A stretch of DNA of 64,000 nt, from assembly GCA_002368155.1 (NCBI GenBank), contig AP018180.1, forward strand, positions 6,218,908 to 6,282,907, given 5' to 3'. The DNA is from Nostoc carneum NIES-2107 (GTDB lineage: Bacteria > Cyanobacteriota > Cyanobacteriia > Cyanobacteriales > Nostocaceae). How positions within the stretch are numbered: position 1 is the first letter of the stretch; every line of letters begins with the position of its first letter. Under the pieces are notes generated by a model that saw only the letters and a list, made by a program, of their open reading frames with translations, searched no databases and was not told where the DNA came from. Of the stretch, positions 1 through 64,000 are shown piece after piece. The position numbers and the translations under genes were made by a program.

Positions 1-2972
1 GCTACTCCTAATTTATTTTGTCTATTACTGCTTGTAGATAATTGCCGCAAATCTGTCCAAACTGTTTGTCCTCTCAGCATATCAGTAGGATTTTCTGGTA
101 ATCCTCCCTTCCCGATGATGACAAACTCATTAGTTGTACTAGCACTACAAGCTTTAGCTACTAACTGAGTAGCATCCACCATATCTTTTGGTAATTCTGC
201 AATGGCAATCTTTTGAACATCTTCTGGGTTAGTAATTTTGACTACACCATCAATCCCAAATGTAGAACTTGCATCAATTTCGCTATCTTGACTGTGAAAA
301 AGTCCTTGGGTGTGAATTTGGATATTACCTCCAGTGCCAAAAATAGCGTTAGCTCTAATATCACTATTATTGTGAATGACGATAAAATCACTATTAATAA
401 AAAGATTACCTCCGCCTCCCATGCTATCAGTAACGCTGCTACTAATGAGGCTATTGTTCTGCAAAAAGAGAAAATTATTATTTAAACTAATATTGCCACC
501 ACCTGATTGAGTAGCAGTAGCCGTAATTAACCCTTGGTTTGCTCTGACTTGATTAGCATTAATAAAAATATCACCAGCTTGACCTAATCCTGTACTATTA
601 GTACTTAAGGTAGCTCCACTATTCAATGACAGCAAATTAGTATTAACTCTAATAATGCCACCATTAGCATTACCTTTTGTATCCGCAGTAATTAAACTAT
701 TATTACTAGCAACTAGAGATTCTTTCGCATTTATTTGAATATTGCCACCACCACCATTAAAAGTAGTCGCATTAATACTACTTTTAATACTAGAAGCAGT
801 GCTATCAAAAAGCTCAATTAATCGAGCATCAATTATAATATCACCAGCCAAACCTGTTCCTGGTGCAAGATTAGGGTTACGACTAGAAAAGTTACTAGCA
901 GCAATGGTTGCACCATCTCTAAGAGTTAATTTATCTGTTGAGATATTTAACTGACCACCATTACCACTATTGGTTACAGCATTACTAAATAAACCACTAC
1001 TACCACCAGGAATAAAACCACTTAAATTTATATCCTGAGCTTGAACGGTTAAAATCCCAGCATTACCTGTACCAAACGTGCTAGTTGCAATTTGTCCGCC
1101 ATTACTTAAATATAGAGTTTCTGTATTAATATTTAACTCACCCCCTGCACCTGTTGCCTGACTTTGAACATTGGCGGCAATTATTGTCGGCAGCGGATTA
1201 TTAGATGCTCCTTTAACTTCTATATTTTTAGCTGCAATTTCTATCTTCCCAGCATTTCCTGAACCAGCAGTTTTGGCAACTATCGCCGCACCATCAAATA
1301 AACTTAAATTTTCGGTTTTAACTTTTAACAAACCTCCATTACCTGTTGCGCCTTGTTCAACATTGCTAAACAACCCACTAGCAATTTTGCCGGAATCTGT
1401 ACCACTTAATTCTATATTTTTAGCTGTAATTTCTAATTGTCCAGCACTACCAGCAGCAAATGCACTATTTTGAATTTGTGCGCCATTTTTAACCTCTAAG
1501 CTATCAGTATTCAGGAAAATATTACCGCCATTACCATTAGAATAAGTACTAGCTAATAAACCACTAGGAAATTCTCCAAAGGCTGTACCGATAAATTGTG
1601 CTTTTTTCGCAGTAATCTGAATTTCTCCACCATTACCTGTACCAAACCAACTGGTAGTTGATATTTGTGCGCCATCAGTAACTAGTAGATTATTAGTTGC
1701 GATCGCAATTTTTCCCGCATTACCACCACCAGAATCAGTACTAGCAAATATCCCACTGGGGCCTAAAGCTCCACCAAAAGCTAGTTCTATATCTTCGGCT
1801 TGAATATTAACTGTTCCCCCAGTTCCTAACCCAAAAGTAGTACTGCTAATTTGTCCACCATCGGTTGCAATTAGTTTCTGAGCAGTAATATCGATGGTAC
1901 CACCATTACCGCTAGCTTCTGGAGACACATCAGTAGAGATAATTGTCGAAAAACCAGAATCATTATTAAACCCATTAACATTTAGTAATTCTGCTGCTTT
2001 AATCTTGATACTCCCTCCATTTAAATCACGTTCAGTATTGGCTAAAATTGCCGAACCATCAGTTAAATTAATATTTTTACCGATAACTTGAACATGACCG
2101 CTACCATCGCCACTCACATCTATCGAAGCAGCAGCATTGAGATTAATATCTGCAAAATTATTTACTCCCTCGTAACTTAAATTTAAGCCGGGATTATTGT
2201 AATTAATGGTAACAAAACTATCTTTAACAGCGCCAACTTCTACTCTACCTTGCCCTGCTGTTAAATTCCCACCTGATAAATAAATATCACCGCCAACTAA
2301 TGCCAGAGTATTACCAGCTTTTACTTCTAATCCTACAGGTCGATTTTCTCTAGAAGTGGCAGAAAACTCATTCACAAATAATTGATTACCAGGCCCTTCT
2401 ACAGTGATATTTCCCGGGTTTACTCCATACTGTAAGCCAAGAGGAGTATTGATAGTTAATAAAGTTTGTTGTTGCGGATTAACTGCACTATAAATACTGC
2501 CATCAGAAAATTTAATACTATTTGCCGTACTCGCAAAAAAAGAACCACCAATGTTCAAACTAGCATTCGTACCAAAAATAATACCATTGGGGTTAATTAA
2601 AAATAAATTTGCTAGGCCATTAGTACGAATTAAACCATCAATTTGCGAAATCGAACTGCCTGTGACTCGAGTGATAATATTATTAACTTCTAAAGGATTT
2701 TTAAAAAAAGCCGTGTTGCCTGTGTTGACAGAAAATTGCTCAAAGCTATGAAAAAGGTTACTACCTGCTTGAGTTCCACCTTGAATCTCAATTACGTTCC
2801 CTGACGTAACAGTTATGGAAGGTGATGGCAGGTTGTTATCTGGGATAATTTGTGCAAATGCCTTTGATTGATTAATAATTAAGAAATATAAAATGTAAAA
2901 TAAAATTAAAATCGGCTGCTGAATTTTATGGATTATCAACAATAAGCTGGTATTTTCTGAAGTTTTAAACAT
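1..2972 (-). CDS. Filamentous haemagglutinin-like two-partner-secretion exoprotein (C-terminus cut by window edge)
   Basis: The minus strand stays open from an ATG at 2972 to the window edge (about 990 codons). The N-terminus has a long hydrophobic signal segment ending near AFA. It is followed by a haemagglutination-activity domain with the hallmark strings GSNLFHSF, NIITRVTG and LFLINPNGIIFG. Then come many imperfect repeats of about 80-100 residues, each with phrases such as DGAQI, TGNAG and a short strand, the signature of a parallel beta-helix adhesin. The last visible residues (ENPTDMLRG, VWTDLR) resemble the C-terminal signature of cyanobacterial members, so little is probably missing. 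Family knowledge says such TpsA proteins are exported by a TpsB/FhaC outer-membrane transporter, which is not visible here. All plus-strand reading frames over this region are shadows. The exact ligand or role is unknown. Confidence 0.85.
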   Translation of the reverse strand, partial: MFKTSENTSLLLIIHKIQQPILILFYILYFLIINQSKAFAQIIPDNNLPSPSITVTSGNVIEIQGGTQAGSNLFHSFEQFSVNTGNTAFFKNPLEVNNIITRVTGSSISQIDGLIRTNGLANLFLINPNGIIFGTNASLNIGGSFFASTANSIKFSDGSIYSAVNPQQQTLLTINTPLGLQYGVNPGNITVEGPGNQLFVNEFSATSRENRPVGLEVKAGNTLALVGGDIYLSGGNLTAGQGRVEVGAVKDSFVTINYNNPGLNLSYEGVNNFADINLNAAASIDVSGDGSGHVQVIGKNINLTDGSAILANTERDLNGGSIKIKAAELLNVNGFNNDSGFSTIISTDVSPEASGNGGTIDITAQKLIATDGGQISSTTFGLGTGGTVNIQAEDIELAFGGALGPSGIFASTDSGGGNAGKIAIATNNLLVTDGAQISTTSWFGTGNGGEIQITAKKAQFIGTAFGEFPSGLLASTYSNGNGGNIFLNTDSLEVKNGAQIQNSAFAAGSAGQLEITAKNIELSGTDSGKIASGLFSNVEQGATGNGGLLKVKTENLSLFDGAAIVAKTAGSGNAGKIEIAAKNIEVKGASNNPLPTIIAANVQSQATGAGGELNINTETLYLSNGGQIATSTFGTGNAGILTVQAQDINLSGFIPGGSSGLFSNAVTNSGNGGQLNISTDKLTLRDGATIAASNFSSRNPNLAPGTGLAGDIIIDARLIELFDSTASSIKSSINATTFNGGGGNIQINAKESLVASNNSLITADTKGNANGGIIRVNTNLLSLNSGATLSTNSTGLGQAGDIFINANQVRANQGLITATATQSGGGNISLNNNFLFLQNNSLISSSVTDSMGGGGNLFINSDFIVIHNNSDIRANAIFGTGGNIQIHTQGLFHSQDSEIDASSTFGIDGVVKITNPEDVQKIAIAELPKDMVDATQLVAKACSASTTNEFVIIGKGGLPENPTDMLRGQTVWTDLRQLSTSSNRQNKLGV

Positions 2973-3106
2973 CTGGTTAGTGCAGGGATACTATTCTTAG
3001 AGGTGACATTTTTAGGGTTCCCAAAACTTTTGCTTAACTAACCAAAAATTATTCTCAAGACAAAATAGCTAACTAATCGTTAGTAATCCCAAGTTGCATG
3101 AAAACC

Positions 3107-3142
3107 CCCTGCTATATCCTAGCTTTAGCAAGGATTGCAGGG
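3107..3142 (-). terminator. Stem-loop terminator after the metalloprotease gene
   Basis: CCCTGC at 3107-3112 pairs with GCAGGG at 3137-3142, with further pairing inside (ATCCT with AGGAT). On the minus strand the stem runs into GGGGTTTTC. It lies 20 bp past the metalloprotease stop and before the exoprotein start, so it probably separates the two transcripts. Confidence 0.5.
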
Positions 3143-3161
3143 TAATGAGAACAGGCTCATG

Positions 3162-4529
3162 TTATATAGAATTCCGATGATGGCGAGAAAACTTTTTCAA
3201 TTTCAAACCAACTAACCCTAATAAGCCAATACCGATTAATCCAGCATTATTGGCTGGTTCCGGAACAGAAGCAACATTCTCTTGTTGATCGATAGTATCC
3301 CAAAAACCACCCATTTCAAAAATACCTTGTTCGGTGAGAATGCCAACCAGGTCTTGTGTTTGATTTAAAGTACTAGTAGTGCTAGTACCACCCCAACGAT
3401 TTTGCTGTAACATATTCGTAACATCAACGTTACGATTAACTTCTTTAGCCCATAAAGCAGCATATTGGGCTTGAGAATCTAATGTGAAATCACTATAAGT
3501 TCTAACTTTTCTGTTCCAACCAATCACATCTAAAACGTTAAGATCTCGTTCATCGGCTTCACGCACAGCGCCAACACGCAAAGCTGGTGCCATGACACCA
3601 ATACTATTAGTGTAATTTTTCCAATGACTTCCCTGAAAGCCATCGCCCTTAATACTGGTATCCTGACCAGTAGATAAATAACCTATGTTGCTAATACCAC
3701 CATCAATAGAGAAGTAACTAGCATTACTGTTACTCAAGTCTGATGAACCTTGAGTTTTACTAGAGTCAGAATAACGGAATAAATCAAAGGGAGTAAATAG
3801 TTTTTTACGTAAATCTAAATCATTGTAGTTCTTAGCATTAATGCCATCGAGACTACTAACAAATCCTAAGATATGTCCGATTTCGTGAACAGCAACACTG
3901 TAGAGGTCAAATGGTTTAGTGAACCAGTTATTGACGCTAGTGCTGGTGTAACCGCTGTTTTCCCATCCATAACCAGTATTATCTAGCTCATTTAAAATGA
4001 TCAGTCCATCTAAGGCAGTACTATTTTTGTCAATTAAATTTAATGCTTTGGCGTTGGCTTGAGTTAAAGTGATTGTGTTATTAGAAAGCGTGAGTGTTTG
4101 TTGCTGTAGATCTTGAAAAATAGACTGCCATTGTGTACTTGAAGATAAATTGCTGACAGCAGTGTAATCAAATTGAGATTGGCGGTCATTATTCAATGCA
4201 TTCCAAAAAGAGTTATAGCTCACATTATTTACAAACGCTGGAATAGCTCCACCAAGCATCCCTTTTGGCAATTTACTCGAAGAAGCAAAATCAACGTGAA
4301 TATTAACAGTAGCATCATCACTGAGGTAATCAGCCCAGTATCTTCCTGCAAATTCAAAAGCAGTTTTTTGGTCGTAACTTACACCTGGATCGTATGTGAA
4401 GTTAAATGTCACTGCTTGGGCTGGTAAGGTGTGAGTGATGATAGTAGTTGATGCTAGCGCTAGCGTTATTAATTGAGTAAAATTATTAGCTTTAGGACAT
4501 TTATGACTGTTCTGCTTCTGGGATGACAT
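3162..4529 (-). CDS. PEP-CTERM anchored metalloprotease (NF038122-like)
   Basis: A 455-residue protein with an N-terminal signal segment ending near LPAQA (residue 39). It carries a zinc-protease motif HEIGHILGF at residues 215-223, preceded by VAV. The C-terminus holds the sorting signal VPEP, a hydrophobic stretch (GLIGIGLLGLVGLKL) and a basic tail, the PEP-CTERM tripartite pattern recognised by exosortase. The motif is metzincin-like (HExxHxxG), but the usual third histidine is not in the canonical place: Ser225 and Asp228 follow. This matches what I recall of the cyanobacterial NF038122 family. It lies between the exoprotein and the CHAT gene on the same strand, so it could act on surface proteins, but no substrate is shown. 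The ATG start gives a complete signal peptide. Confidence 0.8.
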   Translation of the reverse strand: MSSQKQNSHKCPKANNFTQLITLALASTTIITHTLPAQAVTFNFTYDPGVSYDQKTAFEFAGRYWADYLSDDATVNIHVDFASSSKLPKGMLGGAIPAFVNNVSYNSFWNALNNDRQSQFDYTAVSNLSSSTQWQSIFQDLQQQTLTLSNNTITLTQANAKALNLIDKNSTALDGLIILNELDNTGYGWENSGYTSTSVNNWFTKPFDLYSVAVHEIGHILGFVSSLDGINAKNYNDLDLRKKLFTPFDLFRYSDSSKTQGSSDLSNSNASYFSIDGGISNIGYLSTGQDTSIKGDGFQGSHWKNYTNSIGVMAPALRVGAVREADERDLNVLDVIGWNRKVRTYSDFTLDSQAQYAALWAKEVNRNVDVTNMLQQNRWGGTSTTSTLNQTQDLVGILTEQGIFEMGGFWDTIDQQENVASVPEPANNAGLIGIGLLGLVGLKLKKFSRHHRNSI

Positions 4530-4910
4530 AATCGGAATTCTCTGTAAATCAAAAATAATAATTGATTTACAAGATAACTCTAAAAACCTACATGATAAAT
4601 TTATTTGCTATAAAGTCATATTAATTATGGATAAACTTTTATTGGCTATCCAGTCATAATATCCTTAAAAAATATAAGGTTTTAGCTAATTATATAAAGA
4701 TAACATATTTTACCTATAGATAACTATTAATTGTCTTCTCAAGCATGGCTTTTACAGTCATTAGCTACGCTATAAATACTTAATTTTCCTGATTTTTTAT
4801 CCTGCTAAATCAAAATTTATAATTTTAATTTAGTGAAAATACTGATAATTAAAATCAGCCATTTGGATAAACAATAAAATTCATCTGCTCATGCTATTTA
4901 ATACCATCAT
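4530..4910. other. AT-rich intergenic region
   Basis: This stretch lies upstream of the metalloprotease start and is very AT-rich. I see no gene, RNA or clear operator in it. It should hold the metalloprotease promoter, reading leftward. Confidence 0.5.
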
Positions 4911-5032
4911 GACTTACGCAAACAAAACTTGTCATGGCGACCGGAACGCAGTGTAGGGAAGCAATCCCAGAATATTAGGCGATTACGTCGCTACGCTCGT
5001 AATGACGTAATTGCATGACTTTTGCGTAAGTC
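4911..5032. mobile_element. MITE-like element with GACTTACGCAAA inverted ends
   Basis: The element begins GACTTACGCAAA at 4911 and ends TTTGCGTAAGTC at 5032, a perfect 12-bp terminal inverted repeat around about 98 bp. The inside holds a second palindromic part (ATTACGTCG..CGTAATGACG). There is no coding capacity. It resembles the short non-autonomous repeats scattered in Nostocales genomes. No parent transposase is in the window. Confidence 0.6.
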
Positions 5033-5104
5033 CTAACGATTTTCACAAAATGGTATCAGCTAGCTGCTAACTTGATTGAAATTACCCAAAGGGCTATAAG
5101 CCAG

Positions 5105-7696
5105 CTATAGCCAATTTCCTACCAACACAAATGCTGACCAATAATAGGGATGTTGAAAATTAGCATCTTGTAAAAAAGTCAGTTGAGTTTGTCGCAAAGC
5201 TTCTGCTTTACCAATTCCAGGTTTTTTGAGATGTTTATAAAACTCAACCATAAATTTAGCTGTAGACTCGTCTTGTACCGCCCATAAAGTAGCTAGAGTA
5301 CTGCGTGCGCCAGAACGTACCGCTACCCCAGCCAAACCTAATATTGCGCGATTGTCTCCTTTGGCGGTTTGACAAGCACTGAGAACCATTAATTCCACTG
5401 GTGTAGAATTTACTTCGTTTCTGGATTTGAGAAACTCACTTAATTCTTTAACGTTAATCTTGCCATCCCAGCTAAGGATAAAAGTATCATCTGACTTACT
5501 GCTAAACTGACCATGAGTAGCGAGATGCAATACAGAAAAAGGAATTGATTTGATAGCTGTTTGCAGGTTAGTATCGGTAAATTTTTCATTCAGAAGTAGC
5601 TGTGAAGAAATTTCGGCGCTAATTTCTGTGACTTCTGATTTAACAGCTGGTAAAGCTTTAAACCCTTGACGTGCTTCGCTGAGTGCAGCTGTAATTACCT
5701 TAATATTTTCTTGCTTGAGGGAGCGGGCTTGCAATAATTGCATTCCTGGCGATAAAGCCAAGCTATATTTCTCTACTAAATAATTTTTCCCATCATACAA
5801 AGCCGCCATTGGTAAATTCCGCAAGGAACCGTCTAACACAAAGGTCAAAGTTTTGATTTTACTATTGGCTAACTGCGATTCAGCGGGACGGATAAGTAAA
5901 TCGTAGAGTTTTTGAGAAACAGACAAAGCATTCTCTTGTGAAAAAGCGGGGTTGAGAGATTGACGCATCTGTTTGATAGTCTTTTCTATTTCCGCTTTTG
6001 AGATGTCAGTTTTGTAATTAATTAGCGGTTGCCCGGAAATCGAGACAATAACTTCTAAGCGATCGCCTAAAATAATTGGGTAAATAACAGCTGCATTTTT
6101 ATCAATTTGGTCGATTTGCTCGGGTTTGCCATTTAAACAAGCTTCGTGGAAGAAATTATCTAATTCCGCGAGTTGTAGCGCTTCAATGGTTGCTCGCGCT
6201 TGCTTTAAGTTTTTTTGGCTGGGGTGAGATTGTAGTAATAAATCGACTGACTCCCGATAAACCGGTTCCACACTCTCTTGAAAAGAAAACTGGACATCAC
6301 GGTTAATTGCAACTAAATCGCTACGCAGAGACTTGAGGGTTTTGACGGAAAAACTATAAGCTGCGATCGCACCTTCAGTGTTACCTCTAATTTTGAGAAT
6401 GCGCCCAACTTGCCAGGAAGCTTGATAAGCAATGTCCGCAGCATTAATTTCTTGAGCAATTGTCAATGCTTTTTGGGTAAGTTGCAAAGCCTCAGAGAAC
6501 TGCTGCTGCTCAAAGTATAATTTTCCTAATTCATTTAAGGCATAAGCTTGAGCACGCAAATCTTTCAAAGTGTCGGCTTGTTGTATTGCACGTGCTAAAG
6601 TTACTGCAGCTTCTTTAGCTAAATCTTGATTGCTGCTATTCAGTTTTGTCAACTTAGCCAAACTCCGCGCAAAGTTAACTGTGGCATAGATAGACATCCG
6701 GCTAGGCGGTAGATTCTCTAATTGTGATTTAATTTCAGGTAAGAGAGCATTAGCTGCTGGTATTTGTGCATTGTCTAAATACAGGCTGAGTTGATTAAGT
6801 TGTGCTTCTAGGTGTAGTTGGGGATTAGTTGCCTTAGCTAGCACTTGTTGATAATAATCTAAAGCCTCTGCAGTTTTTTGTAAGTCTCTAGCTGTATTTC
6901 CCAAGCTAAAAAGCACATCGCCGATATTGTCTGTAGAGTTCAGGCGAGTGCTAATTGCTAAACTTTGCTTTAAAATTTCCTGAGATTGCTGTAAATTTCC
7001 TACCTGCTGCAAAACTACTCCCAAGCTTTGCAAGGCTTTAGCTTTAATGATGGAATCTGGCTGATTTTGTAGCTTTTGATTGATGCCTATTAACAACTTC
7101 TGCGCTCTGCGATAAAATCCTAAAGCTTGTAGTGCTTGGGCTTGGTTAATTTGACTACCTAACTTCCCCGCATCATCACCAGCTTGAGCATAATTTTTTT
7201 CTGCATCTTGCCAAGCTTGTAAAGCTGCTTCTCCTTGTCCTTTGGCAAGTTGGATATTTCCGAGAGTATTAAAAGCTACTGCCCAAATAGCAGCATGATC
7301 TTGATGTTTGCTGTTCAGGCGTTGTAGAAGATTGAGACTGTTAGTAATTGAAACTTCCGCCTTTTGCCAATCTCCCAAGTTTTGTAAGGCTAAAGATAGA
7401 TAACTCAAACTCCAAGCTTGGTTGATGGTGTCACCTTGTTCTGCAAAAGCCACAGACGCAGCTTCCCAAAGTTTTGCGGCTTCGGTAAAGCGTCCTCCAG
7501 CAAACTGAATTCTACCCTGTTCCAGTAGGGAATTAGGATTTAAGACCGAACTTGTGGTGATTTTCCCATCCTGAATTTCTGAGCGCAAATTGATATTTGC
7601 TTGGGCAGGAATACCTGTGGTGACGACAAATAATGTCAGCAACCCTAAGTTAATTGTATAAACGCAAGAGTAAATGAGCTTTTTATTTTTTTGCAT
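5105..7696 (-). CDS. TPR-CHAT domain protein (caspase-like protease family)
   Basis: An 863-residue protein. Residues 1-32 form a signal or membrane segment ending near PAQA. Residues about 45-470 are tetratricopeptide-like helical repeats. The C-terminal CHAT domain, about residues 570-863, has the His motif HLATHG (His728) and the Cys motif LSACQTA (Cys775), so the catalytic dyad of this clan CD cysteine-protease-like family is present. CHAT proteins are known as associated-with-TPR peptidases, for example in separase-like and TPR-CHAT effector systems. In cyanobacteria they are often encoded beside haemagglutinin exoproteins, CHASE2 and DUF928 proteins, as here. The signal segment suggests action outside the cytoplasm or at the membrane. 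Substrate unknown. It lies 129 bp downstream of the kinase gene on the same strand. Confidence 0.88.
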   Translation of the reverse strand: MQKNKKLIYSCVYTINLGLLTLFVVTTGIPAQANINLRSEIQDGKITTSSVLNPNSLLEQGRIQFAGGRFTEAAKLWEAASVAFAEQGDTINQAWSLSYLSLALQNLGDWQKAEVSITNSLNLLQRLNSKHQDHAAIWAVAFNTLGNIQLAKGQGEAALQAWQDAEKNYAQAGDDAGKLGSQINQAQALQALGFYRRAQKLLIGINQKLQNQPDSIIKAKALQSLGVVLQQVGNLQQSQEILKQSLAISTRLNSTDNIGDVLFSLGNTARDLQKTAEALDYYQQVLAKATNPQLHLEAQLNQLSLYLDNAQIPAANALLPEIKSQLENLPPSRMSIYATVNFARSLAKLTKLNSSNQDLAKEAAVTLARAIQQADTLKDLRAQAYALNELGKLYFEQQQFSEALQLTQKALTIAQEINAADIAYQASWQVGRILKIRGNTEGAIAAYSFSVKTLKSLRSDLVAINRDVQFSFQESVEPVYRESVDLLLQSHPSQKNLKQARATIEALQLAELDNFFHEACLNGKPEQIDQIDKNAAVIYPIILGDRLEVIVSISGQPLINYKTDISKAEIEKTIKQMRQSLNPAFSQENALSVSQKLYDLLIRPAESQLANSKIKTLTFVLDGSLRNLPMAALYDGKNYLVEKYSLALSPGMQLLQARSLKQENIKVITAALSEARQGFKALPAVKSEVTEISAEISSQLLLNEKFTDTNLQTAIKSIPFSVLHLATHGQFSSKSDDTFILSWDGKINVKELSEFLKSRNEVNSTPVELMVLSACQTAKGDNRAILGLAGVAVRSGARSTLATLWAVQDESTAKFMVEFYKHLKKPGIGKAEALRQTQLTFLQDANFQHPYYWSAFVLVGNWL

Positions 7697-7825
7697 AAAT
7701 TTACATTCCCATAGTGACTAGCAATAGAAACCTATTTCCTACTGTTCCCGAAAATCCTGGTTTTATTTCACTATAGGTCTAATTAAATTCCCAAATTTAC
7801 TTTTGAGCATCCTACTAATTCATCT

Positions 7826-9139
7826 TTATACAGGGATTTCAATGACAAATTTTGTGCCTTCTCCTAATACTGAAAAACATTGGATTTTGCCTTGGTGTTT
7901 TTCTTCCACAATCTGTTTACTAATAGATAAACCTAAACCAGTACCTTTACCAACTGATTTAGTAGTAAAAAATTGTTCAAATATTTGGTTTATAAGTTCT
8001 GGTGCTATTCCAGAACCATTATCTGCAAAGGTGACACTTAGCAAATTTTCATCCTCATCAAATCGAGTTTCAATCACAATTTCATAGCCAGCATTTTCTG
8101 GATTGGGTGATTTTTCATTTTTCTCATCAAAAGCGTCAATAGAGTTAGAAATAATATTCATAAATACTTGGCTGATTTGCCCAGGATAGCATTTAACTGA
8201 GGGTATATCTCCATAATTCTTCATGACTACTATTTGCGATCGCTTATTACTTGCCTTCAAACGATGCTGCAGAATTAGCAAAGTACTATCAATACCTTCG
8301 TGAATATCGAAGTCTACTTTATGAGATATATCTGTACGGGAAAAGGTACGTAAACTAGTGCTAATGTCACTGATGCGTTCTACACCGATATTCATATATG
8401 AAAGCATGGCTGGCAAATCTTTGATGATTTGTTCCACATCTATCGTTTTGGCATCTTTAACAATATCCGCAGGTGGATCTGAATAGTATTGACGATAAAG
8501 TTGCAAGTGGTTGACTAAGTCATCTAGATAATTACCAATAAAATGCAAATTACCTGTTAAGGAAGTGAGCGGATTGTTAATTTCATGAGCTACACCAGCG
8601 ACTAATTGACCGAGAGTAGATAATTTTTCGTTCTGCACTAATTGGAGTTGAGATTGCTTTAATTCATCCAGTGCTTGCGAAAGCTTGGTGGTACGTTCTT
8701 CTATCCGCTGCTCTAACTGTTGATTCTGTAATTCTAGTTGTTTTGTTAAAAATCGGATTTTTAAATGGACGTGAACTCTGGCTAAAACCTCTTCTTTTTG
8801 AAAAGGTTTAGTAATATAATCTACCCCCCCGATTAAAAGCCCTTGCACCTTATCAAATTTATCTGATAGAGCGCTTAAAAAGATTATTGGTATATCATGA
8901 GTTGCAGGATTTTTTTTGAGGATTTGGCAGGTGTTAAATCCATCAAGACCTGGCATCATCACATCTAATAAAATCAAATCTGGTTGGGCATATTCAGCTT
9001 GTTCAATAGCACTTTGACCATCAGTAGCAATCAAAATTTCCCAGCCATAGTTAGAGATAGCATTACATAAAACTTTGAGATTGGTTTGATTATCATCAAC
9101 AATCATGATAGTTGCTTCTTCAACATTAATATGTTTCAT
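7826..9139 (-). CDS. Response regulator receiver fused to a histidine kinase
   Basis: 437 residues. An N-terminal receiver domain (residues 10-125) has acidic residues Asp15-Asp16, the phospho-acceptor Asp59 in LLLDVMMPG, and Lys112 in TKPF. A coiled-coil linker (about 127-172) is followed by a histidine kinase core with the H-box HEINNPLTS (His185), N-box [10 protein letters not shown], and G-boxes DNGSGIAP and GKGTGLGLS. There is no membrane segment, so it is cytoplasmic. Its ATG overlaps the TGA of the upstream CHASE2 kinase by 4 bp, so the two are translationally coupled and probably form one phosphorelay: the upstream receiver or kinase could feed this receiver. The kinase core is clearly related to the C-terminal core of the giant kinase at 38181-43877. 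Confidence 0.9.
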
Positions 9140-11907
9140 AAATTTATATCCTGATAAGATTTAATAATTGCCCGAATAGGTTTGGTTTGAAAGTTATCAG
9201 CCAGTTGTCTAATTTGGTGACAAAAAGGTGCAAATTTTTGATCTGCAGCTTCAATCTCATTCAATAGTATCTGTATACTATGAATATTCCCTCTCATTGC
9301 TAAATCAAATAGCTTATCTAGTTCAGTTGCAGGAGGTGCAATGATTACTGACTCTGTTTGAGTTTCAAAATCTAGTGTTGAGTTGCTATCTTCCTGATAA
9401 ATCCAAGTTAGTTGCAAATACTTTTCTAAAATTTTGAACAGCTCATCTATCTCAAAGGGTTTGGCTAAAAATTCATCACCTCCCACAGCTAAACTTTTTA
9501 TTTGGTCATTTTCAAATACACTGGCTGAAGAAACTATTATTGGCACATTTTTAAACTGATGCAAATTTCTTAAATTATGCATCATTTCAAAACCGTCCAT
9601 AATGGGCATTTTTAAGTCAGTAACAATTAAGTCTGGCTGAATCTCTATGGCTGTTTCTAAACCTTCTTTTCCATTAGTAGCTTCCCAGCAAATAAATCCT
9701 ATTGTTTGCAGGAGATTGATAATTACAGCACGATTTTCAATTTGGTCATCTACAATTAAAATTTTTGGTTGTTTATCTTGAATGCCGACAATTTTTCTCT
9801 TGGGAGATACAGTAGTATTGATAGCTGTTTCAATCACTTCTAGATTCACATCGAACCAAAATTTACTACCAACTGATAAAGTACTAGTCACATTAATTTG
9901 GCTACCCATTAATTCAGCTAGTTTACAGCTAATTGCTAATCCTAATCCTGTACCTTCTACTTGTTTATTTTTATCTCCTACTTGCTCAAAAGGTAAAAAA
10001 ATCTTTTCTAGCTGTTCGGAGGTCATTCCCACACCCGTATCTTCAATTTGAAAGCGGATTTTGCTCAATATATTTTCAGGATTATTTTCTGTTTGTAATA
10101 CTTCCACCTTAAAAGTTACGCTACCTATATCGGTAAATTTAATAGCATTACCAAGTAAATTAATTAAAACCTGCCGTAACCGTTTTTCATCAGCATTGAT
10201 TCCTCGAGGAAGTTGAGGATCTAATTGCTCAACAAATGAAATACCTTTTTCTTGAGCGCGTATCCGACAGATTTCTACTACGCCAATTAAAAAGAAAGAA
10301 AAATCAAAGTTTGTTTTATGCAGTTCTAGTTTGCGAGCTTCAATTTTCGACAGGTCTAAAATATCATTGATGAGTGTGAGTAGGTGAGAACCGCATTGAT
10401 GAATAATTTTGATGCCGTCTAATTCTGATGGTGCTATTTTTTCAGAACGTTCGAGGATTTGTGCGTACCCTAAAATTCCATTTAAAGGTGTCCTTAGTTC
10501 ATGACTCATATTAGCTAAAAACTCGCTTTTAGCTTGGTTAGCAACATCAGCAGCTATTTTGGCAACTTCTAATTCTTTAGTGCGATCGCTAACTTTTTGC
10601 TCTAAGGTGTAAGAATACTCTTGCAATTCCTCATTCGCTTTTTCTAGTTGCGATTGTTTATAAAAAATAGTGATCACAATTCCACAAACAATGACAGCTA
10701 GTAACGGTGAAACGCTAGGAATCCACCAACCTGCTAAAAATGCTAAATAGCTGCTACCCAAAAGAGTAACAGATGCAAAGATAATTCCTACTATAGGTAA
10801 TCCTGGTAATCTCCATTTACCGAAAGATTTCACGTGCAACAATTGCCAAGTCAAACTACTACTAATAAATGACCAGCATAAAACCCATAACCATTCTGCG
10901 TGGAAAGACCATACTTTAATTAGCGGTCTACCATCCAATGCTGCACTTAAAATTTGGCTAGTTAAATTGGCGTGAAGTACAACCCCTGCCATTGGTTCCC
11001 CATGATTCTGAAATTTAGGATTGTAAGCAACGTTAAAAAAGTCATTAATACTCTTAGCTGTAGTACCAATCAAAACAATGCGATCGCGCACTAACTCTTG
11101 TGAAACGGAATTATTCAATATATCCCGCATTTTGACTGTATCAAACTGCTTCCTGCAGCCTCGATAGTTCAATAAAATTTGATATCCCCCAACATCTGCA
11201 CCGCGATAAATAAACTCCTGACCTTTCAATGGTGTAAATAAGGCTTTACCTAATTGCAAGGTAGTCTCTGTTTGATCTACTGCTTGTAGGGAAATATGTT
11301 GACGTTCTAGATAAATTAAGCTTAAGCGCGCTGCTAAGCCTAAAAAAATCTCACCGTTGCGATCGCCAGCCGAAAGCAAACCTCGCCTCACTTTACCATC
11401 TGTATCCAACACAAAATCAGAAAGTGCAATTTGCCCTTGTGCAGATAAAGTTGGTGATGGAGCTACCATATCTCCTGCAAGTTTCTTGACACCAATTAAG
11501 TTAGGTGTAGATTTCATCATTGCAACCAATTCTTGATACCCTGGTTCTACTGGCAAATCTCGATAAATGTCCATGCCAATAGCTGCTGGTTGTTGCGCTT
11601 TGAGTTTGGTGAGGAGTTGAGCTAAAACAGCATCAGGAATCGGCCATTTACCAACTTTAGTAATATCTTGTTCATCAATAGTGACAATCAGAATACGCTT
11701 TTCTCGTGTTTCTAGAGGTCGTAGAGCAAAAAACTGCTCCATATTACTCCATTCCAGCAGTTGAAATAAACCTGTCATACCCCCAACAATCACCAATATG
11801 CTGACACTAGGAGCCGTCATCAATACAAAGCGCCAATTTTTGAAAATTGTCCTAATTAAACGTATACTAACTAAATTTGCTAATAATCCTTTCAACAATA
11901 ACCCCAT
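9136..11907 (-). CDS. CHASE2 hybrid sensor histidine kinase/response regulator
   Basis: 923 residues. A membrane segment lies near residues 27-50. An extracytoplasmic CHASE2 sensor domain follows (about 60-325, with the [17 protein letters not shown] and RIVLIGTTA strings typical of the family), then two or three membrane helices (about 330-425). A coiled coil leads to the kinase core with H-box SHELRTPLN (His469), N-box [10 protein letters not shown], and G-boxes DTGVGM and GTGLGLA. A receiver domain follows with Asp764 in [10 protein letters not shown]-terminal tail of about 80 residues follows. The architecture is a membrane-bound hybrid kinase sensing an external cue. It is the first gene of a coupled pair (4-bp overlap with the next kinase) and is separated from the DUF928 gene by a hairpin. 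Confidence 0.9.
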
Positions 11908-11941
11908 TTTTAATTAATAATTAATACTTTTATAAAATTAG

Positions 11942-11981
11942 AAAGTGGGGAATAATGTAATTACTGTTTACTCCCCACTTT
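11942..11981 (-). terminator. Hairpin after the DUF928 gene
   Basis: AAAGTGGGGA (11942-11951) pairs perfectly with TCCCCACTTT (11972-11981), with a 20-nt loop. On the minus strand the stem is followed by CTAATTTTAT. It lies just past the DUF928 stop and 35 bp before the CHASE2 kinase start. It can act as a terminator or attenuator between the two genes. Confidence 0.55.
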
Positions 11982-12003
11982 AGCTTTAGTTACTATTGGT
12001 TAA

Positions 12004-12735
12004 TTAATTAACAAGTGGTTCGTTGGCAATCACATTTAAATTCACTGACTTTAAAAGGTCTTGCCAAGCATTATTTAAAGCTTGATTATTTGGTTGCGAT
12101 CGCCTTAATTCTGCAAGATTAGAAAGAGAATCATACCAAATACCAGTCTCGGCTAATTTAGAAATTAGCTCTAGCGATATTGATTTTTGATTTTTGTTAA
12201 TTAAACTGCGATCCGCTTCTACACGACGAATCCATCCACCCACCCAAGGACTATCCGTGTCTAGCTCTTCAGTGCAAATCATTACTAAAGACCATTTATA
12301 ATTTTTGCCTGTTTTCAGTGCTGGCACAGAAGTTGGTACTTTTACTTCCATCACCCCCGGTTTTTGTGGCAAAGTTAAGGTTGTCTGATAATAAGTTTTC
12401 GCGCCGTCATCTTGGAGTGTAAATAATGCTTTTTGAGCTTTACTCCCTGGAAGGTAGACAAATATTGTGGGACGCTCTGCAACAGTAAAGCCAATATTAG
12501 AATTGGGTATTAACGGTGTCACAGATGCGCTGTTGGAGACTTTCGTTCCAAAGCCACAAATATTCCCATCCCTGGAGCCTCCCCCAGATGAGCGTTGAGG
12601 TGCTTGCGCTCCTGGTGGTTTAAACGTTACTCCTGCCATCACTGGTGTTATGGATATAGGAAAAATAGATGATGAAATTATCAATGCTATTCCTAACAGT
12701 GGTGATTTCAAAAAAGGCTGACTTTTTGCTGACAT
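12004..12735 (-). CDS. DUF928 domain protein, secreted
   Basis: 243 residues. An N-terminal signal peptide (LLGIALIISSSIFPIS, cleavage near VMAG, residue 34) is followed by the DUF928 pattern: a glycine-serine rich segment with RSSGGGSRD, then VTPLIPNSNIGFTVAERPT, YLPGSKAQKALFTL, and the end block YKWSLVMIC and DSPWVGGWIRRV. DUF928 is a cyanobacterial family of unknown function that is often found with CHASE2 kinases and CHAT proteins. It appears to head the minus-strand series that runs into the CHASE2 kinase, the receiver-kinase and the TPR-CHAT gene. The periplasmic location is inferred from the signal peptide. No catalytic motif is seen. Confidence 0.85.
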   Translation of the reverse strand: MSAKSQPFLKSPLLGIALIISSSIFPISITPVMAGVTFKPPGAQAPQRSSGGGSRDGNICGFGTKVSNSASVTPLIPNSNIGFTVAERPTIFVYLPGSKAQKALFTLQDDGAKTYYQTTLTLPQKPGVMEVKVPTSVPALKTGKNYKWSLVMICTEELDTDSPWVGGWIRRVEADRSLINKNQKSISLELISKLAETGIWYDSLSNLAELRRSQPNNQALNNAWQDLLKSVNLNVIANEPLVN

Positions 12736-13358
12736 AAACTGACTTATATTTTGAGCAGCTATTTTTTCTAACTGCTTGATAAATAATAACTACAGTTACT
12801 AATATGGCATAAAATCAAATAATAATAGTTTATTTACAGTATTTTCACTTGCCCTCAGTATAAGTACGCAAAGCTGAGGTAAATACTAGAAAAAGATTGA
12901 AGTTTTATCGTTTTTTTATTTAGTTATTAATAATAAATCAATGATATTTATAAAAACAATTAGACGGAATATATAAATAATTACATAATAGTAATTAGCA
13001 GGTTAATTGAGTGTTAGCTGATTTTAAAGGTATGTAATTGACCAGATTAATTTCTATTGATAAATGCAGATTATTAGGGCTGTTATCTATAGATGAAACT
13101 TGAATTTGATTACCAATAGTAATACAACACTTTTTAGATGCATTAATGACAAAATTCAGTACATAAGATTGTTATGTCCTGAATCAGGATATCACTACTT
13201 TGTAGTATGTTGTATAACTTAACTGCTAGCTTGAAAAAAATTGTGCGATCGCTCTGATGAAGAGAACAGATACCAGACTCAGAAAATTAGTTATTTGTCA
13301 TTTGTCATTGGTCATTTGTCATTTGTAAGGTTTTCAAGCCTATTTACTTATGTAAATC
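12736..13358. other. AT-rich intergenic region
   Basis: About 620 bp between the DUF928 start and the devA-type stop, both on the minus strand. It is very AT-rich and should hold the promoter of the DUF928 locus. At 13287-13330 there is a run of GTCATTTGTCATTGGTC-type heptamers. The frames that cross it are short and look random. I see no RNA gene. Confidence 0.5.
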
Positions 13359-14057
13359 TCATACTGCTACGGTTACAACCCGATCCTGTGCTAGCTTGCC
13401 ATCTTCCATGTGAACGATGCGATCGGCTATGTCTAAAATCCGGTTGTCATGAGTCACCATCAAGATTGTACAGCCTTGTTCCTTGGCTAATTGTTGCATC
13501 AGGTTAACCACATCTCGCCCAGATTTACTATCAAGCGCCGCCGTTGGTTCATCTGCTAACACAATTTTAGGACGACTGACTAAAGCACGTGCGATCGCTA
13601 CTCGTTGTTTTTGTCCCCCTGATAAATCATCAGGATAGTAATTGAGGCGCTGTCCTAATCCTACTTGCTCTAGCATTTCCGCCGAGCGCTGTTTCATTTC
13701 CTGGGGTGAAATATCTTGATGCAGTTCTAACCCCATTCTCACATTCTGAAGGGCGGTCAAACTTCCATGCAAGTTATGTGCTTGGAAAATATAACCGTGG
13801 CTGCGTCTAGCTTCGGTAAGTTGCGCTGCATTTGCACCGCAGAGTTCCCTTCCTAATATTTGCAAACTACCAGATTGAGCAGAACGCAAGCCTCCTACTA
13901 AGGTTAGTAGGGTAGTTTTACCAGAACCCGAAGGCCCTGTCATGATAATAATTTCGCCAGCGTTGATTTCTAAATTAATATCAAACAGAACTTGCTTTTT
14001 CAGTTGACCTTGACCAAAGTAATGGTCAAGATTTTGGATAGAGATTACTGGATTCAT
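13359..14057 (-). CDS. devA: DevA-type ABC exporter ATP-binding subunit
   Basis: 232 residues, a compact ATPase of the MacB/LolD type. It has Walker A GPSGSGKTT (about residues 40-48), signature LSGGQKQRVAIARA, Walker B IVLADEPTAALDSK and the switch His in MVTHD. The order devB-devC-devA on the minus strand is that of the heterocyst glycolipid exporter family of Nostocales. In Anabaena, DevBCA with TolC exports glycolipids to the heterocyst envelope. Cyanobacteria carry several paralogues, so the exact substrate here is not proven; the TetR association rather suggests a regulated paralogue. It is separated from devC by 136 bp that hold heptamer repeats. Confidence 0.88.
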   Translation of the reverse strand: MNPVISIQNLDHYFGQGQLKKQVLFDINLEINAGEIIIMTGPSGSGKTTLLTLVGGLRSAQSGSLQILGRELCGANAAQLTEARRSHGYIFQAHNLHGSLTALQNVRMGLELHQDISPQEMKQRSAEMLEQVGLGQRLNYYPDDLSGGQKQRVAIARALVSRPKIVLADEPTAALDSKSGRDVVNLMQQLAKEQGCTILMVTHDNRILDIADRIVHMEDGKLAQDRVVTVAV

Positions 14058-14062
14058 AGCAG

Positions 14063-14127
14063 GGATTGGGGATTAGGGACTGGGGATTGGGGATTGGGGA
14101 TTGGGGATTGGGGACTGGGGATTAGGG
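14063..14127. repeat. Heptanucleotide short tandem repeat (GGGGATT / GGGGACT)
   Basis: About nine head-to-tail heptamers of the form GGGGATT or GGGGACT between devC and devA. The same repeat type recurs at 16936-16977 (reverse complement), 25440-25474, 27097-27128, 49220-49298 (reverse complement, looser) and 54307-54346. It is the STRR class known from heterocystous cyanobacteria. Confidence 0.8.
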
Positions 14128-14193
14128 AGATGAGGGAGAAACAATAAATGTCTCATTACCCATTACCAATTACCTATTACCAAATGACAAATT

Positions 14194-15369
14194 TTAAAAC
14201 ATATCTGCAGGGTCAGCAGATTGAACTTTGCGTGTGGCGATCACACCGGAAATCATGCACATAATGATGGTGAGTACTTGTACCTGGATGGCTCTGGCTA
14301 AGGTCATATATAAAGGTAAATTTGTAGCGTTCCGTGTGAGTGCATATAGTCCTATAGACACGCCGAAACCAGGTAGAAAGCCTAATATTGCCATAATTAT
14401 CGCTTCTTCAAAGACGATACCTAATAAGTAGAGGTTGTTGTAACCCATCGCTTTGAAGGTGGCGTATTCTTTCATGTGGGCGTTGACATCTGTGGATAGA
14501 ACTTGATAAACGATAATCACGCCAACCATGAATCCCATCGATACACCGAGGCTGAAGATAAAGCCGATCGCAGTGTTGGTTTTCCAGTATTCTTTTTCAA
14601 ATTCGATAAATTCAGCTTTGGTTAAAACTTTGACATCTTCACCTAAATGAGATTTTAAGGCGGTAGCAGTTTGCTTGGGGTCGTGGCCTGGTTGCACTTG
14701 AATTAAACCAAGGCTGAGGCTGCTAGCATCCCGTCTAGGAAATACTCGTAAAAAGTTCTGGTCGCTGGTAATTAATGTACCATCAGCAATAAAGGATGCG
14801 CCGACGGAAAATAAGCCGTTAATGCTAATTGTGCGGCGGTCGATTTCTGTAGTGACAGGTTTTCCTGCATTAATTTGGGCGATCGCTTTTTGGTAATCTC
14901 CTCTAGAGGCGCGATCGAAAAGCATTGTATCTGGTAGCTTAACAATATCTTTTTGGCGGTTGACTTCTGGTAAGTCCAACACTTGCTTGTCAGGGTTAAA
15001 TCCCATGACTAGCACCGCCGTCTTTTTCTTGGTTTGGGGATTCTTCCAATCACCAAAATTAATATACATACCTTCAGCTGACTTGATTCCAGGAAAGTCC
15101 ATTGCTTGATAAAGTCGCCGTCTGGTAAAGCTGGACATATTCGCCAAGTTCCGCGCTTGGGGACTGACAAGCACAATGTCAGCTTGCATACTGCGGTGCA
15201 ATCTGGTGTTACTCTCATACAATGCAGTCTGAAACCCCAGTTGCATAAACATGAGAACATCTGCAAAGGCAATACCTGAGAGTGCAACTAATAAACGGCT
15301 TCTTTGATGACTTAATTGCAACCATCCTAAAGGTGTACGTCGCTGAAGTTGAGAGATGAATCCAATCAT
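14194..15369 (-). CDS. devC: DevC-type ABC exporter permease
   Basis: 391 residues of the FtsX/MacB permease fold. There is an N-terminal membrane helix (about 24-45, LLVALSGIAFADVLMFMQLG), a large extracytoplasmic domain (about 50-260) and three C-terminal helices (about 268-375: FIFSLGVSMGFMVGVIIVY, IVFEEAIIMAILGFLPGFG, and a last helix before the end DPADMF). The length and layout match DevC of Anabaena. The start ATG overlaps the devB TGA by 4 bp, so translation is coupled to DevB. It forms the membrane channel with DevA and passes substrate to the DevB adaptor. Confidence 0.9.
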   Translation of the reverse strand: MIGFISQLQRRTPLGWLQLSHQRSRLLVALSGIAFADVLMFMQLGFQTALYESNTRLHRSMQADIVLVSPQARNLANMSSFTRRRLYQAMDFPGIKSAEGMYINFGDWKNPQTKKKTAVLVMGFNPDKQVLDLPEVNRQKDIVKLPDTMLFDRASRGDYQKAIAQINAGKPVTTEIDRRTISINGLFSVGASFIADGTLITSDQNFLRVFPRRDASSLSLGLIQVQPGHDPKQTATALKSHLGEDVKVLTKAEFIEFEKEYWKTNTAIGFIFSLGVSMGFMVGVIIVYQVLSTDVNAHMKEYATFKAMGYNNLYLLGIVFEEAIIMAILGFLPGFGVSIGLYALTRNATNLPLYMTLARAIQVQVLTIIMCMISGVIATRKVQSADPADMF

Positions 15370-16673
15370 TGCTCAATCACCGCCTTCACTTGTAAATTGG
15401 TAAACTGAGCAGCTTTGGCGCTGGATGCTTGATCTAACCGCACATGAACTTCTACTATTCTTGCGTCAATATTACTGGAAGGGTCGGCATTAATCACATT
15501 TTGTCGTTGTATCTGCATTCCAATCCAATCAACGGTTCCCTGTAATTCGCCAGGAAGAGAATCGCTGCTGACTTTGACTTTTTGACCAGGCCGGACTTTA
15601 TGAATATCACTTTGATATACTTCTGCAACTGCATACATCTGATCGGTTTGGCCTAGTTCCACAATCCCATCATTGCCAACAGTTTCACCAGCACGGGTAT
15701 GAATTTTGAGAATTTGTCCAGCTTTGGGAGCGCGAATATATGCTTGATTGAGTTGCGCTCTAATTTTCTCGACAGCAGCTTGAGCGCTATTTACCTCGGC
15801 TTGCGCGTTAGCTACATCTGTGGGACGAACTTCCGCAGTTTGGTTGAGGGTGGCTTTGGCTTCACTAATTTGCTGTTCTAAGGTGGCGATAGTTTTGTCG
15901 CGGTTAGCTTTGGCTTCGTTGATTTGTTGTTCTAAAGTGGCGACGGTTCTGGCTTTAGTAGCTTGGCTTTCGATAAATTGCTGGGTAGAAGTTTCAGCGC
16001 TTAATCTGCGGCGATCGACTTCTTGACTAGAAATTGCACCTTCTTTATATAAACTCTCGTAGCGTTGCACATCAGCTTGCGCGTTGCTTTTCTCAGCCGC
16101 TACACGTGCTACGGTAGCTTGTAAACTTTGCTGTTGTCCTTGCAGTTCTGCTTCTAAACGGTTAATTGTGGCTTGTTGCGTTCTAATACTTCCGGCTAGT
16201 TCAACTTGCAGACGGTTGATAGTAGCTTGACGCGCTGCAATTTCTCCCTGCTTTGCACCAGCTTTTACCTGCGCCAGACGGGATTTAGCGACTTCTACTT
16301 GTCTTTGCGCTTCATCCAAACTCGCCTGTAAGCGATCGCGACTATCCATAATTGCAATCACTTGTCCAACTTTGACGCGATCGCCTTCTTTCACCAACAA
16401 CTGCTCGACGCGATTTCCTTCATTAGCCGTCGGTGCAGATAGTTTAATCACCTCACCATTCGGTTCCAGTCGTCCCAATGCAGTTACAGTTTTTACAGAT
16501 GGTTGTATAGCTGCTGTTACTTCCGGCTTTGTCCTAGAATCAGCCTGAAACTTATTTACCGTATAAATACTAGCTCCTGCTGTAACTAAAGCTGTAATTA
16601 TTGCTATGGTTGCAGGTGACTTAAACACATTTTGGGAAGCTCGAAAACCCGCTAAATTCCAGTTTTGCGCCAT
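15366..16673 (-). CDS. devB: DevB-type HlyD-family membrane fusion protein
   Basis: 435 residues. One N-terminal membrane helix (about 20-40, TIAIITALVTAGASIYTV) is followed by a biotinyl-lipoyl-like half motif (VKEGDRVKVGQVIAIMDSRD, about 95-115). A long alpha-helical hairpin follows, with repeated RLQVEL, RLEAEL and LEQQI heptads (about 117-290), then the second lipoyl half (YIRAPKAGQILKIHTRAGE) and a beta-barrel. This is the periplasmic adaptor that links the DevCA pump to an outer-membrane TolC. It is the first gene of the operon. The promoter area just upstream holds two TetR-operator-like palindromes. Confidence 0.9.
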   Translation of the reverse strand: MAQNWNLAGFRASQNVFKSPATIAIITALVTAGASIYTVNKFQADSRTKPEVTAAIQPSVKTVTALGRLEPNGEVIKLSAPTANEGNRVEQLLVKEGDRVKVGQVIAIMDSRDRLQASLDEAQRQVEVAKSRLAQVKAGAKQGEIAARQATINRLQVELAGSIRTQQATINRLEAELQGQQQSLQATVARVAAEKSNAQADVQRYESLYKEGAISSQEVDRRRLSAETSTQQFIESQATKARTVATLEQQINEAKANRDKTIATLEQQISEAKATLNQTAEVRPTDVANAQAEVNSAQAAVEKIRAQLNQAYIRAPKAGQILKIHTRAGETVGNDGIVELGQTDQMYAVAEVYQSDIHKVRPGQKVKVSSDSLPGELQGTVDWIGMQIQRQNVINADPSSNIDARIVEVHVRLDQASSAKAAQFTNLQVKAVIEQ

Positions 16674-16702
16674 AGTATTCCCCTCTTACTGGCGGCAATT
16701 AA

Positions 16703-16722
16703 ACTAAACCGTCCAGTTCAAA
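16703..16722. promoter_or_regulatory. TetR operator-like palindrome, imperfect copy
   Basis: ACTAAAC, 6 bp, then GTTCAAA. The left half is identical to the perfect copy at 16733-16752 and the right half is degenerate (4 of 7). It sits 30 bp upstream of the devB start, so it would overlap the promoter or leader. Confidence 0.5.
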
Positions 16723-16732
16723 ATTATGCTAA

Positions 16733-16752
16733 ACTAAACCGAGTAGTTTAGT
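16733..16752. promoter_or_regulatory. TetR operator-like palindrome, perfect copy
   Basis: ACTAAAC-CGAGTA-GTTTAGT is a perfect 7+7 inverted repeat, 60 bp upstream of the devB start. Its 30-bp centre-to-centre spacing from the second copy means both lie on about the same helix face. The TetR-family gene at 19740 is the obvious candidate ligand; this is inference from position and symmetry. Confidence 0.65.
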
Positions 16753-16758
16753 CAAGTA

Positions 16759-16828
16759 GTCATTAGTCATTGGTCATTAGTCATTGGTCATTGGTCATTA
16801 GTCATTAGTCATTGGTCATTAGTCATTG
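16759..16828. repeat. Ten tandem heptamers GTCATTA / GTCATTG
   Basis: Ten uninterrupted 7-bp units run from 16759 to 16828, each GTCATT followed by A or G. They lie upstream of the devB operators. Looser relatives occur at 13287-13330 and 25530-25572. Confidence 0.9.
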
Positions 16829-16989
16829 GTGTTTGTTATTTTCTCTTCATCCCCCACCCTGCGGGTACTCCGAAGGAGAACTCGCAGAGTAGCCGCAAAG
16901 CATCTACATCTTCCTCCTCTCCCATTCCCCATTACCCAATACCCAATCCCCAGTCCCCAGTCCCCAATCCCCAGTAAAATAATCTATAA
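16829..16989. repeat. Intergenic repeats before the transposon
   Basis: A hairpin-forming repeat (TGCGGGTACTCC..GGAGAACTCGCA, about 16861-16888) is followed by CCCCAGT/CCCCAAT heptamers (16936-16977). The last six bases, CTATAA at 16984-16989, are the left copy of the transposon target duplication. There is no gene. Confidence 0.6.
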
Positions 16990-17077
16990 CTGTACGTTCG
17001 CTCATTTTTAAAGGGTGAGAGGAATTAATGCCTTACTGTTAAAGGAAACAATACGATTTTGGATATCCTAAAAGCAT

Positions 17078-17221
17078 CACCGTGTAATACATGGAAAAAG
17101 GAAAAAAGCCCTTTCCATGTATTACATGGAAGCTATGGCTCATTAACATCTCATCTGTAATACTGAATATTACACTTTAAACTTCACTAATTTGGGGTTA
17201 AACTTACGATGTAATACACGG
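17078..17221. repeat. Left cluster of TGTAATACA motifs in the transposon
   Basis: Copies of TGTAATACA or its inverse lie at 17083-17091, 17118-17126 (inside the palindrome CCATGTATTACATGG), 17156-17164 (last base differs) and 17210-17218. A weaker half copy lies near 17167-17175. The last one abuts the likely start of the RHH-like gene, so it may be an autoregulatory site. One more copy is inside that gene at 17405-17413. Confidence 0.75.
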
Positions 17222-17617
17222 ATGAGGCGAATGTTAAAGCGGGATATTCAAGGGAAGTTCGCCCTCAAAGACGATGATTATCGTCAAGCGCGCTCTTTAA
17301 GATTAACGGATGAAACCTGGAAGGCTTTGGGGATCGCTGCCGAATGCTTGGGTATGACTAGAGCTGATTACGTTGAACAGGTGATTAGAAGGAATGCTCA
17401 TCCAAGTATTACACGGGAAAAAAAGTTGGCACATAAAGCCAAAACTAGTGTTGTTGAAGTTGCGACCATGCCTCTAAAGGTGGCAACACTCGAAAGTTTA
17501 CGTAACCAAGTAATATTGGAGTTGAAGTTAGGTAAGCAATCACCGGGCTACAAAGCAGCACTCAAAGCCCTCAATCATTTTATTGTGGTACTAAATAGCG
17601 AGTATACACAACAGTAG
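17222..17617 (+). CDS. Transposon-encoded ribbon-helix-helix-like DNA-binding protein
   Basis: 131 residues from the ATG at 17222 (another ATG follows at 17231; a TTG at 17192 in the same frame is less likely because it would put the TGTAATACA motif inside the gene). Residues about 23-56 read as a short strand, RSLRLTDETW, followed by two helices ending AECLGMTRADYVEQVIR. This is a ribbon-helix-helix-like pattern seen in CopG/Arc-type repressors. A basic N-terminus (MRRMLKRD) and a C-terminal helical part follow. It sits 36 bp before the transposase, on the same strand. I infer that it binds the repeated TGTAATACA sites and controls or helps transposition. I do not recognise the full-length protein. 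Confidence 0.7.
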   Translation: MRRMLKRDIQGKFALKDDDYRQARSLRLTDETWKALGIAAECLGMTRADYVEQVIRRNAHPSITREKKLAHKAKTSVVEVATMPLKVATLESLRNQVILELKLGKQSPGYKAALKALNHFIVVLNSEYTQQ

Positions 17618-17653
17618 GAATTCGCTGTTTTGTATCAGTAAGCGGGGAAAACA

Positions 17654-19360
17654 GTGGACATAAGTTCTGAGCGGATTGACGATATTCCCGTCATCGTGGA
17701 ATGGCTTGTTCAGATGGGGATAGCTAAATGTATTGACCAAAAACTCAAAAAACCACACGGAAACCACAAAGGCATGAGTTATGGTCAATTGAGTGTATTG
17801 TTACTGACATACATAATTACTCAATCAGACCATCGGTTGTGTGCAGTGGAATCATGGGTAAAGGCACATCGAAGGATTTTAGAGTTAAGTACAGGGTGGT
17901 CGATAGGAGAAAAAGATACCAGTGATGACAGATTGGCAAGGGTAGTCGAAGAGTTAGGTAAGCAAACACAAGCAACGCAGGAAATAGAGGTCAAGTTAGG
18001 ACAAAATCTGATTCGCGCCTACGAATTGCCCACACAAGTGGCACGAACCGATACGACTAGTTTTAGCGTGAATCATCAACAGGGAGATTCTCCAGAAGAA
18101 AATATATTACGTTATGGCTATTCCAAGGACAAACGCCCAGATTTGTTGCAATACCGTCAATTATTGGCAACCCTTGACCCAATGGGAATGCCATTAGTCA
18201 GCACAACCCTTGAAGGTAATGGAGCTGACGACCCATTATATTTCCCCACTTGGCAAAAAATAGCACAAGTGATTGGACATAAAAAGTTTGTCTTCATCGC
18301 TGATTGTAAAGCTGGGTCGATTGCAACTCGCGCTCAAATCGCCGCTTCTAGGGGTATTTACTGCGTTCCTGTAGCCATGAGTGGGCAACACCCTCAATAT
18401 CTTCAGCAATGGGTTCTCAACCCACCAGCGGAAATTGTGCCCATTCGTTTACCACGACAAGATGAAGAAGAACCTGCGGTGGGAAAAGGTTTTGAAGTGG
18501 AGTTAGGTAAGTTTTGGTTCAACAAACAAACCAACAAATGGGTGCGTTGGCTAGAACGCTACTTAGTAGTTTACTCCCAAAGCCTTGCCGCATCAATGAT
18601 ACGTGGACAACAGCAACGCATCTTGACTGCTGAAACCGCTCTCCAAAGTTTAGCTAACAAGCCAGGCTCAGATCGGGAGCTACTCACCCATAAAGTAGAA
18701 AACATTCTCCAGCGCTATCGTGTCAAAAATTTTTTCTCAACCATGATTACAGAACAGATCACTAAAAAAACTCGTCATCTCGGACGGGGACGACCATCAA
18801 AAAACTCGACCACAGAGGAATTGACAGATATTTGTCTTCAACTTCATATCCAGAAGATAGATACTGCAATTCAGGAGGCAGAAACTTTGGCAGGGTGGCG
18901 ATTGTATGTTACTAATGCCGATAGTAGCCAGATGAGTTTACCACTTGCTGTGATGTATTATCGGGATGAATGGCTTTTAGAGCGAGGTTTTCACCGTTTT
19001 AAAAGGGGTTCTTTGCCAGCCCTACCCATTTACTTTCAAAATACTGACCGAATCACTGGCTTAATGTTCCTGTTGAACATAGCTTTGCGTGTATTTACTC
19101 TAATGGAGTTTGTAGTACGGCTGGCTCTTGAGCAAACCCAACAATCTTTGGCAGGTCTTTATGACGGTAATCCAAAGCGAAAAACTGCTCGCCCATCTGC
19201 TGAACAAATGCTCAAGGCTTTTTGTAATTTAACTCTTTATTTTTTACCTGATTCTACCATCTTCATCACACCAATTAACGCGCTTCAAAAACAAATTCTT
19301 TCTTTAATGAAAATGCCTGAATCCCTTTATCAGATAGATTCAGTGGTGCGCTCGACATAA
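17654..19360 (+). CDS. IS1634-family-like DDE transposase
   Basis: 568 residues from a GTG start that has GCGGGG six bases upstream. The N-terminal part (about 1-100, ERIDDIPVIVEWLVQMGI) matches the DUF4277 region of IS1634/IS4-group transposases. The acidic catalytic residues are visible: Asp133 in RTDTTSFS, Asp217 in FIADCKAGS and Glu443 in WLLERGFHRFK, with Lys450 giving the E-x6-K part of the IS4-group signature. There is no frameshift or internal stop, so the enzyme may be active. A 240-bp non-coding tail follows before the right inverted repeat. Confidence 0.88.
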   Translation: MDISSERIDDIPVIVEWLVQMGIAKCIDQKLKKPHGNHKGMSYGQLSVLLLTYIITQSDHRLCAVESWVKAHRRILELSTGWSIGEKDTSDDRLARVVEELGKQTQATQEIEVKLGQNLIRAYELPTQVARTDTTSFSVNHQQGDSPEENILRYGYSKDKRPDLLQYRQLLATLDPMGMPLVSTTLEGNGADDPLYFPTWQKIAQVIGHKKFVFIADCKAGSIATRAQIAASRGIYCVPVAMSGQHPQYLQQWVLNPPAEIVPIRLPRQDEEEPAVGKGFEVELGKFWFNKQTNKWVRWLERYLVVYSQSLAASMIRGQQQRILTAETALQSLANKPGSDRELLTHKVENILQRYRVKNFFSTMITEQITKKTRHLGRGRPSKNSTTEELTDICLQLHIQKIDTAIQEAETLAGWRLYVTNADSSQMSLPLAVMYYRDEWLLERGFHRFKRGSLPALPIYFQNTDRITGLMFLLNIALRVFTLMEFVVRLALEQTQQSLAGLYDGNPKRKTARPSAEQMLKAFCNLTLYFLPDSTIFITPINALQKQILSLMKMPESLYQIDSVVRST

Positions 19361-19441
19361 TTCATCTTACTCAATTACCTGTACCACTCCTGAAGGAGGA
19401 TACACACAATTGAAGTCCCATTTCAATATTAGCAATTTCCG

Positions 19442-19626
19442 TGTAAGACACCGTAAATTGAACTTTGAATATTGCTACTCTTCCATGTATTACACTGAAG
19501 AGCTTAACTTCCGGTAACAGTCTCTCAATATATTTCTTTCATCCCTGTAATACACGCAAAGTCGCAATTTCTTTTACCATGTAATACATGGTAAAGCTCG
19601 TTCTCCTTTTCCCAAGTATTACACGG
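19442..19626. repeat. Right cluster of TGTAATACA motifs in the transposon
   Basis: Copies lie at 19486-19494, 19546-19554, 19580-19588 (inside the palindrome ACCATGTAATACATGGT) and 19615-19623, plus a one-mismatch copy at 19442-19450. The arrangement mirrors the left end only partly, because only the outermost site lies in the shared inverted repeat. Confidence 0.75.
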
Positions 19627-19739
19627 TGATGGTTTTAGGAGATCCAAAATCGTATTGTTTCCTTTAACAGTAAGGCGTTAATTCCTCTCACACTTCAAAA
19701 ATAAGCGAACGTACAGCTATAAGCAAAGTTGATTCACAA

Positions 19740-20357
19740 ATGGCACGCACAAAAGTTGACGAAGTAGAACGCGAGAGTTCAGTTGAGAAAGTAGAACAAA
19801 TTCTGCAAGGCGCGATGCAGGAGTTCCTTAAGCATGGCTATGCTGGTACAAGTATGGATAAGGTGGCTGTCGCTGCGGGGGTGTCTAAAGCCACAGTCTA
19901 CAGCCACTTTCAGGATAAAGAAGAACTATTTAAAGTATTACTTGAGCATTTATCACGGCAAAAGTTTAACTCTATATTTGGTACAGAACCTCTCCAAGGT
20001 GAACCAACAGTTGTATTACGCCAGTTAGGAACCAAAGCCTTAGAGCACATGGTAGCAGACCAAGAACATCGGGCATTGATGCGGGTATTAATCGGCGAAT
20101 CTGGACGTTTTCCAGAGTTAGCGCAGATTTGTGTGCGCGCCATGATTAAACCCGTTGTCGAAACCCTGACTCAATACGTTGCTAGTCATCCTGAACTGAA
20201 AATTAATGATCCAGAAGCAGTGGCCAGGATTTTATTAGGGTCATTAGTGCATTTTCATATTGTTCAGGATGTATTGCATGGTAAAGAGATTTTACCAATG
20301 GAGAGCGATCGCGTGATTAATACGATGATCGATTTGATTGTCAATAATGCTAAGTAA
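19740..20357 (+). CDS. TetR/AcrR-family transcriptional regulator
   Basis: 205 residues. The N-terminal TetR helix-turn-helix (residues about 18-62) reads ILQGAMQEFLKHGYAGTSMD then VAAGVSKATVYSHFQDKEEL, the canonical recognition pattern. The C-terminal half is helical ligand- and dimer-binding domain (AefR-like). The gene is divergent from devBCA, and two operator-like palindromes lie before devB, so I infer it represses the exporter and perhaps itself. The transposon now sits 17 bp upstream of its ATG, between the gene and its original promoter region, so expression may be lost or driven from the element. The coding frame itself is intact. Confidence 0.9.
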   Translation: MARTKVDEVERESSVEKVEQILQGAMQEFLKHGYAGTSMDKVAVAAGVSKATVYSHFQDKEELFKVLLEHLSRQKFNSIFGTEPLQGEPTVVLRQLGTKALEHMVADQEHRALMRVLIGESGRFPELAQICVRAMIKPVVETLTQYVASHPELKINDPEAVARILLGSLVHFHIVQDVLHGKEILPMESDRVINTMIDLIVNNAK

Positions 20358-20377
20358 CCAAATTCAACAATAGCTGA

Positions 20378-21325
20378 TTAGCTTTCTGCAACTTCTTGCA
20401 CACCTGTGATGTAGCAATCATAGGCGCTTTGGCTAAAGCAAACGAAAATCACTTGTTCTATAGATTGATGGTTGTTGAGGAATTTGTTGACTTCTGCGAT
20501 CGCAATTTTGCTGGCGCGTTCCAAGGGGAAGCCATAAACCCCTGTGCTAATCGCTGGGAAAGCAATAGTTTTAATTTGATATTGTTCTGCCAAAGTTAAG
20601 CTGTGGCGATAACATCGAGCTAACATCTCATCTTCACCTTGATTACCTCCGTGCCAAACTGGGCCGACAGTGTGAATTACCCATTTTGCTTTGAGTTTGT
20701 AACCTTTGGTGATTTTCGCTTCTCCTGTAGCGCAACCATGCAACTGACGACATTCGTCCAAAAGTTCTGGCCCAGCTGCACGGTGAATTGCACCATCAAC
20801 GCCACCACCACCCAGTAGGGAATTTTTGGCAGCATTGACAATTGCATCTACTGGTAGCTGAGTAATATCGCCTTGAAAAACTGATATTTGCTTTATCATA
20901 TTTTGTTTACTGTGATTGTCAGACTTTTCTAACATTAAAGCTGCATGGATTGCTTGTAGCCTGTGGAAAATTGCCAGAAAATGACCGTTTTTAATCATTG
21001 CAGCTAAATGACCGCTACAAAAGCGCTCTTTCCTGATGTGAGTTGTTAACAATTTCTGCAATGTCAGAATGTCAGCTACAATTAATAACTCTGGATTTTT
21101 TACCAGATGTTCGGCTTCATTTTGCCAAGCTGTCCAATCAAAATCAATAACAAAATTTTCTTGATAAACAGATGTAATGAACTTATTAAATTCTTTAGAA
21201 TAACAATAGGGATCTAAAGTCAAGGGTTCTGTTTCTATGTTGTATAGCTGTGCTTCTGTGTCCGTAAATAATGTTAAAAAAGCTAATAAATTTTCAATAT
21301 TTTCCAGTGTAATTTTCCGGAACAT
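20378..21325 (-). CDS. DUF6508-macro domain fusion, probable ADP-ribose hydrolase
   Basis: 315 residues from the first ATG at 21325 (the frame is open to a TTG at 21364). The C-terminal half (about residues 145-310) is a complete macro domain: [18 protein letters not shown], then [16 protein letters not shown], the HTVGPVW strand and [13 protein letters not shown]. Such domains bind ADP-ribose and often deacetylate O-acetyl-ADP-ribose or remove ADP-ribose from targets. The N-terminal part (about 1-140) matches what I recall of DUF6508 ([38 protein letters not shown]). The fusion suggests a two-part protein in ADP-ribose signalling or toxin-linked metabolism; the partner domain's function is unknown. 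It is divergent from cobO. Confidence 0.82.
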
Positions 21326-21422
21326 ATTCCAAATATAAGGTAAGTAAAATTTACTAAATAACAAAATTTTACTTCATTTTCTCCGTTGTTAAAGTTATTG
21401 CCAGTATCTTCAGACAAAACTG

Positions 21423-22100
21423 ATGAAAAACGACACCCCACAAGAATTAGATTCAGATCAAGAAATTGCACGTGTAATTGACGAGGTCATGTCCTCATCT
21501 TTAAGCGCTGAACAATACCGCAAAAAAATGCAGCGGCGGAAAGAAGTTCAGGATCAGCGTATAGCACAAGCTGTACCGACAAAAGGATTAATTGTTGTTA
21601 ATACTGGTAACGGTAAAGGGAAAACAACTGCGGCGTTGGGGATGGTGTTGCGATCGCTTGGTCATGGCTATAAAGTTGCGATCGTCCAATTCATCAAAGG
21701 AGCCTGGGAACCTTCCGAAAAACGGGTGTTCAGTAATTGGCAAGACCAGCTAGAATTTCATGCTATGGGCGAAGGCTTTACTTGGGAAACTCAAGACCGC
21801 GATCGCGATTTAGATAAAGCGCAAGCCGCCTGGGAAAAATCTTTAGAATACATCCGTAATCCAGACTTCCGATTAGTCTTATTGGATGAAATTAATATTG
21901 CGCTCAAAATGGGTTACTTACAAGTTGAGCAAGTATTAGCAGGTTTAGCACAGAAACCTGAAGCTACTCACGTGATTCTCACAGGTAGAGGCGCACCAGC
22001 CGCGTTAATTGAACGAGCCGATTTAGTCACAGAAATGACTCTGGTGAAGCATCCTTTCCGCGATCAAGGCGTGAAAGCTCAACCAGGAATTGAGTATTAA
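21423..22100 (+). CDS. cobO: Corrinoid adenosyltransferase
   Basis: 225 residues of the CobO/BtuR family, which adds the adenosyl group from ATP to cobyrinic acid diamide or cobinamide in cobalamin synthesis. An N-terminal charged helix (residues 28-50, AEQYRKKMQRRKEV) precedes the P-loop NTGNGKGKTTAALG (60-73). Further family blocks are QFIKGAWEPSE, DRDRDLDKAQAAW, VLLDEINIALK and ILTGRGAP. The length fits the family. No cobalamin riboswitch fits in the 97 bp between this gene and its divergent neighbour. Confidence 0.93.
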   Translation: MKNDTPQELDSDQEIARVIDEVMSSSLSAEQYRKKMQRRKEVQDQRIAQAVPTKGLIVVNTGNGKGKTTAALGMVLRSLGHGYKVAIVQFIKGAWEPSEKRVFSNWQDQLEFHAMGEGFTWETQDRDRDLDKAQAAWEKSLEYIRNPDFRLVLLDEINIALKMGYLQVEQVLAGLAQKPEATHVILTGRGAPAALIERADLVTEMTLVKHPFRDQGVKAQPGIEY

Positions 22101-22103
22101 ATG

Positions 22104-22150
22104 ATAAATGATGAATGACGATTTAACATAACTCATCATTCATCATTTAT
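22104..22150 (+). terminator. Hairpin after cobO
   Basis: ATAAATGATGAATGA (22104-22118) pairs perfectly with TCATTCATCATTTAT (22136-22150), 17-nt loop. It begins 3 bp after the cobO stop. There is no U-run, so it may be a processing or stability hairpin derived from heptamer repeats rather than a classical terminator. Confidence 0.5.
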
Positions 22151-22240
22151 AAATAAAGCTGCATATCAGACGATTTTGAATTTGAGATTTGGGATTGCTC
22201 CAACAGGTATCCCGGATTTCTCACAAAGCTTAAAGAAATA

Positions 22241-22302
22241 GGGGTCAAAAACTGCCAAAATGCATATTGGACAACAATTCCAGCAGTTTGAAGTATGACC
22301 CC
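22241..22302 (+). promoter_or_regulatory. Start-codon-sequestering stem in the IS1380 element
   Basis: GGGGTCA (22241-22247) pairs with TGACCCC (22296-22302), which covers the transposase ATG at 22295-22297. An inner stem AAACTGC/GCAGTTT (22249-22255 with 22283-22289) extends it. A transcript entering from outside the element would hide the start codon, as known for IS10 and IS50. Confidence 0.45.
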
Positions 22303-23794
22303 AAATAAAAACGATTGTATACCGGAACAGTTTATATTTGAACAAGTAAATTCATGTCCAGTTGTAGTTAATTTCCAGGGTGAGCCTGTAACATCTGATG
22401 CCGGATTAACATTAATTGCGGAACTAGATAGAAAAAGAGGAATAACATCACGGCTGGCAGCATGTTTTAAAGATTACCGAAAGCCAAATAAAATTCTGCA
22501 TCGAGTTAATAGCTTAATTGCACAAAGAATATACGGCTTAATCATGGGCTATGAAGATATAAATGACCATGAAACTCTACGTCACGATGCGATATTTGCG
22601 CTCTGTGTGGGAAAAGTAATTAATTCCTCACCTGAATCAATTAGATTGGCCGGAAAAAGTACCTTAAATCGGATCGAGCATTGCCCAGAAGATGTATCTT
22701 CAAGGGTAGATAGTAGATATCACCGGATTGAACATGATGCATCAGCTATAGAAACACTCTTAGTTGAACTATTTTTAGAATCCTATCGAAAACCACCACG
22801 ACAAATAATTTTAGATTTAGATGTTACCGATGACCCGGTACATGGTCATCAAGAAGAAACATTCTTTAATCCTTATTATAGAGGATATTGTTATGCGCCA
22901 CTTTATATTTTTTGTGGTAAAAATTTACTGGCAGCAAAACTTCGCGCATCTAATGTAGACCCAGCATCAGGGGGACTAGAAGAATTACAACGAGTCATAA
23001 AAATAATCCGCTCACGCTGGCAGAATGTAAAAATTATTATTCGGGGAGATAGCGCTTATTCCAGAGAAGATATTATGGCATGGTGTGAATCTCAAACTGA
23101 AATTGATTATGTGTTTGGACTCGCACCAAATAATCGACTACTCCAGGCAACTAAGACAATACAGTATCGTGCATCCCAAGAATATTCAAGGAAAATTAAA
23201 CCTGTAGTAGAGTTTTTTGAAACCTTGTTTTCTCCATCAGCAGATGTAATGAAAGACGCAGCAGCATTTGTTGATAACTCAGTGTGGTATTGTTCTCTAG
23301 ACTATCAAACGTTAGATAGTTGGAGTCGTAATCGTCGTGTTGTCGCCAAAGTTGAGTATAGCCACCAAGAAGTTGATACTCGCTTTGTAGTGACTTCACT
23401 GCCTATTAATAAAATCCCTCCAGGACGACTTTATACTCAAAAATATTGCCCAAGAGGCAACATGGAGAATTGCTTAAAAGAGCAAAAATTAGGGCTAAAA
23501 AGTGACAGGACTAGTACTCATACATTTGGAGGAAATCAATTACGTTTGTGGTTGGCATCTATCGCTTATGTTTTGATGAATCTTCTGCGAGAGCAATGTT
23601 TAGTAAATACGGAATTCAAAAATGCAACTGTTGAGACTATCCGCACCAAACTCTTGAAGCTAGGAGCAGTTATTACTATTACTAAACGACGAGTTTTAAT
23701 CGCGATTAGTAGTGCTTGTCCTTATAAAGAGAGTTTTGCAACGGTTTACAAGTGTTTATCTCAAATACCAAATCAATTGTTAATAATGACCTAA
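22295..23794 (+). CDS. IS1380-family transposase
   Basis: 499 residues. The N-terminus (NFQGEPVTSDAGLTLIAELD) is typical of the family. The DDE residues fit DLDVTDDPVHG (first Asp), IIRGDSAYSRED (second Asp) and RGNMENCLKEQK (Glu), followed by the conserved SDRTSTHTFGGNQLRLWLA part. The length is normal and there are no internal stops, so the enzyme is probably functional. It is the only gene in the element. Confidence 0.92.
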   Translation: MTPNKNDCIPEQFIFEQVNSCPVVVNFQGEPVTSDAGLTLIAELDRKRGITSRLAACFKDYRKPNKILHRVNSLIAQRIYGLIMGYEDINDHETLRHDAIFALCVGKVINSSPESIRLAGKSTLNRIEHCPEDVSSRVDSRYHRIEHDASAIETLLVELFLESYRKPPRQIILDLDVTDDPVHGHQEETFFNPYYRGYCYAPLYIFCGKNLLAAKLRASNVDPASGGLEELQRVIKIIRSRWQNVKIIIRGDSAYSREDIMAWCESQTEIDYVFGLAPNNRLLQATKTIQYRASQEYSRKIKPVVEFFETLFSPSADVMKDAAAFVDNSVWYCSLDYQTLDSWSRNRRVVAKVEYSHQEVDTRFVVTSLPINKIPPGRLYTQKYCPRGNMENCLKEQKLGLKSDRTSTHTFGGNQLRLWLASIAYVLMNLLREQCLVNTEFKNATVETIRTKLLKLGAVITITKRRVLIAISSACPYKESFATVYKCLSQIPNQLLIMT

Positions 23795-24156
23795 TTTAAT
23801 CCACAAGTAATAGCTGAATCTGATTTTTAATAACTAATTTTTTGGGTTATTTTCCTTGATTTAACCCATCAATTGTCATGTGAATTTTGATTATTAAAAG
23901 TTTTTTGTATCAGTATTGAGCAATTGTTATGTATTTTATATATCTTTAAATGCTTCGGCTTTTACTTTGAGTTCCCTAAGCTCTGGAGTATTTTAATAAT
24001 GTATTAATTAAATTATCCTAAATTTGGCTAACCTAAGCGTTTTTTTCTGACTTGTGAGAAATCCGGGGTATATCCGGTAGCTTAATAGGTGATATTGTTT
24101 CTACCAAAGACTCCAGGTCAAATGTGCAAAAATATTGACTTCTGACTCTTGAATAC

Positions 24157-24176
24157 AGACGCGATGAATCGCGTCT
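24157..24176. repeat. Dispersed palindrome, variant copy 1
   Basis: AGACGCGATGAATCGCGTCT, one central base off the perfect palindrome found at four other places in the window. It is preceded by the same TGACTCTTG-type context. Confidence 0.8.
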
Positions 24177-24204
24177 CTACAATTTTTGGGTTCCGCACTG
24201 CGGT

Positions 24205-24327
24205 ACTAGTGGTCTGTCCCATAAGTTCTGAGGAGTTGAGGAACGAACCGCAAAGGCGCGAAGTACACAAAGGAAGAGAAATGAAGAATGAGTTCACCCA
24301 GCAAAATTAATGGGACAGACCACTAGT
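24205..24327. mobile_element. MITE with ACTAGTGGTCTGTCCCAT ends
   Basis: The 123-bp element has 18-bp inverted ends (ACTAGTGGTCTGTCCCAT at 24205 and its inverse ending at 24327) and no gene. The ends fit TA-flanked IS630/Tc1-type termini (TA then GTGGTCTGTCCCAT). Its right end overlaps the stop codon of the gene at 24323-25054. Confidence 0.7.
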
Positions 24328-25054
24328 TTGAAGATTGATTACACATTTGCAAAATGCGGCGGTCATTGGCACTAATAGACTTGAGTTGATGATAATCTTG
24401 CAGCGCTACAGAGTAAGGATAGCTACTTAGCTCCTCCTCACTAATGGTAGGTATTGTGCTCCTTGTAGCTACTTCATTTGAAGTACTTTCACCTGGGTAA
24501 CCATTAACCGTCATTGCCAATTCTCCGGAGCGATCAATTGTCCCCTGAAAGCAACTAAACTCGGAACTGGGCATATATAATGCACCATTCACTTTACCTT
24601 GACGCTTTTCAAAGACAATATAGCCTTGTCCAATTTGGTTTGGTGCTGGTGATTGACCATATAAATAAACGCCATCTTGTTGAGGCACATTACTCATTGG
24701 CACATTCGCTGCTTCTTTAGCAGATTTTTGGTTTCCGCTAGCGATCGCAGTAGTTTGAGATGCTATTTTTACGCCTTTAGCTGAAGTTGTAAAATTCGAT
24801 TCTCTGCTGGGGTTTGTAACAGACTCAGCAATATTATTACTCTTTTCAGCAGTTGTCCAAACTTGATTTCTCTGCCCTTTTACTTCTCTTAGCTGTGATA
24901 AAACACTGGCAGAAGTATTTTGAGAATTTACTTCTATTTGCTGACTAAATACTGGTTGAGTTTGCTCACCGAAAACACCAAGAGCAATAACTAAAGCAAC
25001 AGCAGGCATTTTCAACTGACGAGAGGCACAGAATTGATTAATGTTGTTAAGCAC
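24323..25054 (-). CDS. Secreted protein of unknown function
   Basis: 243 residues from a GTG start with AGAGGAG 8 bases upstream, a strong ribosome site. The signal peptide (MPAVALVIALGVFG, cleavage near VFSQQ) is followed by a low-complexity Ser/Asn-rich part (about 40-120). A globular domain follows (about 122-243) with VPQQDGVYLYGQSP, IGQGYIVFEKRQGKVNGALY, a single CFQG block and a C-terminal MCNQ. Two cysteines may form a disulfide. I recall similar cyanobacterial hypothetical proteins with this C-terminal domain but no assigned role. The stop codon TAG comes from the ACTAGT end of the adjoining MITE, so the last residues may differ from the ancestral protein. Confidence 0.75.
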   Translation of the reverse strand: MLNNINQFCASRQLKMPAVALVIALGVFGEQTQPVFSQQIEVNSQNTSASVLSQLREVKGQRNQVWTTAEKSNNIAESVTNPSRESNFTTSAKGVKIASQTTAIASGNQKSAKEAANVPMSNVPQQDGVYLYGQSPAPNQIGQGYIVFEKRQGKVNGALYMPSSEFSCFQGTIDRSGELAMTVNGYPGESTSNEVATRSTIPTISEEELSSYPYSVALQDYHQLKSISANDRRILQMCNQSSN

Positions 25055-25571
25055 CCGACTACTCCTCTAAAAAACTAACTACTCTCTCAGCAACTTATTA
25101 GAACTTAACTAAGTATTTGTAATGAAGGCTCCCTCAATGGTTTGATTTATATTGTCAAGGGAATAAAAATACCTAAAACGGAAATTTTTGTTTAGTTTTT
25201 ACTTGCAACCCTAGAATATCGTCCTAGAGCCACTTTCTGCTTCACCCTATAGATTCACCTGATTGGGTGATGTAAGAAGAAAAATTACAAAAAATGTTTT
25301 TTCTAGAGTAAATCTCAACTAATTTTGATATTTTTCTCAAAAAATCCACTTTCGATATAGCCCTTTAGTAGCACTAAATATAACTACAACAACGAATTCA
25401 TTCATTACGGAATATGTCGAAAGATTTTTTGAAAAAAGGGATTGGGGATTGGGGACTGGGGATTGGGGATTGGGAGATGAGGAGACAAAGAGACAAGGGG
25501 ACAGGGGAAATAACAAACACCTAACACCCAATGACAAATGACAAATGACAAATGACCAATGACCAATGACC
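25055..25571. other. Intergenic region with heptamer repeats
   Basis: It is upstream of the GTG-started secreted protein and downstream of the sigma-factor gene. It holds GGGGATT heptamers at 25440-25474 and AATGACA/AATGACC heptamers at 25530-25572. The frames crossing it consist mostly of repeat sequence and are not genes. Confidence 0.6.
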
Positions 25572-25601
25572 AAAAAAATAGCCCCCTGATTTCAGGAGGC
25601 T
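25572..25601 (-). terminator. Rho-independent terminator of the sigma factor gene
   Basis: AGCCCCCTGA and TCAGGAGGCT (25580-25601) form a 10-bp stem with a 2-nt apex plus closing pairs. On the minus strand it is followed by ATTTTTTT (25572-25580). It lies 23 bp past the stop at 25625. Confidence 0.88.
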
Positions 25602-25624
25602 CGCAGTTAAAAGTTATTTGGCTT

Positions 25625-26608
25625 TTAACTTGCAACGTATTCTTTGACATTGGCTCGACGGCGACGTAAATGAGCAAGAGCTTGATGCTCTAACTGGCGA
25701 ACGCGTTCGCGGCTGAGATTTAATCTCTCACCAACTTTCGCCAAAGACATTTCATTACCATCTTCCAAGCCAAAGCGCAGAGCTAGAACTTCTCGCTGTT
25801 GGGGAGTTAGTTCTGCTAACAGCGTGTTCAAGTCTTGGCGCAAAAATTCTTGGGTGGTGTAATACTCTGGAGATGGGCCGTCATCTTCGAGCATTTCTTG
25901 TAGTTCGGTATCTTGGTTATCACCCACGCGCACATCCAAAGAAACTGGCTGACGAGCCATATTTAAGTACTCGCGGATTTGCATAGGCTCTAGCTCGAGT
26001 TCGTGAGCAATTTCCGCTGGGTTGGGCGATCGCCCTAACTTTTGAGCTAGTTCGCGCTGTACTTTTTTGATTTTGTTCAGCTTCTCGGTAATGTGGATCG
26101 GTAAACGAATAGTACGCCCTTGTTGAGCGATCGCTCTCGTAATTGCTTGGCGAATCCACCAGTAAGCATAAGTTGAGAACTTGTAGCCACGCATCGGATC
26201 GAATTTCTCTACACCCCGCTCTAATCCGAGAGTTCCTTCTTGGATTAAATCCAGAAACTCCATATTGCGCTTCTGATATTTTTTCGCAATAGCAACTACT
26301 AAGCGGAGGTTCGCTTCAATCATCTTTTGCTTAGCGCGTTTACCTTGAGCTACTGTCTGTTTCACTTCAGTTTCAGATTGGCGAACTTGCTCCGCCCACT
26401 CTGGTAAACTTGGTTCGCGGTGCAGCTTCTTCGCCAACGCCTCTTTAGCGTCCAGTAGCGTCATCATTTGTTGCACCTGCTTCCCAAAAACAATCTCTTG
26501 CTCACGGGTTAGCAGTGGCACACGACCAATTTCTCGCAGATAGGTTCGCACCATATCAGCCGTGAATTTGGTGTTTAGGTTTTCGGTTGCGGTGTTAACA
26601 GTAGGCAT
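25625..26608 (-). CDS. RNA polymerase sigma factor, RpoD-like group 2
   Basis: 327 residues. It has region 1.2 ([17 protein letters not shown]), 2.1-2.4 ([56 protein letters not shown]), region 3 (about 180-235) and region 4.2 with the helix-turn-helix [20 protein letters not shown]. The region 2.4 and 4.2 residues that read -10 and -35 boxes look intact. The short N-terminus and the absence of the long region 1.1 insert make it a non-essential group 2 factor (SigB/C/D/E class) rather than the primary SigA. Which paralogue it is cannot be settled by eye. A strong terminator follows. Confidence 0.93.
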
Positions 26609-27096
26609 TGGTGCGTTGTCCTCTACTCCGTAAACACAATGAATATTTAATCACTAAACTATGGGGGATTAGCAAAGGAAGTACATATATCACAGAACAT
26701 AGGGGGATACTATAAGTAATTAATTTATACAGCCGTTCACATGACGGTGTACCGCTGAGATAGGTTCCCCTACCCTCCCTAAATTTTGCAATCTACTTAG
26801 ATATAGACTGGCTTTTGTTCAACAATTCTTCTTGCCGTTAGTTACGGGCGGTAACTATAAAATGCGAAGTCGATATGAGTTTTACTTTTATTATAATACG
26901 ATAAATCTGGTAGATAGTAAAGTGTCCCAGATAAATCTTCCAATTATAGGGCACAACGGTTTGTTTGGCAAAAAAATTTGAAATTCCTTTAACTGCTTAC
27001 TATATCTATAGTGACGCGAAAACCCCGGCTTCTGTTGCCGAGAAGTAGGGAGATAACCGAACTGATTGCCTAGTCGTAGGGTGGGATGTTACGAAA
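26609..27096. other. Intergenic region, sigma factor promoter side
   Basis: About 490 bp upstream of the sigma factor. It contains small inverted repeats such as AGTTAC-GGGCG-GTAACT (26840-26856) that may be regulatory. No gene or RNA was recognised. Confidence 0.45.
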
Positions 27097-27128
27097 TGGG
27101 GATTGGGGACTGGGGATTGGGGACTGGG
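27097..27128. repeat. GGGGATT/GGGGACT heptamers
   Basis: About four heptamers downstream of the HerA-type gene, of the same type as at 14063-14127. Confidence 0.75.
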
Positions 27129-27153
27129 AAGAAAATACTTTTGACTCTTGTAC

Positions 27154-27173
27154 AGACGCGATTAATCGCGTCT
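27154..27173. repeat. Dispersed palindrome, copy 2
   Basis: AGACGCGATTAATCGCGTCT, a perfect 20-bp palindrome 9 bp past the stop of the HerA-type gene. It is preceded by CTTTTGACTCTTGTAC, also found beside other copies. Confidence 0.9.
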
Positions 27174-27182
27174 CTATCTTGA

Positions 27183-28916
27183 CTAAAAGCCTAAATCGGC
27201 TCTGGCTAGTTCAGCTGCGGCGAAGAGTTCTTCGTCGGGTTTTTCTTCCCAAGCGGGATCACCAATTTCTGCGTAGAAGGTAGCATCGTAGGGACGGGTA
27301 CGGACTACCACTGGCATAGGTACCGCGTGACCTAAAATTAAGGCTTGTTGCTTGGAATCTAGCTTTGCTAATACTGATCGCAGGCTGCCAGCACCAGAGA
27401 CTCCCGTGAAAATTGCGTCAATGTCTTTTTCATCATTGAGCAAGGCGGTGATGCGAGTCCCAATTTGGGACATAACTTCATTATCTATCCCTGATGGGCG
27501 TTGATCAACTACTAGTAACGTTACGAAATATTTTCGCATTTCGCGGGCAATTGTTCCAAAGATGGTACTTTGAACGATCGCAGGATCTAAGAAACGGTGG
27601 GCTTCCTCAATGGTAATCACAAGTTGCGTTGGGCGATCGCTTACGTTGCCACTATGCAAAAATCTTTCGGCTTTGCTGACATAATGGCTATGAATTCTTC
27701 TGGTGATCATATTTGTCACCAACATATATGAGAGCATATCCGACTGGGAGCCAAATTCGACTACCACGTGCTTACCGGCTTCGAGCGATCGCAAAATTTG
27801 ATTAATATAGTTCTGCGGACAAGCGGCTCGCATATACTTCAAGTTATCTAAGCGCAGCAGTTTACGCTGCAAGGACATAATTGAACCTTGGTGTCCCCGC
27901 TTTTCTTCGCAAAACATCTTGATTTCTTCGTTAGTCATGTTCAACAACTGAAGAATCCAAGACTTACCATATTCAGCGTAAAGAATATTCGCATTATCTA
28001 GGGCTGCTTCTGATAGTCCTAAATCACGAGAACATAACTTAACGTCTTCAACTTCTATTTGTTCATAACTGAGATAAAGTTCTTGCGCGTCCCGTACACC
28101 CCGGCGCTTTGTCGATTCGGGATCGAGGGTGTAAACTTCCACCTTACCGGGAAATAATTGTTTTAATCCTTTAACTGTACTATATTGCTTACCTTCACAG
28201 ACGGCTTGCCAGCCATACTCAGAATGCATATCAAAAATTAAATTTACCGCCGCGTTTTTCCGGACTATCCCAGCTAAAACTAAGCGTGTAAGAAAAGATT
28301 TACCAGTTCCAGATTTCCCAAATACTCCGTTACTGCGTTCCACAAACCTGTCTAAATCAATACAGACTGGCACGTCCATATCTAGCGGTTTACCAATGGA
28401 GAAGTTTTTTCTGTGGGTATCATCTTCCCAACCAAAGACACGGCGAAAATCTTCTTCACTGGTTTCGTAAACTTGGCTAAAGTGACTGGGAATCGTTTTT
28501 ACTGGTAACAATTCCATTGTGGTGCTAGTTTGAGGCTGAAACGAAGCCAAACCAGTCATTGATGGCGTAAAAGGATTAGCTGATTTCCCATTTGTCGGTG
28601 AGAAAGATTCCTCAACTTCTTCTGGGGTAAACATCAACATCGGCGCAAGGTTAATCGTACCGTATGTTCCGCTACCAGCTAATACTTCCCGTAAAAAAGT
28701 ATCTTCCCAATTGGGTGGATCGGCAGTAATACGGGCATTAGCGGTTCCTAACGCCACATCTGTCAGCATACAGAAAAAGCGCGATCGCATCCCTTGCACG
28801 ACTAAAAACTTACCCACTCGCATATCTTCAACAGAGATATCCGGGTGTAATCTTACTTCTAACCCTCCAGTCAGAGAGCCTTGGGTGACTGAACCTAATG
28901 GTTGTCCAGAATTCAT
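27183..28916 (-). CDS. HerA-like ATPase (DUF87 family)
   Basis: 577 residues. An N-terminal beta-barrel-like part (about 1-130) contains VRLHPDISVEDMRVGKFLVV. A central ATPase has Walker A GKSGTGKSFLTRL (about 199-211), Walker B LVITIEEAHRF (about 440) and the sensor-type string LLVVDQRPSGID. HerA/FtsK-superfamily ATPases pump or process DNA, often with NurA nuclease in archaea. In cyanobacteria this stand-alone form is common and its role is not settled. The C-terminus ends with acidic helices. No nuclease gene is adjacent, so I keep the call at family level. Confidence 0.82.
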   Translation of the reverse strand: MNSGQPLGSVTQGSLTGGLEVRLHPDISVEDMRVGKFLVVQGMRSRFFCMLTDVALGTANARITADPPNWEDTFLREVLAGSGTYGTINLAPMLMFTPEEVEESFSPTNGKSANPFTPSMTGLASFQPQTSTTMELLPVKTIPSHFSQVYETSEEDFRRVFGWEDDTHRKNFSIGKPLDMDVPVCIDLDRFVERSNGVFGKSGTGKSFLTRLVLAGIVRKNAAVNLIFDMHSEYGWQAVCEGKQYSTVKGLKQLFPGKVEVYTLDPESTKRRGVRDAQELYLSYEQIEVEDVKLCSRDLGLSEAALDNANILYAEYGKSWILQLLNMTNEEIKMFCEEKRGHQGSIMSLQRKLLRLDNLKYMRAACPQNYINQILRSLEAGKHVVVEFGSQSDMLSYMLVTNMITRRIHSHYVSKAERFLHSGNVSDRPTQLVITIEEAHRFLDPAIVQSTIFGTIAREMRKYFVTLLVVDQRPSGIDNEVMSQIGTRITALLNDEKDIDAIFTGVSGAGSLRSVLAKLDSKQQALILGHAVPMPVVVRTRPYDATFYAEIGDPAWEEKPDEELFAAAELARADLGF

Positions 28917-29555
28917 TTGATTAGTTACATCAATGTTGGGCTGATCTTATGTGCGTTCCAGTTGTAGAGTTCAAACTTGCCACGAAATTCTAGCACAAAT
29001 AGGTTGGGGACTGGGTATCTGACAGATGCAGGTATTTTACGGTGAGGGGAAATCAGAGTAATCAAATCCAGCAACAGGGGTTAAAGGAAATGAAGAACGC
29101 GTACTTCGGGCCTTAGCGGTTCGTTTATTCCTTGATTTACGCCACATAAGTATATAGATAATCGAGAACCTTCTGTACATCCGTGCGTACTTAGCTAAAT
29201 CACTCTTGAATCAGAAATATAACTAATATTTAATCTTGCCAAATCAAGTGATATCTCTTCCCTTCCTCAGCCAGTAATTTCAGCCATCAACCAAGAAATT
29301 TATATAAGAATAATTAATGTTATAAAACTCATATATGTATTTTCCGAAAATATAACTGTAGCTACACTTTTTTGATTTTTTATCATCCTAAGATTAATTT
29401 TTTATATAAAAATATCTAAATACCTGCTCTTCACTCAATTTGCTATTGACAACCCGTAGCTTGAACGAGTTAACTTTATTTGTGCCAACTACATCCTCAC
29501 AAGTTCCTCAAGTTTTTTACTTAACTTAACAATAGATGAGGCAGAGCGAAAAACA
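28917..29555. other. Divergent intergenic region with a degenerate repeat
   Basis: About 640 bp between the divergent HerA-type and hydrogenase-protease genes. At about 29085-29140 the inverse of a GAACGAACCGCTAAGG..GAAGTAC block resembles the core of the MITE at 24205-24327, so it may be a decayed relative. The rest is AT-rich and should carry promoters for both genes. No ORF looks real. Confidence 0.45.
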
Positions 29556-29993
29556 ATGAGTAATGTAGTAGCAATTGGTTATGGGAATGACTTACGTAGT
29601 GATGATGGTATTGGACAACGTGTAGCTCATGCCTTGGATTTTAACAACGTCAAATCTTTGGCTGTTCACCAACTCACTCCAGAACTTGCAGATACTTTAG
29701 CAAGTGCTGATTTAGCAATTTTTATTGATGCTTGTGTAGCTTCCGAAAATACTGAAGTGCAAGTAAAACCCCTCTCTCCAGAATTTTCTAATGTTATCGC
29801 CGGACATACAGCAGATCCGCGATCGCTTTTAGCATTAACACAAGCACTTTATGGTTATTGTCCCCCAGCTTGGTGGGTAATCGTCCCAGGAGAAAATTTT
29901 GCCATAGGCGATCGCCTTTCAGAATTTGCAGAAACAGGTGTGGCGATCGCTTTAGAAAAAATTACGCAAATTATTAATCAAGATTACAGGTAG
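29556..29993 (+). CDS. hoxW: Hydrogenase maturation protease (HoxW-like)
   Basis: 145 residues of peptidase family M52. It has the N-terminal GYGNDLRSDDGIG (residues 8-20), the metal-binding Asp strand IFIDAC, the His block AGHTADPRSLL and AWWVIVPGENF. The enzyme removes the C-terminal tail of a NiFe hydrogenase large subunit after nickel insertion. The strings HQLTPELA and AWWV.P resemble my recollection of cyanobacterial HoxW (bidirectional hydrogenase) more than HupW, so the symbol is tentative. No hydrogenase gene is in the window. It is 9 bp upstream of the synthetase gene, in an operon. Confidence 0.8.
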   Translation: MSNVVAIGYGNDLRSDDGIGQRVAHALDFNNVKSLAVHQLTPELADTLASADLAIFIDACVASENTEVQVKPLSPEFSNVIAGHTADPRSLLALTQALYGYCPPAWWVIVPGENFAIGDRLSEFAETGVAIALEKITQIINQDYR

Positions 29994-30002
29994 TCGCAAC
30001 TC

Positions 30003-32807
30003 ATGCAAAATACACTAAATTCAATTATCGAACCTGCCTACGATATTCTTCGCACTGAGAAAGCTAATCCCCTCGATTTCATCTTTTCACCGCGCAATGT
30101 AGCTGTCATTGGTGCTACCGAAAAACAAGGTAGTGTGGGACGGACTTTGTTATGGAATTTAATTAGCAGTCCTTTCGGTGGTACTGTTTTTCCCGTCAAT
30201 CCCAAACGTAATAGCATCCTGGGAATCAAAGCCTACCCGACAATTTTTGATGTTCCAGAAAAAGTAGATTTGGCAGTAATTGCTACTCCTGCACCCACCG
30301 TCCCAGGTATTATTGCTGATTGTGTAACAGCCGGTGTCAAAAGTGCGATTATCCTCAGCGCAGGTTTTAAAGAAGCAGGGCCAGAAGGTATTGCTTTAGA
30401 ACAGCAAATTCTGCAACAAGCCCGTCTGGGTAATATGCGGATTATTGGCCCGAACTGCTTGGGTGTGATGAGTCCCCACACTGGACTGAATGCAACTTTT
30501 GCCAGTGCTATGGCGCGTCCTGGTAACGTCGGCTTTATTAGTCAAAGTGGCGCGCTTTGCACAGCCATTCTCGATTGGAGTTTCCGGGAAAATGTTGGCT
30601 TTAGTGCCTTCGTTTCCCTTGGTTCGATGCTAGATGTGGGCTGGGGCGATTTAATTTATTACCTGGGCGACGATCCCCATACAAAAAGTATTGTAATTTA
30701 CATGGAATCCGTGGGTGATGCCCGCTCATTCCTCTCAGCAGCTAGAGAAGTAGCTTTAACTAAACCAATTATTGTAATTAAAGCCGGTCGTACTGAAGCC
30801 GCCGCCAAAGCCGCAGCGTCTCACACAGGAGCATTAGCAGGTAGTGATAAAGTTTTAGATGCCGCTTTCCGCCGTTGTGGAGTGTTGCGCGTCAACAGTA
30901 TCTCTGACTTGTTCGATATGGCAGAGGTGCTAGCCAAACAACCCCGTCCCAAAGGCCCGCGTTTGACAATTCTTACCAACGCTGGCGGCCCTGGTGTACT
31001 GGCTACCGATGCATTAATTTCATCAGGTGGCGAAGTTGCACCAATTTCCGAACAAACTCGCACGTCCCTCAACGAGTTTTTACCAACCCACTGGAGTCAC
31101 GACAACCCTGTTGATATTCTGGGTGATGCCGATCCTCAAAGATATACCAAAGCTTTAGAAATTGCGGCTCAAGATCCCAATAGTGATGGCTTATTGGTGA
31201 TTCTCACACCACAATCGATGACAGATCCCACCGCCACCGCCGAACAACTGAAGCACTATGTAGAAAGTTCACAGCAAAAATCTCAGCCAGCTAAACCCAT
31301 CTTGGCAAGTTGGATGGGAGGTGCAGATGTAGCAGCTGGGGAGATGATTTTAAATCGCCAAAGTATCCCGACTTACGCTTATCCAGATACGGCGGCGCGT
31401 GTATTTAGCTATATGTGGCAGTCTAGCTATAATTTGCGCGGTATTTATGAAACCCCTGTCTTACCTACTACTGATTCTGGTTCCGGTATCCCCAATCGCC
31501 AATATGTGAATAAAATCATCCAAACTGCCAGACTAGCAGGGCGGACGATTCTCACTGAATTTGAATCGAAGGAAATCTTAGCAGCTTACGGCATTCCTGT
31601 CGTTGGGACTTGTATTGCCCGTAATGAGGAGCAAGCAGTTGAATGTGCAGAAAAATTAGGCTATCCAGTTGTTCTGAAGCTATTTTCCCACATTATTACC
31701 CATAAAACCGATGTGGGCGGTGTGCAATTAAATATCACCGATGCCGAATCTGTGAGACGTGCATATCGCGCCATTGAATCTGCCTTACAAGAGAAGGTAC
31801 AAACCGATCCGCATTACGCAAAACTCGGCAGCGAAAATCCAGATATCTTCCTGGGTGTTACCGTGCAACCAATGGTGAAAACCCACGGTTATGAACTCAT
31901 TATTGGTAGTAGCCTCGATCCGCAATTTGGGCCAGTATTGCTATTTGGTACAGGCGGACAACTAGTAGAAGTTTTCCAAGATAGAGCGATCGCCCTTCCA
32001 CCCCTCAACTCTACCCTAGCGCGGCGGATGATGGAACAAACGCAGATTTATAAAGCGCTAACAGGCGTTAGAGGGCGTAAAAGTGTAGATATGGAAGCTT
32101 TAGAACAATTAATGGTGGCATTTAGTCAATTAGTTGTCGAACAACGCTGGATTAAGGAAATTGATATTAACCCCTTACTAGCTTCCGAAGAACAATTAAT
32201 TGCCTTAGATGGGCGGATTATCCTTCACGATGCCGATATTACAGAGGAGCAACTACCAAAATTAGCGATTCGCCCCTATCCTACACAATATATAGGACGA
32301 TGGACACTGAAAAATCAAACTCCAGTTACCATCCGTCCCATCCGTCCCGAAGATGAACCGTTAATGGTGCAATTCCACCACACCCTCTCTGAGGAAAGCG
32401 TTTATTTCCGATATTTCCACCTAATTAAATTAAGCCAAAGAGTCGCCCACGATCGCCTCACAAGGATTTGCTTTATCGACTATGATCGCGAAATTGCCTT
32501 AGTCGTAGAATCGCAAAATTCCACCAAAGAAGCCAAGGAAATCTTAGCAGTAGGGCGGTTAAGTAAAGTACATGGCACCAACACCGCCGAATTTGCCATT
32601 GTCGTTAGCGATCGCGTGCAATGTCAAGGCGTAGGTACAGAATTACTCGGACGACTCATCGAAATTGGGCGAGATGAACAACTTAGTAAAATTACTGCTG
32701 ACATCTTAGCGGAAAATCACGGAATGCAAAAAGTCTGCGAAAAGCTAGGTTTCCGCATTCAACGCACCGCAGATCCTACAGTAGTTAAAGCCGAATTTGA
32801 TTTGTAG
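30003..32807 (+). CDS. Acyl-CoA synthetase (NDP-forming)/GNAT acetyltransferase fusion (PatZ/Pat-like)
   Basis: 934 residues. It has a CoA-binding domain (about 25-150, [19 protein letters not shown]), two succinyl-CoA ligase-like domains (about 160-490) with the motif [10 protein letters not shown], and an ATP-grasp domain (about 520-745, [29 protein letters not shown]). A C-terminal GNAT domain (about 765-934) has [14 protein letters not shown] and [17 protein letters not shown] as acetyl-CoA-binding motif. This is the architecture of PatZ/YfiQ lysine acetyltransferases, in which the synthetase part is often inactive; here the [10 protein letters not shown] histidine is kept. It may regulate acetyl-CoA synthetase or other enzymes by lysine acetylation. 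It follows the hydrogenase protease in one operon. Confidence 0.88.
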
Positions 32808-32908
32808 TTTGTCCTTTGTCATTTGTCATTTGTAATTAGCCAAATTCCCTCACCAGGTTGAATTTAATTACAGCAGATTGCAATTTGGTGAGGTACAGAT
32901 AATTATAA

Positions 32909-32929
32909 GGGCAAGGCAGTGCCTTGCCC
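32909..32929. terminator. Palindromic repeat between convergent genes
   Basis: GGGCAAGGCA-G-TGCCTTGCCC forms a 10-bp stem with a single-base apex, between the synthetase stop (32807) and the TPR-protein stop (33060). It is a common cyanobacterial repeat and may end transcripts from both sides. Loose ATTACCA heptamers follow at 33011-33052. Confidence 0.5.
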
Positions 32930-33059
32930 CTACCTGCTTACCTTATTTACCTGACATAAGCTGTATAAAAATACCCTTTTCCCATCACTTCAAAGATAGG
33001 GAATAGGGTAAATTACCAATTACCAATTACCAATTACCAATTACCAATTACCCATCACC

Positions 33060-34328
33060 TTAATTATTACGATCGCGCTCTAAATCCGCAATCACTTTTT
33101 GTAAATACCACTCTTCTGGCATTTGCGGATAATAATCTTTTTTCTGTTCAATTAAGCGTTGGGCGATTTCCCACTGTCCTCCAACCATACGCAATAAACG
33201 CTGACGTAGCAAGTTATATTTCTGGTTTTGGTTTTCTGGGAGAGATTTTTGAATTTTGTTGAGACTATTTAAAACTTGGTGATAATTGTCCCAATCTTCT
33301 TTTTCTAAAAAAATACTGATTGCTTTTTGATAATCATCCCGTGCGGCTAACATCTCTTCTAATAAAGTATGAGTAATCCCGCGATTATAGTAAGCTTGGG
33401 CATCGTCAGGATTAATTGATATCGCTTGGCTGTAGTCTTGAATTGCACCTAAATAATTGCTCATTGCACGATAAGCATTACCCCTAGCCACAAAAACCAA
33501 AGCATCTTGGGGTTGAAGTTGTAGCGCTTGGTTAAAATCCGCGATCGCACCTTGATAATCAGCTAATAAATATCGTGCTTTCCCGCGGTTGCGATAGACA
33601 ATCGCATCGTGAAAATCCAGCCGGAGTGCTTGGTTAAAATCTGCGATCGCTTCTTGATAGTTACCCATTTTGCACCGCACTACACCACGACAGCAGTAAG
33701 CTTGTGCATCTTGCGGATCGGCTTGCAACACCCAGTTTAAATCTTCAATGGCTTCGCGGGTGTCTCCCTTTTCTGCCTTATCTAATAATTGTTTAAAATA
33801 GTCTTTTTCTGATTTAATGGTGATATTCGGTGGATTTTGCGATACAACAGGGGATTTTTCTGGTGGCTGTAGTTCTTTTATTCTCTCCAAACACAGACGA
33901 CAATTTTCTGTGTCTTTCTGCTCTAGATATAATTCTGCCGCTTTCTTAAAATTAGCGATCGCATCTTGAATATATCCCTGTTTCCGCCGCACCATCCCCC
34001 GCAAGCTATGAGCAGCTGCGTAATTATAATTGAGACGAATGGCAGATTCTACATCTTCTAACGCACCCGGCAAATTTTTCAACGCCACCCTAGCCAAGGC
34101 GCGAGAATAGTATGCTGCTAAACTTTGGGGATTTTGCTTCAAAGCCTCAGTGTAATCGGAAACGGCTTGTAGAATTACCCCGGAATCATAATAAGCCAAA
34201 CCCCTTTGCAAGTAAGCTTCAGGAAAGAAAGGCGTAACTTGCAAAGCACGGTTAAACTCCTCAATGGCTCCAGCGTAGTCTTTTTGTTTCGCTTTTTCTA
34301 ACCCTCGGTAATAAAATTCGTCACTCAT
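33060..34328 (-). CDS. Tetratricopeptide repeat protein
   Basis: 422 residues with about nine TPR units. One block covers residues 1-140 (YYRGLEKAKQKDYAGAIEEF, AYLQRGLAYYDSG, AAHSLRGMVRRKQGYIQDAI), and a second covers about 185-330 (AYCCRGVVRCKMGNYQEAIADF, FHDAIVYRNRGKARYL). A charged linker (about 150-185, with KELQPPEKSPVVSQNPP) separates them. No signal peptide or membrane segment is seen, so it is cytoplasmic. TPR proteins mediate protein-protein contacts; no partner is suggested by neighbours. Convergent with the synthetase gene. Confidence 0.85.
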   Translation of the reverse strand: MSDEFYYRGLEKAKQKDYAGAIEEFNRALQVTPFFPEAYLQRGLAYYDSGVILQAVSDYTEALKQNPQSLAAYYSRALARVALKNLPGALEDVESAIRLNYNYAAAHSLRGMVRRKQGYIQDAIANFKKAAELYLEQKDTENCRLCLERIKELQPPEKSPVVSQNPPNITIKSEKDYFKQLLDKAEKGDTREAIEDLNWVLQADPQDAQAYCCRGVVRCKMGNYQEAIADFNQALRLDFHDAIVYRNRGKARYLLADYQGAIADFNQALQLQPQDALVFVARGNAYRAMSNYLGAIQDYSQAISINPDDAQAYYNRGITHTLLEEMLAARDDYQKAISIFLEKEDWDNYHQVLNSLNKIQKSLPENQNQKYNLLRQRLLRMVGGQWEIAQRLIEQKKDYYPQMPEEWYLQKVIADLERDRNN

Positions 34329-35495
34329 GGCGTTGATGAACTGAACTCAGTTAATTGATGACTACATAAGTATTCACCGTGACTCTAACTCATTTCCCAC
34401 TGCCATTATGATGTAAACTTAGGATTAATGTATATAAGCGCGCTTTACTAAATATTTTTGTGCTGTAACATCCCCCGTTAGAGTGAGATTCTTAGTACTG
34501 ACAATACTTTTTTTTATAAGTAGTAAATAATACTTAAAATCATGTCATGCAACTATACGTATAATTGAGTATTATTTGTCTCTAATATTAGCTTTTGCGT
34601 AGTTTTTTCTTTGATGAGGCATTCTAGGATAGTGTGATGGTAAAGATATTGTCATGTTTTCTTGACATTTGCCCATAAATACATAGAAAACATCCATAGC
34701 CGAACTTAGCTTCTGCAATGGTTGATTTTTAAATCTGAGAGAAGTAACGATGTAGCTACAATGCCGATGGAATATCAGTTCTCAGATATTAATGCTAACT
34801 GGTTATATAAAAACTAAATGTTTTTGAAGTATGAATAGTACGCTGAGATACATTTATTACTTAAGGAAAGTCTTATCATTGTGTATTTTTTAATACATTG
34901 AATCAAAAGTAACTTAATCCTGTATAGTAATTACCGAAAACTACAGTTATCTTTTTCAGTAAAACATTAAAAAATAATATAGTCAGTCAATTATGTAAGT
35001 AGACTACGTAAGCATATTACGCAAGCTAATTAATCTTTAGGGTTCACATCTAATCCAGGGAAATTCAAACTTACATATTGATCAAACACAGAAAGAGCTA
35101 TTTTTTAGCTCTACTACTATTGTGCAGATATATTGCAGATATAGACAGATATTTCTGATCGTATCCGGCAACTTCCTCAATTACTCTAGGATTCCATATC
35201 GCGGACTTCTAAAAAAGCTACTGTCCACATACCTGAGTTTTTCCCACAAGTCAGTTATCTAAATCTAGCTTATTTTCAAGCTATTTAGCTTTAGTACGGG
35301 ACTTTTTCGCAACTTAAGTATGGGGCTGCAAGCGAATATTAGTTACTAGCGAATCTTTGGCATTCGCTAACGAGGATTGAATATCGATATTCCCTTCATT
35401 TTTCTAGTCTTGAGCCATTCAAAAATTAGCACTAGCTAACTTAATTACGAATTTGTAATTAAGAGAATCAAAGTATTTGTGTTCCTGGAGAAATC
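34329..35495. other. Long non-coding AT-rich region before the terpene synthase
   Basis: About 1.17 kb, the longest gap without a gene in the window. It contains several hairpins (AGAGCTA at 35094-35100 with TAGCTCT at 35106-35112; TAGCGAAT at 35347-35354 with ATTCGCTA at 35362-35369) and an inverted repeat near the terpene start. No ORF over about 20 codons looks real. It may hold an untranslated leader, a small RNA or decayed DNA. Confidence 0.5.
35440..35463. promoter_or_regulatory. Perfect inverted repeat before the terpene synthase
   Basis: CTTAATTAC-6 bp-GTAATTAAG, a perfect 9+9 inverted repeat 32 bp upstream of the synthase ATG. Its size and place suit a dimeric regulator site or a leader hairpin. 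A ribosome site CCTGGAG (35484-35490) follows. Confidence 0.5.
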
Positions 35496-36464
35496 ATGGA
35501 AAAGTTCGTCTTACCAAATCTATACTGCCCATTCCCAACACGTATAAATGATCATGTTGAAGTTTTAGCAGAATATTCACTCGAATGGATATTGCGCTAC
35601 AAACTTATGGATAGAGAATCACTTTATCAAAAGTTTTTTAAAGCAAAATTTTATTTATTGAGTGCAGGTACTTATCCTGATTGCCCACTTGAAGAATTAA
35701 AGATTGCTAATGACGTGATTAGTTGGTTATTTATTTGGGATGACCAATGTGATGTATCTGATTTAGGTAAAAAACCAGAATTACTCAAGAGTCTGTGTAA
35801 CAGATTTTTAGAAATATTAAACGGTGCAGAACTAACTCATGATGATCTACCTCTTGGCTTTGCTTTAAGAGATATTAGAAAGCGAATTATCAATCGCGGA
35901 AATATCACCTTTTTTCATCATTTTGTGAATTCTTTTGAAGATTATTTTTATGGATGTATTGAGGAATCCAATAATCGTTCATACTTAGTCGTCCCTGAGC
36001 TTGAAGAATATCTCAAAATCCGTAGTTGCAATGCAGCAGCATCTCTGTGTCTTAACTTAATTGAATTTTGTAACCAAGTAGTTATTCCTTATGATGTACG
36101 GCATCATCAGGCGATTAAAAGTCTGACAAAAATGACTATTAATATTCTTGCTTGGTCAAATGATATCTTTTCTGCCCAAAGAGAAATGGCTAATGGTGAG
36201 TTTCATAATTTAGTTCTGGTTCTATATTATCAACAGCAAAAAACTATAGAACAATCTCTAAAAATAGCGGCAGAAATGCATGATTTAGAAGTTAAAAACC
36301 TGACAAACTTAATAGTAAATATTCCTAGCTTCGGAAAGGAAGTAGATGCTGAAGTTGCAAAATATATTTCGGGATTACAATCTTGGATACGTGGAAATCT
36401 CGACTGGTATGCCCATTCTGGACGCTATCAAATTGCAGAAAGAATGGAATTAGTTGCCTCTTAG
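35496..36464 (+). CDS. Class I sesquiterpene synthase (single domain)
   Basis: 322 residues, the size of one bacterial class I terpene cyclase domain. The metal-binding motifs are visible: WDDQCD at residues 81-86 (DDxxD type) and NDIFSAQRE at 222-230 (NSE motif, Asn222, Ser226, Glu230). A downstream pair RYQ (RY motif) is near the end. It cyclises farnesyl diphosphate by family precedent. In Nostoc the orthologous genes NS1 and NP1 make germacrene A and 8a-epi-alpha-selinene and sit in a minicluster with a P450 and a two-component protein, as here. The product cannot be read from sequence. It is not the two-domain geosmin synthase, which is about twice as long. The P450 follows 19 bp downstream. 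Confidence 0.88.
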   Translation: MEKFVLPNLYCPFPTRINDHVEVLAEYSLEWILRYKLMDRESLYQKFFKAKFYLLSAGTYPDCPLEELKIANDVISWLFIWDDQCDVSDLGKKPELLKSLCNRFLEILNGAELTHDDLPLGFALRDIRKRIINRGNITFFHHFVNSFEDYFYGCIEESNNRSYLVVPELEEYLKIRSCNAAASLCLNLIEFCNQVVIPYDVRHHQAIKSLTKMTINILAWSNDIFSAQREMANGEFHNLVLVLYYQQQKTIEQSLKIAAEMHDLEVKNLTNLIVNIPSFGKEVDAEVAKYISGLQSWIRGNLDWYAHSGRYQIAERMELVAS

Positions 36465-36483
36465 GAAATTACACTTTAAAACT

Positions 36484-37887
36484 ATGAAGAACCACATACA
36501 ACGACCTAATCTGCTAAAAACTCACCCAATTATTCAAAAGTTGCAGTGGATTGCTGACCCTGTAGAATATTTAGATAGGGCAGGTCAGGAATATCCCGAT
36601 ATGTTCACAGGTGATGTAGTTGGTTTTGGTGGTACCACAGTATTTGTACACCATCCCCAAGCTATTCAAGAAATTTTTACTAATTCTCATAAAAAGTTTG
36701 CGGCTCCAGGTGAATTAAATAGAACTTTGCAGCCCATACTTGGAGATTATTCTCTATTTATGTTAGGAGGCGATCGCCACAAACGCCAAAGAAAGCTAAT
36801 GATGCCTCCTTTTCATGGGGAAAGGATGCGTAGCTATGGTGACTTAATCGTTAATATTGCTAACCAGGTTTTTCAGCAACTCTCAAATCAACCTTTTTTG
36901 GCTCAGACTGTCACTCAGGATATTTCCTTGCAAATTATGTTGCAAGCAGTTTTTGGGTTAACGAAAGGAGAAGTTTATCAACGTATCAAGCAATTAGTCA
37001 TTGATTTGATTTCTGATGTATTTGGCTCTCCCCTCACTTCTAGTTTGTTGCTGTTCCCTAGCCTCCAAAAAGATTTAGGCCCTTGGAGTGCTTGGGGCAA
37101 GTTTTTACGTTGTCGTCAGCAATTAGATAAATTACTCTTTGCAGAGATTGCTCAACGCCGTTCTCATCCCGAGCGCGATCGCATTGATATCCTCTCCTTG
37201 CTCATGTCTGCTAGAGATGAAGAAGGTGAAGCCATGACTGACCAAGAATTGCGCGATCAACTGATGACTCTTTTGGTTGCTGGACATGAAACCACTGCAA
37301 CAGCAATGGCTTGGACTTTTTATTGGATTCACTATTTGCCCGAAGTGCGGGAAAAACTGTTAGAAGAATTAGATAATTTGGGTGATTCCCCAGATCTCAC
37401 GAGCATACTCCGGGCACCATATTTGAATGCTGTCTGTAATGAAAGTTTGCGGATTTACCCTGTGGGAATGTTTACCACACCCAGGATAGTGCAAGAAACT
37501 ACAGAGCTGCTAGGACATCGTTTAGAGGTGGGTACAATTTTATCTGCTTGTATTTATCTCACTCATCACCGTGAAGATTTATACCCAAATTCTCATCAAT
37601 TTAAACCAGAGCGCTTTCTGGAAAAGACATTTTCTCCATCTGAGTTTATACCATTTGGTGGTGGTGTTCGTGGTTGTCTTGGTCAAGCTTTAGCCATGTG
37701 TGAAATGAAGCTAGTGTTAGCAACAATTTTATCACGCTACAAACTTTCATTAGTCGATTCACAACCAGAAAAGCCCCAGCGTCGAGGTGTGACAATTGGG
37801 CCAGCAAGAGGAGTAAAAATGATGATTACAGGACGACGTACACGTGCTAAATCTCTATTAACTGCTACCGCCACATCCGCCGTTTAA
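36484..37887 (+). CDS. Cytochrome P450, CYP110-like
   Basis: 467 residues from the ATG at 36484 (an upstream TTG in frame overlaps the terpene gene and is less likely). It has the I-helix LLVAGHETTATAM (oxygen activation), K-helix ExxR in NESLRIYP, and heme loop FIPFGGGVRGCLG with the axial Cys398. The start is 19 bp after the synthase stop, so the two are co-transcribed. CYP110 members beside a terpene synthase oxidise the cyclised sesquiterpene in Nostoc. It needs a ferredoxin and reductase, not encoded here. There is no N-terminal membrane anchor, so it is a soluble bacterial-type P450. Confidence 0.92.
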   Translation: MKNHIQRPNLLKTHPIIQKLQWIADPVEYLDRAGQEYPDMFTGDVVGFGGTTVFVHHPQAIQEIFTNSHKKFAAPGELNRTLQPILGDYSLFMLGGDRHKRQRKLMMPPFHGERMRSYGDLIVNIANQVFQQLSNQPFLAQTVTQDISLQIMLQAVFGLTKGEVYQRIKQLVIDLISDVFGSPLTSSLLLFPSLQKDLGPWSAWGKFLRCRQQLDKLLFAEIAQRRSHPERDRIDILSLLMSARDEEGEAMTDQELRDQLMTLLVAGHETTATAMAWTFYWIHYLPEVREKLLEELDNLGDSPDLTSILRAPYLNAVCNESLRIYPVGMFTTPRIVQETTELLGHRLEVGTILSACIYLTHHREDLYPNSHQFKPERFLEKTFSPSEFIPFGGGVRGCLGQALAMCEMKLVLATILSRYKLSLVDSQPEKPQRRGVTIGPARGVKMMITGRRTRAKSLLTATATSAV

Positions 37888-38180
37888 TGTAATCAAGAAT
37901 AGTGGAAATAAAACAATAATTACCAGTGTAAAACGCAGATTTCAATTGCATCAAAGTATTGTCGGTTAGGCTGGATAGCCTACCCTAATCATATGAATTA
38001 AATACCGATAGGATGAGTAACTTATATCAAGTCTGGGTAATTACTTATGATATGGTTGGTCTTGTTGGTAATTGATAATTGTTACGCTGTATTTTTTTCC
38101 ATTACCCATTACCCATTACCTATTACCTATTACCGACCTTCAAAGATATGATAAGTGTTCAAACGGACATGATATTACTA
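37888..38180. other. Convergent intergenic region with ATTACC heptamers
   Basis: A weak hairpin, GTTAGGCTGGATAGCCTACC, near 37965-37985 may be a terminator. Heptamers of the form CATTACC/TATTACC lie at 38098-38133. No gene. Confidence 0.5.
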
Positions 38181-41100
38181 CTATTGTATTGGTATCTCAA
38201 TGATAAATTCTGTACCTTGTCCTAGCACAGAATTACAAATTAACTTTCCTTGATGTTTTTCTACAACTACTTGATAACTAATAGACAAGCCTAAGCCTGT
38301 ACCGCTACCAATTGGTTTAGTAGTAAAAAAGGGATCAAATATTTTCTGACGTACTACTTCTGTCATTCCACAACCATTATCAGCAATGCAAATTCTGGCA
38401 GTCTTCGAGCCTTTTAATTCACTCCGAATAGTGATTTGTGGGTTGATTGATAGTTCATTGTCTTTTACAACTGACTTTTGACTATTTAAAATTGACTCGT
38501 CTAAAGCATCAATGGCATTGCTGATAATATTCATAAATACTTGATTCAGTTGACCTGCATAACAACTAACTAGAGGTAGTTTGGCGTATTCCTGAATCAC
38601 TTTAATCTCACACCGCCCATTATTTTCATGCAGTCGGTGCTGTAACAGCATCAAAGTATTATTAATACCCTCATGAATATCTACAGGTTTCATTTCCGCT
38701 TCATCGAGGCGGGAGAAATTACGTAAGCCAATAACGATATTGCTAATTCGATAACTCCCAATTTTCATGGAGTCAAGAACCTTAAGTAAATCCTGTGATA
38801 AGAAATCTAGGTCAATTTCTGCCTTTTTATTTTGCACTTTAGGAACAGGATTAGGAAATTCCTGCTGATAAATTGCAATCAAATCTAGTAAATCTTTAAC
38901 ATACCCGCTGGCATGAGTAATATTGCCATAAATAAAGTTAATTGGGTTATTAATTTCGTGAGCAATTCCTGCTACTACTTCCCCTAAAGAAGACATTTTT
39001 TCACTTTGAATTAATTGCGTTTGTGTCTTCTGTAGTTTTTCTAGAGCTTGTTGCAAATCTTGATTTTTATTATTAAGTTCTTGTGTTCTAGTAGCAACTA
39101 TTTCCTCTAAGTTGCAGTTATACTGCTCCAAGCTGTGATTAGTTTTTGCCAAATTATGGTACAGCATAGCATTTTCTAGAGAAATTGCTGCTTGGGTCGT
39201 CAAAAGTTGCAGAACATTAATGCGATCGCGTGTAAAAGCTCCAGTAGTCAGATTATTTTCTAGATACAGAATACCTAATAATTTTCCCTGATTAATAATT
39301 GGTAAGCACAACAAGCTCTGTGGTTTTTCTCGAATAATATAAGGCTCTCCCACTAAAAACGATATCTTCTTGACATCATCAACGACAAAAATTTCTCGAT
39401 GACGTTTGACATAGTTAATCAAAGTTACAGGTACATCAACACTAGACTCTAAAATAATTGCTGGAAAGGATGTAGAGATAGAGTCGGAAATCGAACTGAG
39501 ACTGACTGTTGCAACTTTTAACTCTCCGCTATCACCTTCGTTCAAAATCAAAGCTGATTTAGAAGCACCAGCATTCTCCATCACAACCTGCATTAATATT
39601 GACATCAATTTCTCCAGATCAATTTCTTCAGAAAGTGCTTGAGAAACTTTGATCACAGCAGTTAAATCTAGCGAGTCAGAAATACTTGTCTGAGAACCAA
39701 TTAAACTCTGGTGAAGACTCTGATGAGCAAGAGATTCCTGGGGAGAAATAGAAATTTTTTCATTTGTTGTCTGATTTTGTTTTTCTGGCTGGAGTATAGA
39801 TGCAAGTAATTGCGGATAGCGTGTTACCAAATCATCAACTTTGGCTTTTGCTCCCCAGCGACTATAAGCATAGTAAGAATCAGTGATATAAATTTGGGCT
39901 ATTTTCTCTTTACCCCATGCGAGATAGAATCGAGCTGCCAGCTCGTTAGCTAAAGCTTCTTCATTGATATACTCATTTTCTTTAGCCTGAGAAATAGCGC
40001 GATCATAATAATTTATCGCCGCGAGATATTCACCTGTAATACGATACCTTTCAGCTTCTACTAAATAAAATTTATGCAGATAATTCATTGGGGAATGATG
40101 TGCCCATTGCTGCATTTTTTGCTGATTAGATGTCACCTTAGACAATATATTTTGTTGTTCAACTTGCTCAACATCAAAATATATAGCTAACTGAGACAGG
40201 GAATCATAAAAATGGAAAAGAGGGAAAACTACTTGTCCTATCCCGCCTTCTAAATACTGTTCTGCTAATCTAGAAATTTCAACTGCTTGCGAAAACTCTT
40301 GAAAAAGATAACATAGATGTAGTTTACTGATATATAAATATAAAAGTGCAGCTACATCATTGAATTCTACATGAGTTGGGATACTTTTATTTTCATTATA
40401 AGCTTGACCAACTAAGATACAAGGATTATCCGCATATCCCAGCATATTTAAAACTAATTGATGGTAAATTGCATTATAATAAAATGCTCTTTCTTGGTTA
40501 ATTTTTTTAATGGCGTGACTATAATTAGCCAAATCCATTTCCAAGCCCGTCAGTTCTTTACCAATTAGATATGAAAAGCAGGAATAAGAATATAGAGCAT
40601 AAGATGCAAATTCTAAATCTCCTGTTTCTAATCCAGTAGAGTAAGTTTCTAATAAAGGTTGTAAAGCTTCTCGATTATGTTCTTGCCAATGTCTAATTAA
40701 GACATTAAATACTTCCATTACCCTAGCTTTAACTTCTCTAGGATTGAACTTGAACACTATGTTTAAAGCCAGTTTGCCAAATTTATAGCCACTCTCAATA
40801 TCTCCTATAATGCCGCAAAGCATTAACCCATAGGTAACATAGGCAAATGCAGACAGAGGTGCATTACCATGTTGCAGAGATATTTCAATTTGTTTAATTA
40901 CAATTAATGGGAATAACTCTGGCATTACAGCATAAGCCGCAGGAAGTAACCCCGATAAAATTCTCATAACTGCAAGTGATTCAGCTTTTACCATCTCTGG
41001 TAAATCAATTAATTCTTCGATTTGCTTCCCACTTAAATTTGATGTTAGGTTTGCCATCGCTACTTGAATATGCGATTGGCTCGGATTTTCGGGAAACTGA

Positions 41101-43877
41101 ACTCCCAACAATTGTAAAAAGCTTAATCCAGTCTTAACAGCTTCTAATGCTTGATTTCTGGCTCCATAGGCTTGAATTTGGATTTCATAAACTTTCACTT
41201 TCTCCAGCAGAGTTCTAGCCTGTAATAAAACTACATCGACTAATTGCTCCATCTGCTCAAATTCACCAGCTAAATAAGCTGCTTCTGCCGCTGTTTGATA
41301 CAAACTTAAGCTTAATGTATAATTCCTACTCCAACTATCATTTGGTAGCAGATCAATTCCTATTTTTAAATATTTAACTGCTGCGCTATAAGCTGTTGAA
41401 GATAAAGCTTTAGTTCCTGCTATTAAATTCATTTGTGCTAGCTCTTCACGCACATGCAAATCTGTGATTAGCTCTACAGCAATATTTAATTGATTAACAA
41501 GTTGAAAAATCTTCTCTTCTCGTTCCTCATCTGAGATATTAGACCAAAGTAATAACCCAATTTTCAGGTGAATTTGCTTTCTCTGGTCTTCAGGAATCAG
41601 GGAATAAGCTGCTTGTTGTACTCTATCATGTATAAATTTATATTTAGGAGTTTGGAAATTACTAGCTGATGATTGCTGCAAATTTGGGCTAACAGAACTA
41701 TCTGCTGAACTATGACTGTCTAGAAACAACTTATATAGTTCAGTCTGAGGTAAAATTAGCCCATCATGTAACGCTGACCATAATTTTGATGCAGTCTCAA
41801 CTACAGATTTATCATTGACGATCGCCAAAGTTTTCAAGTCAAATTCGTTACCAATACAAGCAGCTAGTTGCAAAACTTCTTGGGTAAATATTGGCAATTT
41901 TTCTATTTGTAGCGCCATAAATTCTACGACATCATCTGTTAGCACTAATGTCTGTAGAGTTTCTAAATCATATTGCCAAGAGCTAGTCTCAAAATTAAAG
42001 TTAATTATCCCATCTTGATGTAATGATTTCAAAAATTGATTAGTAAAGAAGGGATTACCCTTGGTTTTGGAAAATACCATTTGGCTGAGAGGCAGAGCTT
42101 TCTCTTCTCGGCAATGCAGAGTATCAGCAATTAAACGATTTATATGAGCTTGATTTAAAGGAGATAGAGTAATTTGGTTAATAGTTATTCCTATATTTTT
42201 AATCTCTTTTAATGTTAAAGTAAGTGGATGTGCCTGAGTCACTTCGTTATCGCGATATGCGCCAATAATGAGCAAACCGCCTTGAGTGCGATCGCTATTA
42301 GATGCCTGTGTCTCCTCGACTTCCCAAACCTCTCCCTCAAAAACTGGATTCCAAGTATTTTCTTTACTTTCAAGAGTCAATAAAGCAGAATTATTGTCTG
42401 CTTGATTTTGACTCATTAACAATTGAATAAACTTCAAAGACGCTATATCCGCCCATTGCAAGTCATCCAAAAACATCACTAGAGGATGCTCTTTAGTACT
42501 AAATACCTGTACAAATCTTTGAAATAGTAAATTAAACCGATTTTGAACAGCACTACCAGATAGTTCCGCAACAGGTGGTTGTTGACCAAGAATATATTCT
42601 AGTTCAGGAATCACATCAATAATTACCTGAGCTTGCTCACCTAAAACAGCAATAATTTTGTTGCGCCACTTCTGAAGCTGAGCATCTGTTTCTAGCAGTA
42701 ATTGCCCAATTAAATCTCGAAATGCTTGCACTAGTCCTGATAAAGGAATATCCTTTTGGAACTGATCGAATTTACCTTTAATAAAGTAACTCTGTTGCCG
42801 CACAATTGGCTTATGAACTTCGTTAACTACAGCAGTTTTACCAATCCCAGAGAACCCAGCAACTAATATCATTTCTGTTGTTCCCTTGGTGACACGCTCA
42901 AAAGCTGCTAGTAAAGTAGCAATTTCTGCTTGGCGGCCATAAAGTTTTTCCGGAATAACAAATCGGTCGGAGATATCTTTAAGTGCTAATTCAAAGCTTG
43001 TAATAGAGCTAGTTTTTTGCCATTGATTCAGGCAATTTTCTAAGTCATATCTGAGTCCGTAAGCACTCTGATAGCGGTCTTCAGCATTTTTAGCTATCAG
43101 CTTGTCGATAATATCAGATAAAATTGGAGGAATTTTGTTATTTGTATGGCTAGCTTTTGGTGGTTGTTTAGCAATATGACAGTAAACTAAATCTATTGCA
43201 TCAGTACTACTGAAGGGTAACTGTCCGGTCAGGAGTTCAAAGAAAGTCACACCTAAAGAATAAAAATCTGTCCGGTAATCAATACCTCTGTTCATCCTCC
43301 CTGTTTGTTCAGGAGATATATAAGCTAGCGTTCCTTCTAGAACATTGGGATTTCTTAGCGATTGAATTTCTCTGGATAATAGAGTAGCAATACTAAAGTC
43401 AATTATTTTAACTTCTAGAGTAGTAGGGTTAATCAAAATATTGGCAGTCTTAATGTCTTTGTGAATGATGCGACTGCGATGTAGTTCTTCTAGTGTAGAT
43501 GTGATTGCTATAGCGATAGGGAAAAATTCTTTGAGAGATAGACAATATTTTTCTGCACCTTTGTAACTTTGTACCCAATCTTTCAGCGATATGCCCCCAA
43601 AGTCTTCCATGATTAAGGCATAGCTGTTACCATAACTTTCCTGACTTAGAGGTTTAACTATTCCTGGGAATTTCAGGTTTTTGGTAATTGTATATTGATT
43701 ACGAAATTGGGCAATTTCTGGGAAAGTCGGAAACTCGTTCCGCATCAATTTAATAATTACAGTTTTCTCGTCTTGTTCTCTAATACCTCGGTACACTATG
43801 GTTTTGCTACCGCTATAAACTTGTTCTATAATCCGATATCCTGGAAGAGAAAGTATTGTATCAGATAATATATACAT
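38181..43877 (-). CDS. Giant Ser/Thr kinase-AAA ATPase-GAF-histidine kinase (HstK-like)
   Basis: 1898 residues. It has an N-terminal Hanks-type kinase (about 10-275: IIHKDIKTANILIN catalytic loop, IIDFSIATLL where the usual DFG is DFS, and LEGTLAYISPEQTGR). An AAA/STAND ATPase follows (about 305-660) with Walker A GFSGIGKT near residue 342. A long helical repeat region follows (about 700-1370). A GAF domain (about 1420-1590) and a histidine kinase core (about 1630-1898) follow, with His1640 in HEINNPINF and G-boxes DNGCGM and GSGTGLGLS. There is no membrane segment. Members are trifunctional serine/threonine/histidine kinases described in Anabaena (HstK). It lies convergent to the terpene-P450 pair, as in the published Nostoc miniclusters, so it may control or respond to that pathway (inference). 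Confidence 0.93.
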   Translation of the reverse strand: MYILSDTILSLPGYRIIEQVYSGSKTIVYRGIREQDEKTVIIKLMRNEFPTFPEIAQFRNQYTITKNLKFPGIVKPLSQESYGNSYALIMEDFGGISLKDWVQSYKGAEKYCLSLKEFFPIAIAITSTLEELHRSRIIHKDIKTANILINPTTLEVKIIDFSIATLLSREIQSLRNPNVLEGTLAYISPEQTGRMNRGIDYRTDFYSLGVTFFELLTGQLPFSSTDAIDLVYCHIAKQPPKASHTNNKIPPILSDIIDKLIAKNAEDRYQSAYGLRYDLENCLNQWQKTSSITSFELALKDISDRFVIPEKLYGRQAEIATLLAAFERVTKGTTEMILVAGFSGIGKTAVVNEVHKPIVRQQSYFIKGKFDQFQKDIPLSGLVQAFRDLIGQLLLETDAQLQKWRNKIIAVLGEQAQVIIDVIPELEYILGQQPPVAELSGSAVQNRFNLLFQRFVQVFSTKEHPLVMFLDDLQWADIASLKFIQLLMSQNQADNNSALLTLESKENTWNPVFEGEVWEVEETQASNSDRTQGGLLIIGAYRDNEVTQAHPLTLTLKEIKNIGITINQITLSPLNQAHINRLIADTLHCREEKALPLSQMVFSKTKGNPFFTNQFLKSLHQDGIINFNFETSSWQYDLETLQTLVLTDDVVEFMALQIEKLPIFTQEVLQLAACIGNEFDLKTLAIVNDKSVVETASKLWSALHDGLILPQTELYKLFLDSHSSADSSVSPNLQQSSASNFQTPKYKFIHDRVQQAAYSLIPEDQRKQIHLKIGLLLWSNISDEEREEKIFQLVNQLNIAVELITDLHVREELAQMNLIAGTKALSSTAYSAAVKYLKIGIDLLPNDSWSRNYTLSLSLYQTAAEAAYLAGEFEQMEQLVDVVLLQARTLLEKVKVYEIQIQAYGARNQALEAVKTGLSFLQLLGVQFPENPSQSHIQVAMANLTSNLSGKQIEELIDLPEMVKAESLAVMRILSGLLPAAYAVMPELFPLIVIKQIEISLQHGNAPLSAFAYVTYGLMLCGIIGDIESGYKFGKLALNIVFKFNPREVKARVMEVFNVLIRHWQEHNREALQPLLETYSTGLETGDLEFASYALYSYSCFSYLIGKELTGLEMDLANYSHAIKKINQERAFYYNAIYHQLVLNMLGYADNPCILVGQAYNENKSIPTHVEFNDVAALLYLYISKLHLCYLFQEFSQAVEISRLAEQYLEGGIGQVVFPLFHFYDSLSQLAIYFDVEQVEQQNILSKVTSNQQKMQQWAHHSPMNYLHKFYLVEAERYRITGEYLAAINYYDRAISQAKENEYINEEALANELAARFYLAWGKEKIAQIYITDSYYAYSRWGAKAKVDDLVTRYPQLLASILQPEKQNQTTNEKISISPQESLAHQSLHQSLIGSQTSISDSLDLTAVIKVSQALSEEIDLEKLMSILMQVVMENAGASKSALILNEGDSGELKVATVSLSSISDSISTSFPAIILESSVDVPVTLINYVKRHREIFVVDDVKKISFLVGEPYIIREKPQSLLCLPIINQGKLLGILYLENNLTTGAFTRDRINVLQLLTTQAAISLENAMLYHNLAKTNHSLEQYNCNLEEIVATRTQELNNKNQDLQQALEKLQKTQTQLIQSEKMSSLGEVVAGIAHEINNPINFIYGNITHASGYVKDLLDLIAIYQQEFPNPVPKVQNKKAEIDLDFLSQDLLKVLDSMKIGSYRISNIVIGLRNFSRLDEAEMKPVDIHEGINNTLMLLQHRLHENNGRCEIKVIQEYAKLPLVSCYAGQLNQVFMNIISNAIDALDESILNSQKSVVKDNELSINPQITIRSELKGSKTARICIADNGCGMTEVVRQKIFDPFFTTKPIGSGTGLGLSISYQVVVEKHQGKLICNSVLGQGTEFIIEIPIQ

Positions 43878-44153
43878 TGCAGCACAGTTAATAATATCTT
43901 GGCTCTAATTTAGTATTCCCTTTAAATTACTGGAATTATCACAACATTTTTGTAAATAATTACTATTGCTTTAGAAACATAGATAATCAATTTCAGTATT
44001 TTTACTGATTGAAAATCAAATAATTTTTATGTTTTTGGAAGAAATATATTGTAGTGATAAAACCTTATTTGAATCGTATAAAATAATATAAATATAGTTT
44101 ATCCTTGAGAATTTTCAGTATATTTACTAATCTCTATAGCCGTAAATATTTTT
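43878..44153. other. AT-rich upstream region of the giant kinase
   Basis: A very AT-rich stretch between the kinase start and the terminator of the dioxygenase gene. It should hold the kinase promoter. No gene or clear operator was seen. Confidence 0.45.
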
Positions 44154-44196
44154 AAAAAATTAGCTCTCCTACCTTTTAAATTAATGGGAGAGCTAA
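44154..44196 (-). terminator. Rho-independent terminator of the dioxygenase gene
   Basis: TTAGCTCTCC (44160-44169) pairs with GGAGAGCTAA (44187-44196). On the minus strand the stem is followed by a run of six T (44154-44159). It lies 77 bp past the dioxygenase stop. Confidence 0.8.
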
Positions 44197-44272
44197 CTCT
44201 AACTTATTTCCTTGTAATTACGTCTACATTTACAATCTACAGACCCAAGTTTTTTAACAATTACCTTTTTAG

Positions 44273-44941
44273 CTACTCAATCAGCAAACTTGGAGAAGTC
44301 AGCACAAACACATCTCTTGTGCCTGGGGCTGGCATCTCTGGTTTAATAGGAGTAGTAAAGTGGAAAAACTCATGATCGTTGACTAATAAAAGTTCTCCAG
44401 GATGCAAAATTTTGTTAAAAATTGGTTTTTCTTTCTTGGCAGTATATAAATGTGTTTCTCCGCCAATAATATTGTCTCTACCCACAGAAAAAATCCCGAT
44501 AAAATCAGTTCCATCCTGATGAATTCCTTCTGGTGCAGGATTACCCAAATTATCTGGTGAACAGGTAGTTCTAATTTGGTGTACTCCTATTTCTGCTTCT
44601 GGGTGCAGTTTACAAGAATCAGTAAATGCTAAAACAAGGTTTTTAAATATATCAAGTTCAATGAGTGCATCATCTAATTCTGCAAACTCTCTTTTAATGT
44701 CTCCTAATAAAGGATTGTAATTTTTACTCTGGAAGAGATGACCATGAGGTAATTTAATTAATTTATCCTCAGCAACAATGAACCGAGATAATCTTCTAGA
44801 GCGATAGTTGCCTTTGATGTAAGGATCAATAGGCATATCATTAAAAAATGGTTTAAACCCTTCTAAATTAATAGAATTGACTTTTCTGACGGTAAACAGA
44901 AAAGCATATTCTAATTCCGTGGCTTCCCAAACTTTTTGCAT
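44273..44941 (-). CDS. 2OG-Fe(II) dioxygenase family protein (PF10014-like)
   Basis: 222 residues. The iron ligands of the cupin-fold dioxygenase are visible as HQD (His141, Asp143) in GIHQDGTDF and a distal His190 or His194 in NDHEFFHFTTP. The strings VHQIRTTC and GEL.LVND resemble the 2OG-Fe dioxygenase family that includes free amino acid hydroxylases such as isoleucine dioxygenases, but substrate cannot be deduced. It has its own terminator and lies on the same strand as the giant kinase, upstream of it. Neighbour genes suggest, weakly, a secondary-metabolite role. Confidence 0.8.
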   Translation of the reverse strand: MQKVWEATELEYAFLFTVRKVNSINLEGFKPFFNDMPIDPYIKGNYRSRRLSRFIVAEDKLIKLPHGHLFQSKNYNPLLGDIKREFAELDDALIELDIFKNLVLAFTDSCKLHPEAEIGVHQIRTTCSPDNLGNPAPEGIHQDGTDFIGIFSVGRDNIIGGETHLYTAKKEKPIFNKILHPGELLLVNDHEFFHFTTPIKPEMPAPGTRDVFVLTSPSLLIE

Positions 44942-45478
44942 AGGATTTACCTACTTGCACTTTGCAATCCTCCCGCTTCTTTCTCTAAGGAGGCTGATAA
45001 TATCTATTTTATGCTACTTTTTATTAAATTGTCGTAAAAATAACTACAGAAATTGTCAATTAATGATATAGAAACATGACTTGGAATAAAATCTACCCCT
45101 AGCAGTACTGGAGGAGGATCAAAGTATATTTATTATTTATTGGGCGTGTCAGTACCAAAGATTACATTGATTTTTTTAGCGCTTGACTGACTAAACAACC
45201 CTCAACGTTGAAGTATTTATTACAGGCGGCTTTGGTTATAGCAGTATAATTTACCAACTTCAGGCAATAAATTCCGGCGCGTCAAGAATTGCTGACACCA
45301 ACCTCTACAAAACAAGTGCAATCACAAGCCTGAGAGAATTCAAATATAGCCAAATCAAAGTATATTGATGAGAGGCAAATTATAAAGAAAAAATTAAAAT
45401 TTAGAGCTTGCCAAAAGCAGACTCAGACAGAATTTTTTCGCCTGTGCATTTCTAATATATTGATGACGCATTACTTAA
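44942..45478. other. Divergent intergenic region
   Basis: About 540 bp between the divergent dioxygenase and sfsA genes. It holds the possible epimerase remnant at 45204-45368. A CCTCC..GGAGG inverted repeat lies at about 44971-44995. No RNA gene recognised. Confidence 0.5.
45204..45368 (+). pseudogene. Possible N-terminal remnant of an NAD-dependent epimerase/dehydratase
   Basis: The frame reads NVEVFITGGFGYSS then IIYQLQAINSG and continues for 54 codons to a TGA. VFITGGFGY looks like the Rossmann glycine motif of SDR-type sugar epimerases (TGGxGY), but it has no start codon, lacks the third motif glycine and ends after the first part of such a domain. It is a decayed fragment if real. Chance cannot be ruled out. 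Confidence 0.3.
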
Positions 45479-46204
45479 ATGATTGATTGGCTTTATAACT
45501 ACCCACCTCTTTATCCAGGTATTTTACTCAAGCGCTACAAGCGCTTTTTTGCTGATGTTCAACTTGCTTCTGGGGAGGTGGTAACAGCACATTGTCCCAA
45601 TACAGGGCCAATGACTGGAGTATCAACTATTGGGAGTTTAGTACAACTTTCCCTCAGTGATAATCCTAAGCGCAAACTAGCCTACACTCTAGAATTAATT
45701 CAGGTGCATGATAATGAACCGACTTGGGTAGGCGTGAATACGGCGTTACCAAATCGGGTAGTTAAGTTAGCTTTAGCAAAACATCTTTTTCCAGAATTAG
45801 GTGACTATCACCACATCAAAGGTGAGGTGGTTTATGGCCAAGATAAAAAAAGTCGCGTGGATTTTTTCTTGACAGGAAGCGACCAAGAACGCCCAATTTA
45901 TTTAGAGGTGAAAAATACCACTTTCGCTGAGGGGAAATTAGCACTATTTCCGGACACCGAGACTACAAGAGGACAAAAGCACTTACGAGAACTGATGGCG
46001 CTATTACCTCTCACTCGTGCAGTAATGCTGTATTTTATTAATCGCGGCGATTGTACAGAGTTTGCCCCAGGAGATATGACAGATCCTACTTATGGTAAGT
46101 TGTTACGGGATGCGATCGCACTTGGTCTAGAAGTTTTACCCTGCCGTTTTGATGTCTCCCCAGAAGGGATTCGTTATTTAGGTTTAGCAAAACTGAAAAT
46201 TTAG
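45479..46204 (+). CDS. sfsA: SfsA family DNA/RNA nuclease
   Basis: 241 residues, the usual length. Family motifs include LLKRYKRFFADVQL near the start, VTAHCPNTGPMTG (about 37-49), the GANTALPNRV-like GVNTALPNRVV, and the nuclease-like KNTT...LALFPDTETTRGQKHL (about 145-170). SfsA was named as a sugar fermentation stimulation protein of E. coli; later work points to a nucleic acid nuclease fold. It ends 13 bp before a dispersed palindrome and is convergent with the phosphotransferase gene. Confidence 0.93.
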   Translation: MIDWLYNYPPLYPGILLKRYKRFFADVQLASGEVVTAHCPNTGPMTGVSTIGSLVQLSLSDNPKRKLAYTLELIQVHDNEPTWVGVNTALPNRVVKLALAKHLFPELGDYHHIKGEVVYGQDKKSRVDFFLTGSDQERPIYLEVKNTTFAEGKLALFPDTETTRGQKHLRELMALLPLTRAVMLYFINRGDCTEFAPGDMTDPTYGKLLRDAIALGLEVLPCRFDVSPEGIRYLGLAKLKI

Positions 46205-46217
46205 TTAAGAGTTGCAC

Positions 46218-46237
46218 AGACGCGATTAATCGCGTCT
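46218..46237. repeat. Dispersed palindrome, copy 3
   Basis: AGACGCGATTAATCGCGTCT fills the 33-bp gap between the convergent sfsA and phosphotransferase stops. The TAG of the phosphotransferase (46238-46240) is made by the repeat's TCTCTA flank. Confidence 0.9.
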
Positions 46238-47128
46238 CTACCGTTCCCGAAACCATTGCAGACGAAGCTCAAACCGTTCTAGACTATCTGGATGTTGCTG
46301 TCCAATAATATAGTTCCAAAGCACAGTTTGAAATGTGCGCGCCTCAATAAATAAATTCAAAACTTGCTCATCAATTTTGACACCGTAGCCTTGAAGCGCT
46401 GCATCCGACCACTCAACATCCTTTCCCAAAACACGCGATGCAGCTACAAGAGATGCAATATCCCAAAAAATGGGAGCAATAAACGTGTCTTCCCAATCAG
46501 CCCATAATACACCGCGTGTCGTATTCAATACGTTTGACGGGTTAGAGTCCCCATGAACTGCTTGCATAGGTAACTGTAATTGCGAGAACTGAGTTTTTAA
46601 CCTTTCGTTCACTCGTTGCAGCATATCTGTATCCGCAGTACTGAATACTCCCTGACTTTGGAGTTGGTAAAAAATTTGCTCTGACTCAGACAAAGCATCA
46701 AGAATAGGCAGCTCTCCCTGAAAGTCTACCAGTGCTTCATGACACTCGCTCAATGCCCGTCCTGCAATATTTGGGTTGACTGGCGCGTCTAATTCTTCAA
46801 CAAATTCCCAAAAACTTAACACTAAACCATTGTGATTATATGGCCCAGGAGCCACCACAGTGCTAGGAGGGATAATAGGCGCGCCTGCGGTGGCGAGATG
46901 AGTTGCAACCGCAATCTCTCGTTTTAACCATGCATCACCTTTGCGGACTGTCCCCGTCGTCGTTGCAACCCTTGCTACCACTGGAGTTGGGTGCAGATGC
47001 ACAAGCAAGTTGCTATGGTCTGCTAAAACAATTGCTCTATCAAAGTTAATACCTTGATTTTGAGCAACCTCGCATACAGTTACTATGGCAGCCTGCACGT
47101 TAGCTGTATCACCCATCTGCGTCATCAT
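46238..47128 (-). CDS. Aminoglycoside phosphotransferase-like (APH/choline kinase fold) protein
   Basis: 296 residues. The APH-family catalytic loop is AVHGDSNPSNVL (His-Gly-Asp, about residues 190-202) followed by the metal-binding DWE in LWADWEDTFIAPIFWDIA. The family phosphorylates small hydroxyl substrates such as aminoglycosides, choline or sugars. Substrate here is unknown and resistance should not be assumed. The stop lies inside the flank of a dispersed palindrome. The gene downstream on the plus strand is sfsA; upstream is a fructokinase gene on the same strand. Confidence 0.78.
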   Translation of the reverse strand: MMTQMGDTANVQAAIVTVCEVAQNQGINFDRAIVLADHSNLLVHLHPTPVVARVATTTGTVRKGDAWLKREIAVATHLATAGAPIIPPSTVVAPGPYNHNGLVLSFWEFVEELDAPVNPNIAGRALSECHEALVDFQGELPILDALSESEQIFYQLQSQGVFSTADTDMLQRVNERLKTQFSQLQLPMQAVHGDSNPSNVLNTTRGVLWADWEDTFIAPIFWDIASLVAASRVLGKDVEWSDAALQGYGVKIDEQVLNLFIEARTFQTVLWNYIIGQQHPDSLERFELRLQWFRER

Positions 47129-47259
47129 TCCACCTGTTTAACGCACCATTTATATTAAGATATCTCTCTGAAATTGGTGTTTGATGTTTGGTTTTTAATA
47201 TTTGTGGGGCAAGGGGGACAAAGCAAAAATAACCAATTACCCAATGCCCCATGCCCAAT

Positions 47260-48237
47260 TTATATTTGATGAGACCCAAGAAAAGCTTCGACTTCAGCCG
47301 CAGTTGGTTGGGATGCGATCGCTCCTGGTTTAATGGTAGTTAATGCTCCCACAGCACTGGCATAGGTCACAATCCGTTTTGCTGTTTCTGCATTTCCCAA
47401 ACCTTGGATACCATGCTGAAGTAGTTGGTGAATAAAGCCTGCTAAAAAACTATCCCCTGCACCTGTGGTATCTACTACAGGGATAGAAAATGATGGTAAT
47501 TGGCCTTCGTTCTCTGCCAAACAATAGGCACAACCATTTTCGCCGTCTGTGATTAGTACTCCTTCAACCGAATCTAGGCGATAAGTGATTGCACCTGCAT
47601 CATGTGTATCAAATAACCAATCTGCTTCTTCTTTGGAAAGTTTGAGAAAGTCAACTTGCTTAAATAATTCCGCTATTTTTTGGCGAGCAATATTCTCATC
47701 GTGCCAAAATACAGGTCGCCAATTCACATCCAGCACAATTTTCAGGTCGTAATACTCTGCCAATTCTAGGGCGCGGTGAATTGCTTTTTCACTTTCGGGA
47801 TAAGCTAATTCCAAAGTACCTAAAACCAGAAAATCTGCTTCTTGAAATAAAGAACGCGGCAATTGTTCTGCTTGCAAACGAGTATCGGCAAATTCGGTGG
47901 TATCATATTTACCGAATCCCGCAAAAGAGCGATCGCCTGCTAAATCCCTGACCACATATACTTGTCTAGTTGGCGCTGTGGGATGGCGTTGCACTCCCGT
48001 TGTATCGACACCTACATCTTTTAAGAGTGTTACCAGTGTATTTCCTGGTTCATCTTCACCAACAGATCCGATAAAACCAGTTGGTGTCCCCAGCTTTACT
48101 AAAGCACAGGCTACGTTAGCTGGTGCCCCTCCGGGGTAAGGAGTCCACGACTGAACTTCTTCTAGCTTTAGCCCCAATTGATCGGCTAAACAATCAAACA
48201 AAACTTCACCGAGGCACAAAACACGGGGATTACTCAT
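47260..48237 (-). CDS. PfkB-family carbohydrate kinase, probable fructokinase
   Basis: 325 residues. It has the N-terminal LGEVLFDCLAD, the PfkB signature 1 GGAPANVACALVKLG (about 35-49), and signature 2 DTTGAGDSFLAGF (about 257-269) with the catalytic Asp. The layout matches bacterial fructokinases and cyanobacterial Frk, which phosphorylate fructose from sucrose breakdown; specificity cannot be read directly. The start has a normal codon and the gene ends 131 bp before the phosphotransferase start. Confidence 0.85.
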   Translation of the reverse strand: MSNPRVLCLGEVLFDCLADQLGLKLEEVQSWTPYPGGAPANVACALVKLGTPTGFIGSVGEDEPGNTLVTLLKDVGVDTTGVQRHPTAPTRQVYVVRDLAGDRSFAGFGKYDTTEFADTRLQAEQLPRSLFQEADFLVLGTLELAYPESEKAIHRALELAEYYDLKIVLDVNWRPVFWHDENIARQKIAELFKQVDFLKLSKEEADWLFDTHDAGAITYRLDSVEGVLITDGENGCAYCLAENEGQLPSFSIPVVDTTGAGDSFLAGFIHQLLQHGIQGLGNAETAKRIVTYASAVGALTTIKPGAIASQPTAAEVEAFLGSHQI

Positions 48238-48591
48238 CTCATTTTAGGGTTGCGATTTTTGGAGTCAGATTTTCCAGTATAAAATCTACAATAATCTCCA
48301 CTTCCTGTCGCCAGTCCTTCATACAATGAAATAGCAATTTTTGCTACTCAGATTAAGATGTATATGCTTTTGTTACCCACATTTCTTAGCATCAGTAAGG
48401 AGGGGAGCTAATTAATTATTCGGTATTAATTAATACTTTTGTCTTGTCAATTACATGGCCAAGATTCATAACTAAAAAGAAATTATGGAAATTATCATGC
48501 TAATGACCCTGAAAAGGCCTGCCTACAAAAGAATCTTCTAGAATTAGAAAGAGCGATTAAGTACATATACCAAGGGAGGATAGAATAAGTC
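48238..48591. other. Divergent intergenic region
   Basis: About 350 bp between the fructokinase and the LuxR-type regulator. It includes TAATTAAT..ATTAATTA pairing near 48413-48435 and a strong ribosome site AAGGGAGGA before the regulator. No gene recognised. Confidence 0.45.
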
Positions 48592-48855
48592 ATGGCTGCT
48601 GGCGAGTCTCAGACCCCTGTTAGTCTGTCAGACAGAGAACTGCAAATTATCGACTTAGTGGCCGCTGGCTTAACTAACCAAGAGATTGCAGGAAAACTGG
48701 AAATTAGCAAACGCACAGTTGATAACCATATCAGCAATATTCTCACTAAAACCCAGACCGAAAATCGAGTAGCGCTTGTACGCTGGGCACTACAGTGGGG
48801 AAAAGTTTGTTTGAATGATGTCAATTGCTGTCCTCTGCCTAACCATAACGATTAG
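48592..48855 (+). CDS. Small LuxR-type helix-turn-helix regulator
   Basis: 87 residues, little more than a DNA-binding domain. The LuxR/NarL HTH covers residues 10-70: LSDRELQIIDLVAAGLTNQE, then IAGKLEISKRTVDNHISNIL and NRVALVRWAL. No receiver or ligand domain precedes it. A near-consensus ribosome site (GGGAGGA, 12 bases upstream) supports the ATG. Such short proteins in cyanobacteria may act as stand-alone regulators or partners of other factors. The C-terminus has two cysteines (LNDVNCCPLP). Confidence 0.85.
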   Translation: MAAGESQTPVSLSDRELQIIDLVAAGLTNQEIAGKLEISKRTVDNHISNILTKTQTENRVALVRWALQWGKVCLNDVNCCPLPNHND

Positions 48856-49386
48856 ACAAGTTGCTAGTCAGAACGCGATTGATGCTGTCTAATCCTGACA
48901 ACATTTGTTGCGTTATCATGTTCAAGTTCTTTTGGTTTACAGCCTAGGCAAATTAGACGCTTGAGTGAGAGTTCTCCTCTTCACGCCGTTATTCCAGTGT
49001 GAACCTCTACCAAAATCAGCGTCGAAATTCAGCAGATTCTCAAGATGGGCTATTGATGCTCCTCACAAAGGGTTCTTTCCCATATCGGTAGAGTTGTTCC
49101 TAACTTTACCGATGGGAAAGTTCCCTTTTGCCCATCACAAGAATAATTTGATATTGGGTACTAGGTGTTTGGTGTTTGTTGTTGGGTGTTTGGTGTTGGT
49201 TATTAGTGATTTCCCTAATCCCCATTTCCCCATTTCCCCTTACCCCTTCCCCAGTCCCCAGTCCCCATTCCCCAGTCCCCATCCCCCAACCCCCAATTCA
49301 ATAAAAATTAGCAATAATCTCTGAGTTCAAGCGCTACATTTGAAAGAAATCTATGTTGCTCCATCACTTTGGGGAGCAGTGTTTCT
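48856..49386. other. Non-coding stretch with hairpin and repeats
   Basis: It holds a long hairpin, TTTCCCAT..CGGTA (from 49077) against TACCGATGGGAAA (to 49119), followed by heptamer repeats of the type CCCCAGT/CCCCATT (49220-49298). The frame across 48965-49324 consists largely of repeat and is not a gene. A small RNA is possible but not shown. Confidence 0.5.
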
Positions 49387-50121
49387 ATGAATACTTCTAC
49401 TTCTGTTCAAAGTGGCTCCTCGCCCTTTGACTTTTTCAACTTTGACTTGAGTCTACCTTTTACTGACAAAGTTCCGCAGGTTACAGAAAACACCTTTGTA
49501 GGCAAAAATTCTGCGTCCGCGTCTACTAACATTCCTAAATCTACACAAGATGCTGAACTACTCAAGCAGCTATCGTTTATACCGGGATTGAAAGAAATTT
49601 TGATGCTGCGACAAGTTCACGCCTTAGAACACGCTACTGTTTGGGTTTTGAGTGAATCAAAAAGTGTTTATACTTCTTCTGGCACAGAAGCTAACACTGT
49701 GCAAGTTGATAACGAATTGTTAGGTGGTTTGTCTACAGAACAAGGATTTTACCTATATGGAGAAGTAAATATTAGTGATTTACGGCGCGCAGTCACCCTG
49801 GCTTTACATCGCCTTACCAATGGCGAATGGGATTTAGCTGTACATCCCCGCTGCGGGACAAATTTATCTGTAGCCATGCTTTTAACTGCTGGATTGGCTG
49901 TAGGTGTAAATCTTCTGCTACCGTTTAGACCAATTGAGCAACTCATAGGTTTAGGGCTAGCAGCTACAACAGCAGCGGAATTAGCACCAGATTTAGGTTT
50001 TATGGCACAGCGCTATTTAACAACTGCGATTCCGTTTAACCTCAAAATTGAAAATATTATTCGTAAACGCGATGTTTGGGGACGTGAAGCACACTTTATT
50101 AAAGTGACTTGGCAAGAGTAA
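49387..50121 (+). CDS. DUF6391 membrane protein
   Basis: 244 residues from the ATG at 49387 (an in-frame TTG lies upstream). A Ser/Thr-rich N-terminus (about 1-60) precedes LKEILMLRQVHALEHATVWVL, the conserved block with a His-Glu-His cluster. Then come GGLSTEQGFYLYGEV, LALHRLTNGEWDLAVHPRCG and two hydrophobic segments (about 155-205: AMLLTAGLAVGVNLLL and LIGLGLAATTAAELA). The family is cyanobacterial and of unknown function. The location is probably a membrane. No operon partner is evident. Confidence 0.78.
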   Translation: MNTSTSVQSGSSPFDFFNFDLSLPFTDKVPQVTENTFVGKNSASASTNIPKSTQDAELLKQLSFIPGLKEILMLRQVHALEHATVWVLSESKSVYTSSGTEANTVQVDNELLGGLSTEQGFYLYGEVNISDLRRAVTLALHRLTNGEWDLAVHPRCGTNLSVAMLLTAGLAVGVNLLLPFRPIEQLIGLGLAATTAAELAPDLGFMAQRYLTTAIPFNLKIENIIRKRDVWGREAHFIKVTWQE

Positions 50122-50371
50122 ACTAACTTGAGCAAATATTCCTTTATGTAAAAAAGAGGCGTTAGGGAATAGGGGCTAGAGCAGAAAGATTTTCATGCCT
50201 CCGTTGTGTAATTTATGACGTGAATATTTAATTAAAAACTCAGCATTACAAATGCCGTAACAGACTCTCAAAAATTTAATTTTTACTTTATCAATGAAAT
50301 TGAAAATTGCGGATTTACTACTAAGATAGTGAATTACTGTTATCAGTTCATGCATTCAAGAGAAATATATA

Positions 50372-51373
50372 ATGAGAAAGCTTTACTTTTTACTACCAGG
50401 AACAGATGGTAAATTTGCCTGTGGGGGTCTTTGGGCAGAATTAAAAACAGTGAATCTGGTGCAGCAGATTTGTAGTGCTGAAGTTGTCACCTACCGTCAA
50501 AGAGAAACAGGCAAACTGTTTATAGATGATTTGCTGAAGGAGAAAAATTTAGATGATGTAATTTTTGTCATTAGTTGGGGATTTGATATAGCTAAACTTG
50601 TTACCAAACTGAAGCCATATAATGTTGTTTATCATGCCCACAGTGCAGGTTACAATTTCCAACTGCTTCCAAGTATTCCTATTATCACTGTAAGCCGTAA
50701 TACAATGGGATACTGGGGACAAAAGTGTCCTAATTCTTTAATTTATTATTTACCCAATCAAATTTCGGATGAATTTAAAAATTTACATATAGAGCGCGAT
50801 ATAGATGTTTTAGTTCAGGCGCGTAAATCTTCAGAATATTTAATGAAAGAATTAATTCCGGCATTACAAAAAAAATGTAATGTTTTTGTAGTTAATTCTT
50901 ATGTAGAAGATTTGCCGGGTTTGTTTAACCGGGCTAAGATTTACCTTTATGACTCTGCTGAATATTGGGCACAACAGCGTGTAAGTGAAGGATTTGGCTT
51001 GCAACCAATGGAAGCTTTAGCTTGTGGTTGTCAAGTATTTTCTAGCGTTAATGGTGGGTTATCAGATTATTTAGATCCTGGGTTTAATTGCTATAAAATT
51101 GCTGCATATTCAAAAGAATTTGATGTTCAACGGATATTGAATTTACTTGAATCATCTGTACAACCTACTTTAAACGAACAATTTTTTGCAGAGTATCGCT
51201 ACGAAAATATTATGAAGCGATTGCAAGTTATTTTAGATGAATTAAATGAATTTTTTGATCATAAAATTCAGCAGCCATATAATATTCCCAGTTTAACCAA
51301 GATGCGTTTAGCTAAATTACTGGCGCAGACTATCTATTTTAAAATACGCAAAAAATATTTTCGGGGCTTGTAA
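50372..51373 (+). CDS. Glycosyltransferase family 4-like protein
   Basis: 333 residues with a GT-B-like layout. The N-terminal half (LYFLLPGTDGKFACGGLWAE) and the C-terminal donor site EGFGLQPMEALACGCQVFSS, NGGLSDYL (about 209-235) are typical of GT4 enzymes, with the E-x7-E glutamates in place. It transfers sugar from a nucleotide donor to an unknown acceptor. The rather short size and the lack of neighbouring sugar genes leave the pathway open. A basic, hydrophobic C-terminus may aid membrane binding. Confidence 0.8.
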   Translation: MRKLYFLLPGTDGKFACGGLWAELKTVNLVQQICSAEVVTYRQRETGKLFIDDLLKEKNLDDVIFVISWGFDIAKLVTKLKPYNVVYHAHSAGYNFQLLPSIPIITVSRNTMGYWGQKCPNSLIYYLPNQISDEFKNLHIERDIDVLVQARKSSEYLMKELIPALQKKCNVFVVNSYVEDLPGLFNRAKIYLYDSAEYWAQQRVSEGFGLQPMEALACGCQVFSSVNGGLSDYLDPGFNCYKIAAYSKEFDVQRILNLLESSVQPTLNEQFFAEYRYENIMKRLQVILDELNEFFDHKIQQPYNIPSLTKMRLAKLLAQTIYFKIRKKYFRGL

Positions 51374-51392
51374 AAATATCAGCAGATGATGT

Positions 51393-51421
51393 GGATGCGT
51401 TAGCGATAGCGTAACGCATCC
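51393..51421. repeat. Palindromic repeat between convergent genes
   Basis: GGATGCGTTA pairs with TAACGCATCC around a short loop (GCGATAGCG). It lies just after the glycosyltransferase stop, before the convergent ABA4-like gene. It is a common cyanobacterial REP-type motif. Confidence 0.65.
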
Positions 51422-51511
51422 TACATGAATTTCGAGAATCAACTATGAACGTAATGCTGCTTGCAGACACAAAGAAGCAAAGAGTATTTTTAAATTAGTA
51501 ACCAGGAATTT

Positions 51512-51973
51512 TCATGTACTACTAGAAGATGTAGCAGCTTCGGTAGCAGAATTAGGCGAAAATGCTTTCTTTATCCAAACAGTAAAAATATGAGAAAGCA
51601 CACCTAAAGGGCCAGCAAATAAACAAAGTGCTAGAGAATGAATTGTCCAAATTCCGTTTTTTTGCCCTTCCCAATATATCCAGCGTCCCACAAATAAATC
51701 CATTACCAAAAAGTGAATCCAACCTGTAGCAGCAGCTTTTTCATCAGCAAAAAATTTAGCAATATCAGCTAATTGCGGATTGGCTAAAGCTTGAGCATTT
51801 TCTGGCGTAATGCTAGTGATAAATAAATATAAATACGCTCCTGCTAAAGGTACAAAGGGTAAATATGATTCCATAATTCGCCTTGTAACTTTCCAATTAG
51901 GCAAGAGAATCATCAACGCCCAAAAAGGTAAAACAAAAAGATTGGCAACGTTAAATAATTGCGTGATATTCAT
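51512..51973 (-). CDS. ABA4-like membrane protein
   Basis: 153 residues with four predicted membrane helices (about 9-25, 37-55, 80-100 and 110-135). The strings LPNWKVTRRIM, GWIHFLVMDLFVGRWIYWEG and AGPLGVLSHIF match the ABA4-like family. The plant member ABA4 is needed for neoxanthin synthesis; cyanobacterial homologues have been linked to carotenoid metabolism, but the role here is unproven. A Ser-rich tail follows the last helix. Confidence 0.85.
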   Translation of the reverse strand: MNITQLFNVANLFVLPFWALMILLPNWKVTRRIMESYLPFVPLAGAYLYLFITSITPENAQALANPQLADIAKFFADEKAAATGWIHFLVMDLFVGRWIYWEGQKNGIWTIHSLALCLFAGPLGVLSHIFTVWIKKAFSPNSATEAATSSSST

Positions 51974-52076
51974 CAGGAAAATGAAATGTGAATTATGTAG
52001 TCAGGTAAGAATCAACCTCACTATATAACAAAATGTAAATTGTCCAAAGTCCTGCTTCTATTAGTTGCGTCTACAA

Positions 52077-52904
52077 TTATTTGCGAGCGATCGCTATAAT
52101 ATGGGCACTCATACCCAAGGTAGAAGGTTCAGCTTCTAACCAACGGATAGCTTGTAAAAGACGGTGACGACGGCTTAAATCCTGCCAATGTTCATCAAAG
52201 TTTTGTAATAGCCAGCCTGGCCCTTCAATGGCTAAAGTAATTTCATAATCTAAACCAGCGGCTTCTATTTCAGCTTGCAGTTCATCAGGATGATGTAAGA
52301 AAGCTGTGGTAAAGTAAGCAGGATGGTTATTTGGGTTGCGATGTTGACCATCAATCAAATCCTGTTGCACAATTTTGACAAATTCTGGATCTGCCAAATA
52401 TCCCTGAAATAATCCATCTAAAGTAGAAGCAAAACGAGAAATTCCCGCCGCAAAAACAAATCCTCCGGGTTTTAAAATACGATAAGCTTCTCGCAAAGCT
52501 AATATCCGCTCTGTGCGGTCAATTAAGTGATATAAAGGCCCAAGTAGTAGCACAGCATCAACGCTACTATCAGCCCGATTTAATTGCCTTGCATCCCCAA
52601 CAGTTAAACTAGCTAAAGGATAATCAGGTTGCGCTGCTGCAAAGCGTTGTGCTTGCTCGATGTGCAAAGGAACCACATCAATTAAATGCACTTCATAACC
52701 TTGTTGAGCCAACCAATAAGCATAGACACCAGCACCACCGCCAACATCAAAAATTACTGCTGGTGCAGGAGGTAGATAACGACTAATAATTTCTTGGGTG
52801 CGAACAAATTCTAGTAAACCTGTACCTTGTGATAAGCGTTCTTGCTCTTGACCAATCTCATAATGGCTTAACGCTTCATCAGAAAGCCGAGATGAATCTG
52901 ACAT
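52077..52904 (-). CDS. Class I SAM-dependent methyltransferase
   Basis: 275 residues. The SAM site is motif I FDVGGGAGVYAYWLAQQG (about 51-68), followed by the acidic end of strand 2 VHLIDVV and motif II/III LGPLYHLIDRTER, ILKPGGFVFAAG. No signal or membrane segment. It methylates an unknown small-molecule or protein substrate. The neighbours do not suggest a pathway. Confidence 0.85.
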   Translation of the reverse strand: MSDSSRLSDEALSHYEIGQEQERLSQGTGLLEFVRTQEIISRYLPPAPAVIFDVGGGAGVYAYWLAQQGYEVHLIDVVPLHIEQAQRFAAAQPDYPLASLTVGDARQLNRADSSVDAVLLLGPLYHLIDRTERILALREAYRILKPGGFVFAAGISRFASTLDGLFQGYLADPEFVKIVQQDLIDGQHRNPNNHPAYFTTAFLHHPDELQAEIEAAGLDYEITLAIEGPGWLLQNFDEHWQDLSRRHRLLQAIRWLEAEPSTLGMSAHIIAIARK

Positions 52905-53042
52905 AAGGGAAATTTTCTAAATTAAAGCCATCAATTATTCTCCCTTACTCTGCTGCTGGATATTTTGAGTTAAGTAAAAAGTAAATTCCTCATTAATTCA
53001 CTCCCTTTCACCCTTCACCTTTCCCCTTAATTATTCAAAGAA

Positions 53043-53444
53043 TTATCGCCGATTATGAAACCAATACCATCCAGAACCGGGACGAGTTAGCCAAGAGTTG
53101 TCTAAATCGGAATTATTTACAGGAAAATCGAAAAATTGTGCATTTTCAGGAACACTAATTCTCACATTACGACAACTCCCTTCAATTTCAATTGTCACTG
53201 TTTGTTCGCTCTGAGTTGGTCGCAAGAGAGTATCTCTAATCATACGTCGATTCCTATCACCGTCTTGCCTATAATTAGGAACACAGCGCACTCTCACCAA
53301 AGAGTTTTCATTCGGGTTATCCAAAATATAAGGCAGAATTTGCGAGTCTCTAATTCTTGGAGTTTGAGCGTTGGCTAAAGATGATATAGACAACAGCAAA
53401 GTTGTACTTAAAGTAATAATTTTTGCTCCAGGCGGACTTTTCAT
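53043..53444 (-). CDS. Small secreted protein
   Basis: 133 residues with a signal peptide (IITLSTTLLLSISSLANAQ, cleavage after about residue 27). The ATG has AGGAG eight bases upstream. The mature part has two cysteines (VRCVPNY, GSCRNV) that may pair, and an aromatic C-terminus (GSGWYWFHNRR). I recognise no family. Confidence 0.75.
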   Translation of the reverse strand: MKSPPGAKIITLSTTLLLSISSLANAQTPRIRDSQILPYILDNPNENSLVRVRCVPNYRQDGDRNRRMIRDTLLRPTQSEQTVTIEIEGSCRNVRISVPENAQFFDFPVNNSDLDNSWLTRPGSGWYWFHNRR

Positions 53445-53510
53445 AATTTCTCCTGAGAAATTAATAAAGAAATTGCCAGGGTACTAACCCCGGCGTAGAA
53501 TCAATTCAAA

Positions 53511-53541
53511 ATTACAAATTACGAATTACAAATTACGAATT
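53511..53541. repeat. ATTACAAATTACGA tandem repeat
   Basis: Alternating ATTACAA and ATTACGA heptamers lie just downstream of the next gene on the minus strand. It is of the STRR type. Confidence 0.65.
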
Positions 53542-53545
53542 GGTA

Positions 53546-54202
53546 TTATTTGTTGTCTAACAGTTGATTTACCTGCTGTCCCCGGCGACCTGTTTTAATT
53601 TCATAACGGCGAGTCAGGTTGTCTTGGTAATTCATATCTCTAGCCGCAGCAGAGTTAACAAAAGCATCGCAATTCTTACCTTGCACTACAGTGGAAGAAC
53701 TGCTGGTATTTTCTTCATTGCGGTTATTGCGAATATCTTTAGAATCGCTATTATTTTGACTACCTTGGCTAGCACCGCTACCACTCACGCCAATACCCAA
53801 GAAGCTAACACCACCGCCACCGCCATCATTGTGACTGCGAGAAGAACTAGAACGGGTGCTGCTAGAGTTTGCGATCGCTACTTTGCTAGCACTACTGCGA
53901 GTATTGTTTCCCAAACCCACATCACTACACAAAGCGCGCGGGTCATTTGCTAAAGTTTTGGGGTCAACCCAAGATTGATGATCGCCCAATCCTTGAATTT
54001 CACTATTACCAACTGGATTGCTAGATGTGCTAGGTGCAGAATTGTTGGGAGTACCATTACCAACATTTACCCCAGGAGTGAGAACACCGGGTTTAAAAAT
54101 ACCAGATGGCTGTGCATCAAAAGGCCCGGCGAAAGCTGGTAGTGTAGCAGTCAAAAGTGCGGTAGCTGTTAGCAAAGAACCAGTTAAGTTACGGAATTTC
54201 AT
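53546..54202 (-). CDS. Secreted Ser/Gly/Asn-rich protein
   Basis: 218 residues from the ATG at 54202 (MKFRNLTG); it has AGGAG seven bases upstream, while the upstream in-frame ATGs at 54208 and 54253 have poorer spacing. A signal peptide (SLLTATALLTATLPAFAG, cut near residue 26) leads to a low-complexity chain rich in Ser, Asn and Gly (residues about 45-180, including GGGGGVSFLGIGVSGSG). A C-terminal part has a single Cys (GKNCDAF) and RRGQQVNQLLDNK. The function is unknown. It follows a pattern seen in abundant periplasmic or surface proteins of cyanobacteria. Confidence 0.75.
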   Translation of the reverse strand: MKFRNLTGSLLTATALLTATLPAFAGPFDAQPSGIFKPGVLTPGVNVGNGTPNNSAPSTSSNPVGNSEIQGLGDHQSWVDPKTLANDPRALCSDVGLGNNTRSSASKVAIANSSSTRSSSSRSHNDGGGGGVSFLGIGVSGSGASQGSQNNSDSKDIRNNRNEENTSSSSTVVQGKNCDAFVNSAAARDMNYQDNLTRRYEIKTGRRGQQVNQLLDNK

Positions 54203-54306
54203 AGTCATTCTCCTAAAGTTTTCAGTGTTTGTATTGGGCTTTAACCCCTTCACTTACTCAATAGGTTGACCTCGATTAGTTTATGCACCCTGTGGGAAAT
54301 TTTTTT

Positions 54307-54346
54307 TGGGATTGGGGATTGGGGACTAGGGACTGGGGATTGGGGG
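54307..54346. repeat. GGGGATT/GGGGACT heptamers
   Basis: Heptamers GGGGATT, GGGGACT and GGGGACA in the divergent gap before the LURP-like gene. They are of the same class as at 14063. Confidence 0.75.
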
Positions 54347-54384
54347 ACAAGGGGAAATAATTGAATGACTTTTGACTCTTTTAC

Positions 54385-54404
54385 AGACGCGATTAATCGC
54401 GTCT
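54385..54404. repeat. Dispersed palindrome, copy 4
   Basis: AGACGCGATTAATCGCGTCT, perfect copy, between divergent genes; preceded by CTTTTGACTCTTTTAC as in copy 2. Confidence 0.9.
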
Positions 54405-54481
54405 CTTTGACCGATGACCAATTGATTAACTGCAAAAACTGGGATAAATAAGGTGAGTAATCTTGATGTTTTTACTGAACT

Positions 54482-55066
54482 ATGCAGTACCCTTTAGAAC
54501 TTACCTTCAAATTCTGGGCTTTAGCGCCGCAAATATCGATTGTAGATAATCAAGGAAATTTGGTTTTCTACGTTAAGCAGAAACTATTCAAGCTAAAGGA
54601 AGCAATTACTATCTTTGCTGATGTAGAACGTACACGACCGCTTTATTACATTAAAGCTGACCGAATTATTGACTTTTCGGCACGTTATAACTTTACAGAT
54701 AGCAATGGTAGAGATATTGGGGGAGTAAAACGGCGAGGATTGCGATCGCTTTGGCGAGCACGTTATGACATATTTGATGGTGAGACTAGCAATCTCAACA
54801 TTCAAGAGAAAAATCCCTGGGTAAAGGTTGCAGATGCACTATTCGCAGAAATTCCCATTGTGGGTATGTTTACGGGTTATGTATTTAACCCAGTCTATTT
54901 AGTGAGTCGGGCTGATGGTACAGTGGTGATGCGTTTAGAAAAAATCCCGTCTTTCCTATCCCGCCAATTTACGATTAAAGCTGTGGATCAAATGAGCGAT
55001 CGCGAAGAGGAACAAGTTTTGCTAAGTTTAATGATGATGTTGCTACTAGAACGTAACCGCGGTTAG
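54482..55066 (+). CDS. LURP-one-related/scramblase-like protein
   Basis: 194 residues. The fold pattern is that of LURP-one-related and Tubby-like proteins: a beta-rich part with ISIVDNQGNLVFYVKQKLFKLKE, FADVERTRPLYYIKADRI, FTDSNGRDIGGVKRRG, and a C-terminal helix (REEEQVLLSLMMMLLLER). Such proteins are called scramblase-like by homology. Cellular role unknown. A dispersed palindrome and heptamers lie just upstream. Confidence 0.7.
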   Translation: MQYPLELTFKFWALAPQISIVDNQGNLVFYVKQKLFKLKEAITIFADVERTRPLYYIKADRIIDFSARYNFTDSNGRDIGGVKRRGLRSLWRARYDIFDGETSNLNIQEKNPWVKVADALFAEIPIVGMFTGYVFNPVYLVSRADGTVVMRLEKIPSFLSRQFTIKAVDQMSDREEEQVLLSLMMMLLLERNRG

Positions 55067-55088
55067 AAATGATTTCTTAAAGAAAGAT

Positions 55089-55151
55089 GGTGTGTTACGG
55101 CAATTCTCACTCTCTTACAGTTCCAAAATTCTTACACAGCCGTAACACACC
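55089..55151. repeat. Inverted repeat GGTGTGTTACGGC between convergent genes
   Basis: GGTGTGTTACGGC (55089-55101) and its inverse GCCGTAACACACC (55139-55151) flank 37 bp, just after the LURP-like stop. A common cyanobacterial palindromic repeat and a possible terminator. Confidence 0.65.
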
Positions 55152-55453
55152 CTACTGGACTGAATTTAAAGTGCTGAGTAATGAGTTGCAACAGACGCGA
55201 TTAATCGCGTCTGTACAAGAGTTCTGAGTAAAAATCCCATTCCAACTTTCACGGTTGGCAGTAAAATTTTTGGCATTGAGACTGCTTCCTCATCCCCCTA
55301 ATCTCCCAATACTAATCGGTTAAGCGTTGTCAACCCAAAATTGGTTTTGGGGAAAAGGTGAAAGGTTAAGGATTAAAGGTTTTTTCTTTCCCTTTTCCCA
55401 TTCCCCTTTTTCCCCTTAACCGACAAGTATTACCTCATCCCCTCACTACCAAA
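55152..55453. other. Rest of the convergent gap, with palindrome copy 5
   Basis: This stretch has no gene. It holds copy 5 of the dispersed palindrome at 55193-55212 (listed separately) and, near 55340-55425, runs of CCCCTTTTCC-type sequence before the peptidase stop. Confidence 0.5.
55193..55212. repeat. Dispersed palindrome, copy 5
   Basis: AGACGCGATTAATCGCGTCT, perfect copy, in the convergent gap after the LURP-like gene. Confidence 0.9.
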
Positions 55454-56530
55454 TTAATACCCATCCACTGACCAATGCGGAGGGTCATTACTCAATTTAT
55501 ACACCCCGTAGCTACTTCCTACTGTCCATAAACTTCTGTTGAGGGCTGCATTTGCTGGGTCGCTGATAGTGACAGTTTTTCCATTAGCATCTTTAATATT
55601 AATCTTGCCATTCCAGGTAACATTCCAATCAATCGCCAATCTTTGAATATGGCGAGAATTTAAGGAAACAGGATTACCGCCTACTCCATAAGCTTCTACC
55701 ATCTCTTTAGCTGCTTGTACCGAACCAGCATTGGTGTAATGTTCCCATTCAATATTGACTCCAGCCATTTTAGGCACAAATTTAGCTGCTATCTCTTGTC
55801 TGTTAATTCTGGCTGCATAATGCATTAAATAAGCACGTTCTTTCGGGCGATGGGTAGCGGTAACAATTACTTGACATCCTGCATCAATCAGCGCTTTTTG
55901 AAATGCTTCTACTCTTTGGCGAAATGGGGAAGCTAAATCAGCAATCAACTTGCTGGTAGGAAAACTGTCAATCCAATGCGCGCCACTCAGACAAAATCTC
56001 TGAATTTTGGCATAGCCATTCAAAATGTCTAAAGCTTGAGTTAAATCTTGTCCTAATTTTTGCTTAGTTGTATTACTTAGGGCTGCTTCTAATTCGCTAC
56101 GCCAGCGCACATCTCTTTTTTTATATGCTTCTGCTAATCCTTTATTACTAGTAATACCAAAGTCTCCATCTACTTTTAACAGTGGATTTAATTGTCCAGT
56201 TTTATTGATAGAGGCTTGTAAATCTTTAACTTCTGCTTCACCAAAATTTAGGTAACTGAGTAATGTATTTGCTGGTAAATTTAGTTTGAAAATTAAACCT
56301 TGATTTAGTGCTTTAGCATAAGTCATATTTCCCACAATACCATCAGCAGTTAAACCATTGCGCTGTTGATAGCTACGAGTTGCTTGGTCAGTTTGTTTGC
56401 CAAAGTCCCCATCCACAACACCAATAGGAAATTCAGCATCTTTGAGAAAGCTTTGCCAAGCAGTAACAACAGCATTGTTTGAGCCAACTTTGATAACGGG
56501 TAATTTCAGAACATTGACATTAAAAGCCAT
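55454..56530 (-). CDS. Peptidoglycan-binding M15-like peptidase
   Basis: 358 residues. The N-terminal PG-binding domain (about 10-75: VIKVGSNNAVVTAWQSFL, GVVDGDFGKQTDQATRSYQQ, GLTADGIVG) is followed by a second, weaker PG-binding-like part (about 95-140). The C-terminal half (about 205-358) has the zinc signature of M15/VanY peptidases: SRHIQRLAIDWNV (His, Asp) and DPPHWSV (second His). It would cut D-alanyl bonds in peptidoglycan or act as an endolysin. No signal peptide is seen, which is odd for a cell-wall enzyme; export may need a holin or a cell lysis event. It precedes the similar amidase gene by 236 bp. Confidence 0.82.
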   Translation of the reverse strand: MAFNVNVLKLPVIKVGSNNAVVTAWQSFLKDAEFPIGVVDGDFGKQTDQATRSYQQRNGLTADGIVGNMTYAKALNQGLIFKLNLPANTLLSYLNFGEAEVKDLQASINKTGQLNPLLKVDGDFGITSNKGLAEAYKKRDVRWRSELEAALSNTTKQKLGQDLTQALDILNGYAKIQRFCLSGAHWIDSFPTSKLIADLASPFRQRVEAFQKALIDAGCQVIVTATHRPKERAYLMHYAARINRQEIAAKFVPKMAGVNIEWEHYTNAGSVQAAKEMVEAYGVGGNPVSLNSRHIQRLAIDWNVTWNGKINIKDANGKTVTISDPANAALNRSLWTVGSSYGVYKLSNDPPHWSVDGY

Positions 56531-56766
56531 GATTTTCCCCTCATTAAAAAATCATAGACTTCTTGTAGAAGTTCGGTGAAGTAAGAAGGGATATAATTTC
56601 TCTTTTTACTTGTTCTGACTATTGTCAGTTACTTTTACAAGAAGTCTATTGTTTAAGACGATATGAGCATAAAATATTAAAATTGCCAATCATTGTAATT
56701 TAAGTATTTTTAAATGATTGACAATCTCCTCTTATCTAGGCTCGCTGAGTAATGAATTACTGATAA

Positions 56767-57708
56767 TTAAGCAATTAATTTTTGCCAGCTAGCAGGGCCA
56801 ATAATTCCATCAGCAACTAAACTATTTTGCTTTTGGAAGTTTTTCACTACTGACTCTGTTTGTGGCCCATAAACGCCATCAACATCAACACCTAGACGGT
56901 ATTGTAAATACCTAATCACTGGGCCACCAGCATGATTTAGGCGAATAATCCGTTTTGCTAATATGAGGTTTATGGCATCCCATGTAGCTTTATCAGCTGT
57001 TCCTGTTTCTGGAACTCCTGCAACTCTTTGGAATTTAGCGACTGCAGATCTTGTAGAATTACCTGATATACCATCTTCTTTTAAAGGTTTACCATTTGTA
57101 TCAGTTATTTTTAGCTGATTTAAAGTTTTTTGCAGCCTTAAAACTGTGGTATCTACATTCATTTCTTCATCTGGTACAGGATTTACAGGAGTAGTTGGTA
57201 ATTTACCTGTTAATCCTTTAACAATGGCATTAGCCATCGCTTCTGGTTCAAAAAGATTCATATCTTTTTGCGAATCAATAAAACAACCTTCTACCAGAAT
57301 TGCAGGCATATTTGTATTTCTGAGGACATATAAGTGGGAACCACTTTTAACTCCTCGATTAAAAAATCCTAATTTGACAATTTCGTCTAATACAGGTTTA
57401 GCGATTTTTCTGCTTGTATCGCTACCAGCAAATACTTCTGTGCCATTCGCTTGTCCATTAAAGGAATTAAAGTGAATAGAGACATATATATCTACTCTTG
57501 AAGAATTTGCTGTAGCACATCTTCTGGATAGTGAATCAGTTACTGAACTGGCTCTATCTGGTCTACAAACAACAACTTCATGCCCTAAAGCTTTTAGCTT
57601 GTTGATAACTCTATTGCCGACATCTAAGGTTAAATTATCTTCAACCTTTATACCTCTAGCTCCAGTATCTGGAGGGCAATTATGTCCGCTATCAATACCA
57701 AATTTCAT
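56767..57708 (-). CDS. N-acetylmuramoyl-L-alanine amidase with two PG-binding domains
   Basis: 313 residues. The Amidase_3 domain covers about 1-172: Zn ligands His9 (IDSGHNCPP), Glu23 and His79 (VSIHFNSF), and catalytic Glu140 (ILVEGCF). Two PG-binding_1 domains follow (about 185-250 and 255-313), ending YGPQTESVVKNFQ and DGIIGPASWQKLIA. It cleaves the amide between MurNAc and L-Ala. The start has AGGAG eight bases upstream. No signal peptide is visible, as with the neighbouring M15 peptidase. The two genes could be a pair of lytic enzymes of phage or tailocin origin, or acting in cell separation. Confidence 0.88.
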   Translation of the reverse strand: MKFGIDSGHNCPPDTGARGIKVEDNLTLDVGNRVINKLKALGHEVVVCRPDRASSVTDSLSRRCATANSSRVDIYVSIHFNSFNGQANGTEVFAGSDTSRKIAKPVLDEIVKLGFFNRGVKSGSHLYVLRNTNMPAILVEGCFIDSQKDMNLFEPEAMANAIVKGLTGKLPTTPVNPVPDEEMNVDTTVLRLQKTLNQLKITDTNGKPLKEDGISGNSTRSAVAKFQRVAGVPETGTADKATWDAINLILAKRIIRLNHAGGPVIRYLQYRLGVDVDGVYGPQTESVVKNFQKQNSLVADGIIGPASWQKLIA

Positions 57709-58270
57709 GTTTTTCTCCTCTACTTATTTTTATCCTACTTTAAATCACTTATCCTAGCTTAAGATAGAGCTTCTACTTTAAAAAAAGCTGAAAAAATTTT
57801 GTGTTAGCTAACTTTAACTTGCACATGAAACCCTATTTAATGCTGACTGAATTTTAAATTTTCAACATCATTCAATCATCCTTTTTTATTCTTTCATATA
57901 GAGAAAAATAGATTTGACATCCTAAAAAACGTCATGACTAGAAAAATTCTATAACATAAATGTTCCTAAAACGGCTCTAACGAAAGTCATAAAATCAATA
58001 GCAATAGCGCAAAGGAAACTCAATGCTTTCCACTACAACAACTTGAGAATAATAGATTCCAGGAATTTAACAAAACTTTTTTTCACGTAACATCTCCCTG
58101 AAGCAGAGGTGAGTACGATTTCACTGAATATTCGTTACTATGCATGAGAAGGGGATCGGGGGAAATCGAGAAATTACTCATCACCCATTCCCTATACAAA
58201 TATCTACTGGTTTAATTTGCTTGTCTTGTGTATTCTGTCTTCAGTTTAGTAGTTATGACAACAGACAGTT
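57709..58270. other. Divergent intergenic region
   Basis: About 560 bp between the divergent amidase and SGNH hydrolase genes. No gene or strong structure was recognised. The ATG at 58271 follows a short unrelated reading frame start. Confidence 0.45.
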
Positions 58271-59881
58271 ATGACAAATATACCAAGTCCGATGTTAGAC
58301 CCAAAAACCCCGCCTGATGTGGTTGTTCGGTTGCAACCACGAAAGCCTGTAACAGATCCAACTTTGGGTATTCCTGTTACAGTTACAAAAGTTGGGACTC
58401 CCAAAAATCGGTTAGTAACATTGGGTGACTCAATTACGCAGGGTTTTCAGAGTGGAGCAATATTCAACACGCAGTTATCATATCCAGTAATTATTGCTAA
58501 AGAATTGGGTTGGGGGGAAATGCGTTTCCCGACTTACGGGGGGCCAGAAGATGGGTTACCGTTGAACTTAGAACGCCTAACTAATGACTTGGAGAAGCAA
58601 TTTGGTTCTCATATTAACCCGTTAGAGTTTGTGGGGGCTGCTCTATTTTTACGTAAACAGTTAGATATTAACGAAAATTATTGGGAGCGTGGTACAGGTT
58701 CGCTATTCCCGATTCAACAAGGTATTAACCATAACCTAGCAGTTTATGGCTGGGATTTACGTAATACGATTTCGCGGAATGCAGATATCTGTATCAACGT
58801 GATTAAACAAAACCCTCCCAAGGATGATTTTTTGCGGTTGATTGTGGAGAATCACAACGAACGGGCGGCGATTCGCACTCTCAACTCAGCACGGGATCAG
58901 AATGGTGTCGCACTTTCACCAGTACAAGCCGCCGCAGCCTTGGGAGATGAAGGTACGCCAGATACAGAAGGAATTGAAACGCTGATTGTTTTGATTGGGG
59001 CTAATAATGCTTTAGGCAGTATTCTCACGTTTAATGTTGTATGGAGTGATACTGGCTATGAGGATATGGATGTTAATGATAAATATACTGTTTGGCGACC
59101 GATTCACTTTCAAGCAGAACTCGATCAGTTAGTGACTGAAATCAAAAAAATCCGCGCTCGTCATGTGATTTTTGGTACAGTACCTCACATTACAATTGTA
59201 CCTTTTGCCCGTGGGGTAAACCACAAAGTTAGGCAAGGTTCTCGCTATTTTCCTTACTACACCTTACCCTGGATTCAGGATCAAGATTTTGACCCTAACA
59301 AACACCCAAACCTCACAGAAGCAGAAGCTAGGGCAATTGACAGTGCAATTGACCAGTATAACGACTATATAACTGATGCTGTGCGTCAAGCTCGCCTAGA
59401 AGGTAGAGATTGGTATTTATTTGAAGCGGCGGGATTATTAGATAGGTTAGCATCCCGGCGTTTTTTAGAAGACCCCGCAGCTAAACCAGTATGGTGGGAT
59501 GAAATGGGTGGTGCTTATCCTTTACCTGCTGAGTTACAAGCTTTAAACCCTGTACCAGATTCTCGCTTTTTTCTGGCTGGGCCAAAAGGTCGTACCCAAG
59601 GCGGTTTATTTTCTTTAGATGGGATTCATCCCACCACCATTGGCTATGGCATTATTGCTCAAGAACTGATTAAGATTATGCAGTTAGCAGGGGTGAAATT
59701 TTATCAACAGGATGGAACAACAGAACGTCCCGGTGAAATTCGGGTGAATTTTTCTAACTTGATTGCTGTAGATTCGCTGATTTCTCAACCGCCGCGAAAC
59801 TTAATTGAGATTATGAATATTATTGGCGACCTAGACAAGAAGTTTAATATCTTGAGCAGATTGCTGAAAAGAAATTATTAG
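58271..59881 (+). CDS. SGNH/GDSL-family hydrolase
   Basis: 536 residues, long for the family. It has block I LVTLGDSITQGF with the nucleophile Ser54, the Asn block LIGANNAL (about 240), and block V DGIHPTTIGYG with the catalytic Asp and His (about 455). Two insertions (about 110-215 and 290-420) make up the excess length. There is no signal peptide. Such hydrolases act on esters of lipids or polysaccharides; substrate here unknown. A 43-bp perfect palindrome lies 118 bp past its stop. Confidence 0.82.
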   Translation: MTNIPSPMLDPKTPPDVVVRLQPRKPVTDPTLGIPVTVTKVGTPKNRLVTLGDSITQGFQSGAIFNTQLSYPVIIAKELGWGEMRFPTYGGPEDGLPLNLERLTNDLEKQFGSHINPLEFVGAALFLRKQLDINENYWERGTGSLFPIQQGINHNLAVYGWDLRNTISRNADICINVIKQNPPKDDFLRLIVENHNERAAIRTLNSARDQNGVALSPVQAAAALGDEGTPDTEGIETLIVLIGANNALGSILTFNVVWSDTGYEDMDVNDKYTVWRPIHFQAELDQLVTEIKKIRARHVIFGTVPHITIVPFARGVNHKVRQGSRYFPYYTLPWIQDQDFDPNKHPNLTEAEARAIDSAIDQYNDYITDAVRQARLEGRDWYLFEAAGLLDRLASRRFLEDPAAKPVWWDEMGGAYPLPAELQALNPVPDSRFFLAGPKGRTQGGLFSLDGIHPTTIGYGIIAQELIKIMQLAGVKFYQQDGTTERPGEIRVNFSNLIAVDSLISQPPRNLIEIMNIIGDLDKKFNILSRLLKRNY

Positions 59882-60343
59882 GGACTTCGAGAAAATCAAT
59901 TATTCAATCAGCAAGGGCGAAGATATTAAGCAAATTCCTCCTCTCCCTCTGCTTCCTCTACATCATTGGTGTCAACTTAAGCAAAAAGGCAGCAGAATAT
60001 GTATCACTAATAACATCAAATTGATGTTATTAGTGATACATCATGAGTAAAATCAATAGCAGGTTATTTGGCAAAATCACTAAAGCAATAAAATAACCGA
60101 TAATTTACCTAGAGAGAATTTATTAATAGCGTTTTTGTTTATCAGCAATTTTAGAACTAACTTAGGGCAGTTTTACATTTATTTGTAGCGTTTTCAATAC
60201 AGAGTCAAGCAGAGACTATTTTAATTTAATACGTCACAAATTTCTGTAAATCTGTCCTTGAATAAGCTAGTTATCAATTAAAATTATGCTAATTATTGCA
60301 TAAATTCTCTATGTGCTGAAATCTCATCTATAGATAACCGAAC
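59882..60343. other. Gap between the SGNH hydrolase and the small ORF
   Basis: This stretch carries the 43-bp palindrome at 59999-60041 (listed separately). I see no other gene or RNA in it. Confidence 0.5.
59999..60041. repeat. 43-bp perfect palindrome
   Basis: ATGTATCACTAATAACATCAA (59999-60019) is followed by a single A and then its exact inverse to 60041. It gives a 21-bp stem with a one-base tip. No U-run follows on either side, so it is not a standard terminator. Confidence 0.85.
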
Positions 60344-60478
60344 TTATCCTTGGGAACGTTTAAGCGAACCATCAGCATATAGTTCTAGTGGCACTAGCTG
60401 CAGCTTCCCATTAACTTTTACTTGGGAGTAAACTACTTTTACTAGGGGAGCATTATTTTGGTTATAACGTACAGACAT
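60344..60478 (-). CDS. Small protein of 44 residues, hypothetical
   Basis: The frame from the ATG at 60478 to a TAA at 60344 reads MSVRYNQNNAPLVKVVY, then VNGKLQLVPLELYADGSL and ends KRSQG. A ribosome-site-like GAGGGTAAGGAA lies just upstream. The composition is protein-like (alternating polar/hydrophobic beta pattern, basic tail) and no other gene covers it. I do not recognise a family. Confidence 0.5.
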   Translation of the reverse strand: MSVRYNQNNAPLVKVVYSQVKVNGKLQLVPLELYADGSLKRSQG

Positions 60479-60839
60479 AATTCCTTACCCTCTTTATAAA
60501 CCTATTAACTTCTGAGGTGATATTACCCATAATCTACTCAATTTATGACTGAGTAGTGTTGCTTCTTCTGTATGATTATTTATCCTACTTTAGAATTAAT
60601 AAAACAGGTTAAAGATAGGTATAAGTATGTCTGGATGCAGATAAAGATTTAAAAAATATTTTCAGTCCTATCTCCGGGAAAATTCTGTCACCAGATGGTT
60701 AACAACAGATGATAATAATTAACTTATACCGCTCTCATCTGTAATATCATTGCTAATACCAGAACTCGATCTGGCTTGGCTCACATCTTTAACTTCACAG
60801 TCACAGGGTTGATTTCCGCAAGTTGCGCCTACTAATACC
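60479..60839. other. Divergent gap before the GH15-like gene
   Basis: About 360 bp between the small ORF and the GH15-like gene. No clear regulatory motif. Both promoters should lie here. Confidence 0.4.
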
Positions 60840-63800
60840 ATGAACACTACGTCAGAATTGTATGCTCGCCTAGAAAATTACTATCAGCAAATCAAAACAA
60901 TTATTCTTAGCCGTCAGAATCCCATTACTGGTTTGCTACCTGCGAGTACAGCTATAACGGCCCACGGCGATTATACTGATGCCTGGGTAAGAGACAATGT
61001 TTATAGCATTTTGGCTGTTTGGGGTTTAGCACTTGCGTATCGCAAGATTGATGAAGACAAAGGTTACACCTATGAACTAGAGCATAGTGTAATCAAGCTG
61101 ATGCGTGGATTGCTGTTTGCAATGATGCGACAAGTTCATAAAGTAGAACGATTTAAACATACTCAGTCCCCCTTAGATGGCTTACATGCCAAATACAACA
61201 CTGCTACTGGTGATATTGTGGTTGGTGATGATGAATGGGGACATTTACAAATAGATGCTACATCAATATTTTTGTTGATGTTGGCACAAATGACCGCTTC
61301 CGGCTTGCAAATAATTTATACCATTGATGAAGTTAATTTCGTCCAAAATTTGGTTTACTACATTGGACGAGCCTATCGCACACCAGATTACGGCATTTGG
61401 GAACGTGGTAACAAGATAAATCGAGGTAATGCAGAGTTAAACGCTAGTTCTGTCGGGATGGCTAAAGCGGCATTAGAAGCCATCAACGGACTAGATTTAT
61501 TTGGTGTACGTGGAAGTCAAGCTTCAGTAATTCATGTTCTCCCAGATGAAATTGCGCGCGCGCGGGTAACTTTAGAATCGCTATTACCGAGAGAATCTAG
61601 CTCCAAAGAAATTGATGCGGCGCTGTTGAGTATTGTTAGCTTTCCCGCCTTTGCAGTAGAAGACAAGAAACTAAGCCATCGCACCCTTAACGATATCATT
61701 AGAAAACTTCAAGGCAAATACGGCTGTAAGCGCTTTCTGCGAGATGGACATCAAACTGTTTTAGAAGATACCCAACGCTTGCATTACGAACCGTGGGAAC
61801 TAAAGCAATTTGAGCATATAGAGTGTGAATGGCCTTTATTTTTCACTTATTTATTATTAGATGGCTTATTTAGGAACGATAAAGCACACATTGAATATTA
61901 CCAGGAGCGTTTAGCATCCTTACTCGTAGAACGCGATGGCTTGCAGTTATTACCAGAACTATATTATGTGGCTGAGGAGAATATAGAAGCTGAAAAAGCA
62001 GCACCCCAAAGTCAACCCCGATTAGCGAATGAAAATGTTCCCCTAGTATGGGCCCAAAGTTTATATTTTCTAGCCCAAATGTTAAATGATGGGCTAATTG
62101 CCATTGGTGATATTGACCCTTTGGGTAGACATTTATCTAGTGGCAAAAAACGAGAATCTCTCGTCCAAATTGCTTTAATTGCAGAAGATGAAGAATTACA
62201 AACAAAACTCGAAGTTTATGGAATTGAAACCCAAACACCCAAACAATTAGAACCGATTCAAGTTAGAAATGCTGGGGATCTTTCAACTATTTATACCCAA
62301 ATTGGGCGCAACGATAAACTAGGCTTAACAGGGCGGCCAGTGCGGCGCTTACGCAGTTTAACGACATCGCGCATTTTTCGGATTCATGGTCAAACAATTG
62401 TATTTTTACCATCTTTCTTAGATGCCCAACAGTTTTACTTAACTCTTGATTACCATTTTCTGCTCGACCAAATTAGGAGTGAACTCGCTTACATTCAAAA
62501 ATACTGGAGTGATTTAGGTCGTCCTACTTTGACTTTGATGTTAACTCATACCATGTTAGAAATTGGTGCTGATGCCTTATTAGAATTAATGCAAGAATTG
62601 AAAAATGGTGTATGTAATGGTGTCAGAGTAAAACTAGGGCGATTAAATCAGTTAATGTTAACAGCAGCAATTCAAAGAATTGATTTTCTTCGAGATGATG
62701 AATTTTCCCTACCAGCCGTCAAAGATGCAGGGCTACATTGCTATTATTTGGCATATCATCCCGGTAAAAATTGGCAATTAGGGCATACCCAAGAATTCCA
62801 AATGGAATGTGAAACTAACTTGGGATTATTGCTGTCGGCTTTACGTGCTTCCGAAAATATTTACGAGCAAATTGAGCTACTGCAGACTTTAAGCCGCTTG
62901 CAAGGGCTAGATTTTGATACTGGGTTTGGTGGGCCTAAGGCTGTGGTCACAGTAGACAATTTACTGGATGAAGTATATACCAAAGCTGGGGACTTAGGAT
63001 TGTGGGCGATCGTGCGTCGGGTTGCTGGTTTGCGACAAATGGTTGATATTGGTTTGTCCGATGCTGTCACGAGTATTTTAGTACGGGGTAAGCAAATTTC
63101 CGTGGGTAGAGCTTACAGCGAAGATTCACTGATCACTGTACCCAAGTCTCACCATGAAATAGCCGAGAAGATTAAAAACTTTTGTCGTGAAGATATCCGC
63201 GATCGCGTGCTGACCCAAGAGATAATTATCTATCTGGGTGTGCTGATTAGAACGGAACCCGAACTATTTCGCGGATTGCTGACATTGAAAGTCGGCTACC
63301 TCATCCTGTTAATTACCAGCAAACTAGCTAGAGAATTAAACGTTACTCAAGATGAAGCCTATGAATACTTAATGCAGTTATCGCCGTTTGAAGTCAAGAC
63401 GCGGTTGCAAAATGTCTTAGCTGAATATGCGGGGATGAGTAAGCTGTTACGCCAGCAAGAATCACTCCACGTAAAACAAAAAGAAAGCGATATTGATTGG
63501 GTATTACCATCCACCAATGATCCAGAAATTGAAGTTTCAGCAGGTGGATGGCGACGATTTCGCCAAGCTGAAGGCGCAACTGGACGCGTACCCAAAGACT
63601 TTTTCCAGCAAGTTTGGCTATTAATGAAACATTGCAAAGGTATAGTGATTGGCGATAAACTAGAACGCCGCAATCGCTTGGATAGTGAATTAATGCTGTC
63701 AGAAATGACATCAGGGGAAAAAAACTTTGCTTTATTAGTCGAGCATCTACTGAATAAAATTGAGGCTCCAGAATACCGTCAAGTAAATATTGAAGCATTA

Positions 63801-64000
63801 GTTGAGCTAGGAGCGATCGCAGCCAATAACCCCAACTTGCAAATTGAAGAATATATCGTCTTAGATGTATTAATTGGTCATGCCGTCAGATTAGCATGGT
63901 TAGATGCCCATCCCGAAAGAGGCGATCGCTATGATGAGGATAAGGCCAATGCTTGGCGATCGTTTTACAATACCTCTCCTAGAGATTGCGCTAACTATAT
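60840..64000 (+). CDS. GH15/phosphorylase kinase-like protein (C-terminus cut by window edge)
   Basis: The frame is open from the ATG at 60840 to the window edge (about 1053 residues). The (alpha/alpha)6-barrel part has LPASTAITAHGDYTDAWVRD (about 33-52), a block typical of glycoside hydrolase family 15 and the related phosphorylase b kinase alpha/beta subunits. Further conserved strings are GDDEWGHLQIDATSIFLL and YGIWERGNK, and the C-terminal half continues with phosphorylase-kinase-like helices (about 780-1050). Enzymatic activity is uncertain; in cyanobacteria the role is not settled. No signal peptide. Start chosen as the first ATG before the conserved block. Confidence 0.85.
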   Translation, partial: MNTTSELYARLENYYQQIKTIILSRQNPITGLLPASTAITAHGDYTDAWVRDNVYSILAVWGLALAYRKIDEDKGYTYELEHSVIKLMRGLLFAMMRQVHKVERFKHTQSPLDGLHAKYNTATGDIVVGDDEWGHLQIDATSIFLLMLAQMTASGLQIIYTIDEVNFVQNLVYYIGRAYRTPDYGIWERGNKINRGNAELNASSVGMAKAALEAINGLDLFGVRGSQASVIHVLPDEIARARVTLESLLPRESSSKEIDAALLSIVSFPAFAVEDKKLSHRTLNDIIRKLQGKYGCKRFLRDGHQTVLEDTQRLHYEPWELKQFEHIECEWPLFFTYLLLDGLFRNDKAHIEYYQERLASLLVERDGLQLLPELYYVAEENIEAEKAAPQSQPRLANENVPLVWAQSLYFLAQMLNDGLIAIGDIDPLGRHLSSGKKRESLVQIALIAEDEELQTKLEVYGIETQTPKQLEPIQVRNAGDLSTIYTQIGRNDKLGLTGRPVRRLRSLTTSRIFRIHGQTIVFLPSFLDAQQFYLTLDYHFLLDQIRSELAYIQKYWSDLGRPTLTLMLTHTMLEIGADALLELMQELKNGVCNGVRVKLGRLNQLMLTAAIQRIDFLRDDEFSLPAVKDAGLHCYYLAYHPGKNWQLGHTQEFQMECETNLGLLLSALRASENIYEQIELLQTLSRLQGLDFDTGFGGPKAVVTVDNLLDEVYTKAGDLGLWAIVRRVAGLRQMVDIGLSDAVTSILVRGKQISVGRAYSEDSLITVPKSHHEIAEKIKNFCREDIRDRVLTQEIIIYLGVLIRTEPELFRGLLTLKVGYLILLITSKLARELNVTQDEAYEYLMQLSPFEVKTRLQNVLAEYAGMSKLLRQQESLHVKQKESDIDWVLPSTNDPEIEVSAGGWRRFRQAEGATGRVPKDFFQQVWLLMKHCKGIVIGDKLERRNRLDSELMLSEMTSGEKNFALLVEHLLNKIEAPEYRQVNIEALVELGAIAANNPNLQIEEYIVLDVLIGHAVRLAWLDAHPERGDRYDEDKANAWRSFYNTSPRDCANY

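What the first reader, a model, noticed from the sequence alone, without database searches (positions are those of the whole stretch)
16990..19716. IS1634-like transposon carrying its own RHH-like protein and an array of TGTAATACA sites
Ordinary IS1634 elements are known to carry one transposase. Here a 131-residue ribbon-helix-helix-like gene precedes the transposase, and about ten TGTAATACA (or inverse) motifs cluster in the two ends, two of them inside longer palindromes (17115-17129 and 19576-19592). One site abuts the start of the small gene. The pattern suggests a built-in regulator or accessory transposition protein binding an iteron-like array, which I have not seen described for this family. 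The function is inference.
Basis: partly seen in the sequence, partly recalled or inferred. Interest (0 to 1): 0.72.

Follow-up and report, generated by a model that had tools for sequence, protein, structure and literature searches.

The report
Portable repressor-operator cassette in cyanobacterial transposons
A jumping gene in this cyanobacterium carries a small protein that looks DNA-binding together with a set of matching DNA sites, and the same protein-and-sites package also turns up inside unrelated kinds of jumping genes and in a small plasmid, so it looks like a shared control cassette that mobile elements pass around.

Summary
The element is exactly 16990-19716 (2727 bp, TSD CTATAA), one of 15 copies in this genome. 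A 128-131 aa ribbon-helix-helix (RHH)-like gene precedes an IS1634-family transposase (NF033559, E=4e-86). The repeat is better written as a 15-bp palindrome, CCRTGTAWTACAYGG.

The sites travel with the small gene, not with the transposase. All 80 loci examined that hold the gene have a site in or beside it. Of 16 IS1634 loci with a nearly full transposase but no gene found (two with a cut flank), 15 have no site, including one 78% identical. Of IS1182 loci, 7 of 7 with the gene have sites and 21 of 23 without have none. The cassette also sits inside IS1182 elements, a compact Tn7-like element (gene broken in 5 of 8 named loci) and a 4.5-kb Planktothrix plasmid beside Rep.

Sites inside the gene are conserved as DNA (Thr ACA 80 of 81 against 26% elsewhere). 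IS1634 elements have symmetric arrays about 90 and 125 bp from both tips.

Best reading: a CopG-like self-regulating repressor with its operators, captured repeatedly by transposons to control transposase; in IS1634 also built into the ends. Binding is untested. Novelty: new variant of a known kind.

The parts
16990..19716 (+). whole IS1634-family element, 2727 bp, TSD CTATAA
   Evidence: shared ends of the copies and target duplications
16990..17129 (+). left inverted repeat with two subterminal sites at 90 and 125 bp from the tip
19577..19716 (-). right inverted repeat with two subterminal sites at 90 and 125 bp from the tip
17231..17617 (+). RHH-like protein gene (128 aa from ATG 17231; 131 aa from ATG 17222)
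   Evidence: start judged from relatives
17654..19360 (+). IS1634 family transposase (568 aa)
   Evidence: NF033559 E=4e-86
17080..17094 (+). site CCGTGTAATACATGG, 90 bp from left tip
17115..17129 (+). site CCATGTATTACATGG (palindromic around its centre base), 125 bp from left tip
17153..17167 (+). degenerate site around the nonamer TGTAATACT (17156-17164)
17207..17221 (+). site CGATGTAATACACGG just upstream of the small gene's start (operator-like)
17402..17416 (+). intragenic site CCAAGTATTACACGG, in frame, encodes PSITR
   Evidence: translation
19439..19453 (+). right-end site CCGTGTAAGACACCG (weak), 263 bp from tip
19483..19497 (+). right-end site CCATGTATTACACTG, 219 bp from tip
19543..19557 (+). 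right-end site CCCTGTAATACACGC, 159 bp from tip
19577..19591 (+). right-end site CCATGTAATACATGG, 125 bp from tip
19612..19626 (+). right-end site CCAAGTATTACACGG, 90 bp from tip

Best explanation
The small gene and the CCRTGTAWTACAYGG sites are one transferable cassette: an RHH-like DNA-binding protein with an extra conserved C-terminal part, an operator-like site next to its own start codon, and usually further sites inside its coding sequence. SHOWN: gene and sites occur together and are absent together with few exceptions; intragenic sites are constrained at DNA level; the cassette lies inside several unrelated mobile elements. INFERRED: the protein binds the 15-bp palindromes, cooperatively along sites often about 35 bp apart, and represses its own gene and the transposase gene (downstream in IS1634; behind its own sites in many IS1182 elements). 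Each copy then dampens all copies in the cell, as CopG-type repressors limit plasmid copy number. In IS1634 elements the sites were additionally built into symmetric subterminal arrays, where the bound protein probably also shapes or blocks the transposon ends.
For: Genomes: 30 of 31 with a strong small-gene match (E<=1e-15) have an exact CCRWGTAWTACWYGG site, against 42 of 357 others; reversed-pattern control 2 of 31 against 12 of 357. Elements: IS1634 without the gene, 15 of 16 with no site; IS1182, 7 of 7 with the gene have 3-5 sites, 21 of 23 without have none. All 80 loci have a site (up to 1 mismatch) in or beside the gene; symmetric shuffles of the motif gave none at that stringency; at 2 mismatches, 286 sites against a shuffle mean of 15 (largest 178). 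Site 15-46 bp before the match start in 74 of 80 loci, inside the gene in 67 of 80, up to 2 mismatches. Codons at intragenic sites picked by peptide alone: Thr ACA 80 of 81, Ser AGT 49 of 50, Arg CGG 62 of 64, against 26%, 13% and 11% elsewhere in the same genes. Same motif with a 37-38% identical protein on a rolling-circle plasmid. IS1634: a site 89-92 bp from the tip in 11 of 11 left and 10 of 10 right ends examined; motif columns more conserved than their surroundings. Alternate residues S21, R23, T25 of the predicted strand are invariant in 46 sequences.
Against: No binding, repression or transposition was measured. The RHH assignment is indirect: Pfam gives the window protein only TacA1 at E=0.05, and of 46 relatives no family matches more than 4 even at E<=1; the model has pLDDT 64.3 and pTM 0.31 with no Foldseek match at E<=0.001; no RHH chain matches by sequence. 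The right-end IS1634 array has no gene start beside it, so repression alone does not explain it; the same holds for the transposase 3' end of the divergent IS1182 elements L129-L131. In the Tn7-like loci the sites lie at the small gene only, and the small gene itself is interrupted or truncated in 5 of 8. L156, L157, L159 and L161 (IS1182) have no site before the transposase. No promoter stands out above chance (6 found, 6.0 expected). Despite a built-in repressor the element reached 15 copies. Three genomes have two exact sites but no detected small gene, and 26 of 321 genomes without even a weak gene match have a site.
Confidence: 0.6

Rival explanations
1. Primarily an accessory transposition protein. 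It coats the subterminal arrays at both ends, bends or pairs them and helps the transposase assemble (compare TNPA of plant En/Spm, recalled). Autoregulation is secondary.
For: Symmetric arrays about 90/125/160 bp from the tips of IS1634 elements, also at the end without a gene start; motif columns conserved. Inverted repeats are longer than in relatives without the gene: 145 bp against 20-89 bp in the 12 of 15 loci where one was detected, with a similar tip core GTTCGC. IS1182: the convergent elements L164 and L178 have pairs near both tips, L173 and L188 a pair at one and a single site at the other; the divergent L129-L131 have sites at 81, 173 and 213 bp from the tip beyond the transposase's 3' end.
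Against: Ten same-strand IS1182 elements have no site within 215 bp of the right tip and four of these none before the transposase; Tn7-like elements have sites at the small-gene end only. IS1634 relatives without the gene have open full-length transposases, one genome with three copies (G120), so the family does not need the protein.
Confidence: 0.25
2. A passenger: a plasmid maintenance gene (copy control or single-protein segregation, CopG- or StbA-like, both recalled) that hitchhikes in transposons. The sites serve the cassette, not the transposon.
For: Found near a Rep_1 gene on the Planktothrix plasmid and in a multi-copy chromosomal element whose ORFs look Rep-like by inspection. Intact genes without a recognised transposase nearby (L122, L123, L126) keep only the start and/or intragenic sites.
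Against: Association with transposons is inherited within clades. Array positions are fixed relative to transposon tips in IS1634, and sites precede many IS1182 transposase genes.
Confidence: 0.12
3. The co-occurrence is mere descent: gene and sites are neighbouring parts of one old element with no functional link.
For: The proteins are related and cluster by host transposon.
Against: DNA-level codon constraint at intragenic sites. The motif is kept where the protein is only 31-38% identical. In the IS1182 transposase tree presence of the gene changes repeatedly (4 changes forced by starred branches), with sites following the gene.
Confidence: 0.03

Closest known systems
CopG-type ribbon-helix-helix plasmid copy-number repressors (pMV158 family; recalled)
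   Same: Small RHH-like protein, palindromes at its own start, on the same small plasmid as a Rep_1 protein in the Planktothrix relative
   Different: Longer (118-175 aa in the relatives read) with a conserved C-terminal part; sites inside the gene; carried by transposons; the window protein matches no Pfam RHH model
Arc_1 / Arc_2 and CvkR regulators of cyanobacterial type V-K CRISPR-associated transposons (PMC9938897, passages read)
   Same: Arc_1/Arc_2 are RHH repressor candidates carried by cyanobacterial Tn7-like elements; CvkR (MerR type) binds a palindrome and represses cas12k and tnsB
   Different: Arc proteins are 53-72 aa and tied to cas12k, and CvkR showed no sign of autoregulation; here the protein is about 120-175 aa, and the same protein family and motif span IS1634, IS1182, a Tn7-like element and a plasmid
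IS elements with passenger genes between the left end and the transposase, e.g. IS231 (PMC2266710, passages read)
   Same: Extra gene between left inverted repeat and transposase
   Different: The extra gene comes with cognate sites built into both ends; that paper gives IS1634 members as 1500-2000 bp, this one is 2727 bp
Plant En/Spm TNPA with subterminal repeats (recalled)
   Same: Second transposon-encoded protein and an array of short repeats at both ends
   Different: Bacterial, RHH-like, and shared between unrelated transposases

Membership tests
IS1634 family insertion sequence | IS1634-type DDE transposase | tested here: met
   NF033559 E=4e-86, 290 bits against cut-off 100
IS1634 family insertion sequence | 5-6 bp AT-rich target duplications (PMC2266710) | tested here: met
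   8 of 15 copies have exact duplications: 5 bp in 2, 6 bp in 5, 7 bp in 1; 2 copies have disrupted left ends and 5 copies, all on contig 4, show none
IS1634 family insertion sequence | size 1500-2000 bp (PMC2266710) | tested here: not met
   2727 bp; the excess is the small gene and the arrays; the 78% relative without the gene is about 1.9 kb between tip-like sequences
IS1634 family insertion sequence | terminal consensus C-----YT (PMC2266710) | tested here: inconclusive
   tip CTGTACGT: C at position 1 and T at 8 agree, position 7 is G
Ribbon-helix-helix (MetJ/Arc/CopG) fold | short strand followed by two helices | tested here: inconclusive
   model has helices 26-38 and 43-54; the strand is not formed in the monomer, where S21/R23/T25 are invariant; pLDDT 64.3; Foldseek hits include RHH antitoxins and Arc but all at E>1
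Ribbon-helix-helix (MetJ/Arc/CopG) fold | match to a curated RHH model | tested here: inconclusive
   window protein: TacA1 E=0.055 below cut-off; plasmid relative: RHH_4 E=1.4e-4, 22.2 bits against cut-off 25; RHH_1 23.7 bits above cut-off 20.5 in the distant kinase-fused relative; no RHH model for the G279 relative
CopG-type autoregulatory repressor | palindromic operator at own promoter | tested here: inconclusive
   a site 15-46 bp before the match start in 74 of 80 loci at up to 2 mismatches, 64 of 80 at up to 1; the promoter itself was not located
CopG-type autoregulatory repressor | represses its own transcription | not testable with these tools
   needs a reporter or binding assay
V-K CAST Arc_1/Arc_2 regulators | upstream of cas12k, 53-72 aa (PMC9938897) | tested here: not met
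   window protein 128-131 aa; the only long ORFs of this element are the small gene and the transposase; the Tn7-like loci were not searched for cas12k

The most novel reading that the evidence does not exclude
A portable control cassette (RHH-like protein plus palindromes) serves as a common regulatory currency among unrelated transposons and plasmids of cyanobacteria. Because the motif is the same, a protein from one transposon family could bind and regulate the ends and promoters of other families in the same cell. In this genome that would link the 15 IS1634 copies and the Tn7-like element, giving cross-family copy control. In IS1634 the protein has become part of the end complex.
Probability: 0.3. 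Interest if true: 0.87.

Novelty: new variant of a known kind. Interest (0 to 1): 0.72.

Why it matters
Transposon-encoded repressors and plasmid copy-control proteins are known singly. A single protein-plus-site cassette that moved between an IS1634 element, IS1182 elements, a Tn7-like transposon and a rolling-circle plasmid, keeping the same 15-bp site, would show that regulation of transposition can itself be exchanged between unrelated mobile elements. It also gives a clean natural experiment: near relatives with and without the cassette differ in both gene and sites.

Tried and rejected
Idea that the repeats are ordinary IS1634 end repeats: rejected, relatives without the gene lack them with the exceptions named. 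Idea that the motif is a general genomic repeat: rejected. Idea that intragenic sites merely follow from the peptide: rejected by codon choice (a first version, picked sites by the motif itself, was circular and is not used). Promoter scan: nothing above chance. Structure: one model, low confidence, no significant fold match; sequence search of solved structures gave two unrelated matches at E 0.49 and 0.8. No relative in viral contigs or phage records. Papers: searches for an RHH gene with insertion sequences in cyanobacteria, IS1634 with accessory, passenger genes, subterminal repeats with accessory proteins, RHH repressors with inverted repeats, IS1634 with IS1182 in Nostoc, Tn7-like TnsAB, and the motif letters showed no description of this cassette. 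I saw titles and abstract starts only, and where more papers matched than were listed (15 of 28, 12 of 39, 12 of 188, 10 of 13, 15 of 93) the rest went unseen. Subscription papers and ISfinder could not be searched. Passages were read in PMC9679502 (not about this), PMC2266710, PMC9938897 and PMC10293859.

Rows dropped and limits. One search kept the best 80 of 98 relatives. In one search, 16 of 29 loci count as IS1634 loci with a nearly full transposase and no gene found (one of them, L204, with one stop); L194 and L197 have only 182 and 96 bp before the transposase, so a gene there cannot be excluded. The other 13: L199 has the gene from a neighbouring IS1182, L190 is the cut right part of an element, L202 is a damaged derivative with both arrays and no gene, ten are fragments without sites. 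In one search the 30 loci are those held from the 55 places listed; six of the 23 without the gene are cut by contig ends (L219, L226, L231, L238, L242, L246). In the 83-row tree (65 different sequences, some from the same genome found twice) loci without a recognisable start motif or with frames outside 90-230 aa were left out. For the arrays 13 elements were looked at: L119 was dropped as a second copy from the genome of L118, no right end was found for L112 and L116, and L190 has no left end; L110, L111, L113, L114 and L121 were not used, being from genomes already represented. In one search no tips were found for L141, L152 and L175. In some searches the label 'conv' means opposite strand; it covers convergent and divergent elements, separated.
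Full report
What is there. Window 16990-19716 is a complete 2727-bp mobile element. The genome holds 15 copies; 13 have both ends intact and differ from the window copy by at most one base, and 8 of 15 are flanked by exact duplications of 5-7 bp. The transposase (17654-19360) belongs to the IS1634 family (NF033559, E=4e-86). Before it lies a gene for a 128-131 aa protein. The inverted repeats are about 145 bp long and 89% complementary. With up to one mismatch this occurs 109 times in 9.36 Mb against 2 for the reversed control; the listed places, read by eye, are in copies of this element (capped list).

The small protein. Sixteen and then 46 relatives were aligned. An N-terminal part (KRDIQGKF..DYR.VRSLRLTD.TW..LGIA.E..G.TRADYLE) is followed by a variable linker and a conserved C-terminal part (ELKLGKQA.GYK.AQKALNRFI). 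The predicted helices fit a ribbon-helix-helix domain plus a helical tail, but the model has pLDDT 64.3. Curated models reach the family only through distant members: RHH_4 E=1.4e-4, below cut-off, in the plasmid relative, and RHH_1 above cut-off in a kinase-fused relative. Of 46 relatives no Pfam family matches more than 4 at E<=1. I call it RHH-like.

The sites go with the protein. Of 388 genomes of the order, 31 have a strong small-gene match (E<=1e-15); 30 of these contain an exact CCRWGTAWTACWYGG site, against 42 of the other 357. The reversed pattern gives 2 of 31 and 12 of 357. With weaker matches included (E<=1e-4) it is 46 of 67 against 26 of 321. At element level, 16 IS1634 loci have a nearly full transposase and no small gene found; 15 have no site with up to 2 mismatches and one (L195) has one. 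In two of the 16 the flank before the transposase is cut. The closest (L189/L251, 78% identical transposase, same genus) spans about 1.9 kb between tip-like sequences and has no site even at 3 mismatches. A damaged derivative, L202, keeps both arrays without the gene. For IS1182, 7 of 30 loci have the gene and all 7 have 3-5 sites; of the 23 without, some cut by contig ends, 21 have none and two have one weak site.

It is a cassette shared by unrelated elements. A collection scan found 98 relatives and kept 80 loci, all with cyanobacterial titles but one called a Gracilibacteria MAG. Nearest transposase within 700 bp: IS1182 35, IS1634 16 (two of these, L138 and L168, group with IS1182-type genes in the tree), Tn7-like TnsC 8, none 21, of which 9 are near a contig end. 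The IS1182 loci comprise 26 on the same strand, 5 convergent and 4 divergent. Where both tips were found, IS1182 inverted repeats (GATACTGTTGGCGAA and variants) enclose transposase, small gene and sites (NF033551 for two examples). The Tn7-like element is compact, with ends TGTGACTTGAAT...TTCAAGTCACA, 5372 bp in L144, a TnsA-TnsB fusion and a TniB-like TnsC. The small gene next to one end is open in L128, L135 and L136 and in the copy in this genome (L030), and interrupted or truncated in the other five of eight named loci, L144 included. A 4.5-kb Planktothrix agardhii plasmid (NZ_LO018306.1) has a 37-38% identical protein and a Rep_1 protein, with sites before the gene (115, 162), in it (322), at its stop (548) and elsewhere (3333, 3437).

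All 80 loci have a site with up to one mismatch in or beside the gene; symmetric shuffles of the motif gave none at that stringency. At two mismatches the motif gave 286 sites, the shuffles 15 on average and 178 at most. In the tree of 83 proteins IS1634 needs 2 changes, Tn7-like 1, same-strand IS1182 7 and opposite-strand IS1182 4. In the IS1182 transposase tree (35 rows) presence of the cassette needs 6 changes, 4 of them forced by starred branches. Both are quick trees, and cut flanks may hide some genes.

Which sites are constant. A site starts 15-46 bp before the match start in 74 of 80 loci (64 at up to 1 mismatch; in 3 of the 80 too little upstream sequence is held), and 67 of 80 have one inside the gene. 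Intragenic sites are in frame and encode P-x-[IN]-T-x, mostly PSITR or PCITR. Picked by peptide alone (81 places in 46 of 55 genes), threonine is ACA in 80 of 81, serine AGT in 49 of 50 and arginine CGG in 62 of 64, against 26%, 13% and 11% elsewhere in the same genes. Related genes are not independent, but the skew is extreme and says that the DNA itself is selected. Five of the nine genes without the peptide are of the convergent IS1182 type.

The end arrays. In IS1634 elements a site stands 89-92 bp from the tip in 11 of 11 left and 10 of 10 right ends, a second at 122-127 bp in 10 of 11 and 10 of 10, and a third at 158-163 bp in 10 of 10 right ends. Motif columns are more alike than their surroundings (right 0.77 against 0.59, as high in 10 of 338 shifts; left 0.87 against 0.59, 3 of 226). 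The right end has no gene start, so this is more than promoter control. In IS1182 elements the picture varies: the convergent L164 and L178 have pairs near both tips, which are also the two gene starts; the divergent L129-L131 have sites 81, 173 and 213 bp from the tip beyond the transposase's 3' end; the ten same-strand elements have no site within 215 bp of the right tip, and four of them (L156, L157, L159, L161) none before the transposase. In the Tn7-like elements sites lie only at the small gene (one further site in L180 is outside the element). Hence autoregulation is the most constant feature and end arrays are host-specific additions.

How it most likely works. The protein binds the palindromes, represses its own start and with it the transposase, and so limits all copies in the cell. 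In IS1634 it also sits on both ends. Binding, repression and any effect on transposition are inferred. The burst to 15 copies shows that control, if present, can fail or acts late.

Compared with what is known. CopG-type copy control (recalled) is the nearest in working. Arc_1, Arc_2 and CvkR in type V-K CASTs show that cyanobacterial transposons carry repressors (PMC9938897, passages). Passenger genes are known in IS231 (PMC2266710, passages). TnsAB fusions are known from CAST I-B2 and I-D (PMC10293859, passages). I saw no description of a protein-plus-site cassette shared across transposon families in the listings. I file it as a new variant of a known kind.

Noticed in passing
L144:5837-11208, also L030:3736-8105 (G000 contig 4): A compact Tn7-like element with a TnsA-TnsB fusion, TnsC and the small gene (broken in L144, open in L030); other ORFs of 90 aa or more between the L144 ends are two antisense ones of 103 and 110 aa that were not scanned, so no TniQ is apparent. 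In L030 it appears to cut a NERD-helicase gene.
   Followed up: partly
L248:1490-4973 (G279): The genome has seven identical copies of a 31% identical relative of the small protein; in the copy read it lies in a unit of about 3-3.5 kb with ORFs that look KilA-N- and Rep-like by inspection and six sites with 1 mismatch. Three of seven were compared: one shares about 3 kb in permuted order, one only 1.1 kb.
   Followed up: partly
L031:4442-9733 (G000 contig 1): A 1763-aa protein that looks like a PAS sensor kinase begins with a related RHH domain (35% identical; RHH_1 above cut-off).
   Followed up: no
L019 and L020 (G000 contig 4): Two places where two same-orientation copies of the element stand about 480 bp apart with the same sequence at the inner borders, composite-transposon-like; all five copies with intact ends but no target duplication are on contig 4.
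   Followed up: no
G000 C1:4758749-4760399: One element copy has its left end split by an insert of about 1.5 kb, the two parts overlapping by 6 bp of element sequence.
   Followed up: no
L202:1259-3003: A derivative with both subterminal arrays but no small gene and a damaged transposase, in a genome that has the gene elsewhere; a candidate for movement in trans.
   Followed up: no
L113:5959-8142: The small gene's frame runs on into a 727-aa open frame of unidentified content; a transposase match is left only at 8136-8384.
   Followed up: no
window 13359-20357: The element sits between a minus-strand gene set that looks like a DevBCA-type exporter and a plus-strand TetR-like regulator gene (names by inspection), so it may separate them from a shared control region.
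   Followed up: no
window 16801-16828: Tandem GTCATTAGTCATTG copies close to the insertion.
   Followed up: no
L254, L255: Pairs of sites 34 and 29 bp apart without a detectable small gene; origin unexplained.
   Followed up: partly
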